From NCBI GenBank assembly GCA_028695495.1, contig JAQVIX010000010.1, forward strand, positions 1-44,300: 44,300 bases of DNA, read 5' to 3'. The first letter of the stretch is position 1; each line of letters opens with the position of its first letter. The position numbers were made by a program, and so were the translations under genes. The DNA is from Candidatus Cloacimonadota bacterium (GTDB lineage: Bacteria; Cloacimonadota; Cloacimonadia; Cloacimonadales; Cloacimonadaceae). Under the pieces are notes generated by a model, which was given only the letters and a program-made list of their open reading frames with translations, had not been told where the DNA came from and ran no database searches. This document shows positions 1 to 44,300 of this stretch, piece by piece.

Positions 1-70
1 GACATTGAAAAACAATGCAACTGTTCAATTGAATACAGATAGAGTGTAAAATGAAGAAGGAATAATGTCC

Positions 71-340
71 TCAAAGAACCTGATAAACAAAGAATTGGAA
101 TTTACACCAACGTTTGGGACTCAACTCAGATAAGGTATCCAAATCACGGTATAATGGGAACAATGTGGCATTCGACAAAGGGAATTTGTAAGCATAAACA
201 TTGATGTCCGCCAACTCATTACCAAGTAACTGCAGAACTAAACTATCTGCTTCCGACCTGTCTAATATCAAAGCTGATAAATTGAACGATATCATCGTTA
301 ATGTGATAATCGTTATTACGAGAAGAATCTTGTACTTCAT
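71..340 (-). CDS. short secreted-type protein, probably a 5' gene fragment
   Basis: An 89-residue reading frame with a good ribosome binding site (AGGAG about 6 bases before ATG) and a clear N-terminal signal peptide (KYK followed by a hydrophobic stretch to about residue 23). The rest has no domain I recognise. It stops soon after the motif PLYRDLDTLS, and no continuation is visible in the other two frames down to base 1. Its signal peptide and position just downstream of an FG-GAP surface protein suggest it is the start of a secreted protein that has lost its 3' part by frameshift or deletion. A genuine small exported protein is the alternative. It lies 22 bases after the stop of the upstream gene on the same strand, so the two may be co-transcribed. 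Confidence 0.45.
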   Translation of the reverse strand: MKYKILLVITIITLTMISFNLSALILDRSEADSLVLQLLGNELADINVYAYKFPLSNATLFPLYRDLDTLSELSPKRWCKFQFFVYQVL

Positions 341-362
341 TTTAAGCTCCTTTTCTTGTAGG

Positions 363-1805
363 TTATTTCCATATTTTTACTATTTTTTTTACCGTTTGTT
401 TGTTATCTATATTGATCATGCAGAAATAGATCCCTTTTGATACAGTTCGCCCAATTTCATCGTTCCCATCCCATTGGATATGCTGCAATTCATTGGCTCG
501 TGCGTCTTTGTGGTAAGACCGTACTAATTGCCCCTTAATATTATATATTTTTAACCCTATCTTCCCTGATGAGCAGGGAGTATATTCAATATTCACCTTT
601 TCCGTAAAAGGATTTGGGTAAACAGACAGCTTCATATGCAGCATTGGGTTTAGCCCGTTATTATCTGATACTATAGGATCATCCGAGAAGTTTCCCATGC
701 CGTCATTGTAATACACCCTGAGCCGCGCGCTGGTTTGCGCCCAAACTAAAACAAAATCAAGAAAACCGTTATTATCAACATCTACGTAGTCATATCCAGA
801 ATTCTCGTAGTAAATACTGTAATTAGGCATATTGATAGGGAGAAAGTAGAATAGACTAAGAGGATAATCAAAACCAGCAGGATTCATGGGTGATACATAG
901 GCGTAGTTTACTATATCAAGATATTGATCGTTTGTAATATCCCTGAATAGCACTCCGAAAAAAGATCTGAAATCATTAAAGTGATTATAGTGATTATTAT
1001 GAACAAGATAATTATAATCTCCTAAGTTTTCATATATACAAACTGCTGATGAAGTACCACTACAAGAGAATGTAGCAAAGATGTCCAAATCTCCATCAAG
1101 ATCCAGATCTTCAGCTACCACAGTATTTAAATATGGATAATTAGGAAGAATGAAAAATGGATTTATAAGATCGGGGTACTTATATACCTGCAATCCTTCT
1201 GAAGTTGATACCAATAATTCGTCGAATCCGTCAGAATCAATATCCCTAAATCCACCTCCACCCTCCATGGCAATTGTTTCACCGGTTCCGGTAAAAGACT
1301 TTCCATTATTATTCAGAAACAGATGATATACGCCATCGATCCAAATCAAAACATCGGTAAAACCATCTCCATTCCAATCACCGCAGAATACCAAGTACCA
1401 ATCCATAGGAGGCATAGGAGGTAATTCTATGTAAAAATCTTCATCAAAGACACCTCCACAATTAATATATATACGAAGTGAGACCTGTTTAACCCCAAAT
1501 TCATCCGTTTGTTCGAAAAAGCCATCAATATCATACCAGCCATCACTATTAAAATCATATAACTTTGGGGGAATGGATTTAATTTTCCCTACTGGTAATG
1601 AAACAGCATCACCAAAGGTGCCGTCACCATTATTGAGTAATACATAAACTTTAGGATAATTTGATATGATCAACAAATCTACATATCCGTCATTATTAAG
1701 ATCTTCACAGAAAACCCCCTTAGGAATAAAGGGACCTACGGATATTTCATAACCGTAGATCGACGTCGCTAATAAGAACATCAGAATCCAAATCGTACAC
1801 TTCAT
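363..1805 (-). CDS. secreted FG-GAP/VCBS repeat protein with FlgD-like C-terminal sorting domain
   Basis: A 480-residue exported protein. After a signal peptide (about residues 1-18) come about seven calcium-loop repeats of the D-x-[ND]-x-[DN]-G-x-x-D type (for example DLNNDGYVD, DWNGDGFTD, DLDLDGDLD), expected to fold as an FG-GAP/integrin-like beta propeller. The last 85 residues form a FlgD-Ig-like/type IX-style C-terminal domain, with YPNPF at its start, IYNIKGQLV in the middle and GIYF near the end. The role is probably surface binding or adhesion; no catalytic motif is seen. I chose ATG at 1805 because GAGGTGAG lies just upstream. A GTG three codons earlier (1814) would place the start inside that ribosome binding site. 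Confidence 0.8.
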   Translation of the reverse strand: MKCTIWILMFLLATSIYGYEISVGPFIPKGVFCEDLNNDGYVDLLIISNYPKVYVLLNNGDGTFGDAVSLPVGKIKSIPPKLYDFNSDGWYDIDGFFEQTDEFGVKQVSLRIYINCGGVFDEDFYIELPPMPPMDWYLVFCGDWNGDGFTDVLIWIDGVYHLFLNNNGKSFTGTGETIAMEGGGGFRDIDSDGFDELLVSTSEGLQVYKYPDLINPFFILPNYPYLNTVVAEDLDLDGDLDIFATFSCSGTSSAVCIYENLGDYNYLVHNNHYNHFNDFRSFFGVLFRDITNDQYLDIVNYAYVSPMNPAGFDYPLSLFYFLPINMPNYSIYYENSGYDYVDVDNNGFLDFVLVWAQTSARLRVYYNDGMGNFSDDPIVSDNNGLNPMLHMKLSVYPNPFTEKVNIEYTPCSSGKIGLKIYNIKGQLVRSYHKDARANELQHIQWDGNDEIGRTVSKGIYFCMINIDNKQTVKKIVKIWK

Positions 1806-2253
1806 TGATCTCACCTCGTTTACCTAAATGATTGTAATCAATTTATTGCAACCCTTGCGTTTGTCTCATGTTAATTTATGAAACTTACGGGGTTGAAACA
1901 CACTTATATGCTGTTCAGAAATAGTTGACATTCTATTTTAAAATGTCCACAGGCATTGGCAAAACGATAAAATGAAACATAGCTCATCTGCAATGCTTCG
2001 CTTTCTCTCATTCAAATCGGTACCCACTATATCAGGCGTCTTGCTTTGGCAGAGCAAACTTGCTTTTCACAGGGCAAGAGCAAAATAATTATTTGCCAAT
2101 TCCTGTCAAGATTTATTTTTCATTTTTTGGAATTCAAAGATAGGAGACTGTTCAAATTATCTTACCATCTTAAGCGCTTTTCTTTTTCTTAGTGCCAAAC
2201 AAGTGGTCTAAGTACCTATAATCAATGTTTTCTTGACAGATTTGTGATATATT
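1806..2253. other. non-coding stretch beside a decayed transposase
   Basis: No credible gene. It holds a small hairpin (GACATT, 8-base loop, AATGTC, about 1928-1948) and short stem-loops around 2040-2090. At 2143-2157 the sequence GGAGACTGTTCAAAT, just beyond the 3' end of the transposase remnant, could be one terminal repeat of the dead insertion sequence. No matching inverted copy was found on the far side, so that is tentative. Confidence 0.4.
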
Positions 2254-2960
2254 TCAATTGGCTATCAATGAATCTTCGTGTAGCATATAGCTTCCTTTTG
2301 TGATTAGTTCTTTTAGCCAAAGTGATTGAACGAGAAGCCTGACAGTATCGATAGACTTGAATCCGTATCTACCTGACAGCACTTTCTTGAGCTTTCGGTT
2401 GAAACGCTCTGATGCATTGGAGGTTAATGCTAAAGTGAGACGGTTCCACTGACTAAGGATGCTCTTCTCAACGAAGCTGGCAGGAGTGTTAGCAGCTTAC
2501 GAAAAGCTTTTTTCCGCCCGCTGACCTTTTTTCTTGCGAAGGCTTTTGGGGCGAGCTTTTTATTCTTCTTTGCTTGCTCCTCATCCGAAACGCACTTTTC
2601 AATGATCTCATTTAGGCTTTTCAGCTTATGAAAGATGCATAATTGATGCTTTACCTTGGGAAATACCCTTCTAATTCCGGCTGCAATAGCAGGGCTGTCA
2701 TCGCTTACAATTAACTTTGGGTCCATTTTATATATGACCTTGAAAGTTCTCAGGCAGTTTTCATAGCTTACAGTTTTTATATTCTCGTAGACCTCTACGT
2801 GGAGCGGAACTCCGGTCAGGAAATCAACAATGGAAGCTAATCAAGATTGGCTGCCGCGCGTAGAGGCAATCCAGAAAACAAAATGAACAACACAAAAAGG
2901 AATGTCCATCCCTGAAATGTAGGGGTTCAAGGCATTGAACCCGCCGAAATCTACATGCAG
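2254..2960 (-). pseudogene. decayed transposase, IS256/MULE-like DDE family
   Basis: Read on the minus strand, the region encodes transposase pieces in more than one frame. From about 2960 one frame reads DYLLHVDFGGFNALNPYISG and HFVFWIASTRGSQS, then meets a TGA (probably a former TGG). The same frame continues IVDFLTGVPLHVEVYENIKT and runs into the catalytic region KLIVSDDSPAIAAGIRRVFP and HQLCIFHKLKSL. Between about 2440 and 2500 it shifts frame. The C-terminal part (ALTSNASERFNRKLKKVLSG, then YGFKSIDTVRLLV) ends at TGA 2254. The D followed by C-x-x-H (CIFH) pattern is typical of IS256/Mutator-like enzymes. The N-terminal DNA-binding part is missing beyond about 2960. The element is therefore dead: one in-frame stop, at least one frameshift and a 5' truncation. 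Confidence 0.7.
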
Positions 2961-3302
2961 CAGGTAATCATTACGGACTCAATATCAATTTATTACGGTG
3001 TGTGCTGCGCACACGCTTTATTAAAAGCGGGCGCAAAGCACTCAAGCCCCTACATTCTCGTTTCGGTAGATATCGTGCTTGTTTTGGCATTTCGGGACAG
3101 CCTCAAGATTGGCAGGCAGGTAAGCGCCATTAACTCCACGACTGCATTTATAAAATCCGTGGCATCTGCCAAATCGGAGGCAAGGCAACCCAGACCCGTC
3201 ACGAGCGCAACGCCTGACACCTTGAAATACACAAACAATGAAAGGGTTGCCACATCTGGCAACCCTTTCTTCTATTCGTTTTTGTAAGGGCTGTGTGAAA
3301 TG
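2961..3302. other. non-coding stretch with hairpins
   Basis: No gene I can support. Two overlapping antisense reading frames (110 and 70 codons) lack ribosome binding sites and recognisable motifs. It contains the palindrome GTGTGC-TGC-GCACAC around 3000-3014 and the strong terminator hairpin at 3241-3268. Confidence 0.4.
3241..3268 (-). terminator. intrinsic terminator-like hairpin after the 1299-residue secreted protein gene
   Basis: A perfect 12-bp stem (AAAGGGTTGCCA pairing with TGGCAACCCTTT) with the 4-base loop CATC, 34 bases past the stop codon at 3303 on the minus strand. On that strand it is followed by a moderately T-rich run (CATTGTTTGTGTATTT). On the plus strand it is followed by CTTCTATTCGTTTTT, so it could work in both directions. 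Confidence 0.6.
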
Positions 3303-6300
3303 CTACTTCATTAGCATCATCTTGATGGTTTGGGCTTTGTTTTTGCCTTTTACGCGGGCAAAATAAACCCCGCTGGCTACTGCCCTACCCCTGGCATCTT
3401 TGCCATGCCATACCAGGTTTTGGGTGCCGGCGCCCAGCATGCCATCGTACAAATTGCATACCTTTTGCCCACGCAGATTGTAGATATCCACCTTCAGATT
3501 TTGGGCACTGGGATTGTGGAACATGATGGTAGTGCTGGGGTTGAAGGGATTCGGATATACCTTCAGTCCGCTAAAAACAGGTTGCACCACGTTTACGTTT
3601 GATACAGGATAGTTAAATACATCGATAAAACCGAAGTAGGTACCCGCTTCGCTGGGCTGGTAATGGTAAACGGCGGTATCGCTAATGTGCAAGGGTTCAC
3701 CATCCATTACAAAGCGCAATATCCAGTCGCTGGGCACGTTTTGCGTATCAAAGCTGAAATCTACCGGGCTATCATCCGGCACTTCGAGGGTAAAATGGAA
3801 GCGCATAAACTGCTCGCCAGAACCGCTGAAATCTGCCCGGTATTCTTCCTGCAATACGAAGATGGGGTTTCCTTCATCATCGAGGGGTTCCAGATAGCAG
3901 GCAATGCCGTCAAAAAGCTCTTTTTCCGGTGCTTTAGGCATGTCCACCCGGAAATCTATATTGTCGCTGCCCAGAGGGCTGGCACCAAAGCTAAAGCTAT
4001 CTTTATCTATTCCTTCCGCCGTCACTTTTACCGTCCAGTAAGGAGCAGGCGGGGTAATGGAAGGCGCTTCGTAATAGGGGAAGAAATTCAGCTCCAGATT
4101 CACCTCGGCGGGGGCATAGCTACAGATATAGAAGGATTCGTATGGCTGAATCTCATTTACCAGGTGATAGCTGCCTTCGCGATATACGTAAATGGCACGG
4201 GAAACAAGCTTTTGGTCTATTATTTCGCTGAACTTATAGGCCTTTCCGTTTACGAAATAACGCAGAGATTTGATGTCGTAAATGCAGAAGTGCGGATTTG
4301 CCACCAGGTTCCAACCAGGCTGTAATGGCAGGCTGATCTGGTCTCTCAATACACCCGCAGAGGTACTGGTAAATAGATAATCTGTACCATTGATAAAGAG
4401 CGGGGTATTGAAGGCAAAGTCGTTTTCTTCCAGCCATTGCTCTGCTTCCCAGGCATAGCCGAGAGCACCGCTGCCAAAGACTTCCTCAATACTAAGCCCC
4501 GCATTGGTATAAGGGTTGCTTACGGTAGCCCAGCCGGGATCGAAATAGAAGAGATTCGTTTTGGGTACCAGGGCAAGGGTGTGGGGAGAGGGATGAGTAT
4601 TTACCTGCCCGTCTGCGGCGTTTATCTGTATCATTACCTTGCTCTTGGGCATATCGATAACCTGCGGCAGGATATAGCTATAGGAGCTGATATTGGGGGG
4701 CACGTTTTCTAATATGCTCAAGGAATCAGTCTCGTTTTTTATATAAAGGCTAAAGTTATCAATCAGGAAGCTATTTTGGAAATTGAAGCCGAAGTGAATG
4801 GCTTCGCCGCCCTGATATACCCTGTTGTCCATAAGAACATGGCTTACCGCCGGCTGCAGGTTGCCCCAATATAACGTCATGGTGCGGATACTGCTGCTAT
4901 TTACGGAAAATTGGTAAGGGCTATCGTAAAGATCGTGCCAGGTGCCGCCATCGTAGATATAGAGCTTCTCGCTGCCACGCAGGTTTTGTCTATCGGCTTC
5001 AATCTGCAAAGGCAGGTTCAAGCGGTCGCTGCGCACACGCAAAGTCCAGGTTTTCATGCTGTTATCAACGTCGTATTCGGCTCGCATTTCGCGGGAGAGG
5101 GAGGTACCGTTATTGCCCCAATATGGCTGCCAGGAGGCTATCCAAACGTAGTTTGAGCCGGGGCTGCCTTTGGTGGTATCCCAGTAATCATCACGCTCGT
5201 CTGTAGCATAGCGGTTGCTGCCCAAAGTAAGGGTATCCGTATGCGAGCCGCTCACGGTGCTAAATATCAAATCCACCATGGGACCCAGGCAGGCTTTTTG
5301 CGGGTCATTGTGCACAAATTCAAAGCCGTCGTTGCGAATCATGCTAACGGTATAGGTGTATTGAACTCCGTCTTCCACCATAAAATCCCAATACTCATAA
5401 GAACCAGTGCCCGGAAGCAAGCTGGGGTCATCCAAATAGGAAGCGATTACCTCATAAGCGCCATTATCCGCACGGCGGTTGATATTATAGCCAGTTACCG
5501 TGGTACCCTGATTTGCCAAAGACCAGTGGATACGCACGCTGCCGGGCATTCCGTGGGCACTAAATGAAGAGATATTGGCAGGCGCAGGGGTGGTGGTTAC
5601 TTCGTTTGAAAAACCGGAGTAATTGCCATTCTTATCCAAAGCGCGGATTTTGAAATAGTAATTCTGATTGTTGCTCAAGCCTGTTACGTTGATTCTCTCA
5701 CAGGCTTGGGAGGCGAGCATGGCGTTATTTGCGCGGGTAAAGGTTTGGTAATTGTCCTCGGTAATCGGCTGGGTGGCATATTGGATTTCGTAGGTCTCAA
5801 AATCGTATGCGTCGCTGCGCTGCCAGCCGAGAGTAACGTAATACATGGAACTGTTTTTGATAGTAAGCTCTTCGGGTGTGGTGGGGGGAACGCCATCGTC
5901 CATGGCAAAGAGGTCGTCATAAAGCTCATTCAGGTCGTTGCGCCAACGGCTGTAATATGCCCGCACATTGGTAAAGAGATTATCAAAATCCCATTTGCCT
6001 TCCGCCTCGTTCCAGCCATAAAACCAATGATATACGTTTAGGGTTTCGTCATAAGCATTGGGAAGTTCGTCCATTTCAATATGGAAAAAAGGCTCGAAGC
6101 TATCGTAATCGTTCCAGCTGCTAAGGGTGTAAAGCATTTGATAGTTTTGTGAATAAGCCGGCAGGTCGATGGCGTCATTTACAGGATAGGAATGCTCGCC
6201 ATCGTCAAAGATAAAATCGTGAATGCTGTAATTTACCGAGTAATACTGGTTTAGATATACGTCTTCGTGTGTGCCGTAGGTATTGGCAGGGATCATCAAG

Positions 6301-7202
6301 TGATTTCCCTTGTGGATGAGGTCTTTTTTCAGGCTGCTGAGATCGCGGATGGGCAGGTTTGGGCACAGCTTGTTATTTCCCGCCGAAATCTGGTTATCCG
6401 TATAACCCACGTGGCGATCCCAGTCGTAAGAATGCACCTGGAAAGAAAACTCGCGCTTGCCCGTCTGCGAGCGGATGAGATCGGCAAAACGGGTGTAGGC
6501 AGAATTGAAAGGGTGGCTCGTAACACGGGTGGGGTCGGAAAGGGATTTTGTATTTGTATAACTACCAATGTTTGTCCATTTTACCTCGCGTCCGGTGCCG
6601 GAGATGAGCAAAAACATGGCATCCCATTCGTTGAAGCAATCGTAGCTTACTATGGGGGTGGGAAAGTCGTCATTCGGGTGCGGGGCGGTTACGATGATCG
6701 GGCGAGTGGCATCCGGGGAATATATGTATAAACCCCAAGCGTAATCGAAAGCGCCATCTTCATCATCGTAAGGGTCATCCGGCGTGCCATTATCATCATA
6801 ATAGCTCATATCCGGCAATTCACGCAACATGTAATAAGTGCGGTTATTATCCGTATTATGAAACTCCACTGCCTGATAAGGGAAGCCAGCTTGAGTAATC
6901 GCCGCTTGCGCCTGATCCAATTCGCCCAAAAGGAAGAGATCCACGATGTTTCCCCATTGATTTAGCTGGGAATTGGTGGGCGTGCGGTAATTGCCAAAAC
7001 CGTTGGTCTGGCGGTCGTAAGGTGCATAAAGGTTGTAATCCTGAATGGCGATGCCTTCCGCGATGTGGGAAATCCAATTGTCGTATTGACAAGCCGGTTC
7101 ACTGCCGATTAGAAACTTCTCCATGGAGCCGGTTTCTACAATATGCGCAGAAAGGCTAAATGCAATAAGCGCTATTGCAATATAGAGCAGGTATTTTTTC
7201 AT
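3303..7202 (-). CDS. large secreted multidomain protein: N-terminal hydrolase-like region, fibronectin III-like domain, FlgD-like sorting domain
   Basis: A 1299-residue exported protein. It has a signal peptide (about residues 1-18, MKKYLLYIAIALIAFSLSA). An N-terminal region of about 450 residues contains APHPNDDFPTP, ISGTGREV and FQVHSYDW, which resemble a metal-dependent hydrolase or amidohydrolase, but I cannot assign the family. Next comes a fibronectin type III-like segment (from about PPTTPEELTI to NEVTTTPAP), then further beta-rich sequence. A C-terminal sorting domain carries YPNPFNPSTTI, IYNLRGQKV, GKDARGRAVASGVYF and final MLMK. I chose the second of two adjacent ATGs (7202): AGGAG is 5 bases before it but only 2 bases before the first (7205). 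The terminator at 3241-3268 ends it. It is probably a monocistronic, surface-exposed or secreted enzyme. Confidence 0.75.
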   Translation of the reverse strand: MKKYLLYIAIALIAFSLSAHIVETGSMEKFLIGSEPACQYDNWISHIAEGIAIQDYNLYAPYDRQTNGFGNYRTPTNSQLNQWGNIVDLFLLGELDQAQAAITQAGFPYQAVEFHNTDNNRTYYMLRELPDMSYYDDNGTPDDPYDDEDGAFDYAWGLYIYSPDATRPIIVTAPHPNDDFPTPIVSYDCFNEWDAMFLLISGTGREVKWTNIGSYTNTKSLSDPTRVTSHPFNSAYTRFADLIRSQTGKREFSFQVHSYDWDRHVGYTDNQISAGNNKLCPNLPIRDLSSLKKDLIHKGNHLMIPANTYGTHEDVYLNQYYSVNYSIHDFIFDDGEHSYPVNDAIDLPAYSQNYQMLYTLSSWNDYDSFEPFFHIEMDELPNAYDETLNVYHWFYGWNEAEGKWDFDNLFTNVRAYYSRWRNDLNELYDDLFAMDDGVPPTTPEELTIKNSSMYYVTLGWQRSDAYDFETYEIQYATQPITEDNYQTFTRANNAMLASQACERINVTGLSNNQNYYFKIRALDKNGNYSGFSNEVTTTPAPANISSFSAHGMPGSVRIHWSLANQGTTVTGYNINRRADNGAYEVIASYLDDPSLLPGTGSYEYWDFMVEDGVQYTYTVSMIRNDGFEFVHNDPQKACLGPMVDLIFSTVSGSHTDTLTLGSNRYATDERDDYWDTTKGSPGSNYVWIASWQPYWGNNGTSLSREMRAEYDVDNSMKTWTLRVRSDRLNLPLQIEADRQNLRGSEKLYIYDGGTWHDLYDSPYQFSVNSSSIRTMTLYWGNLQPAVSHVLMDNRVYQGGEAIHFGFNFQNSFLIDNFSLYIKNETDSLSILENVPPNISSYSYILPQVIDMPKSKVMIQINAADGQVNTHPSPHTLALVPKTNLFYFDPGWATVSNPYTNAGLSIEEVFGSGALGYAWEAEQWLEENDFAFNTPLFINGTDYLFTSTSAGVLRDQISLPLQPGWNLVANPHFCIYDIKSLRYFVNGKAYKFSEIIDQKLVSRAIYVYREGSYHLVNEIQPYESFYICSYAPAEVNLELNFFPYYEAPSITPPAPYWTVKVTAEGIDKDSFSFGASPLGSDNIDFRVDMPKAPEKELFDGIACYLEPLDDEGNPIFVLQEEYRADFSGSGEQFMRFHFTLEVPDDSPVDFSFDTQNVPSDWILRFVMDGEPLHISDTAVYHYQPSEAGTYFGFIDVFNYPVSNVNVVQPVFSGLKVYPNPFNPSTTIMFHNPSAQNLKVDIYNLRGQKVCNLYDGMLGAGTQNLVWHGKDARGRAVASGVYFARVKGKNKAQTIKMMLMK

Positions 7203-7251
7203 CATAACTCCTGTATCTATTAAAAAATTATTAGAATTCAATATATAGAAC

Positions 7252-7280
7252 AAGGTGAATAAAAAGCATTTTCCCGTCAA
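7252..7280 (-). promoter_or_regulatory. possible promoter for the 1299-residue secreted protein gene
   Basis: On the minus strand TTGACG (7280-7275) and CACCTT (7257-7252) are 17 bases apart, about 50 bases upstream of the start codon. The -10 match is poor. The support is the -35-like TTGAC plus the following CTTGT, also seen after other promoter candidates in this window. Confidence 0.3.
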
Positions 7281-7373
7281 GCATTTTTTTATTTAGCAGC
7301 CAAGATTTATTTAAAGCCCAATTTTCTTTTGCTGTCTATTAGTGTCTTAAAGGCAAAAGACACTGTATAGCCG

Positions 7374-7434
7374 CCCTCATGATGCCCTCGCCTCTCCCCG
7401 CAAATTCTGGGGAGGCACGAGGGCATTGCGAGGG
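7374..7434. repeat. palindromic dispersed repeat, copy 1
   Basis: An imperfect inverted repeat of about 61 bases with CCCTC and ATGCCCTCGCCTCTCCCC on the left and GGGGAGGCACGAGGGCAT plus GCGAGGG on the right. It is clearly related to the element at 21244-21306 (shared ATGCCCTCGCCTCT and GGCATTGCGAGGG). It resembles REP-type or miniature inverted-repeat elements. Confidence 0.65.
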
Positions 7435-7780
7435 AGAGAATAGAGCCAGCCTTTGGATGCCAATGAATAATGAAGGCATAGTTTGCTGCGTAAATCCCCA
7501 TTTAAATAAGGACAGTTTCAATATGTCGAATACACTTGCTTATGCCATAGGTGCATTGTTTTCAAGGGATCATGATTTCAGTGATATAATGGCGATTCAG
7601 CAAACAAAATAGCGCGATAATTGATATATATTATTGCCTGTATAGCAGCATATTAAGAAAGTGAAATCACAATATTTTCTGGGAATGCCTGTATTATATT
7701 TAGCTACAGCCATGTTTATCAAGGCAGAGGGGTTCTCATTAAAATAATTAAAGCGATTCTTAAAATTATTAAGATTTAGC

Positions 7781-7810
7781 TTGACATTATATCAAGATTA
7801 TTTATCTTGT
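7781..7810 (+). promoter_or_regulatory. promoter of the DUF2089-DUF4097 operon
   Basis: TTGACA (7781-7786), a 16-base spacer and TATCTT (7803-7808), continuing as TATCTTGTCC. The predicted transcript start is around 7815, which fits a start codon at 7836 rather than the ATG at 7818. A 15-base AT-rich palindrome (CTTAA-N5-TTAAG, 7759-7773) lies just upstream and could bind a regulator. Confidence 0.55.
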
Positions 7811-7835
7811 CCTCAATATGAATGAGGTAAGAAAT

Positions 7836-8195
7836 ATGAATCTGGCAAATTGCCCGATATGTAAACAAGAACTACTGGTAAAGGAATACCACTGTCCCGC
7901 TTGCGAAGTAAGCTTCAAAGGCTCTTTTAGCCGCAACTGGCTGGAAGGTTTTAGTGCTTCGCAACTGGAGTTTATCAAGCTGTTTCTCCTGGTACAGGGA
8001 AACTTGAAGGAATTGCAAAAACGTTTGGGGATTTCGTATCCCACAGTAAAAAGCAGATTGGGCGAGATTATTTCCATTATCAGCCGCGAATATCAGCCGG
8101 AAGATGATTTTGGGGATATCTTAAGCGATCTGGAAACTGGCTTTATCGATGTGGATGAAGCCATTGATATGATTCAAAGAAGGAGAGAATCATGA
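7836..8195 (+). CDS. DUF2089-family zinc-ribbon/helix-turn-helix regulator
   Basis: About 119 residues. The N-terminus is a four-cysteine zinc ribbon (CPICKQ, then CPAC). It is followed by a helical helix-turn-helix-like region (LQKRLGISYPTVKSRLGEII) and a C-terminal SHOCT-like tail (DLETGFIDVDEAIDMIQ). This layout matches the DUF2089 family, thought to be transcription regulators. I start at ATG 7836, which has GAGG 8 bases upstream. The ATG at 7818 has no ribosome binding site and lies almost at the predicted transcript start. Its stop overlaps the next start (ATGA, 8192-8195), so translation is coupled to the DUF4097-type gene. It probably regulates its own operon, as inferred from the neighbouring palindrome. 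Confidence 0.8.
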   Translation: MNLANCPICKQELLVKEYHCPACEVSFKGSFSRNWLEGFSASQLEFIKLFLLVQGNLKELQKRLGISYPTVKSRLGEIISIISREYQPEDDFGDILSDLETGFIDVDEAIDMIQRRRES

Positions 8196-9580
8196 AGAAG
8201 TACACACTTAACAAAAGTTGGGGACTGAATGAGATCAGCCGCATCAGGATTACAAACGAGATGGCACCTCTTACCATCTCATCTGCGCCGGCAAACGAGC
8301 TGTTTCTGGAAGCGCTTATCAGCACCGAAACAGAGGTGGATCTAAATCTTGAAGAGCTTGTATTAGCTGAAAGAAACGGTAATGAATTAAAGCTGGAACT
8401 TATGGAATTGCCTTTTAGCAAACTGAAACACAAGAAGAGCATGCTAATGATCGTAGTTCCCGAAGAGCTTTATATCAAAGTAGATACCGAGAATATGCCG
8501 CTGAGTATCTACGGTCTGGAAAACGATCTGGATATCGAAAGTGAAAATGCGCCGGTAAGCATCAAATCCTGTACCGGTAAGCTAAAGCTGGAGGGTGAAA
8601 ACGGTCCGCTTTCGCTTATGCGTCACATAGGAAATATCGATCTCACAGTAGAGAATGGACCAGTGGTGGCGGAAGATATATCCGGCGACAAGCTAAAAGT
8701 AGAGAGCGAAAACGCTCCTTTGCGCTTTAGGCTGGCAGAGTACAAGCAGGTGGATATAGAAAGCGAAAACGGTCCTATCTCCTACGAAACCCTGCCCGTG
8801 GAAGGCGGAGATTACAGTTTTGCCTCCGAAAACGGCATGATACACCTTATTCTGCCCCTCAGCTTCACCTTTTCTTTAACGGCAAAAAGCGAGAGCGGCA
8901 GGCTGAAATCCAAGCTGGATGATAGTGTAGCGCACGAGGATGGCGTTTTTAAGATAGAACGTCTTCAGGATTCCCTCAAGCCCACGCGGATACGCATCGA
9001 AACCGAAAATGGCTTGATCCGCCTGAATAGCGATGGACGCATCGATCTGGATTTCCTCAAGAATATGCTGGAGAATGTAAAGGATTCTCTGGCTAAGGTA
9101 GAATCTCAAATTGACGCCGAAAAGATGCGGGACTTGGTGAACAAGCTAAGCGGTACGCTGCGTTCGGTAAGCACCTACATCCGGGATGAAAAGACCAAAG
9201 CGCGGATTTTGGAAAACATCGAAAAGATAAAAAGCAGCATTCAGGATTATGATTTCAAAGAAAAGACCGGCAATGTGCAAAGCAAAGTGGAAGAGCTGGG
9301 TAGCGAGATTTATGAGAATCTCAAAGAAGGCTTGCGCAACGTAAAAGCGGAGTTTGATGATCTGAGATATGAACACTTAAATACCGATGCACTCAAAGAC
9401 TATGTGCTAAAGGTGGTTAATTCTCCTTATATAAAGCCCTATCTGGGTGCAGCAAAAAAGCACATTGAAAACGAGGAGATTGCCGAGCGCAGTCGTCTGA
9501 AAATATTGGAGATGCTGGAAGCGGGTAAGATCAGCAGCGAGGAAGCAGAGCGCCTTTTGCAGGCTATCAGCAAAGAATAA
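8192..9580 (+). CDS. DUF4097-type beta-repeat protein with C-terminal SHOCT-like tail
   Basis: A 462-residue protein without a signal peptide or membrane segments. Residues about 70-280 contain at least seven short beta repeats centred on an SEN-[GA]-P-like motif (TENMPLSI, SENAPVSI, ENGPLSL, SENAPLRF, SENGPISY, SENGMIHL, TENGLIRL), as expected for a DUF4097 right-handed beta-strand repeat. Residues about 285-420 are charged, helical and probably coiled coil. The last 25 residues (ILEMLEAGKISSEEAERLL) resemble a SHOCT/DUF2089 tail and echo the end of the upstream regulator. Its biochemical role is unknown. In other bacteria DUF4097 proteins often accompany stress or envelope regulators. It overlaps the upstream gene by 4 bases. 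Confidence 0.8.
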   Translation: MKKYTLNKSWGLNEISRIRITNEMAPLTISSAPANELFLEALISTETEVDLNLEELVLAERNGNELKLELMELPFSKLKHKKSMLMIVVPEELYIKVDTENMPLSIYGLENDLDIESENAPVSIKSCTGKLKLEGENGPLSLMRHIGNIDLTVENGPVVAEDISGDKLKVESENAPLRFRLAEYKQVDIESENGPISYETLPVEGGDYSFASENGMIHLILPLSFTFSLTAKSESGRLKSKLDDSVAHEDGVFKIERLQDSLKPTRIRIETENGLIRLNSDGRIDLDFLKNMLENVKDSLAKVESQIDAEKMRDLVNKLSGTLRSVSTYIRDEKTKARILENIEKIKSSIQDYDFKEKTGNVQSKVEELGSEIYENLKEGLRNVKAEFDDLRYEHLNTDALKDYVLKVVNSPYIKPYLGAAKKHIENEEIAERSRLKILEMLEAGKISSEEAERLLQAISKE

Positions 9581-9582
9581 TC

Positions 9583-9612
9583 TTGACATTATCCGCCTGA
9601 TAAAAAGTCTGG
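9583..9612 (+). promoter_or_regulatory. possible promoter of tRNA-Pro
   Basis: A consensus TTGACA (9583-9588) lies two bases after the preceding stop codon and about 40 bases before the tRNA. The -10 element is unclear (around 9601-9612, TAAAAAGTCTGG). Confidence 0.35.
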
Positions 9613-9625
9613 CGAATACTGCGGT

Positions 9626-9703
9626 CGGGATGTAGCGCAGTCCGGTTAGCGCGCTCGGTTCGGGACCGAGAAGTCGGAGGTTCAAATCCTCTCATCCCGA
9701 CCA
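9626..9703 (+). tRNA. tRNA-Pro (anticodon CGG)
   Basis: A full cloverleaf can be drawn. The acceptor stem is CGGGATG/CATCCCG with discriminator A and encoded CCA (9701-9703). The D stem is GCGC/GCGC. The anticodon stem CTCGG/CCGAG encloses loop TTCGGGA, giving anticodon CGG, which reads CCG proline codons. The T arm is GGAGG-TTCAAAT-CCTCT. A C at position 1 fits tRNA-Pro. Confidence 0.95.
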
Positions 9704-9734
9704 TGTTTCTCATGGTCTTTGTCTCGTCTTACTT

Positions 9735-9757
9735 CGCCTTAATGGCGGCTTTTCTTT
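9735..9757 (+). terminator. weak terminator-like stem after tRNA-Pro
   Basis: A short stem CGCC-TTAAT-GGCG is followed by GCTTTTCTTT, about 30 bases after the tRNA. The stem is only 4 bp, so support is weak. Confidence 0.3.
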
Positions 9758-9834
9758 GATCCGGAGCTTGCTTTTTCATTAAAGCGCTCCATAATGGGCT
9801 ACCCCCTTACTCATAGTGCAGTTTCAGGATATCA

Positions 9835-11610
9835 ATGGTGCAACAGAGCAAATCCACCGAGCGTAAAAGCGGCTTCCGCTACTACTTCCGCCTTCTGTAT
9901 CCTTTCGTAAAGAAGGATAGCGGACTCCTATTCTTTGGACTTTTTGCCATGCTGATCACCTCCTCGCTGCGGCTTATCGATCCCCTTATCCTGGCGCATA
10001 TTATCGATAAAAGCATACCAAATAAGGACATGCTGGATATGCTGCGCTATGGCGGCTTCTTTGTAATCGTGGTGCTCTTTTCGGGGCTTCTCTCTTATTT
10101 ACAGATCGTGCTACTCAGCCGCCTGGGTATCAAGATTATCACCAATTTCAAGGGCGAGGTATTTAAGCACCTGCTCATGCTGCCCGTGCCGTGGTTCAAT
10201 AAACAGCCGGTGGGCGAACTCATCGCCCGTGTGGAAAGCGATAGCGAGCGCGTAAAAGCGCTATTTAGCCACCTCAGCATCATGATCATCGGCAATCTGC
10301 TCTTCTTTGTGGGCATCTTTGTGGTGCTCTTTATCCGGGATTGGCAAACAACCGTCTATATCATTCCCATTATAGCTGTTAGCATCGTAAGCTATGCCTT
10401 CCTCTTCCGCTTTATCTCAAAGTTCTTTCGCCAAATCCGTGAGAAATATGCCATCATCACCGCCAAGATAACGGACTATGTGCAAGGCATGCAGATGATT
10501 CAGGCTTTGAACCAGCAAAAGCGCATCATCCGCGATCTGGAAACCGCCAGCTTGGATAAGCGCCGGCTGGAAACCCGCACTTCCTTCATCGAATATGGCT
10601 TTCAGGGTCTTTTTATGCTTGTGTTTGAAGTGTTATTTGTGGTGATAGTGCTGTGGCTCACGGCGCCCAAGATTCTTGCGGGAATCAGCACCTTGGGCAC
10701 CTTAATCGTTTTCATTCAATACATAAACCGCATGGTCTGGCCGCTAATGCACCTTTCGGAAAACGTAATTCAGATGCAGCGCAGCTTTGTATCGCTAAAG
10801 CGCGTGCTGGAACTTACCGATTTGCCTACCGAAGCGGAGAACTTCAGCGGCAATAGCAGCCCTGTATTCCAGAGCGAAATCCGCTTTGAAAACTTAAGCT
10901 TTGCCTATAACGACGAGGATTGGGTGCTTAAAGACATCTCTTTTAGTATCTCCAAAGGTAGCAAGATAGCCCTGGTGGGACCCTCCGGCAGCGGAAAAAC
11001 CACGGTGGTAAGCCTGCTTTGTGCCTTCTATCAGGAGCAGCGCGGGCAGATACTCATCGATGGCACGCCTATTCAGGAATTGGATTACCGTGCCTGGCGC
11101 AGCAAGATTGGGCTTATCCTGCAAGACATCTTCCTCTTCCCCGGCTCGATATTGGAAAACGTTCGCGTATATAACGATAGCGTAAGCGAAGAAGCAGTGC
11201 ACAGAGCGATACAAGTAGTGCAGATGGAAGACTTTGTAAAGGAATTGCCAGCGGGTATCCACTCCGAGCTTGCTGAACGCGGACAGAATATCTCGCAGGG
11301 CGAGAAACAGCTTCTTTCCTTTGCACGGGCGCTGGCGTTTGAAAATGAGTTCATCATTATGGACGAAGCCACCGCCTCTATCGACCCTCAAACCGAGGCG
11401 AAGATACAGCGCACCATGAAGGAGGTATTTGCCGGCAAAACCGCCCTGGTAGTGGCACATCGCCTTACCTCCGTGTTGGATGCAGACGAGATTCTGTACT
11501 TCAGCGAAGGGCGCATTTTGGCACGCGGCACGCACAAAGAGCTAATGCAAAAGAGCACTGAATATCGCAAGCTGGTGGAATTGCAGCTGATGGGAGCGGA
11601 ACATGAATAA
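9835..11610 (+). CDS. ABC exporter half-transporter (permease-ATPase fusion), subunit with catalytic glutamate
   Basis: A 591-residue MsbA/MdlB-type protein: an N-terminal six-helix transmembrane domain (about residues 25-320) fused to an ABC ATPase. Walker A is GPSGSGKTT (about residue 382). Walker B with the catalytic glutamate is IIMDEATAS (about 506-513), and the H-loop is VVAHRLT. The signature motif is atypical: ISQGEKQ instead of LSGGQ (about 485). It overlaps the next ABC gene by 8 bases (ATGAATAA). The partner has a normal signature but lacks the catalytic glutamate, so the two very likely form a heterodimeric exporter with one active and one degenerate ATP site, as in TM287/288 or BmrCD. 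The substrate is unknown; lipid or drug export is typical. The start follows AGGA by about 5 bases. Confidence 0.9.
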   Translation: MVQQSKSTERKSGFRYYFRLLYPFVKKDSGLLFFGLFAMLITSSLRLIDPLILAHIIDKSIPNKDMLDMLRYGGFFVIVVLFSGLLSYLQIVLLSRLGIKIITNFKGEVFKHLLMLPVPWFNKQPVGELIARVESDSERVKALFSHLSIMIIGNLLFFVGIFVVLFIRDWQTTVYIIPIIAVSIVSYAFLFRFISKFFRQIREKYAIITAKITDYVQGMQMIQALNQQKRIIRDLETASLDKRRLETRTSFIEYGFQGLFMLVFEVLFVVIVLWLTAPKILAGISTLGTLIVFIQYINRMVWPLMHLSENVIQMQRSFVSLKRVLELTDLPTEAENFSGNSSPVFQSEIRFENLSFAYNDEDWVLKDISFSISKGSKIALVGPSGSGKTTVVSLLCAFYQEQRGQILIDGTPIQELDYRAWRSKIGLILQDIFLFPGSILENVRVYNDSVSEEAVHRAIQVVQMEDFVKELPAGIHSELAERGQNISQGEKQLLSFARALAFENEFIIMDEATASIDPQTEAKIQRTMKEVFAGKTALVVAHRLTSVLDADEILYFSEGRILARGTHKELMQKSTEYRKLVELQLMGAEHE

Positions 11611-13357
11611 GCATATCCGCTGGATTATCGACCAATACCACGTGCAATGGCCATTTGTGGTGATTATGGTGCTCTTTACCCTCATCTCCTCTGCGGTTTC
11701 CATCGCCTACCCTTACGCTTTTAAGCGCATGATCGACCTTTTGGGCAATATTTTAGCTACTCCGGAGCTTTTCCCCGAGCCCATGCGCGAGGTAGGCAAA
11801 ATCCTCTGGTTTTTCATGGCGATTGGCTTTGCGCAATTCATCACCGGCTTTTACCCCAGCGTGCGTGCTTGGGTAAATCTGCGTTTTGAACACTCCCTGC
11901 GCATGCGTTATTTCAAAGATATCGTAACTAAAGACTTCCGCTTTTTCCAGCATTACCGCACCGGCGATATTGTTACCCGTTTGACGGACGACATTTCGGA
12001 CTATCCCAAAATCTCCTGGTTCCTCTGTAGCGGCATCTTCCGCGCCTTCAATTCCTTTTCCATGATCCTCTTTTCGCTCATCGTGATGGCGAGCATCAAT
12101 TGGAAGCTTTGCCTTTTCTCCATCGCTCCTCTCCCCCTCATGATGGCAGTGTATTACTTCACCTCGGAAAGGGTTTATACTAATTTTGACCGCAATCAAG
12201 CCGCCATTTCGGATATAAATAGCCAGCTCGAAAAAAGCTTCTCCGGCATCCGCATTGTAAAGTCTTTTGTAAGTGAAGAGAAGTATAACCGCTTTTTCGA
12301 CATCGCCTTAGCAAACCGTTTCAAAACCGAAATGAGCATGGTAAAACTGGACGCCCTACTGGACCTCATCTTTCAATATATCGATTATTTCGCCCAGATT
12401 GGCGTAATCCTTTTTGGCGGCTATATGGCGGTAACGGATGAGATTAGCGTGGGCACCTTCTTCCTCTTTTACACCTATTTATCCATGATGATCTACCCGC
12501 TTTTGGATTTGCCGCAGCTTTTTGTTTCCGGCAAACAAGCCTTCGTAAATATCGACCGTTTAGAAGAAATGCAAGCCTTCCCCACTTTCAACAAAGATGA
12601 AGAAAGCGGCATCCCGATTACGCACTTTGAGCGCCTGGAATTTGAGCAGGTTTCTTTCCAATATCCAAGCAAAGAGGAAGCTGTGCTCAAAGAACTTAGC
12701 TTTACCCTTGCCCAGGGCGAGAGACTGCTGATACTGGGCGCCACCGGCATCGGTAAAAGCACCGTGGCAAACCTCACCCTGGGGCTATTACACCCGGATG
12801 CCGGAGAGATCAGCGTAAATGGACATAAACTCAAGGATTTGAACCTCTTTTGCTTGCGCAATATGCTGGCAGCCGTGCCGCAGGAACCCTCGCTCTTTAG
12901 CGGCACGATACAGGAAAACGTAATGCTGGGCAATACCCAAGCCACGGAAGCGGAATACCGCCAAGCACTTAAGAGCTCGCAATTGCAACAGGAAGTTGAT
13001 GGCTTCCCCCTGGGCGATCAAACCCGCGTGGGCAATCGCGGTTTGGATGTATCCGGCGGGCAAAAACAGCGCATTACCATCGCCCGCGCTTTGATCAAGA
13101 ATCCCGAACTCCTAATCCTGGATGATATTACCGCCTCGCTGGATGCCGAAAACGAAGAAAAGCTCTGGCTGGCAATTGATAAGCACTATCCGGATACCGC
13201 CGCCATCGTAATCTCCCATCGCATTTCCACCCTACACTATGTGGATAGAGTATTGTATCTGGATTCACAAGGGCGCGGACATCTGGGCACGCACGCTGAA
13301 CTGGTGTTTCAAAACAAAGAATACCACGACTTTTTGCATGAACACTTAAGGAATTGA
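11603..13357 (+). CDS. ABC exporter half-transporter, subunit with degenerate catalytic site
   Basis: A 584-residue permease-ATPase fusion, partner of the preceding gene. It has an N-terminal transmembrane domain (about residues 15-310) and a C-terminal ATPase with Walker A GATGIGKST (about 379-387) and canonical signature VSGGQKQ (about 483). Walker B is LLILDDITAS, with Asp where the catalytic Glu is normally found (about 508). Aspartate at this position marks the non-catalytic subunit in heterodimeric exporters. Its start lies inside the end of the upstream gene, so translation is coupled. Confidence 0.9.
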   Translation: MNKHIRWIIDQYHVQWPFVVIMVLFTLISSAVSIAYPYAFKRMIDLLGNILATPELFPEPMREVGKILWFFMAIGFAQFITGFYPSVRAWVNLRFEHSLRMRYFKDIVTKDFRFFQHYRTGDIVTRLTDDISDYPKISWFLCSGIFRAFNSFSMILFSLIVMASINWKLCLFSIAPLPLMMAVYYFTSERVYTNFDRNQAAISDINSQLEKSFSGIRIVKSFVSEEKYNRFFDIALANRFKTEMSMVKLDALLDLIFQYIDYFAQIGVILFGGYMAVTDEISVGTFFLFYTYLSMMIYPLLDLPQLFVSGKQAFVNIDRLEEMQAFPTFNKDEESGIPITHFERLEFEQVSFQYPSKEEAVLKELSFTLAQGERLLILGATGIGKSTVANLTLGLLHPDAGEISVNGHKLKDLNLFCLRNMLAAVPQEPSLFSGTIQENVMLGNTQATEAEYRQALKSSQLQQEVDGFPLGDQTRVGNRGLDVSGGQKQRITIARALIKNPELLILDDITASLDAENEEKLWLAIDKHYPDTAAIVISHRISTLHYVDRVLYLDSQGRGHLGTHAELVFQNKEYHDFLHEHLRN

Positions 13358-13473
13358 AAATGGAGAATGGTAAATTGAAGATTGGGTTGAGCGCTGCGCA
13401 GGTCTTTCGTTCATAATTCCGGGTGTTTTTACCCCTTAAATCAAATAATTGTATTGAGTTAAAACATTCCTAT

Positions 13474-13501
13474 TTGCATTTACTGTGAATAGCATTATCC
13501 T
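13474..13501 (+). promoter_or_regulatory. possible promoter of the AAA_14/DUF4143 gene
   Basis: TTGCAT (13474-13479), a 16-base spacer and TATCCT (13496-13501), about 80 bases before the start codon at 13580. It sits in an AT-rich gap after the ABC transporter pair. Confidence 0.35.
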
Positions 13502-13579
13502 ATCTTTTGTGAATGCATCCAGCAAAATATTATGGTTATTTGCTGATTACACTCACAATATATCAGGTAAGGAGCCAAG

Positions 13580-14722
13580 ATGAGTTTGATTCCAAGAAGC
13601 ATATTTGCCGATCTCGAAAGGGAGTTTTTTGGCGGGAAAGCCTTGATCGTAATGGGACCCAGGCAGAGCGGTAAAACTACCCTAATCAATATGTTGCGCC
13701 AAAGATTCAGCGACCGGAAATGCTTGTACTTAAATGCGGATGATCCTTTTGTGCGAAACCAATGGCAAGACCCCAGTTTGGCAGAAATCAAGCGGATTAT
13801 TGCCGATAACGAGCTGGTAATCATCGATGAAGCGCAGAGAATCAAGAATATCGGCATCAATATCAAGATGATTGTGGATGAAATCCCCCAGGTGCAAGTG
13901 CTTGCCACAGGCTCCAGTTCCTTTGAGCTTTCCAATGCGATCAATGAACCTCTCACCGGCAGAAAATACGAGTATTCCCTTTATCCGCTTAGTTATGTGG
14001 AAATGTGTGAACACCACGGCTTTTGGGAAGAGCGTAAAGCTCTGGAAGGCAGGGTGATATATGGCTACTATCCGGAGGTAGTTACCAGTAATGGCAAAGA
14101 AAAACGAATCCTGAAAGAATTGGCAGATAACTATTTATATCGTGATATATATTCCTTGGAACAGATCAATAAACCCCGGCTTTTGGAAAACCTCGTGCAG
14201 GCTTTGGCTTTGCAGGTGAGCCGGGAAGTGAGTGTGAATGAATTATCCCAGCTTTTAGGTGCAGACCGCGCCACCATAGATAAATACCTATCTCTATTGG
14301 AAAAAGCTTATGTAATCTACAAGTTGCCAGCACTCAGCCGAAATCACCGTAATGAGATAAAAAAGAGCCGCAAGTATTACTTTTGGGATAACGGGATTTT
14401 GAACGCTATTTTGGGTAATTTCAATGAATTAGCCCAGCGAGCCGATGCCGGAGCCTTGTGGGAAAACTTCATAATCAGCGAAAGGATAAAAGCTTGCAAA
14501 AACGCTTTTCGGGGTTCCAGATTCTATTTTTGGCGCAGCGTTCAAATGCAAGAGATCGACTTTGTGGAAGAGGAATCTGCCGCTTTTTGGGCTGCTGAAA
14601 TCAAACTTAATCCCAAACGCCGGGTAAGAATACCCAAAAGCTTTGCGGATAATTATGCGCCGCAAGGTTTTGAAACGGTAAATCTGGATTCTTTTTATGA
14701 ATTTGTAATGCGGGGACTGTAA
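13580..14722 (+). CDS. AAA_14 ATPase with C-terminal DUF4143 domain
   Basis: A 380-residue cytoplasmic protein. The N-terminal AAA_14 ATPase has Walker A GPRQSGKTT (residues 26-34), Walker B LVIIDEAQ (D83, E84) and a sensor-like ATGSSSFEL (about 109-117). It is followed by a winged-helix-like segment (NELSQLLGADRATIDKYLSLL) and a C-terminal DUF4143 domain with a nuclease-like ending (WRSVQMQEIDFVEEE, then AAEIKLN, similar to the PD-(D/E)xK fold). The family is widespread, often in many copies per genome, and its function is poorly known. AAGGAG lies 5 bases before the ATG. It appears to be a single-gene unit. Confidence 0.85.
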   Translation: MSLIPRSIFADLEREFFGGKALIVMGPRQSGKTTLINMLRQRFSDRKCLYLNADDPFVRNQWQDPSLAEIKRIIADNELVIIDEAQRIKNIGINIKMIVDEIPQVQVLATGSSSFELSNAINEPLTGRKYEYSLYPLSYVEMCEHHGFWEERKALEGRVIYGYYPEVVTSNGKEKRILKELADNYLYRDIYSLEQINKPRLLENLVQALALQVSREVSVNELSQLLGADRATIDKYLSLLEKAYVIYKLPALSRNHRNEIKKSRKYYFWDNGILNAILGNFNELAQRADAGALWENFIISERIKACKNAFRGSRFYFWRSVQMQEIDFVEEESAAFWAAEIKLNPKRRVRIPKSFADNYAPQGFETVNLDSFYEFVMRGL

Positions 14723-14767
14723 AGAAGTGGTTTAACTATCCACGAAACACCATTTTTCACAAAAACA

Positions 14768-14793
14768 TTGACAAAAGCCCGCCCTTTCTAAAA
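14768..14793 (+). promoter_or_regulatory. butyrate kinase promoter region; shared motif with the thiolase gene
   Basis: TTGACA (14768-14773), 10 bases, then CTTTCTAAAA (14784-14793). The same two blocks with identical spacing lie upstream of the thiolase gene on the other strand (43853-43828). The first base is 67 bases before the start codon in both cases. The exact -10 hexamer is not obvious. Confidence 0.5.
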
Positions 14794-14834
14794 GGTGCCA
14801 AATACCTATAACTATATAATAACCTGGAGGTTAC

Positions 14835-15917
14835 ATGAGTTACCGAGTACTTGCGATCAATCCTGGAAGCACATCCACCAAGATCGCCGTTTACGAAGAT
14901 CAAAACCCCTTATTTGAAAAAACCCTCAGACACGATCCTGCAGAACTGGATAAATATGGCGGGATTATAGAACAATATGACTTCCGCAAAGATTTAGTTT
15001 TGGAAGCCATGCGTGAAAACTCCGTTGACCCCAATACCCTCAATGCCGTAGTGGGCAGAGGCGGACTCTTGCGCGCCGTATCTGGCGGCACCATGAAGAT
15101 ATCCGAGCCGCTTTTGCGCGATCTGAAAGACCCCGCCCTTTGGGGACGCATCCACGCATCCAATTTAGGCGCCTTTATAGCCAACGCCATAGCGCAGGAA
15201 CTAAAGATCCCCGGCTTCATCGTTGACCCCGTAGTAGTTGACGAATTCGAGGATATTGCCCGCATTTCCGGCATTCCCGAAATTGAGCGCAAGAGCCTTT
15301 TCCATGCGCTTAATATCCGCTATATCAGCCGTTTACTCGCCAAAGAAATGGGTAAAATGCCCGAAGAAGCCAATCAGATTGGCGTACACATGGGCGGCGG
15401 CATCTCTGTAGCTGCCATCAAAGCCGGACGCGTGGTGGATGTAAATAACGCCCTTTTGGGGATGGGACCCTTCTCTCCGCAACGCGCTGGCGCATTGCCT
15501 ATTGGCGACCTTCTTGACCTCGCATATAGCGGATATTACACCAAAAAAGAGCTTGCCACCTACCTCAGCAAAACCGGCGGTCTCCTCGCTTATCTGGGCA
15601 CCGATAGCGGCATTGAGGTGGATGAGCGCATCCAAGCCGGCGATAAAAAAGCCGAACTTATATTGCAAGCCATGTGCTATCAGGTAGCCAAGGAAATCGG
15701 CGCCTCTGCCACAGTTTTGGGCGGCAAAGTGGATGCCATCTTCCTCTCCGGCGGTCTAGTATACAATAGCCGCATCGTGGAAGAAATCCGTGCCCGCGTG
15801 GGCTTTATCGCACCCTTAAAGCTTTTCCCCGGCGAAAAAGAAATGGAAGCCTTGGGGCAAGCCGGCATCCGTGTACTCACCGGAGCCGAAGCCGCCATGG
15901 ATTACCCTTACGAATAA
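14835..15917 (+). CDS. buk: butyrate kinase
   Basis: A 360-residue member of the acetate/butyrate kinase (ASKHA) family. It interconverts butyryl phosphate + ADP and butyrate + ATP, the energy-yielding last step of butyrate fermentation. The N-terminal phosphate-binding motif AINPGSTSTKIAV (about 7-19) and the second glycine-rich motif VHMGGGISVAA (about 178-188) are present. The length matches butyrate kinases (about 355) rather than acetate kinases (about 400). GGAGG lies 4 bases before the ATG. No phosphotransbutyrylase gene is adjacent. It ends at a terminator hairpin (15931-15958), so it is probably monocistronic. Confidence 0.92.
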   Translation: MSYRVLAINPGSTSTKIAVYEDQNPLFEKTLRHDPAELDKYGGIIEQYDFRKDLVLEAMRENSVDPNTLNAVVGRGGLLRAVSGGTMKISEPLLRDLKDPALWGRIHASNLGAFIANAIAQELKIPGFIVDPVVVDEFEDIARISGIPEIERKSLFHALNIRYISRLLAKEMGKMPEEANQIGVHMGGGISVAAIKAGRVVDVNNALLGMGPFSPQRAGALPIGDLLDLAYSGYYTKKELATYLSKTGGLLAYLGTDSGIEVDERIQAGDKKAELILQAMCYQVAKEIGASATVLGGKVDAIFLSGGLVYNSRIVEEIRARVGFIAPLKLFPGEKEMEALGQAGIRVLTGAEAAMDYPYE

Positions 15918-15930
15918 AACTTAATTTACG

Positions 15931-15962
15931 AGCCGGAGCCTCACACAAGGTTCCGGCTTCTT
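15931..15962 (+). terminator. intrinsic terminator after butyrate kinase
   Basis: A stem AGCCGGAGCC/GGTTCCGGCT (15931-15940/15949-15958, one mismatch), loop TCACACAA, then TCTTTCT. It sits 14 bases past the stop codon and only about 15 bases before the next start. Confidence 0.65.
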
Positions 15963-15974
15963 TCTGGAGCCTTT

Positions 15975-17636
15975 ATGAAACGCCTTCTTATCCTTATAGC
16001 CCTGTGCATAGTTATCCCGCTGGCTGCCGATAACTGGAATCTATTTGTATATATGGCAGCGGATAACAACCTCAGTTTCAATGCCAAACGGCAGATTAAC
16101 GAAATGGAGGCGGTAGCCCAAGCTGCCGGGCTGAATATCATCCTACAGGCAGATTTCCCCGAAGGCGCTAAACGCTACCAGATAAAGCAAGACTATTTTC
16201 CTAACATGATCACTTCCCTCGTGCTGCAAAACATGGGCTATATTGATAGCGGCAATTGGCAAAACCTGCAGGATTTTCTGAAATGGGGACGCAAGAAATA
16301 CCCCGCCCAGCGCAATATGCTGGTGATCTGGGGGCACGGCAATAGCTGGTTCAAAGAAGGCGAGAAATGGGTAGCTACAGATAATAGCTCTGGCAATGCT
16401 ATCGGTGTGGCAAATAAAGATTTACAGAATGCGCTAAGCGACACCGGACATTGGGACATCCTGCTTTTTGACGCTTGCAGCATGCAAAGCCTGGAAGTGC
16501 TTAGCGAAGTGAAAGACTATTGCAGCTACGTAATCGGCTCCGAAGACCTACTCCCCGCCAGCGGCTTCCCCTACGGCAGCATCATCCCCATTTTGAATCA
16601 AAATCCGGCACAAATCGCCGCCCAAATCCCTCCGCTATTTCGCGAAAGCTACCTCCCCGGCGGGATTTACAACCCCTATACCGGCTATCTTCCCACCACC
16701 TGCTCCAGCATCGCCATGGCAGATTTTCCAGCATTTATAAACCACTGGAAGGTGTTTTGCCGCAGCCTGCGCAGCGATCTCGATAGTCTTTTGGGACTGC
16801 GCAAAAAGCTCTTTGAGATGAACGACGGCTTGGCAGATATCGATATGCGGCAGTTTTTGCTGGCGTGCACAGATGCCGGTTTTGCCGGTGCAAATGAGAT
16901 GCTAAATCATTGGAATAGCATGGTAGTAGCCTCTACTTTCACTAGCCAGGAAGATCTGCAAAATATCGGCACTGCTGCCCTTTGGTTTCCCACTCTCCGC
17001 TCGGCTTACGACACCATGTATTTCAAATATCTCTGGCTGGATTTTTGCACCACCGGCTGGCTGGGTACCTTAAAACGCATCTTTGAAGATGAGCGCCTGC
17101 CCCATCAGCCAATGCCTACAAACATTCGGGTCTGGGGAGATAAGATAATGGTAGATTTGCAAATAGGGCGCCATGCGGATTCTTTGTATTGCCGGGTGGA
17201 TATTGGCGATAAAGAATACTATTTCTACCCTGAAGCCTATAAAACTTCGTTTAGCATCGTCTTACCCTTGCCAAGCCCGTATTCATACGTCTATTTCCGC
17301 AGTTTCGACGAAGCAGGCAATTCCCCTCACTCTTACGCGATTTTGCCTTACGATTACCATCCGCAGCCCCTAAATCTAAGGGTTTTCCCCAATCCCAGCC
17401 GCCAAGGCATCGCAGCCAAAGCCCTGTGGCACAGTGGAGAACAACCTCAATGCGTTGTAGAAGTGTATAACCTCAAAGGTCAGCTTATTTTCAAAGAAAA
17501 AGCACCACAGGCACTCCCCTCCGGAATCCTGGAACTATATAGCCTGGATGGCTTTAAACGCCTGGACAAAGGTAAATATCTCTTGCGGATAGATTTGGGC
17601 AAAAAGAAGCTGCAAGCCAAATTCTCAATTTTATGA
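15975..17636 (+). CDS. secreted clostripain-family (C11) cysteine peptidase with C-terminal sorting domain
   Basis: A 553-residue exported protease. It has a signal peptide (about 1-18) and a C11 catalytic domain with the His in VIWGHGNSW (H121) and the nucleophile Cys in LLFDACSM (C168). This caspase-like clan usually cleaves after basic residues. The last 85 residues look like a diverged FlgD-like sorting domain (LRVFPNPS, VEVYNLKGQLIF, GKYLLRI), suggesting export to the cell surface. GGAG lies 5 bases before the ATG, and the butyrate kinase terminator lies directly upstream. It probably degrades extracellular protein, which fits an amino-acid fermenter (inference). Confidence 0.88.
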   Translation: MKRLLILIALCIVIPLAADNWNLFVYMAADNNLSFNAKRQINEMEAVAQAAGLNIILQADFPEGAKRYQIKQDYFPNMITSLVLQNMGYIDSGNWQNLQDFLKWGRKKYPAQRNMLVIWGHGNSWFKEGEKWVATDNSSGNAIGVANKDLQNALSDTGHWDILLFDACSMQSLEVLSEVKDYCSYVIGSEDLLPASGFPYGSIIPILNQNPAQIAAQIPPLFRESYLPGGIYNPYTGYLPTTCSSIAMADFPAFINHWKVFCRSLRSDLDSLLGLRKKLFEMNDGLADIDMRQFLLACTDAGFAGANEMLNHWNSMVVASTFTSQEDLQNIGTAALWFPTLRSAYDTMYFKYLWLDFCTTGWLGTLKRIFEDERLPHQPMPTNIRVWGDKIMVDLQIGRHADSLYCRVDIGDKEYYFYPEAYKTSFSIVLPLPSPYSYVYFRSFDEAGNSPHSYAILPYDYHPQPLNLRVFPNPSRQGIAAKALWHSGEQPQCVVEVYNLKGQLIFKEKAPQALPSGILELYSLDGFKRLDKGKYLLRIDLGKKKLQAKFSIL

Positions 17637-17657
17637 TATACAGTGAATTGAAGGACA

Positions 17658-17765
17658 TGTGGATAAGATGTGGATAACTAAAACCCAGATTTTTAACCGG
17701 ATGACTATCCTATTCAATTTAATGCACTTAACTCCGCTTACTTATCCACAGCTTTTTGTGGATAA
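17658..17765. other. cluster of four perfect DnaA boxes; candidate replication origin or DnaA-binding locus
   Basis: The intergenic stretch 17637-17797 contains four exact copies of the DnaA box TTATCCACA. Two are tandem on the minus strand (17658-17666 and 17669-17677, 11 bases apart). One is on the plus strand (17742-17750) and one on the minus strand (17757-17765). The last two form a 9-bp hairpin with a 6-base loop. Between them lies moderately AT-rich sequence that could unwind. The flanking genes (protease, RNA methyltransferase) are not the classic dnaA/dnaN/gidA neighbours, and gene strand bias does not switch here. A DnaA-titration or DnaA-regulated promoter role is the alternative. 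Confidence 0.55.
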
Positions 17766-17797
17766 CTGCATATCCGGCTGATATTCAAGGAACTAAA

Positions 17798-18556
17798 ATG
17801 GCAAATCCAAGCATAGTCATCTCCAAAACCAAGCTAAGTAATCTGGCAAAACTAAAACAGAAGAAATACCGCAATAGCGAAAAACGGCTCATCCTCGAAG
17901 GACCTAGATTGATGCAGCAGCTTGCCCAATATCAGGTTTTTCCTCTTGAGCTGTATTACACGGTATGGCAAGATTTCTTAAGCTCTTTTACCTGTCCCCT
18001 ATATCAGGTGCAAGAGCGTGATATGCTTCGCCTTACGGATACCGATAGTGCTCCGCAAATCGCCGGACTCTACCCCTTGCCTTCCATGCACCAAAAGCCT
18101 TTTCAACGTGCCTTATACCTTGATGGCGTAAAGGATCCCGGCAATATGGGCACCATCTTCCGCCTTGCCGCCGCCTTTGATATTCAGCAAATCCTGCTTT
18201 CGCCGGATTGTTGCGAAGTAAATAATCCCAAAGTGATCCGCGCTTCCTTGGGAGCGGTGTATCAGGTGCCATTTACCGTGGTGGCTTACGAAGATTTATT
18301 TAAGATGCCGGCTGCCAAAATCTCACTTGATATGCAAGGCGCCACCCCCTTAAAAGAGTTCCGCCCGCCGGAAATCCCGGCAATTTACATCCTGGGCGGC
18401 GAAGCAAACGGCATCGGCGACGAGCTTCTCAATGCTTCAGAATTGCGCCTGAAAATCGAGATGGCAGAGGGCATGGAATCGCTGAATGTGGGGGTAGCGT
18501 GTGGGATATTGTGCCATTATTTGTATGTAAACAAATGTTTTATTTCAAATCCTTGA
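17798..18556 (+). CDS. TrmH-family (SpoU) RNA 2'-O-methyltransferase
   Basis: A 252-residue SPOUT methyltransferase using S-adenosylmethionine to methylate rRNA or tRNA ribose. All three family motifs are present: motif 1 LDGVKDPGNMGTIFR (N116, R122), motif 2 YILGGEANGIG (about 197-207) and motif 3 IEMAEGMESLNVGVACGI (about 220-237), which forms the knot. The N-terminal 90 residues match a SpoU substrate-binding domain. I start at ATG 17798, which has AAGGA 6 bases upstream; an upstream GTG (17756) falls inside the DnaA-box cluster. Its last 17 bases overlap the end of the convergent RloB-like gene. Confidence 0.88.
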   Translation: MANPSIVISKTKLSNLAKLKQKKYRNSEKRLILEGPRLMQQLAQYQVFPLELYYTVWQDFLSSFTCPLYQVQERDMLRLTDTDSAPQIAGLYPLPSMHQKPFQRALYLDGVKDPGNMGTIFRLAAAFDIQQILLSPDCCEVNNPKVIRASLGAVYQVPFTVVAYEDLFKMPAAKISLDMQGATPLKEFRPPEIPAIYILGGEANGIGDELLNASELRLKIEMAEGMESLNVGVACGILCHYLYVNKCFISNP

Positions 18557-19172
18557 GAGTTTTGTAAAGTTCGTTGATCTGCGAGTAGGAAAAGTGTTCG
18601 TTTGCTGCTCTTGGTTTGCTGTTCAGATCAGCCGCATTTCTCAAAGCAATTTCAAGCTTGGGCGATAGCAGATCATACAGTTTTCTTGCATAATCCTCAG
18701 TTTTCTCATAGTCTTTAAGGTACTTTTGAAGCTGTTTTTCTGCTGCTTCGCATTTACTTAAAAGACCATCTGTTTTAAGGAAATGCAGCAAAAACCAAAA
18801 CTCTATGCAGGGGCGAGATTCGATGATGTATAAACGCCCTTGTGCATTTTTGTGCTTTAGTAGTCTATCTTTTCGTTTATTATAATCATCTATCTTATTC
18901 TGAGCGTAGCAAGTATCCATATCTTTTACATAAAAGATTAAGTCATAAGGCATTGCATCCACGCTCAGATCCAGATCGTTTTTGATCCTTTCAAACACTT
19001 TTTCGTAAGCATCACTATGCCCGTGCTTTGGCTCAATCCGAAATCTATTATTCTTACCCTTATTTAGCTGCATTTTGATGCTATCTAAATAGTAGCGTTC
19101 GGTTGTGCCGTCACAGATGACCAGAATAGTTTTAGCTAATTTTTTAGCGTTGTGTTTTCTTTTTATGTGCAT
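18540..19172 (-). CDS. rloB: RloB-like protein, putative TOPRIM-fold nuclease
   Basis: A 210-residue protein. The start ILVICDGTTERYYLDSI places a conserved glutamate (E25) after a hydrophobic strand. A later D-x-D motif (FYVKDMDT, D84/D86) and RPCIEFWFLLHF (about 120-131) follow. This is the pattern of the RloB family, whose core resembles TOPRIM nuclease domains. It lies 12 bases downstream of an ATPase gene of the RloA/OLD-like type, and its ribosome binding site (AAGGGG) overlaps that gene's stop codon. Such ATPase-TOPRIM pairs are typical of phage defence modules. Direct evidence of nuclease activity is not in the sequence. Confidence 0.8.
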   Translation of the reverse strand: MHIKRKHNAKKLAKTILVICDGTTERYYLDSIKMQLNKGKNNRFRIEPKHGHSDAYEKVFERIKNDLDLSVDAMPYDLIFYVKDMDTCYAQNKIDDYNKRKDRLLKHKNAQGRLYIIESRPCIEFWFLLHFLKTDGLLSKCEAAEKQLQKYLKDYEKTEDYARKLYDLLSPKLEIALRNAADLNSKPRAANEHFSYSQINELYKTLKDLK

Positions 19173-19184
19173 CTTTATCGCCCC

Positions 19185-20435
19185 TTAAACTACACCAACA
19201 TCGGGCTTTCCGCCAATCTGACCTTTCATAAAGAGTTTATCAAGAGCGTGTTCTTTGCGTACAGGATAATCTGACACATTAGTGAGTTCGGTGCTTCCAT
19301 CTGGTAAACGGTCTGTGATGAAAACCGTATCGCGGCGGAGTAAATGTTTTTGATTTAATAATGTGACATTATGGGAAGTAAAGATCAATTGGCTTTCTTT
19401 GGAGTGTTTAAAGAATAGCAATATAAATAGTTCCAGAAGATCAATGTGTAAGGAATTATCTATCTCATCTATAGAAATTATAGTATTCATTTTTAAGGTC
19501 GCCTGCAACTGAATAGAAAGAGCAAAGAATCGTTGAGTGCCCATCGATTCATCGAATGCATTAAGAATGAAATCTCCATCCTCAACCTCGTGCAGAAAGC
19601 TCATTCTTTTAGCATGAGTATTCGCTCCTTTTTTAATCTCATCAAAATCGGCTATAAATAGATGTTTCAAAGAATCAGGAACGTGACTGAAAAGGACGAT
19701 AAGCTCCTCAAATATGATGTCTCTTATATGAAAATCAGCCATTTGCAATATGGATAAATAGAAATCTTTGTTCTTCTGAATATTTCCATAATTCGCTGAA
19801 TAGTATTTGTTCAAAGCAGTGCCAGGAGTAAATATTGGCAATTGAGTAAGCCTAAACCACTCATGAGCCTTCTGTATCGCGCCATGGTCTTCAACACCGC
19901 TGATAGCAGCCAAAATAGCTTGATTCCCGATCACTATTTGAAGGTTTTCTCTCAAGACTTTTTTATAGCTTTTATCCGTCCATTTATAGCGATATCGATC
20001 TATGGCTGGATCGTATTGCCGGTGAAAAACGTTTGCTTTGAAGCCTTTGGGATAGTGCGACAAAGATTCTTTCAGGATTCTGTCATTATTTAATACCAAT
20101 TCATATACATAGCAGACGCCCTGATGATAAAACTCAATTTCAAAACTACTGTTTTTATCCGTATCTAAGGCAAACGGCGATAAACCAATCGGATTATTTT
20201 TATTGGTTTGCGGGGATACTACCAGGTTTCTCAGGAAGTCCAAGGCTAAGAGTATATTCGTTTTTCCCGAAGCATTGGCACCATAGATCATCGCCATTTT
20301 TAGGATTCGCAGCTTGGGTTTGGGAATCTCCATTACCAGGTGCTCTTCCAGGTGCGTATCGCTGGTAGCGCGAAAATCCAGGCAAATCTTATTGCGGATG
20401 GAGCGGAAGTTTTCCACACTAAAAGATATAATCAT
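19185..20435 (-). CDS. rloA: RloA-like AAA/SMC-type ATPase
   Basis: A 416-residue ATPase of the AAA_15/AAA_21 (OLD/RecF-like) group. It has the N-terminal motif SVENFRSI, Walker A GANASGKT (residues 52-59), Walker B IISIDEIDNSLH (about 318-329, D323/E324) and a switch-like FTSHNVTLLN. There is no TOPRIM domain in this protein; it is supplied by the downstream RloB-like partner. The start codon has AAGGAG 5 bases upstream, and a promoter lies at 20501-20474. The pair is isolated between a convergent housekeeping gene and 1 kb of repeats, which suits a mobile defence cassette. Confidence 0.82.
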   Translation of the reverse strand: MIISFSVENFRSIRNKICLDFRATSDTHLEEHLVMEIPKPKLRILKMAMIYGANASGKTNILLALDFLRNLVVSPQTNKNNPIGLSPFALDTDKNSSFEIEFYHQGVCYVYELVLNNDRILKESLSHYPKGFKANVFHRQYDPAIDRYRYKWTDKSYKKVLRENLQIVIGNQAILAAISGVEDHGAIQKAHEWFRLTQLPIFTPGTALNKYYSANYGNIQKNKDFYLSILQMADFHIRDIIFEELIVLFSHVPDSLKHLFIADFDEIKKGANTHAKRMSFLHEVEDGDFILNAFDESMGTQRFFALSIQLQATLKMNTIISIDEIDNSLHIDLLELFILLFFKHSKESQLIFTSHNVTLLNQKHLLRRDTVFITDRLPDGSTELTNVSDYPVRKEHALDKLFMKGQIGGKPDVGVV

Positions 20436-20473
20436 GGTTTCTCCTTATTTACAGATAATCTCTATTTAATGAC

Positions 20474-20501
20474 AAGTTATTCGATATTGGATTATTGTCA
20501 A
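20474..20501 (-). promoter_or_regulatory. promoter of the rloA-rloB pair
   Basis: On the minus strand TTGACA (20501-20496), a 16-base spacer and TAACTT (20479-20474), continuing as TAACTTGTC. The spacing and -10 extension match the promoter at 7781-7810. Confidence 0.5.
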
Positions 20502-20720
20502 GCTGTTTTTGCAGTTTATCTGCATTTATTAGGCTTCCTCGGCGATTTATCGTGTAAGGCACGGTTTATTTAGCGAAGAAATATGCACGATAAAATGGGC
20601 ACTTGTTCAAACATGACGGGCACGTAAGAAAATCGTAATTTAAAACAGAAATTCTGAAAATCAAACCTTCGCTATTTTATAAACGAAAGGCAAGAAGGTA
20701 TCCGTGATGTCCAAACATGC

Positions 20721-20820
20721 ACTCCGAGCGGAGTTCCGTAGGAACGGCATTTTAGATAGCCCAGGGTGTTCGCAGCCAAATATGAGCTTGCTTGCTATTT
20801 GGCGAGATAAACTCTGGGAA
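20721..20820 (+). repeat. REP-like modular element, copy A
   Basis: In order: mini-hairpins CTCC-GAGC-GGAG hmm-like stem 20722-20732 and GTTCC-GTA-GGAAC, then TTAGATAGCCCAGGGTGTT (20752-20770), a variable hairpin GCCAAATA/TATTTGGC (20775-20782/20796-20803), and a closing CTCTGGG that pairs with CCCAG. A related copy lies in reverse orientation at 20950-21045. Confidence 0.65.
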
Positions 20821-20853
20821 AAGGGTGTAAGATTTTGAAATGTACTTTTTTAT

Positions 20854-20921
20854 CCCCAACCCCCTCCCCCTTTGGTGCACAAAATCCAGATTTTGTGCAC
20901 CAAAGGGGGAGGGGGTTGGGG
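20854..20921. repeat. perfect 33-bp inverted repeat (hairpin) with 2-base spacer
   Basis: Left arm 20854-20886 and right arm 20889-20921 are exact reverse complements separated only by CA. The outer half is CCCCAACCCCCTCCCCC/GGGGGAGGGGGTTGGGG and the inner half contains TTTGGTGCACAAAATC. It lies between the two inverted REP-like copies. Confidence 0.9.
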
Positions 20922-20949
20922 TTTTATTTCATTATTTAACCGCTTACAT

Positions 20950-21045
20950 ATACCCAGGGTGATCTTTCCCAAAACTCGCAAGCTCGTTTTGCTCAATAAC
21001 ACCCTGGGCTATCTAAACCACTGTCCCTGACGGGACAAGACAGGC
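20950..21045 (-). repeat. REP-like modular element, copy B (reverse orientation)
   Basis: Read on the minus strand it has the hairpin TGTCCC-GTCA-GGGACA (21020-21035), then TTAGATAGCCCAGGGTGTT (21016-20998), GAGCTTGC in the variable part, and CACCCTGGG closing a 9-bp stem with CCCAGGGTG. The 19-base core is identical to copy A. Confidence 0.65.
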
Positions 21046-21088
21046 AGAATAACCTCATTTCGGGAAATAATTGCATCCAATAAAATTG

Positions 21089-21180
21089 ATGGCTGCCCAC
21101 CATATTTGAAAGTGAGCCACAAAAAATGTGGCTTAGCTCCGGAAGAGTGGCTCAATTTAAATCGGAAAGGTGGCTCATTT
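21089..21180. mobile_element. vestige resembling IS21-family terminal repeats
   Basis: GTGGCTCA occurs twice in direct orientation (21147-21154, 21170-21177), each followed by a T-rich block, and once inverted (21113-21120, TGAGCCAC). A degenerate partner, GGCTGCCCACC, lies further left. Multiple short repeats of this kind are found at IS21-family ends. No istA or istB remnants are visible. Confidence 0.35.
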
Positions 21181-21243
21181 TCCGCACACACATGGCTAAA
21201 TATGCGTAGGAATACTCACTATTTAAGCTGTCACTCTATTTCC

Positions 21244-21306
21244 TCCCTCGCAATGCCCTCGCCTCTACCCAGAAAAAGTGGGGAGAGAGGACGGCATTGC
21301 GAGGGA
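21244..21306. repeat. palindromic dispersed repeat, copy 2
   Basis: A 63-base element with perfect 14-bp ends (TCCCTCGCAATGCC at 21244-21257 and GGCATTGCGAGGGA at 21293-21306) and an imperfect inner stem. It is related to the element at 7374-7434. Confidence 0.7.
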
Positions 21307-21343
21307 AAGACACGGGTAAGGATTGCAAGAACTTGCAAAATCA

Positions 21344-21382
21344 TTGACAGAAAATGCGCCCCACAAAATATATAGCTATAAT
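21344..21382 (+). promoter_or_regulatory. possible promoter of the SGNH-SGNH-MBOAT operon
   Basis: TTGACA (21344-21349) is followed at 17-19 bases by AATATATA (21367-21374) and later by TATAAT (21377-21382). It lies 75-110 bases before the first start codon. Confidence 0.4.
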
Positions 21383-21454
21383 GAATATTTATGGCACTAT
21401 AAACGCCTATATGATTGATAAATACAGATATAGCTTTTTGGCAAAACGGGAGAT

Positions 21455-22891
21455 ATGAACAAAGATTTTTTGCGTCCGCTCTTGATTGTAGCAGCTGCCG
21501 CCATCTTGGTGGGACTCATTGCGCTCATCATCCCAGCTTGGGAAAATGACTTCTTTCCGATCCGGAAAATGCCTTGGTTTTCGGCGTTAAAACCGGACGC
21601 AGCTGCCGCTACGGACACTCTGCAACAGGATATTGAGAAGCTGGAACACGCCACCACGGCGCTTTCGCCTTTCTTGCAAAAGATGGCGGGGCTGCCCGTT
21701 TTGGAAGGCAAAGAGGGCTTGATCTCCCTTCGCCGCAGCCGCCATACCCAGAAATTGCGCATTGCCTATTATAGCGATTCCACCATTGAGGGCGATCTCA
21801 TTACCGCATATCTAAGGCATGAATTGCAAAGCGTTTACGGCGGCAAAGGCGTGGGCATGATGCCGATTACCTCCATTGTAGCTGGCTTTCGGCAAACCAT
21901 ACGCCACACTTTCTCCAAAAATTGGGAAAGCATCTCTTTTATGACTCCCGGACAAAGCGAGCTATCCCTTGGTATTACAGGCTTTTGCTTTATCCCCCGC
22001 CCTTACTACTATACGCAAAGCAAGGTGGAAGAGGAAGTAGCCGTAGATAGCCTGGGCTTTATCGACAGCCTGCGCGTGGCGGAAGCTAACTATAAGCAAA
22101 CAAAGCTCTTTGTAGATTACGACCCCTGGGTGGAATACAAAGCGGTGGATATCGCCGGTGGAGCGGGCTTTTTTGAAAGTATCCGGCTCTATTACAGCCA
22201 TGCGGGGGAGGATTCCAAGGTGTATGTAGCTTACGATGGTGGGCAACGCCGCAGCTTTTGGCTAAATGCCGGTGAGAACTTACAAACCTTGGATCTCAGC
22301 GCCGGTAGTCCCATTAAAAGCATCAAACTGGAATTTCCCAGCAAGGATCCCTTGCACGTATATGGCGTTTCTTTTGATGAAGCGCGCGGCGTGTATGTGG
22401 ATAACTACCCCATCCGCGGCTTCTCTGGTATGTTTTTCAGTCGTATCCATAGCGGCATCCTTGGCGAATTTCAAAAGCGATTAAAATACGATTTGTTAGT
22501 TTTACAATACGGCGAAAACGTTTCCAATAAAAACACGCGGGATTACACTTATTACCGAAAAGCCATGCAACGCACCATTGAACACATCCAGAGCGCCATG
22601 CCGGATACGCCCATTCTCTTGATAAGCGCGCACGATCGCAGCATCAAGGACGCTGGCGGCTACCGCACTTCGCCGGATATCCCCATCCTGGTAAAAGCGC
22701 AGGCAGACCTGGCAAACGACACCAATAGTGCCTTTTTCAACCTCTTTGAAGCGATGGGCGGATATAACTCCATGATTGGCTATGTGAATCAAAAACCGGC
22801 GCTGGCAAATACGGATTACACCCATTTTACGCGCCGCGGGGCAGACAGGGTGGCGCAAATGCTTTTGGACTATTTGGCGGAGGCAGATTGA
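21455..22891 (+). CDS. membrane-anchored SGNH-hydrolase-fold protein (acyl transfer)
   Basis: A 478-residue protein with one N-terminal transmembrane anchor (about residues 9-29), so the main domain should be outside the cytoplasmic membrane. It has SGNH/GDSL signatures: IAYYSDSTIEGD with nucleophile S109, and D-x-x-H in NTDYTHFTRRG (D454/H457). YGEN is a possible block III. It heads a coupled run with a second SGNH protein and an MBOAT protein. By analogy with alginate, cellulose or peptidoglycan O-acetylation, it probably transfers an acyl group to an extracytoplasmic glycan. CGGGAG lies only 2 bases before ATG, but the anchor supports this start. It overlaps the next gene by 4 bases. Confidence 0.75.
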   Translation: MNKDFLRPLLIVAAAAILVGLIALIIPAWENDFFPIRKMPWFSALKPDAAAATDTLQQDIEKLEHATTALSPFLQKMAGLPVLEGKEGLISLRRSRHTQKLRIAYYSDSTIEGDLITAYLRHELQSVYGGKGVGMMPITSIVAGFRQTIRHTFSKNWESISFMTPGQSELSLGITGFCFIPRPYYYTQSKVEEEVAVDSLGFIDSLRVAEANYKQTKLFVDYDPWVEYKAVDIAGGAGFFESIRLYYSHAGEDSKVYVAYDGGQRRSFWLNAGENLQTLDLSAGSPIKSIKLEFPSKDPLHVYGVSFDEARGVYVDNYPIRGFSGMFFSRIHSGILGEFQKRLKYDLLVLQYGENVSNKNTRDYTYYRKAMQRTIEHIQSAMPDTPILLISAHDRSIKDAGGYRTSPDIPILVKAQADLANDTNSAFFNLFEAMGGYNSMIGYVNQKPALANTDYTHFTRRGADRVAQMLLDYLAEAD

Positions 22892-24177
22892 AGCGGCGGC
22901 TGCCCTATATCTTCCTTATTTTGGTGCTGCTTACGCCCATGCTGATCCGGCTTTCCGGGGAAGAAACGGATGAAAATATCATGCTGCTTTACGATGAGGA
23001 TTATCCGGAGGATTTGGATACTTTGGAGGAATTTATCCAAAGCTATTACCTGCTTTTGGATAGCGATAACTACCTGAAAAGTTATAAGTATATAAGCCAT
23101 AGCAAGAATAAACTGCATAATGACCAGATTGCGCTGAGCCAGTTTTACCGTAAGCTTTTGGAGCTAAGAAACGGACGCCGCGAGCAGGTGGTGATATATC
23201 AAATTGGCGATTCCCACGTGCAGAGCGGCTACTTTAGCGGTACCGCCCGCAGCACTTTGCAGAAATACTTTGGTAATGCCGGGCGCGGACTCGTTTTCCC
23301 GCTAAAGGCGGCAAAAACAAATCAGCCGGATGATTATCGCATCAGCGTTTCGGGTGCCTATCAAAAGAGCGAAAAGCCGCGCAGTCTCAGCGGCTATACC
23401 CTGAAAATGGGCGAACAAAATAGTCTGGAGATCAAGACCAACAATTTCTTTAATATCGACTGCCGTTTTGACGAGGTATTGGTAATCTCCGATGGCGATT
23501 CGCAGCTTTCGCGCAAAGATAACCCCTGGAGCCGGCATTACCAGCGCGAGATTCACGGGGACTACCTGGTAGAACGCCTGCGCAAAGAAGACTATAGCAA
23601 CCAGTGCAATCTAAAGCTGGGTAAGGGCTTTGAAAAGCTCTATGGGCTTTCCTTGCAACGCAGTGAAGGTGGGCTATTGTATCACTCCATGGGGGTAAAT
23701 GGTGCCGGATTTTACACTTTGGCAGATGAAAGCGAGCTATTTGACCAAATCCGCATCCTGCAGCCGGATTTGATTATCGTTTCACTGGGCACAAACGACG
23801 CCATGGGCACTTACCGGGCAGACTTTGTGCGCGGCAATCTTATGCGTTTTGTAAGTAAACTAAGCGAAGCAAATCCGGAAAGCGAACTGCTTTTTACCCT
23901 GCCACCGGATTCTTACAAAGGTGGACGTCCGAATGCGGATTTGGCAAAGCTGGAAAAGGAAATAAGCGAGCTAAGCAAGGCAAAAGGCTACGCTTATTGG
24001 CAGCTTTCGGAAGTAATGGGCGGCAAAGGCAGCGTAAGTAAATGGCGCAATAACGGCATGGCTGCCAAAGACTTGCTGCATTACACCCCCAAGGGCTATA
24101 TGTTGCAGGGACAGCTTTTTTATCAGGCGCTACTAAAAGGCTACAAGGATTATAGCGAAGTAAGGGAAATAAAATGA
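22888..24177 (+). CDS. second membrane-anchored SGNH-hydrolase-fold protein (acyl transfer)
   Basis: A 429-residue protein with an N-terminal membrane segment or uncleaved signal (about residues 5-21) and complete SGNH motifs: block I VIYQIGDSHVQSGY (S109), block III SLGTNDAMG and block V KDLLHYTPKGY (D395/H398). It starts at a TTG that overlaps the previous stop (TTGA), with GGAGG 4 bases before it. Its own stop overlaps the MBOAT start (ATGA). It is a paralogue in fold, not a close duplicate, of the upstream protein, which suggests two sequential or alternative acyl acceptors. Confidence 0.8.
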   Translation: MKRRLPYIFLILVLLTPMLIRLSGEETDENIMLLYDEDYPEDLDTLEEFIQSYYLLLDSDNYLKSYKYISHSKNKLHNDQIALSQFYRKLLELRNGRREQVVIYQIGDSHVQSGYFSGTARSTLQKYFGNAGRGLVFPLKAAKTNQPDDYRISVSGAYQKSEKPRSLSGYTLKMGEQNSLEIKTNNFFNIDCRFDEVLVISDGDSQLSRKDNPWSRHYQREIHGDYLVERLRKEDYSNQCNLKLGKGFEKLYGLSLQRSEGGLLYHSMGVNGAGFYTLADESELFDQIRILQPDLIIVSLGTNDAMGTYRADFVRGNLMRFVSKLSEANPESELLFTLPPDSYKGGRPNADLAKLEKEISELSKAKGYAYWQLSEVMGGKGSVSKWRNNGMAAKDLLHYTPKGYMLQGQLFYQALLKGYKDYSEVREIK

Positions 24178-25637
24178 CGGACAGCCTGCTAAAGATATTG
24201 GACACACTCAAATACGATATGGGCAATCCTCTGCTTTTCAATAGCAGTTTCTTCCTCTTTTTCTTTATCGTAATACTGCTTTTTTACCCCTTTATCGTAA
24301 AACGCGTGCAATTTCGCACCTGGTTTTTGCTTTTAGCCTCGCTGTATTTTTATTACAAAACCAGCGGCTTATTCATTTTGCTCCTAATCGCCACGGCTGG
24401 AATCAATTACGTTTTGGGAGCGCTTATCTACCGCAGTGATAAGAAGGGAGTAAGGCTAAGCCTCTTGATGCTAAGCCTTATCTGGAATCTGGGCACTTTG
24501 GGGTATTACAAATATACAAACTTTATCTTTGATACTATCAATAGCTTAAGTGGCGCCAGCCTGCCGAATCTGGATATCTTTTTGCCGGTGGGGATCAGCT
24601 TTTTTACCTTCCAAACCTGGAGCTACACCCTGGATGTGTATTACCGCAAGCTAAAGCCCATCCATAGCTTCAAGGATTTCGCCTTTTTCGTGGCATTTTT
24701 CCCGCAATTAGTGGCGGGACCTATCGTGCGCGCCAGCTACTTTATCCCTCAGATAAATAAGCACTTAAGCCTGGATAAAGAGACCATCGCGCGTGCCTTG
24801 GTCTTGATCTTTGCCGGTCTTTTGAAAAAAGGTGTGATTGCGGATTATCTTTCTATAAACTTCGTGGAGCGCGTCTTTGAAAACCCGGCACTCTTTTCGG
24901 GACTGGAGAGTCTTATTAGCGTATATGCTTATGCGCTACAGATTTATTGCGATTTTAGCGGATATTCGGATATCGCCATCGGCATTGCCGCTTTCTTGGG
25001 TTTTGAATTGCCCATAAACTTCAATAGTCCCTATAAAGCACAAACGATTACGGATTTTTGGCGGCGCTGGCATATCTCGCTTTCCAGCTGGCTAAGGGAC
25101 TACCTCTATATCCCCCTGGGGGGCAACCGCAAAGGGAAAGTAAGAACCCATCTGAACCTTTTGGCAACCATGCTTTTGGGGGGATTGTGGCATGGTGCAA
25201 GCTGGAACTTTGTATTTTGGGGCGGTTTGCACGGGCTGGCGCTGGTTTTCGATAAATGGTGGCTAAAGCGTAAGATTATGGAATATAAAGGAGTGCGCAT
25301 CCTCAGTGCGATTATCACCTTCCATTTTGTGTGCTTTACCTGGATCTTCTTTAGAAGTCCGGATTTTGGCAGCTCCTGGCAGATGATTTCCCGCATTTTC
25401 AACACTTTTAATGTGCAGCAGCTACCGGTTTGGTTTGCAGGATACCGCATTCCGGCGCTTTTGATGGTAATTGGCTTTATTGCGCATTATCTGCCAGACA
25501 ATTGGGAGCGCTGGCAGGAGCGGGTATTGATGCGCCTGCCCTGGGTAGCGCAATCCCTTGTCTTAGCCTTTGTAATCTGGATACTCTTTCAGGCTAAAAG
25601 CGCTGATATTCAACCCTTTATCTACTTTCAGTTTTAG
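24174..25637 (+). CDS. MBOAT-family membrane O-acyltransferase (AlgI-like)
   Basis: A 487-residue polytopic membrane protein with about ten or more hydrophobic segments. Family motifs are present: VGISFFTFQTWSYTLD, ALQIYCDFSGYSDIAIG, ITDFWRRWHISLSSWLRDYL, YIPLGG and the active-site histidine in GGLWHGASWNF (about H340). MBOAT proteins of this type move acyl groups across the membrane for polysaccharide O-acetylation. The SGNH proteins encoded just upstream, with 4-base overlaps, are the likely periplasmic transferases. Confidence 0.93.
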   Translation: MTDSLLKILDTLKYDMGNPLLFNSSFFLFFFIVILLFYPFIVKRVQFRTWFLLLASLYFYYKTSGLFILLLIATAGINYVLGALIYRSDKKGVRLSLLMLSLIWNLGTLGYYKYTNFIFDTINSLSGASLPNLDIFLPVGISFFTFQTWSYTLDVYYRKLKPIHSFKDFAFFVAFFPQLVAGPIVRASYFIPQINKHLSLDKETIARALVLIFAGLLKKGVIADYLSINFVERVFENPALFSGLESLISVYAYALQIYCDFSGYSDIAIGIAAFLGFELPINFNSPYKAQTITDFWRRWHISLSSWLRDYLYIPLGGNRKGKVRTHLNLLATMLLGGLWHGASWNFVFWGGLHGLALVFDKWWLKRKIMEYKGVRILSAIITFHFVCFTWIFFRSPDFGSSWQMISRIFNTFNVQQLPVWFAGYRIPALLMVIGFIAHYLPDNWERWQERVLMRLPWVAQSLVLAFVIWILFQAKSADIQPFIYFQF

Positions 25638-25645
25638 GAGGAGAA

Positions 25646-26794
25646 ATGCTTTATTTAAAACCTGCTTTGCAGGATTATGCTTGGGGTTCCCAAACCGTGG
25701 TTCAGGATTTATTAGGGATCAAAACTCCGGAAATCATCGCCGAGATGTGGCTGGGAGCGCATCCCAAGGCGCCCTCAATGGTGGCTGGACAGCCTTTGGA
25801 TAGGCTGATTGCTGCTGAGCCACAGCGTTTTGGGAAAGCAGGGAAGGGACTAAGCTATTTACTGAAGATATTGGCTGCCGAAGCACCGCTTTCCATTCAG
25901 GTGCATCCTAATAAAACTCAGGCAGAAATGGGCTGGGCACGAGAAGAAGCTGCTGGCATCCCAGTGGAAAGCCCATTTAGAAATTATCGTGATGATAACC
26001 ATAAGCCGGAATTGATTATGGCACTTAGTCCCTTTGAAGCGCTTTGTGGGATAAGGGATTACCGGCAGATGGCGGAGATATGGCAGGAAATGGGGATTGG
26101 GGATTTGTTTAAGGCTTTTGCCGCTTTTTGCCAAGCGCTGGATTATGAAAGTTTTAAGGCATTATATCAGGAAATCCTCTATCAGCCGCAGCCGGAATTG
26201 GCTAAACGGCTGGCAAAGCTGAAGATAAAGGGTAAATACAGCAAAGAAATCCGCTGCGCTCAAAAGCTGCTTTCATTTTATCCGGAAGATAATTTCATAC
26301 TGGCGCCTTTCATCATGAATCTGCTTTATTTAGAGCCTTTTAGCGCCATCTATCTGGATGCGGGTATCCCCCACGCCTATTTGCATGGGGCAGGGGTGGA
26401 GATCATGGCAAGCGGAGATAATGTGTTACGCGCCGGTCTTAGCCCAAAGCATATCGATAAAGCGGAATTGCTGAAGATTGTGGAATTAAAGCCTTATTTG
26501 CCAGAGATTATCCAGCCTGAAGCGGAGAATAATAAGCTCTTACGCTATCCGGTGCCGGTAAAGGATTTTAGTTTATTTAGTTGCCAAATTGATGGCAAAA
26601 TGGAGCTGAATGGGCTTAAGAATCCGGCAATTGTATTGGTGTTAGAGGGAAAGCTCGAAATCAAGGGCGCTGTGGAAAACCGATACTTGTCCAAGGGTGA
26701 AGCGATAATGCTACTCCAAGAGGACATGCCGCTAAGCGCTGAAGGTGAGGGGTATTTTGTGGTGGCGATGCCGGGCAATGCAGGTGTTAGGTAG
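25646..26794 (+). CDS. manA: mannose-6-phosphate isomerase, class I
   Basis: A 382-residue type I phosphomannose isomerase, interconverting fructose 6-phosphate and mannose 6-phosphate. Zinc-site and active-site motifs are visible: LSIQVHPNKTQAE, NHKPELI, GIPHAYLHG and SGDNVLRAGLSPKHID. AGGAGG lies 4 bases before ATG, and the gene starts 8 bases after the MBOAT stop, so it is the last gene of the same operon. This links the acylation genes to mannose-based sugar nucleotide supply, suggesting that the modified polymer contains mannose or a derivative (inference). Confidence 0.92.
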   Translation: MLYLKPALQDYAWGSQTVVQDLLGIKTPEIIAEMWLGAHPKAPSMVAGQPLDRLIAAEPQRFGKAGKGLSYLLKILAAEAPLSIQVHPNKTQAEMGWAREEAAGIPVESPFRNYRDDNHKPELIMALSPFEALCGIRDYRQMAEIWQEMGIGDLFKAFAAFCQALDYESFKALYQEILYQPQPELAKRLAKLKIKGKYSKEIRCAQKLLSFYPEDNFILAPFIMNLLYLEPFSAIYLDAGIPHAYLHGAGVEIMASGDNVLRAGLSPKHIDKAELLKIVELKPYLPEIIQPEAENNKLLRYPVPVKDFSLFSCQIDGKMELNGLKNPAIVLVLEGKLEIKGAVENRYLSKGEAIMLLQEDMPLSAEGEGYFVVAMPGNAGVR

Positions 26795-26871
26795 CAGGTC
26801 GCAGGTGGCAGGCGCTGCGCTCGGGGATAAGTTGCTTTGTTGTTTGGTTGATTAGTTCATAATTAGCTTAG

Positions 26872-26909
26872 GGCATAGGGCATAGGGCATAGAGCATAGA
26901 GCATAGGGC
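26872..26909. repeat. 7-bp tandem repeat, five units
   Basis: GGCATAG occurs three times, then AGCATAG twice, followed by a partial unit. The first three units are identical. Confidence 0.85.
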
Positions 26910-26998
26910 TGAGAGCAATCTATCCTGCGATAGCATTCGCGAAAAATAGCGTAATAATTCGCGATAATTAGTGGTAGACTCCTGTTTTCCTATAACCC

Positions 26999-27025
26999 AA
27001 AAAGGGCAGCCACTATGGACTGCCC
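26999..27025 (-). terminator. intrinsic terminator after the 1009-residue secreted protein gene
   Basis: On the minus strand a stem GGGCAG/CTGCCC with loop TCCATAGTGG is followed at once by TTTTTGGG. It lies about 70 bases past the stop codon at 27097. Confidence 0.65.
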
Positions 27026-27096
27026 CAATTTGTATCTATCAGATTAGCGTCAGCGCCTGACACTTGAGACCAGACACCTGACATCTATCAAGGCAC

Positions 27097-30000
27097 TTAC
27101 TTCATAAGTAGCATCTTACGGGTGCGGGTATCTTTCGCTGTTTTGGCAGTATAGAAATACACGCCGCTGGCTACATCGCGTCCTCTGGCATCTTTGCCAT
27201 CCCAGCTAAAGCTGTGTTCGCCCTTGGGCAAATCGCCGCTGAATACTTCCTTTACCAATTGTCCTTTGGCGTTGTATATCTTCAGGCTCAACGCACCGGA
27301 TTGGGGCAGGCTAAGAGCGATATTGGTATGCGGATTGAAGGGGTTCGGGTAGTTTTGCTTCAGGCTCAATCTCGCAAGCTGCGGACTGTTATTGTCGGGA
27401 TTTGCCATGCTTTCGTTATTCACCTTTTGCATGTAAAGCCCCAATATCTCGGTTTTCCCGCTGCTAATACCATCTGCCCAAATCACATAAACTTCGTTAT
27501 TTAGCGTTACCGCTACGGGTTCATACTGATTTTTGGGAGCATCGCAAAGCACCTGTCCATGGGGACTAAACACCATGCCATCGTGGGAATTAAGGTAATT
27601 GTAATAAATATCGCTTTCGATGGAGCTATAGTCTGTCCAGCCCAGAAATACTCCGTTATCAGCAAAGCTGGCAAGGGCGGGATTGCTTTGAGTGGAGTCT
27701 TTTTGCACGGCAAAATAGCCTAAATCTCCCCACAAGGGGCTGCCATCAAAGCCATATTTGTGCACTGCGATATCGGGCATGCCACCAACGCTTTCGCACC
27801 AGGCATATACCATGCCGTGGTTTGTAGCAGTTAGGGCGGGCAATTCCTGTTCGCGATTTCTATTTGCCAGGATCTGCCCCTCATCATCCCAAAGGCGCTC
27901 GCCATTGCGAGTCATATTTTGGGCATAATACTGGAAGCGGATGCCATCACGTTTGTCTCTCCAGATTACGTTGATCCCCTGCGGACTGCGCACTGCCATG
28001 GGCGAAAGCTGGGAAGTGGAAGTACCTTCCACACTCATGGGATTACCCTTTTCGCTAAAGCCATTAGCAGTTGTGCCATCGGGATTTACGCGTTTTGCCC
28101 AGATTGTTTCATATTCGTAGGCAGATTCCAGGCGGTGCCACATATACATATCGTCGATAAGGGCGTGCAAACGGCATTCGTTTGCCAATTCCGCACTGGA
28201 AAATATGGAGATTTCCGTGCCGTTGGGTCCCCAAAGCATATTGCCATTCTGGATTCTCTGCCCATAAACGCGGTAGAAAATCAAGAATATATCATATTGA
28301 ACCCATTCCGACCAACCTACGTAAAAGGAATCGTTGTAATAGCTAATCTTGGGATTGATCTGACTTAAGGTATAGTCTTGGGTAATCTTACGACCGTCTG
28401 CCTCCCACTGGCGTTCGCCAGCAGCATTGAAAAGCTGGGCGTAGATCATGGGGTTACCTTCGCGGCTATCTTCCCAAACAATGGCAAAACCATTATCCGG
28501 GGTAATTACCACGTCTGCATTCTCTTGGTCTCCCACACCTTCCAGAGTTACGGGCATTCCGTTTACAGGAAAGCTGGTATTGCCATCTGCGCCAATAATC
28601 TGGTAATAAATGCGCTTACCTTTATTGCCAAAGCGGGTATCCTGCCATACGATAAGCACGTCATTGGCGCGCGGGTGCAGGCTGTATTGAGCCAGCGGAG
28701 CATCGCCGCTAAGCCCCCAAAATACTTCCGCACCATCTTCTTGCAGGAGGATATCGCCAGCGGGATTTAGTACCTGATAGTAAATGCCCACGCTGCCATT
28801 GCGCAAGTCCATCCAGTTGATAAAGATATTATCACCGCTTACCTTTACCAAACCGCCGTTTTGCTCGTAAGGCTGGGTGCAGATGGCTTTGCCGCCTTCG
28901 CCCCAAAGCGCTTCACCGGTAGCAGAGAGGTGCTGGGCATAAATATCGTCATTCGGGGCATTGCCATTGCGATAGTCGTCCCACACGATGTAAACTCCGC
29001 CGTTATTGTCTTTTGCCATACGTTGACCGATTTGGGCAAACTCGGCGGTAGCAACTGCGATGCCCTCATCTCCCCAGAGCTTTTGCCCGCTGGCACTAAG
29101 CTTCTGCGCAAAGAGGTCGCAATTCTGATTATCAAGGCGAAAATCTTCCCATACTATCACCACGGCATTATCGCTGGTGGCCTGGATGCGGGGGTTCTGT
29201 TGGGGAATGATGGGCATCACGCCCTGTTCGCCCATCACCACAAAAGGTTCTTGCCAAAGCTTTTGCCCTGCCAGATTCACTTTTTGGGCGTAGATATCCG
29301 GATCATCACTACGTTTATCCATCCAGGTAAATACAAAGTCGCCGCCGCTAAGCGCTGCTAAACGAACGCCGGATTGCTCGCCCGGTGCTACTGCCAATTC
29401 CAAAGGTTGATCCCATACCATGTTGCCATTGGCGTCAAAGCGTTTGGCATAGATATCCTTTGCGCCTACAAAATCCAGCACATAAGCCAATATCATGCCA
29501 CCCTGTCCATCCGGCAGCATGGTATTTTGGATTTCGTCTCCTTCGGCATTGGCGATGGGGATACCATTTAACGTCCAAAGCGGGGCGCCAGCAGAAGAAA
29601 TGCGCTGGGCATATAAGTCCTTGCTGGGATTGCGGCTATCACCCCAAATAATGAAGGCACCGCCAGCGTTATCCGCTTCCATATTTAGCCCCAATTGCAT
29701 TACGGGCAAGGTGCAAACGGGAACTCCGCCTTCCTGCCAAAGCAATTCACCAGCTTCATTGATCTTTTGGGCATAAACGTCGCCATCGGGATCGAAACAA
29801 AAATCTATCCAGGCAATGATGTAATTGCCATCGGAAGTGCGGGTGATAACGGGGTCTTCCTGACGGTCGGGTTTGCCATCGATCAAAAGAGGCTCGCCCC
29901 AAACCGCATTACCAGCAGCATCTACCTTTTGCGCCCAAAGGTCGCGCTCGGTAAGCTTGGTATCGCTCCAAACGTAGATTGCGCCGCCATCGCCGGTTTC

Positions 30001-30126
30001 ACAACCGGTGCGGAACCACTCGATATTTACTCCCTGACGGATGGGCACCGCTGCGTCCCACATTGTGGCTGCCGAAAGCATGCTGCATAAGGCAAGCAGC
30101 ACTATTAACAGATATAGGTTTCTCAT
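27097..30126 (-). CDS. secreted beta-propeller-like repeat protein with FlgD-like sorting domain
   Basis: A 1009-residue exported protein with a signal peptide (about 1-19). It is built from roughly a dozen or more repeats of about 55 residues with the pattern W-x-D-x-R, then D-[IL]-[YF]-A-Q, then G-x-x-LW (for example VWEDFRLDNQNCDLFAQ, IWRDKRDGIRFQYYAQ). The last 85 residues are a FlgD-like/type IX-style sorting domain (NYPNPFNPHTNI, IYNAKGQLV, GKDARGRDVASGVYF, MLLMK). No enzyme motif is seen, so a structural or binding surface protein is likely. I start at ATG 30126 because AAGGAG lies 6 bases upstream and the signal peptide begins there; a longer frame to 30183 has no such support. Confidence 0.8.
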   Translation of the reverse strand: MRNLYLLIVLLALCSMLSAATMWDAAVPIRQGVNIEWFRTGCETGDGGAIYVWSDTKLTERDLWAQKVDAAGNAVWGEPLLIDGKPDRQEDPVITRTSDGNYIIAWIDFCFDPDGDVYAQKINEAGELLWQEGGVPVCTLPVMQLGLNMEADNAGGAFIIWGDSRNPSKDLYAQRISSAGAPLWTLNGIPIANAEGDEIQNTMLPDGQGGMILAYVLDFVGAKDIYAKRFDANGNMVWDQPLELAVAPGEQSGVRLAALSGGDFVFTWMDKRSDDPDIYAQKVNLAGQKLWQEPFVVMGEQGVMPIIPQQNPRIQATSDNAVVIVWEDFRLDNQNCDLFAQKLSASGQKLWGDEGIAVATAEFAQIGQRMAKDNNGGVYIVWDDYRNGNAPNDDIYAQHLSATGEALWGEGGKAICTQPYEQNGGLVKVSGDNIFINWMDLRNGSVGIYYQVLNPAGDILLQEDGAEVFWGLSGDAPLAQYSLHPRANDVLIVWQDTRFGNKGKRIYYQIIGADGNTSFPVNGMPVTLEGVGDQENADVVITPDNGFAIVWEDSREGNPMIYAQLFNAAGERQWEADGRKITQDYTLSQINPKISYYNDSFYVGWSEWVQYDIFLIFYRVYGQRIQNGNMLWGPNGTEISIFSSAELANECRLHALIDDMYMWHRLESAYEYETIWAKRVNPDGTTANGFSEKGNPMSVEGTSTSQLSPMAVRSPQGINVIWRDKRDGIRFQYYAQNMTRNGERLWDDEGQILANRNREQELPALTATNHGMVYAWCESVGGMPDIAVHKYGFDGSPLWGDLGYFAVQKDSTQSNPALASFADNGVFLGWTDYSSIESDIYYNYLNSHDGMVFSPHGQVLCDAPKNQYEPVAVTLNNEVYVIWADGISSGKTEILGLYMQKVNNESMANPDNNSPQLARLSLKQNYPNPFNPHTNIALSLPQSGALSLKIYNAKGQLVKEVFSGDLPKGEHSFSWDGKDARGRDVASGVYFYTAKTAKDTRTRKMLLMK

Positions 30127-30150
30127 TATTATCTCCTTGTTATTCATATA

Positions 30151-30179
30151 ATTATCATAATTTTTGGTGAAGCTGGCAA
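30151..30179 (-). promoter_or_regulatory. promoter of the 1009-residue secreted repeat protein gene
   Basis: On the minus strand TTGCCA (30179-30174), a 17-base spacer and GATAAT (30156-30151), about 25 bases before the start codon at 30126. Confidence 0.5.
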
Positions 30180-30244
30180 ACAAAATATTGCCATAGCTTT
30201 ATTAAATATGCAAAAAGAGTTCCAAAGCAGGCAATTGTTTGATT

Positions 30245-31468
30245 TCATTCGCTTTTATATACCCTGCGCCCTTGCACCAACACTTCCTGCAAATGGAAGC
30301 TATCTCCGCTAAAGCAAAGCTGGCTAAGGGTTTGATAAGCGGGGCTGAAGCCTTCGGGCAGTCGGAAGAAGAGCAAATCCGCTTGTTTGCCCACATCAAT
30401 AGAGCCAAGCAAGTGATCCAGCTCCAGAATGCGGGCATTGGCAAGCGTAAGGCGGTATAAAAGCTCTTCGGGCAGGATGGCGTCCTGGCTCTGGCGGTAG
30501 TTCATGAGTTTCGCCTGTTGCAACATATTCAGCGAGGTACCGGCGCCGATATCGCTTGCCAAACCAAAGGGGATGCCGGCTTCTTTGATGCGGCGGTAGG
30601 GGTATTCTCCGCTTTTGAGGTAGAAATTGGAATCCGGACAGTGGGCAAAGCTGCTGCCGCTCTCTTTGATGAGCTGTAGCTCGCTGTCGCTTAAGTGGAT
30701 AGCGTGTCCCATGATGCTGTGCGGGGTAAGCAGCCCATATTCTTGATAAACCGCCGTGTAGCTATCTTTATTAAAAAGCTCCTTTACCAAGGCTATTTCA
30801 TCGGTATTTTCGGAAAGGTGGCTTTGGATAAAGCTCTGGTGCTGGCGGGCATAAGCGCCTAATTCCCGCATGAGGTTTTCGCTGCAAGTAGGCGCAAAGC
30901 GGGGGCTGAGGATATGGGAAAGTAGTGGTGCATTCCATTTTTCAGTAAGTTCAAAGCTGTGTTTTAAGGCGTAATCCGTTGTTTGCAAAAGCACCTCTGG
31001 ACTATGTATATCCATCAGGGTCATGCCGATTTTGGCTTGCGCACCCAGCTCCTGGGCTACTTCAAAGGCAATCTCGGTGGCTTCCCTAAAGGGGGCGCTA
31101 TAAACCACGCTAAAGGTAGTGCCCTGTTTTATTAGCTCTTGGAAAAAGAGGGTGGCAGTGTGGCGGGCGTAGAGTGGGTCGCGAAAGCGCGCTTCTTCCG
31201 GGAATACCGCTTTTTCCAGCCAGGGGAGTAGCGCCGGGTAATAGATACCGCGGATAAAGTATTGCGGCAGATGCGTATGTAGATCGATAAAGCCGGGAAG
31301 CAAGAGGCACTTCCGGTAATCCTCCCAGGCGCCGAAGTGTTCGCCAAAGGGGCTGATGCTCTGGATAGTGCCGTTCTGGATGGCAATTACCTGATCCGGC
31401 AAATACTCCGTTTCTTCGCTGGAAATGGGATTAAAGATATTGCTGCGGATGTATCTTAGGGTGTCCAT
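30245..31468 (-). CDS. guaD: guanine deaminase (amidohydrolase superfamily)
   Basis: A 407-residue metal-dependent amidohydrolase. Zinc-site motifs match guanine deaminases: PGFIDLHTHLPQY (H64/H66), SHLSENTDE, GHAIHLSD and ASDIGAGTSL, plus AHCPDSNFYLKSG. It would convert guanine to xanthine in purine salvage or catabolism. ATG 31468 has AAGG 7 bases upstream; a GTG at 31483 lies deeper inside the preceding gene and is less likely. It overlaps the upstream FG-GAP gene by 13 bases and is the last gene of the nine-gene run. Chlorohydrolase-type deaminases of related substrate are a lesser possibility. Confidence 0.85.
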   Translation of the reverse strand: MDTLRYIRSNIFNPISSEETEYLPDQVIAIQNGTIQSISPFGEHFGAWEDYRKCLLLPGFIDLHTHLPQYFIRGIYYPALLPWLEKAVFPEEARFRDPLYARHTATLFFQELIKQGTTFSVVYSAPFREATEIAFEVAQELGAQAKIGMTLMDIHSPEVLLQTTDYALKHSFELTEKWNAPLLSHILSPRFAPTCSENLMRELGAYARQHQSFIQSHLSENTDEIALVKELFNKDSYTAVYQEYGLLTPHSIMGHAIHLSDSELQLIKESGSSFAHCPDSNFYLKSGEYPYRRIKEAGIPFGLASDIGAGTSLNMLQQAKLMNYRQSQDAILPEELLYRLTLANARILELDHLLGSIDVGKQADLLFFRLPEGFSPAYQTLSQLCFSGDSFHLQEVLVQGRRVYKSE

Positions 31469-34167
31469 AATCTTGCCTTCCACTTAGTGGCTTTGCCCAG
31501 TCCAAAGTGCAATTCAGGGGCATTTTGGCTGGTAGTGCCTTTGGCGGAGCTTAGCTCGCGGATGAGCTTAGTTTCCTTGCCTTTAACGTCGGTTTTGCTT
31601 AGTTCAATGCGGCTGCCAAAGGCGGGGCTATTGGGTGTATCTGCCGGCACTTTGCCTATTTCATAATACTTTATACCCTCAGGCGTGTGTACTACTTTGA
31701 AGCTAACGCTTGGGTTTTGGGTGGGAGTAGTATTACGCAGTATCTTGCTGCCGTTGCCGCTGCCAATAACCAAATCCAGGCGCCCATCGCGGTCTAAATC
31801 TCCTGCGGCGCAGCCCCAGCCGTTATAGATGCGCGCTCCGGCTAAATAGGTGATGTCGGTAAAAGTGCCATCGCCATTGTTTCTATACAGATAGCTGCGG
31901 TCGTTTTCATATACGGAGGTAATGAATAAATCCAGATAGCCGTCATTATCCGCATCGAAAAAGAGGGGGTCGGAATGCAATTCATCATAAGTAATCCCCG
32001 CCTCTTTGGTAATATCCGTAAATACCCAGTAGTAAAGGGTATCGGCGCCTACTACGCGGTAGCCAAGCCCGTCATTGCGCCAAAGCTGGGTAATATCCGA
32101 GATTTCGATTACGCGGGGATGGGCAAGGTTGCAGACAATGAGGTCGAGATCGCCATCGTTATCGATATCCCCCCAATCTGCACCAATGCTATGTCCATAG
32201 TAGCCTGATGTTTCGTGCCCGGCAATGCCATAGAGCGCTGCCAGATCGTGATACTCTGCGCCCTCGCGTTTGAAGAGGAAATTGCGGGTAAGGCGGTAAT
32301 TCGTAACCAATATCTCCTGCTCGCCATCGTTATCAAAATCCGCAGGGGCTACTCCGCGTCCGGCTAAACCAGGCTCTGTGGTGTATTGGGGAGTATGGAA
32401 GCCGCGCTTTTCGCTTTCGTCAAAGAAATAGCCTTTGTTATTGTAGAAGAAATTATCCGGATAGCCGCTTTGCTGTTGCCACTTCTCATAATTCGCCAGA
32501 TACAGCGAGGGATAGCCGGTGCCTTCGATATCGATAAATGCCGCCCCTTCGGTGGGATAGCCGTTATCGATCTCGCCGGCGCGTTCATTTACCTTTACAA
32601 AGCGTCCTTCGCCCTGCGCCTTCATCAAAGCTTCGCCTTCGCCCATGGCGGCGTGAGAGATACTTACAAAATCCAGCTTGCCGTCTAAATTGAAATCGCC
32701 CCAGAGTCCGCCACAAGCATGCTTAACCGCTTGCAGAGTGCTATCCGGCAATGCTTCAAACCGGAAATCGCCCAGGTTATGGTAGATTGCCTGCCCGTTA
32801 AAAAGGATATCCAGAAGCCCGTCGTTATCATAATCTCCCAGAGCTACACGGGTATAGCGTTTATCCGGCACAGCCTGGGTATCGGTGAATTGAATGCCTT
32901 GGTATTTATGCAGTTTACGCAGGTAGCCAAGGGGGCTGTCTTTGATCTTGAGTTTGCCAAGGATTGCCGTCATGGCGCGCTCGGCGTCCACATCGTAGCG
33001 CTTCCGCGGAGCACCGGCAATCAGGCAATCGCCATAAGCCTTAAGCGCTTTCTTTTGGTATTTCTTGGCGGAGTATAAGGAGTAAATCTTGCCTTTCCAG
33101 TAGTTCAGCTCGGCTATCTCGCCGCGGTCGTTGCTGCTAAACTGTACTTCTTCTATGTATTTCAGCATGTTCTGGTGGTTTTTAAGCGGTTTCTTGAAGC
33201 GAGATGTGAGATAATCCTCATCCCCATAAAGGCTGCCATAAGGATGCTTTTTGCTCTCGTATCCGCTTATAATGTAGTAATATATCGCTTTTGCCCATTG
33301 CAGTTTGTAGCGCGCCTGCCAGTCTTGTTCGGAATAGCTATCGTCCAGAATAGAGGTGCTGGCAGAGCCGTCCAGGGCAAATACTGCCTTTTGTGCCCGA
33401 TACACCAGGTTTTGGTTAAGAACTGCATCTTGCCCTTCGGATTGCGCACGGCGGGCAGTGGGGCTCATCCAAAAAAGCGAAGCGATATAGGAATGGGCGG
33501 GGGACTTATATTGATAGTCATAAAGCAATTCCTGCATACCCTGAAAGTCCTTGAGTTCACTTAAGAAATGCAGCAGCAGGTAAAAAGCCTTTTGGTGCCA
33601 CTTGGAAGCAGGATAAGTATCAAAAAAGGCAAAGAGGGCGTCCACGGCTGCTTCGGCATCTTCGTTCATGCTTATTTCATTTAGCCAGCCATTGGCACCA
33701 GCTTCGATAAGCTCGTTATACTCCGCCAAATCCAGCATCTTCTGGGTCATATCCTCTTCATCGATCTCACCTAAGTAGAAACTATACATCAGGGAATCCG
33801 CAGGAGTGTGATAGCGGCTTTTTAGTAGCTCTGCCTGTAGGGTAAAGCTTAAGGTATCCGCTTCGGTGGCACCTGCCAAAAGCAGCCATTGCACCCCGTC
33901 TTCGAGGGAACCAAAGTCCCGCGCCAGCGAGTAATGCAATTCCATCGCCAAAGGCATATCGTCCTGCACCTGAGCGTATTTTAGCAGCAAACGGCGTGGC
34001 TCTTCTTGGGGAGCATGGCGGTATTCGCCAAAGTATTCCCAGTATTTCTGGATATACGGATACTGTTCACGTTCCAATAGAAAACGGAAATCCTCCAAAG
34101 TAGGCACAGCGGCACTTAGTAAAACACATACTAAAACAAGAGTTATCAGGCATAAATATCGCTTCAT
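31456..34167 (-). CDS. exported FG-GAP/VCBS-ASPIC repeat protein with helical N-terminal region
   Basis: A 903-residue protein with a signal peptide (about 1-19). Residues about 20-440 are helical and TPR-like. Then come about seven calcium-loop repeats of the D-x-[DN]-x-[DN]-G-x-x-[DE] type (GDYDNDGLLD, ADFDNDGEQE, GDIDNDGDLD, DADNDGYLD, GDLDRDGRLD). The C-terminus resembles an ASPIC/UnbV segment (LHFGLGKATKWKARL). Unlike the other surface proteins here it has no FlgD-like sorting domain. It overlaps the upstream Hsp33 gene by 4 bases (ATGA) and the downstream guanine deaminase by 13. Its function is unknown. Confidence 0.78.
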   Translation of the reverse strand: MKRYLCLITLVLVCVLLSAAVPTLEDFRFLLEREQYPYIQKYWEYFGEYRHAPQEEPRRLLLKYAQVQDDMPLAMELHYSLARDFGSLEDGVQWLLLAGATEADTLSFTLQAELLKSRYHTPADSLMYSFYLGEIDEEDMTQKMLDLAEYNELIEAGANGWLNEISMNEDAEAAVDALFAFFDTYPASKWHQKAFYLLLHFLSELKDFQGMQELLYDYQYKSPAHSYIASLFWMSPTARRAQSEGQDAVLNQNLVYRAQKAVFALDGSASTSILDDSYSEQDWQARYKLQWAKAIYYYIISGYESKKHPYGSLYGDEDYLTSRFKKPLKNHQNMLKYIEEVQFSSNDRGEIAELNYWKGKIYSLYSAKKYQKKALKAYGDCLIAGAPRKRYDVDAERAMTAILGKLKIKDSPLGYLRKLHKYQGIQFTDTQAVPDKRYTRVALGDYDNDGLLDILFNGQAIYHNLGDFRFEALPDSTLQAVKHACGGLWGDFNLDGKLDFVSISHAAMGEGEALMKAQGEGRFVKVNERAGEIDNGYPTEGAAFIDIEGTGYPSLYLANYEKWQQQSGYPDNFFYNNKGYFFDESEKRGFHTPQYTTEPGLAGRGVAPADFDNDGEQEILVTNYRLTRNFLFKREGAEYHDLAALYGIAGHETSGYYGHSIGADWGDIDNDGDLDLIVCNLAHPRVIEISDITQLWRNDGLGYRVVGADTLYYWVFTDITKEAGITYDELHSDPLFFDADNDGYLDLFITSVYENDRSYLYRNNGDGTFTDITYLAGARIYNGWGCAAGDLDRDGRLDLVIGSGNGSKILRNTTPTQNPSVSFKVVHTPEGIKYYEIGKVPADTPNSPAFGSRIELSKTDVKGKETKLIRELSSAKGTTSQNAPELHFGLGKATKWKARLWTP

Positions 34168-35045
34168 TTTTGCTCCTGCAAGGCTTGGATAAGCTCCTGA
34201 ATCTCCTCACCACTAAAGTGATATTCTTTGTTGCAATAGTGGCACACGGGACTGATGCCATCGGGTAATTCGCTTAGCTCTTTTTCGCCTAAAAGCAAAA
34301 GCGCACGGGCAAAACGCTCTTTACTGCAATTGCAATAGTAGTAGAGCGGCGTTTGGTTACTCTGCTTCCACTCGATATCTTTGAATACAAATTGCTTAAG
34401 GATATCCATAATGCCCAAGCCCATATCCATGAGGTCGGACACATTGGGCGTATTCATCAGGTTATCGTTCAGCTTTTTGGCTATCGCGGTATCCGCAAAA
34501 GGAAGCTGTTGGATAATGAAGCCACCGGCGCTGCGGATGCGGGCACTCGGGTCGATCAATACGCCCAGGTTCACCGCCGTTGGCAGTTGCTCGCTTTGCA
34601 GATAGTAATGCGCCAAATCATTGGCAATCTCGGCATCTACCAGCTCGATGGTGCCGCTATAAGGCGCTTTGAGTCCGCTTTGTTTCATGATGGTGAGGAT
34701 GCCCTGCCCCAGGTTTTTGCCCACGAGGAAGTTCTCGGAGGGTGGTTCCAGCCACAGTTGCGGTTCAAAGGCATAACCCTTGAGGTTGCCTTCTTTATCT
34801 GCCAAAGCGATGCCGCCTTTGAGCGCGCCATCCCCTTCCACGCGCAGGCTCAGCTCGGATTTGGGGGCTTTGAGTTCGCCGCTCATGAGCGCCGCAGCGG
34901 TAAGCAGCCTGCCCATCAAAATTGAGGGCAAAGGCGCCAGATCGTGTAAATCCCGCGCAGTTTGCACGATAGTAGTGGTTTCAGCAGCAAAAAAGCGGTA
35001 TTGATCCTTGCACAAACTACCGCGGTATAAAGTATCTGTTTTCAT
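34164..35045 (-). CDS. hslO: Hsp33 redox-regulated chaperone
   Basis: A 293-residue cytoplasmic holdase chaperone activated by oxidation. The C-terminal zinc-binding redox switch is intact: C238-x-C240 (CNC) and C268-x-x-C271 (CHYC). The length and the N-terminal substrate domain (ALMSGELK, VEGDGALKGGIALAD) fit the family. I start at ATG 35045, which overlaps the upstream stop as ATGA; a TTG four codons earlier is less likely. It lies in the middle of the nine-gene run. Confidence 0.93.
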   Translation of the reverse strand: MKTDTLYRGSLCKDQYRFFAAETTTIVQTARDLHDLAPLPSILMGRLLTAAALMSGELKAPKSELSLRVEGDGALKGGIALADKEGNLKGYAFEPQLWLEPPSENFLVGKNLGQGILTIMKQSGLKAPYSGTIELVDAEIANDLAHYYLQSEQLPTAVNLGVLIDPSARIRSAGGFIIQQLPFADTAIAKKLNDNLMNTPNVSDLMDMGLGIMDILKQFVFKDIEWKQSNQTPLYYYCNCSKERFARALLLLGEKELSELPDGISPVCHYCNKEYHFSGEEIQELIQALQEQK

Positions 35046-36499
35046 TGTTTTATCCAATCTGCACTGATGCTGGTAAAGGGGTAATAGACGCCAAGGATTT
35101 CGCTATAGGTCTCGCCGGCACGGGCACGCCTGAGCGCCCCTACCTGACACATCCCCACGCCGTGCCCCGCTCCCCTGCCCACCATTTCAATAGTTTTAGG
35201 CAGCGTTATCTGGCTTTTGCCACCCTGCCCTTTGATATAGAAAAAGGAGGAAGGTAAATTGCCAAAAGCCTGGCGAATCTTGAACTCTCCATCCAATATT
35301 ATTTCTTTGGAGCCTTTGAAGCGGAGCTTTAGGAGGCGTCCGGAACTGCTGCGCTCCAAAACTTCCATTTTCTCCACATATTTAAGCCCTAAATTGCGCG
35401 CCAAATCTGCCCGGCTGATACTGCGCTGCCAATCCACGGTGCGCTTTTCCCATTCCTTCATATCCAGGCTCAAAATACTATGTTGCAGCCAGTTCAAAGC
35501 GCCTTTTTCGGTATCCAGGGCATAATTTGCAGCTTCCTGAATACACACCGAACCGCCGAGATGCATCAGCGGTGCACCTTTCCAGATTTTGCTGGAAGCA
35601 TCCGTTTTGCCGCCACAACTGCTATGATATACCGCATCTGCCACCCGGTCATCCAAATAGAGGATTTCACCGGCAGTTTCCACCACAGCTTTCAGAACCT
35701 GAGGGTTCCGCAGGTATTTACCCTTGTAAACCTGGCAGTGCGTACCATTACAGAGGTCGTAGCCCGCATCGTTATGCCGGTTATACACCAAAAGGCTTAC
35801 GGCATGCGAACGTGCGGCAATTGCCTGTGCTTTGAGGGCTTCCAGCGGGCTGGAGGGACCTATTTCATTGGGTAAAACTCCGGAAATATACTCTTCCAGA
35901 GAAACCAATTGGTTCAATTGCACTTTGCCCTGAAACACATTTATCTCAAATCCGCCTTCGTAGAGAAGCCCATCCACGCGTAATTCCCCACTACTTTTAA
36001 GTGATAAGGGGCTTTCGTAATAATGCTTTTGCCCTATACAATCCTGCACCAAAAGCGTGGAATTGGAGATGGGGATGGGACGGATATTGCGAAAGGGGAA
36101 GCCGTATTCAAGGGCATAATCCTGCGCCGCCTCAAGAGTATGGAAACTAAAGGGAAAGAAGTGTTGCAATTCCTCTTTGAGCACCACTTTACCATCTTCC
36201 CAGGCAAAATAGTGCCGGATGCTTGCCTCTTCGCCGGCAGAGGGTTCCGGCTGGAGATTCAGGATGCCATAGAGCATAGTAGCTTCTGGGTTTACGATGC
36301 TAACATGGATCTTGCCTACAAAGCTGCGCTCAAAAAGCCCGCTCTCATCTGAGATTTGCAGGCTGCCATCCACGCTATCGAAGCTAAGGCTATTGCCCGA
36401 GGCGATATTGATCTTCAGATACAATTCCCCATCCGCAAAGTGGGCTGCTGCGAGGAAGCAGAAAAGCCCTAAAAACAGGACGAGGAAATACTTACGCAT
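35042..36499 (-). CDS. SpoIID/LytB-domain cell-wall protein
   Basis: A 485-residue exported protein with a signal peptide (about 1-19) and a SpoIID domain in the second half. The key motifs are LEEYISGVLPNEIG, LKAQAIAARSHAV, YHSSCGGKTD and GRGAGHGVGMCQVGA. SpoIID is a peptidoglycan lytic transglycosylase in sporulating bacteria, and related proteins enhance amidases. In this non-sporulating context it probably acts in wall remodelling (inference). Its ATG overlaps the stop of metG by one base (TAATG), and its stop overlaps hslO. Confidence 0.88.
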   Translation of the reverse strand: MRKYFLVLFLGLFCFLAAAHFADGELYLKINIASGNSLSFDSVDGSLQISDESGLFERSFVGKIHVSIVNPEATMLYGILNLQPEPSAGEEASIRHYFAWEDGKVVLKEELQHFFPFSFHTLEAAQDYALEYGFPFRNIRPIPISNSTLLVQDCIGQKHYYESPLSLKSSGELRVDGLLYEGGFEINVFQGKVQLNQLVSLEEYISGVLPNEIGPSSPLEALKAQAIAARSHAVSLLVYNRHNDAGYDLCNGTHCQVYKGKYLRNPQVLKAVVETAGEILYLDDRVADAVYHSSCGGKTDASSKIWKGAPLMHLGGSVCIQEAANYALDTEKGALNWLQHSILSLDMKEWEKRTVDWQRSISRADLARNLGLKYVEKMEVLERSSSGRLLKLRFKGSKEIILDGEFKIRQAFGNLPSSFFYIKGQGGKSQITLPKTIEMVGRGAGHGVGMCQVGALRRARAGETYSEILGVYYPFTSISADWIKQ

Positions 36500-38508
36500 T
36501 ACTGGATAGTGGAACCCGGCTCTCCACCCTCCGGCTGCACGAGGCTGATTTTCCCCTCGCTGTGCGCCGCCAAGATCATACCATTGGACACGATGCCACG
36601 GATTTTTCGGGGTTGCAGATTCACCAGCATGGTCACCACCTTGCCCACCAAATCCTCAGCTTTGTAGCTCTCGGCGATGCCTGCCACCAGCTCCCGCGTT
36701 TCAAAGCCCAAATCCACCTTCAAGTGCATGAGCTTATCCGTTTTGGGCACCGGCGCCGCTTCCAGGATGCGGGCAATCCGCAAATCCAATTTACTAAAAT
36801 CCTCGTATGTGATGCTATCCTTTACCGGTTCATATTCTTTGGGTGCCGCCGCTGCCGCCGCACTATGCAGTTTGGCAAGTTGCTTTTCGATCTGCACATC
36901 CTCTATTTTGCAAAATAAAGCAGATACATTCTGCAAATGCACAGCTTCCGCCAAATTAGCATCTTCCCAGCGCGTAATCTCCGGCAAGCCCATCATCTGG
37001 CGCAAACGCTGCATAGCTTTGGGTAAAACGGGGCTAAGCGCCACCGCCACCAGGTTCAAAAGCTTTGCGCAGAGCCACAGGGTTTCTTTTACATGTTGCG
37101 GCTCGCTCTTGATGGCAGCCCAGGGTTTACGCTCGTCAAAATAGCGATTGCCCAGCCGCGCGATATCCATGATACTCTTGGTATTACGCTTTACCTGATA
37201 CTCCCGATAAGCCGCAGCTACACCGCCAAAGATTTCCTTTGCCTCCGCCCAGTATTCGCGGCTCATATCATCCAGCTCCACCGCTTCGATTACGCCCTCA
37301 AAATGTTTGCCTGCAAAGGCAAATACCCGATTGGCTAAATTGCCCAAAACGTTATTTAGCTCACCATTTACCTTCTGCTGAAAGTCTTTCAAACCAAAAT
37401 CCGCATCCTGCTTTTCGGGTGCATTTGCCGCTAAATAGTAGCGCAGATATTCGCCATCAAAATCCTGAATAAACTCATCCACCCAGATCGCCCAATTTTT
37501 ACTGGTGGAAATCTTTTCCCCTTCCAGATTCATAAACTCATTTGCCGGAATGTCGTAAGGCAATACGTAAGGGATATTTTGCCCCATCAGCACCGCCGGC
37601 CAGATGAGCGCATGGAAGATGATATTATCTTTGCCGATAAAGTGGATTAGGCGGGTATCGGGGCTTAGCCAATAGTCTTTCCAACGCTCTGGCTGCCCCA
37701 GATTCTTTGCCCATTCCACCGTGGAGGAGATATAGCCGATAGGCGCATCAAACCACACGTAGAGCACCTTACCTTCGGCTTCGGGCAAAGGCACCGGCAC
37801 TCCCCAGCTAAGATCGCGGGTAATGCTACGTTCGATCAAGCCTTGCTCCAGGAAGTTCAGCATAAAATTGCGCACATTCTCTTTCCAATAGGTTTTGCTG
37901 GAAATCCAGTCTTTCAAGCGTTCGGTAAAGCTATTCAGATGCAAAAACCAGTGTTTGGTATCCCGGATGATGGGGGTATTGCCGCAAATCTTACATTTGG
38001 GTTCTTTCAAAGTAGTGGTATCATAGATATTACCGCATTTATCGCATTGATCCCCGCGCGCGCCGCCGGCACCGCATTTGGGGCAAATGCCTTCCACATA
38101 GCGATCCGGCAAAAAGCGTTTATCATGATCGCAATAGAATTGCAAGGTGCTTTTGCTTTGGATATAGCCATTTTTATTCAGATCACAAAAGAAACGCTGA
38201 GACAAGGTATAATGCTCTTCCCGCGCCGTGCCGCTAAAGTTATCGAACTCAATACCGATGCCGGTAAATGCAGCTAAGATGCTATCATGATAGCGCTTTA
38301 CCACCTCTGCTGGAGAGACTCCCTCGTTATCTGCACTTATCGAGATGGGTGTGCCATGCTCGTCCGTTCCGCAGATATAGATTACATCTTCGCCCTTTAG
38401 CCGCAGGAAGCGCACAAAGATATCCGCCGGCAGATAGGCACCTGCCACGTGCCCCACGTGCAATTTCCCATTTGCATAAGGAAGTGCGGAGGTAACTAAA
38501 TACCTCAT
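36499..38508 (-). CDS. metG: methionyl-tRNA synthetase
   Basis: A 669-residue class I synthetase charging tRNA-Met. The HIGH motif appears as HVGH (17-20) and KMSKS as KISTS in [11 protein letters not shown] four-cysteine zinc knuckle (C142, C145, C155, C158) and a second pair (CKICG) are present. The C-terminal 100 residues are a tRNA-binding OB-fold domain ([18 protein letters not shown]). It starts inside the aspartokinase stop (ATGA overlap). Confidence 0.95.
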
Positions 38509-39701
38509 TTACGATCTCCAATAATCTCCTGATGTAGAAGCTTTAGCGCCTCTGGAATGCTTTCCCGCGGCAGCATTAGCTCCAATGCCCTTTCGCTATG
38601 GCAGATACGCTGGAGCTTTAGCGGCAGCATCAGCTCCATTACCTGCGCCACAAAGAGGGGATCGGATGCCAAGCCCAAGCCTACCAGCACCACAAACGCC
38701 ATTTCATCATTCTTCTGGAAGTTCTGGCAGCCTTTTTGCTTTAAATAAAAATCAATATCTTGCGCATACTTGCTTTCCACATAGATTTCCAATTCACCCT
38801 CGATCTGAGCGAGCTTAAAAATCTCATGCTGCCAATGTTTGAGTAATTCCACTGCGTGCGCATTCGCTGTTAGTCTATATTGCATCAGGTTATCTTTGTG
38901 TGCAATAGCGCTTACAAAACGATCTTCCATCTTATCTCCTTTTCCCTTATTATCTAATACTCCCCCCGGCAGCTCTGCCTGCATAATAGTTCCATTATCG
39001 AAGCTGAAAGAGGATTTTATCTCTACTTTTACCCGATATTTACAGGCATATTCCACCGCCCGCGGGTGCATCACTTTGGAACCGCTATATGCCAAAGCCA
39101 GCATATCCTGATAGCCTATTTCCGGAATGAACTTCGCATCCGGCACAATACGCGGGTCTGCCGTAAATACCCCTGCCACATCGGTATAGATTTCGCAGCG
39201 TTCCGCCCCTAAATAGGACGCCAAAGCCACCGCCGAGGTATCCGAGCCTCCGCGCCCCAAGGTGGTAATCTCCTTGCTGGTGCTCACGCCCTGAAAGCCT
39301 GCCACGATCACCACTTTCCCCCGCGCCAGCTCCTCATGGATGCGAAAGGCATTTACCTTTAGAATGCGCGCATTACCGTGGCGCTTATCCGTAATAATCC
39401 CGCTTTGCGAACCGGTAAAAGAGATCGAGGCAATGCCTTCTTCCAAGAGAGCCAAAGAGAGCAGAGACATAGAGATGCGCTCCCCCGCCGTAAGCAGCAT
39501 ATCCAGCTCGCGTCGGCTGGGATGTGGGCTTATCTGATAAGCAAGATCAAATAGCTTGTCCGTGGTTTTTGCCATTGCCGATACCACCAATACCAGCTTA
39601 TCCCCGCTGCGGTAATCCTTTGCCAGCCTTTGGGCAATGCCGCGAATCAGCTCCACATTGCCTACGGAACTGCCGCCAAATTTCTTTACAACTATCGCCA
39701 T
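38505..39701 (-). CDS. aspartate kinase
   Basis: A 398-residue aspartokinase, first step of the lysine/threonine/methionine pathway. Kinase motifs are [10 protein letters not shown] (5-14), [15 protein letters not shown] and [15 protein letters not shown]. The ACT-type regulatory region after about residue 260 is diverged: the first ACT domain is hard to recognise, and the second is seen only as [11 protein letters not shown] and [11 protein letters not shown]. Allosteric control may therefore differ. No clear ribosome binding site precedes the ATG, which is 30 bases after pyrG. It overlaps metG by 4 bases. Confidence 0.92.
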
Positions 39702-39731
39702 ATTATCTGCTAATATAAGGCATTAGAGAAA

Positions 39732-41327
39732 TTAAGCTTCCCGCATCGCTGCCCGGATAAAGGCGGTAAAGAGAGGATGCGGACGGTTCGGACGGGATTT
39801 AAACTCCGGATGGAACTGCACCCCTAAATAAAAGTCGTTTTGGGGGTATTCCACCGCTTCCACCAAAAGATCGTCCAGCGATACCCCGCTAAGTACAAAG
39901 CCGGCATCGCTAATGCTTTCGCGATAGCTATTATTAAATTCATAGCGATGGCGGTGCCGCTCGCTGATCTCGGTAGCGCCATAAGCTTGATATAGAAGGC
40001 TGCCTTCCAGAATCTGGCAAGTGTATGCCCCCAGCCGCATGGAAGCGCCCACGCGTTCGATATAGCGTTGATCTTCCATCAGATGAATTACCGGGTGCGG
40101 GCTTAAAACGTCAAACTCCGTGCTATTGGCATCTTTCAGCTTGCAGAGATTGCGCGCTCCTTCTATTACCATTACCTGCATGCCCAGGCAGATGCCCAAA
40201 AGCGGGATGTTTTTCTCGCGGGCATATTGCGCAAGGGCGATCTTGCCTTCGATGCCGCGCACGCCAAAACCGCCGGGAATAAGGATGCCATCGATGCCTT
40301 CCAGCTCCTTTTCCATATCCATGCCCAAAAGATTGCGCTCGGTATCCATCCATTTGATATTGAGCTGGCGCCTTTGCCCCACAGAAGCGTGCATCAGGGA
40401 TTCCACAATGCTCTTGTAAGCATCCTGGTGCTTTACGTATTTGCCGCAAAGGGCGATATTTACCTTGCCTTCGGAGGCATTGCGATTGTCCAAAAAGTCT
40501 TGCCAATCGCCCAAATCGATCTCGCGTTCTTCCACGCCAAAATGTTCGCAGATTATCTGCGCCACCCCCGCTTTTTGATAATTAAGCGGGATATCGTAAA
40601 CGCATTTAACGTCTATAGCGTTGATTACATTGGTTTTAGGAACGTTTGTAAAAAGCGCAATCTTGGAATAAACTTCGTCATCAAAGCTCTTTTCGCTGCG
40701 GCAGATGAGGATATCCGGCTGGATACCGATCTCGCGCAGTTTATAGGCGCTATGCTGCGAAGGCTTGGTCTTTAGCTCTCCTGCGGTTTTGATATAGGGA
40801 ACGTAGGTGAGCAGGATGTTTAAGGTATTTTGTAAACCGAGATCGAGGCGCAATTGACGCACCGCCTCCAAAAAGGGCAGTCCCTCGATATCGCCCACTG
40901 TGCCTCCAATCTCGGTAATTACAAAGTCATAGTTATCCGCCAAACGCGTAATCCGGCTTTTGATCTCGTTCGTTACGTGCGGGATTACCTGCACGGTTTT
41001 GCCCAGGTATATTCCCTTACGTTCGTTTTGGATCACGCTTTCATACACCTGTCCGGCACTGCAACTGCTGCACCTGCTAAGCGATTCATCTACAAAGCGT
41101 TCATAATGACCCAAGTCCAGATCCGTTTCGGCGCCATCATCGGTTACAAATACTTCTCCATGTTGGAAAGGACTCATGGTTCCCGGATCCACATTTAGAT
41201 ATGGATCAAACTTTTGCAGAACCACCCGATAGCCCATGGATTTTAGCAAAAGCCCTATCGAGGCTGTAGCAATGCCTTTGCCCAGGGATGATAGCACCCC
41301 TCCCATTACGAAGATGTATTTTGCCAC
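39732..41327 (-). CDS. pyrG: CTP synthase
   Basis: A 531-residue enzyme making CTP from UTP, ATP and glutamine. The synthetase domain begins GGVLSSLGKGIATASIG, and the glutaminase domain has the nucleophile Cys in LLGICLGMQ and the His/Glu in VQFHPEFKSRP. The length matches the family (about 535). It starts at GTG, with GGAG 6 bases upstream and no alternative ATG nearby. It lies 15 bases after the aminotransferase gene. Confidence 0.96.
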   Translation of the reverse strand: MAKYIFVMGGVLSSLGKGIATASIGLLLKSMGYRVVLQKFDPYLNVDPGTMSPFQHGEVFVTDDGAETDLDLGHYERFVDESLSRCSSCSAGQVYESVIQNERKGIYLGKTVQVIPHVTNEIKSRITRLADNYDFVITEIGGTVGDIEGLPFLEAVRQLRLDLGLQNTLNILLTYVPYIKTAGELKTKPSQHSAYKLREIGIQPDILICRSEKSFDDEVYSKIALFTNVPKTNVINAIDVKCVYDIPLNYQKAGVAQIICEHFGVEEREIDLGDWQDFLDNRNASEGKVNIALCGKYVKHQDAYKSIVESLMHASVGQRRQLNIKWMDTERNLLGMDMEKELEGIDGILIPGGFGVRGIEGKIALAQYAREKNIPLLGICLGMQVMVIEGARNLCKLKDANSTEFDVLSPHPVIHLMEDQRYIERVGASMRLGAYTCQILEGSLLYQAYGATEISERHRHRYEFNNSYRESISDAGFVLSGVSLDDLLVEAVEYPQNDFYLGVQFHPEFKSRPNRPHPLFTAFIRAAMREA

Positions 41328-41342
41328 GCTTATCTCCCTAAA

Positions 41343-42587
41343 TTACATCAGTTTCTTCAGGTCAAAGAGGCATTCGCGGATTGCACCAATGGTATAATCC
41401 AAATCCTCTTGAGTATGACGGTAGCAGATATAGCCGTGGTGATATGGCTGCAAGAAGACCTTGCGGCGGATGAGCTGGGTATAAAACTCTGTGCGAAGCT
41501 TTTTGTAAAGACCCTTCTCATCCTTCGGGAAGGTGATAAAGGGCATCCAGGGCGCACCGCTAAATACTGCCGGGATACCCGCTTCGGCTACTACTTTCTC
41601 GGTTTCACTGGCAAAATATTCACCCTTTTCGGCTATCACTTCCAGCATCTTATCGCGCTGTAAAAGCTCGATGGTCTTCAGCGCCGCTACGATGCTATCG
41701 CTATTGGGAAAGAAGGTGGAGGAAAGGAATACGTCCTTTGCCAATACCATCATGGGGTCGCGCTTGCCCACCAAAGCTGCCATGGCATAACCATTTGCCA
41801 TCGCTTTGCCAAAGGTGGAGAGATCGGGGGTAACGCCAAAGAGCGCCTGTGCGCCGCCGATATGGCAACGGAAGCCGCTGCGGATTTCATCAAATATCAA
41901 GAGCGCACCATATTGATCTGCCAAAGCGCGCACGCCTTCTAAATAGCCCGGCTTCGGCATTTCCACTTCGGCTGCCAGGGGATGCCCCACCGGCGTAATG
42001 ATAATGGCTGCCATATCGTCTTTATTGGCTTTCAGAATGGCTTCCAAGCCTTCCAGATCGTTATAGTGAAATTCGATTACGTCTTCGTAAGTCTTTTCCG
42101 GAACTCCGCCTTTTACTTCCACGCACCAATCGTGCCAGCCGTGGTATCCATGACGGGCAATCTTGGTTTTACCGGTAAAAGCGCGGGCAACTCGGATGGC
42201 AATGGTGGTGGCATCGCTGCCGGTTTTTACCAAAGCTGCCATCTCGCAAGAGGGGATAAGCTCCTGAAGCTTTATAATCAATTCGTTTTGGATGGGCTGC
42301 GTAAGCGAGAAGCAAAAGCCCTTGTTTGAGATTTGCTCATACACGGCTTTATCGATTTCCTCTTCCCGATAGCCAATGATGATGGGTCCATAAGCGCAAA
42401 GGTAATCGATATATTCGTTGCCGTCGATATCGGTAATTCTGCCACCTTTGCCACTTTCAAAATAGATCGGATATTCACCCTGCACAAAGTTGTAGGGTCT
42501 GCGGATTCCAGCCACGGCGCCCGGCACTCTGGTAAGGGCGTCTTCATACATGGCCATGCTTTTTGTCAGATTCAGTTTTTCTGCCAT
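41343..42587 (-). CDS. class III aminotransferase, glutamate-1-semialdehyde aminomutase-like
   Basis: A 414-residue pyridoxal-phosphate enzyme of the HemL/class III family. The cofactor lysine is in STFGKAMANGY and the cofactor-binding aspartate in LLIFDEIRSGFR. The substrate-loop motif is VKTGSDAT rather than the SGTEA of true HemL, so a true tetrapyrrole role is doubtful. Its start is 2 bases after the thiolase stop, which suggests a job in the same amino-acid or acyl-CoA pathway. ATG 42587 has GGGAG about 11 bases upstream, inside the thiolase end; a TTG at 42605 is unlikely. The substrate is unknown. Confidence 0.8.
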   Translation of the reverse strand: MAEKLNLTKSMAMYEDALTRVPGAVAGIRRPYNFVQGEYPIYFESGKGGRITDIDGNEYIDYLCAYGPIIIGYREEEIDKAVYEQISNKGFCFSLTQPIQNELIIKLQELIPSCEMAALVKTGSDATTIAIRVARAFTGKTKIARHGYHGWHDWCVEVKGGVPEKTYEDVIEFHYNDLEGLEAILKANKDDMAAIIITPVGHPLAAEVEMPKPGYLEGVRALADQYGALLIFDEIRSGFRCHIGGAQALFGVTPDLSTFGKAMANGYAMAALVGKRDPMMVLAKDVFLSSTFFPNSDSIVAALKTIELLQRDKMLEVIAEKGEYFASETEKVVAEAGIPAVFSGAPWMPFITFPKDEKGLYKKLRTEFYTQLIRRKVFLQPYHHGYICYRHTQEDLDYTIGAIRECLFDLKKLM

Positions 42588-42589
42588 TT

Positions 42590-43786
42590 CTAATTCATCT
42601 CCCAAAGACTTGCTATTCCCATTCCGCCTCCAATGCAGAGAGAGGCGAGACCTTTTTTATTTGCTCTGCGTTTCATTTCATGTAATAAAGTAACGATGAT
42701 GCGGGCGCCGCTGCCACCGATTGGGTGCCCCAGCGAGATCGCTCCACCGTTTACGTTTACGATATCCGGATTCAGCTTGCCCACTTCCAGCTCCAAGCCT
42801 TTTAGCACGGCAAGCGATTGCGCGGCAAAAGCTTCATTTAGCTCCGCCAGTTCGATCTCGTCCAGCTTCCAGCCGGTTTTGGAAAGAACCTTTTTGATGG
42901 CGGGAACGGGACCATAGCCCATAATGGCAGGGTCAACCCCGGCGGAAGCGCTATCAACGAAGCTTGCCAGGGGAGTAAGCCCCAACTCATTGGCTTTCTC
43001 TTCACTCATTAGCAAAAGCAGGGCGGCGCTGTCGTTAATCCCGCTGCTATTGGCGGCGGTAACGCTACCATCTTTTTTGAAGGCGGGGCGCAGCTTGGCT
43101 AAGGATTCGGCTGTTACGCCGGCGCGTGGCATTTCGTCCCGATCGATTACAATGGGATCGCCCTTGCGCTGTGGGATGGAAATCGGCACGATCTCATCGG
43201 CAAATCTGCCTGCATTTTGTGCGGCTTCCACTTTGTTCTGCGAAGCTGCGGCAAAAGCGTCCTGCGCTTCACGGCTCAATTCATACTTTTCTGCTAAGTT
43301 TTCGGCGGTAATACCCATGTGGTAATCATTGAATATGTCCGAAAGACCATCGCGGATCATCAAATCCATCAGGTTCTTATCCCCCATCCGGGCACCCCAA
43401 CGCGCATCTTTTAGCACGTAAGGGATTTGGCTCATATTTTCGGTGCCGCCAGCTACCACGATATCCGCTTCACCCGCTTTGATCATCAAAGCAGCCAAAG
43501 CCACCGCTTTCATGCCGCTGCCGCATACTTTATTTACGGTATAGGCAGGAACTGTGTCCGGAATGCCGCTATGAATGGCGATCTGGCGCGCTACGTTTTG
43601 CCCCAAACCGGCTCCACATACGTTGCCTACGATCACTTCATCAATGGCTTCGGGAGCGATACCCGTCTCCGCAAAGATAGCTTTTAGGGTGTGAACCCCC
43701 AAGTCCACCGCGGAGAGCTCTTTAAATACGCCACCGAAGTTTCCAATCGGACTGCGCTTGGCGCTTATTACTACGGCTTTTCTCAT
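42590..43786 (-). CDS. acetyl-CoA acetyltransferase (thiolase)
   Basis: A 398-residue biosynthetic-type thiolase joining two acetyl-CoA into acetoacetyl-CoA or the reverse. The catalytic residues are Cys88 ([10 protein letters not shown]), His354 ([12 protein letters not shown]) and Cys384 (SLCIGGGMG). The length matches the family. GGAGG precedes the ATG, and the upstream sequence shares a promoter-like motif with butyrate kinase. It is the first gene of a nine-gene run. Confidence 0.95.
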
Positions 43787-43827
43787 CTTTCCTCCAGATG
43801 TCTTTTTATTTTTCCATTAAATACCAT

Positions 43828-43853
43828 TTTTAGAAAGTGGCATTTTTAGTCAA
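43828..43853 (-). promoter_or_regulatory. thiolase-operon promoter region; shared motif with butyrate kinase
   Basis: On the minus strand TTGACT (43853-43848), 10 bases, then CTTTCTAAAA (43837-43828). The order, spacing and distance (67 bases from first T to start codon) are the same as in front of butyrate kinase. Confidence 0.5.
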
Positions 43854-43863
43854 TGCTTTATTA

Positions 43864-43956
43864 GAGATGATGGGAAGGGATGGCAAGACGAAGAGACCAA
43901 GAGACGGGGGAATGGGGGGATGGAGAGACAAAGAGATAGAGAGATGGAGGCAGAAG
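43864..43956. repeat. polypurine low-complexity tract
   Basis: About 93 bases, almost all G and A on the plus strand, with irregular GAGA and GGATGG units. Confidence 0.8.
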
Positions 43957-44066
43957 TTAGTTTTGTTTGGGTTTTATGAAATAGGGTTAAATGCTTTATT
44001 TCATTCTGAAATAAGCAGCGGATTAAGCGATAAATTATGCCGCATTTACCGGTATTCTTATCACAA

Positions 44067-44186
44067 CACTCCGAGCAGAGTTCCGTTAGGAACGCCACTT
44101 TACATGAAACCTACCTTCGTTTGGGGGCACGACGACCCTGCTGTGCATCTCCCGAAGGATGCACAGCAGGGTAGTCGTGCCCCCAA
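44067..44186 (+). repeat. REP-like head followed by a 29-bp hairpin
   Basis: Bases 44067-44096 (two mini-stems, CTCC-GAGC-like and GTTCC-GTTA-GGAAC) match the head of copy A at 20721-20750 with few differences. Beyond it, arms 44121-44149 and 44158-44186 are reverse complements over 29 bases with one mismatch and an 8-base loop (TCCCGAAG). Confidence 0.7.
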
Positions 44187-44300
44187 GGGGAAAAGTACAG
44201 TTAATCCAGCGCATATAGCGTAAATAACGTTCAATCTGCTAATTTTATATGCTCAAAAAATCGGCATAGTTTTACATGCGTGCTCAAGTATTTTGTGTTT

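Follow-up and report, generated by a model that had tools for sequence, protein, structure and literature searches.

The window, a 44,300-nucleotide stretch of a Candidatus Cloacimonadota genome, contains a gene for a clostripain-family peptidase (pepC11) followed on the same strand by a gene for a SpoU-family RNA methyltransferase. The 161-bp gap between the two is occupied by an array of four perfect DnaA boxes, each an exact copy of TTATCCACA found by word search of the window: a tandem pair, a spacer of nearly fixed length, and two boxes facing each other that match boxes I and II of the Escherichia coli DARS elements (Table 1). The preliminary description of this DNA had reported four exact boxes at these positions, a tandem pair with an 11-bp register followed by an inverted pair, and their location between the genes, all of which we recovered. 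The single further copy that it placed near 22395 begins at 22396 on the minus strand, inside an ORF. The closest named relatives of the SpoU methylase are in Candidatus Cloacimonadota genomes. Beyond it, and convergent with it, genes for an RloB-like protein and an AAA_21 ATPase (18540–20435, minus strand) resemble a restriction- or defence-associated pair.

Table 1. Genes and DnaA-box features at the array locus, in window coordinates
Feature	Position	Strand	Basis
pepC11, clostripain-family (C11) peptidase with T9SS-type C-terminal sorting domain	15975..17636	+	Pfam PF03415 E=6e-38; TIGR04183
DnaA box A1, perfect, first of tandem pair	17658..17666	-	Word search; conserved in family loci
DnaA box A2, perfect, 11-bp register from A1	17669..17677	-	Word search; conserved
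64-bp spacer, length nearly fixed, sequence diverged among relatives	17678..17741	.	A2-to-II distance in 39 family loci
DnaA box matching DARS box I, perfect	17742..17750	+	Word search; DARS comparison
DnaA box matching DARS box II, perfect; 15 bp from box I, 88 bp from A2	17757..17765	-	Word search; DARS comparison
Position of weak box III (TGTAGATAA-like) in many relatives; window genome reads CATATCCGG, unrecognisable	17769..17777	-	Family comparison
SpoU-family RNA 2'-O-methyltransferase	17798..18556	+	PF00588 E=7e-28

The four-box array is genuine and lies far beyond chance. The window's genome (2.72 Mb) holds 79 exact copies of TTATCCACA versus 19 of the reversed control word, and even at this enriched density four boxes within 108 bp are expected only about 1e-7 times per genome. 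Matches with at most one mismatch number 24 in the window, compared with 9.2 ± 3.2 in shuffles.

The array is also strongly conserved. We compared it across a phylum set of 125 genomes, using working labels for families and genera in which f1 denotes the window's family. All 39 readable f1 loci carry a tandem pair in 11-bp register, with a third box in the same direction 86–89 bp from the second, and the spacer between the tandem pair and the third box is largely unalignable among them. Selection on the array acts on spacing, not on the sequence of the spacer. When relatives of the SpoU gene were compared, f1 members had boxes in the same gap and the SpoU genes of other families had none. Across the 125 genomes, the tandem word TGTGGATAA-NN-TGTGGATAA fell in f1 either at dnaA or in the array gap wherever this was checked, with one genome (G016) not assignable; two tandem pairs outside f1 (L186 and L187) are not located at the pepC11 site.

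Beyond f1, the peptidase rather than the methylase marks the site. In most relatives the array is preceded by a pepC11 homologue, the anchor gene, while SpoU is the downstream neighbor in the window's family only. In family f9 the boxes follow the peptidase with HisS or NadC as the next gene, and thus the peptidase is the wider anchor. We fetched the region downstream of pepC11 at 40 more places and looked for two same-direction boxes 11 bp apart with a third at 84–90 bp. Among 41 loci with enough sequence, 23 matched with 0–5 mismatches over 27 positions, all with the third box at 85–88 bp, while the reversed-word control never fell below 9 mismatches (mean 10.7). These 23 loci span six further families (f4, f6, f7, f9, f10, and f13). 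The gene beyond the array varies: on the same strand it may be SpoU, HisS, NadC, Pgk, or an ABC-F ATPase, and convergent neighbors include an FAD oxidoreductase (f13) and an epimerase (G092). The array is thus kept at a fixed place across the phylum Cloacimonadota, independent of the downstream gene. A second peptidase copy in G091 has no array.

The preliminary description had raised the possibility that the array is the chromosome origin, with a DnaA-titration or regulatory locus as the alternative. An origin, whether the main one or a secondary one, would account for perfect boxes in a compact cluster and for the resemblance of the tandem pair to the pair upstream of dnaA; the 9-mer is identical at the two places, and an 11-bp tandem pair also occurs upstream of dnaA in the window's family. 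However, the dnaA locus holds more boxes and differs in design. In the window's genome dnaA lies on a separate contig, C95, where six perfect boxes surround it, at 5287−, 5377+, and 5402− on one side and at 6857+, 6970+, and 6981+ on the other, so the array is not the strongest cluster of the genome. At dnaA, the tandem pair and the third same-direction box usually lie 111–116 bp apart, and 25 bp is the spacing of the perfect inverted pair. In a single-contig relative (G020; 2,246,820 bp), whose sequence begins at dnaA and has seven perfect boxes around that gene, the array lies at 447,171–447,277, that is, 447 kb from dnaA. The window's own genome is in 155 contigs, and skew was tested on G020, over 40 stretches of 20 kb covering 36% of the chromosome. 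Raw GC skew was weak; it placed the best origin at 2.03–2.25 Mb, by dnaA, with a change-point fit that was not significant (71 of 500 permutations were as good). A third-codon-position test corrected for gene direction was then applied. With the origin at dnaA it gave a leading-strand effect of 0.031 (block-permutation p = 0.003), and the scan maximum lay 20–80 kb from dnaA; with the origin at the array the effect was 0.0001 (p = 0.54), and this relative has no skew switch there. The array is therefore not where replication starts, its position being established in one complete relative, and we rejected the chromosome origin as a candidate; an origin of either kind is very improbable. The preliminary description had named, as findings that would count against it, a skew minimum and a stronger box cluster elsewhere, for example beside dnaA, and a lack of conservation in relatives. 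As to the former, a stronger box cluster surrounds dnaA, and skew in the single-contig relative favors dnaA; the latter was not found, since the phylum keeps the boxes in this gap. It is thus the regulatory half of that interpretation that the data support. In this family the dnaA locus, too, has a pronounced box pattern (C95, L001: 5287–6989; L085–L106), with the tandem pair and a box usually 111–116 bp on, ∼35 bp before dnaA, in the upstream part, and the 25-bp inverted pair with further boxes downstream.

Box arrays outside oriC are DnaA-control loci, such as datA and DARS, or sinks. A datA-like site or sink would bind DnaA after its own replication and lower DnaA-ATP, either by titration or by ATP hydrolysis on looped DNA. 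In both the array and E. coli datA, boxes surround a spacer of constrained length, with boxes 2 and 3 of datA lying on either side of an IHF site (PMC4585315), and both loci are just downstream of a transcription unit (PMC10950094). Moreover, what all families have in common at the pepC11 site is the tandem pair with its third box at a fixed distance, not the head-to-head pair. Nevertheless, the box order and spacing of datA differ from those of the array, four boxes among 79 exact copies in the genome contribute little to pure titration, and titration alone leaves the exact spacing unexplained. We regard this explanation as unlikely. It is quite improbable that the array serves as a SpoU promoter or operator under DnaA control, or that DnaA bound there is a roadblock to transcription running out of pepC11. 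Box II ends 31–44 bp before the SpoU start in most of f1, so that binding there could affect SpoU transcription, and a promoter role may exist in this family. However, that distance reaches 195 bp in G041, another gene intervenes between array and SpoU in genus g4, and a search of the gap for a sigma-70-like promoter was negative. Because the gene beyond the array changes and is sometimes convergent, the array is not simply a promoter: no conserved relation to one downstream gene was seen, and a SpoU promoter was rejected as the conserved function, which it cannot be when the array persists beside unrelated neighbors.

DARS is the likelier comparison. In the script used for the array, E. coli DARS1 shows box I on the plus strand, box II on the minus strand 14 bp on, and box III on the minus strand 12 bp past box II; both distances are identical in DARS2. 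The head-to-head arrangement of boxes I and II is the characteristic and essential hallmark of DARS (PMC10380432, PMC8682772), and in DARS2 these two boxes are crucial while box III is required for full activity (PMC4585315). In f1, boxes I and II are 14 bp apart in most loci outside the window's genus and 15 bp apart in all 11 loci of that genus; the pair is absent from the two SpoU-linked arrays of g8, and that of G012 is not at 14 bp. A same-direction box III (typically TGTAGATAA or CGTAGATAA) stands 12 bp after box II with at most two mismatches in 23 of the 39 f1 loci, while every other offset from 9 to 25 yields 0 or 1 locus. Like the DARS elements, the array occupies a non-origin position, and it is intergenic in the window's family. 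It differs from them in gene context, in its additional tandem pair at a fixed 86–89 bp, and, in the window copy, in the 15-bp spacing and a box III that is unrecognisable (8 mismatches; 6 in G020). Because of this spacing, the missing box III, and an activity that is putative, we do not file the array as a DARS by strict membership.

The head-to-head pair can be followed through the phylum on its own. The word TTATCCAC-N6-TGTGGATAA, allowing one mismatch, was found in 74 of the 125 genomes, of which 68 have a single copy and 6 have two; matches to the control word were close to zero. Most of the order has about one pair per genome. At this threshold the 14-bp pair was not found in the other 51 genomes, which include all of f12 and f13 as well as the window's genus, the latter because its spacing is 15 bp. 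In a scan of gaps from 1 to 31 bases, the recurrent exact spacings among the matches listed were 14 bp, 15 bp (in the genus of the window), and 25 bp; most of the listed 25-bp cases lie at the dnaA locus. In f1 the 14-bp pair sits in the peptidase–SpoU gap, and at three loci (G048:C13:12331, G049:C71:17865, and G051:C39:28531) a head-to-head pair lies behind another peptidase C11 homologue. The SpoU-linked array of G049 is without an opposing box, which has been lost.

In other families the 14-bp pair is missing from the pepC11 site. It is found at other places, as a rule within a coding gene, and mostly has no box III. In most of these families it falls within the gene of an ∼800-residue lamin-tail-domain protein, where it encodes NLSTxxVDN (L239–L258, L259–L268); in one f4 genome (G026) it adjoins dnaA. 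The codons of this peptide are strikingly uniform, with TCC for Ser and GTG for Val almost invariant versus 14% and 21% elsewhere in the same genes, in a sample that includes 20 loci picked by DNA word and is hence biased. In six loci picked by protein similarity, TCC was used in five and GTG in all six. Many f9 lamin-tail genes also have a tandem 11-bp pair 298–309 bp past box II. Among the lamin-tail homologues, those that we retrieved in f1 and f13, and the one in G028, do not have the motif. In the lamin-tail gene of f10 (L264 and L266), a tandem pair with a box 132 bp on replaces the head-to-head pair.

Taken together, the geometry suggests that the array controls DnaA at a site away from the origin and, in the window's family, most likely does so in the manner of DARS, a reading to which we assign roughly even probability. 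It may be a distant version of the DnaA-recharging DARS switch of E. coli. From the sequence comparisons we infer DnaA binding at the array, DNA bending, ADP release, and an effect on initiation. In such a scheme, DnaA-ADP would bind head-to-head at boxes I and II, aided by box III where present, and would there lose its ADP, be released, and rebind ATP. The tandem pair ∼88 bp away would assemble or regulate the complex, and the intervening DNA would be bent or form a loop, perhaps through the action of an HU-type protein. The DnaA of the window's genome is a canonical one and carries RKDHTTVLHA as a C-terminal segment. The search for DNA-bending proteins yielded one HU-family gene and no dedicated IHF, and the window's genome has no Hda-type protein above the family cut-off. 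More broadly, and with a probability that we place a little short of even, the phylum may possess a DARS-type reactivation element outside Proteobacteria. Cloacimonadota would then typically carry one pair of DARS geometry, which has moved among the intergenic site, the side of a second peptidase, and the interior of a coding gene, its internal spacing hardly changing.

In E. coli and its relatives, specific loci are known to switch DnaA between the ATP and ADP forms. The literature consulted describes DARS-like sequences from Proteobacteria and the core of DARS2 from gamma-proteobacteria (PMC10380432, PMC4245941). A literature search for Cloacimonadota together with DnaA box, incomplete in its coverage, returned no report, and searches on box clusters in Bacillus, Streptomyces, and Caulobacter yielded reviews but nothing on Cloacimonadota. 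If the array is DARS-like in this phylum, which is dominated by uncultured members, either this form of control dates back much further than has been assumed or its geometry evolved twice. Both possibilities are open to direct testing, using DnaA and short pieces of DNA.

Finally, the box word has a wider distribution in these genomes. It is approximately four times commoner than its reversed control in the window's genome, mostly as isolated copies, and G020 has 53 copies versus 20. The window's genome has another place with two boxes, at C29:38606 and 38678; this one falls within an ABC-transporter permease-like ORF and looks ordinary. In G034, a near-identical short inverted word, TTATCCACAAATTGTGGATAA, recurs at C72:209, C174:335, C322:19876, and C359:5009, and is possibly a dispersed repeat.
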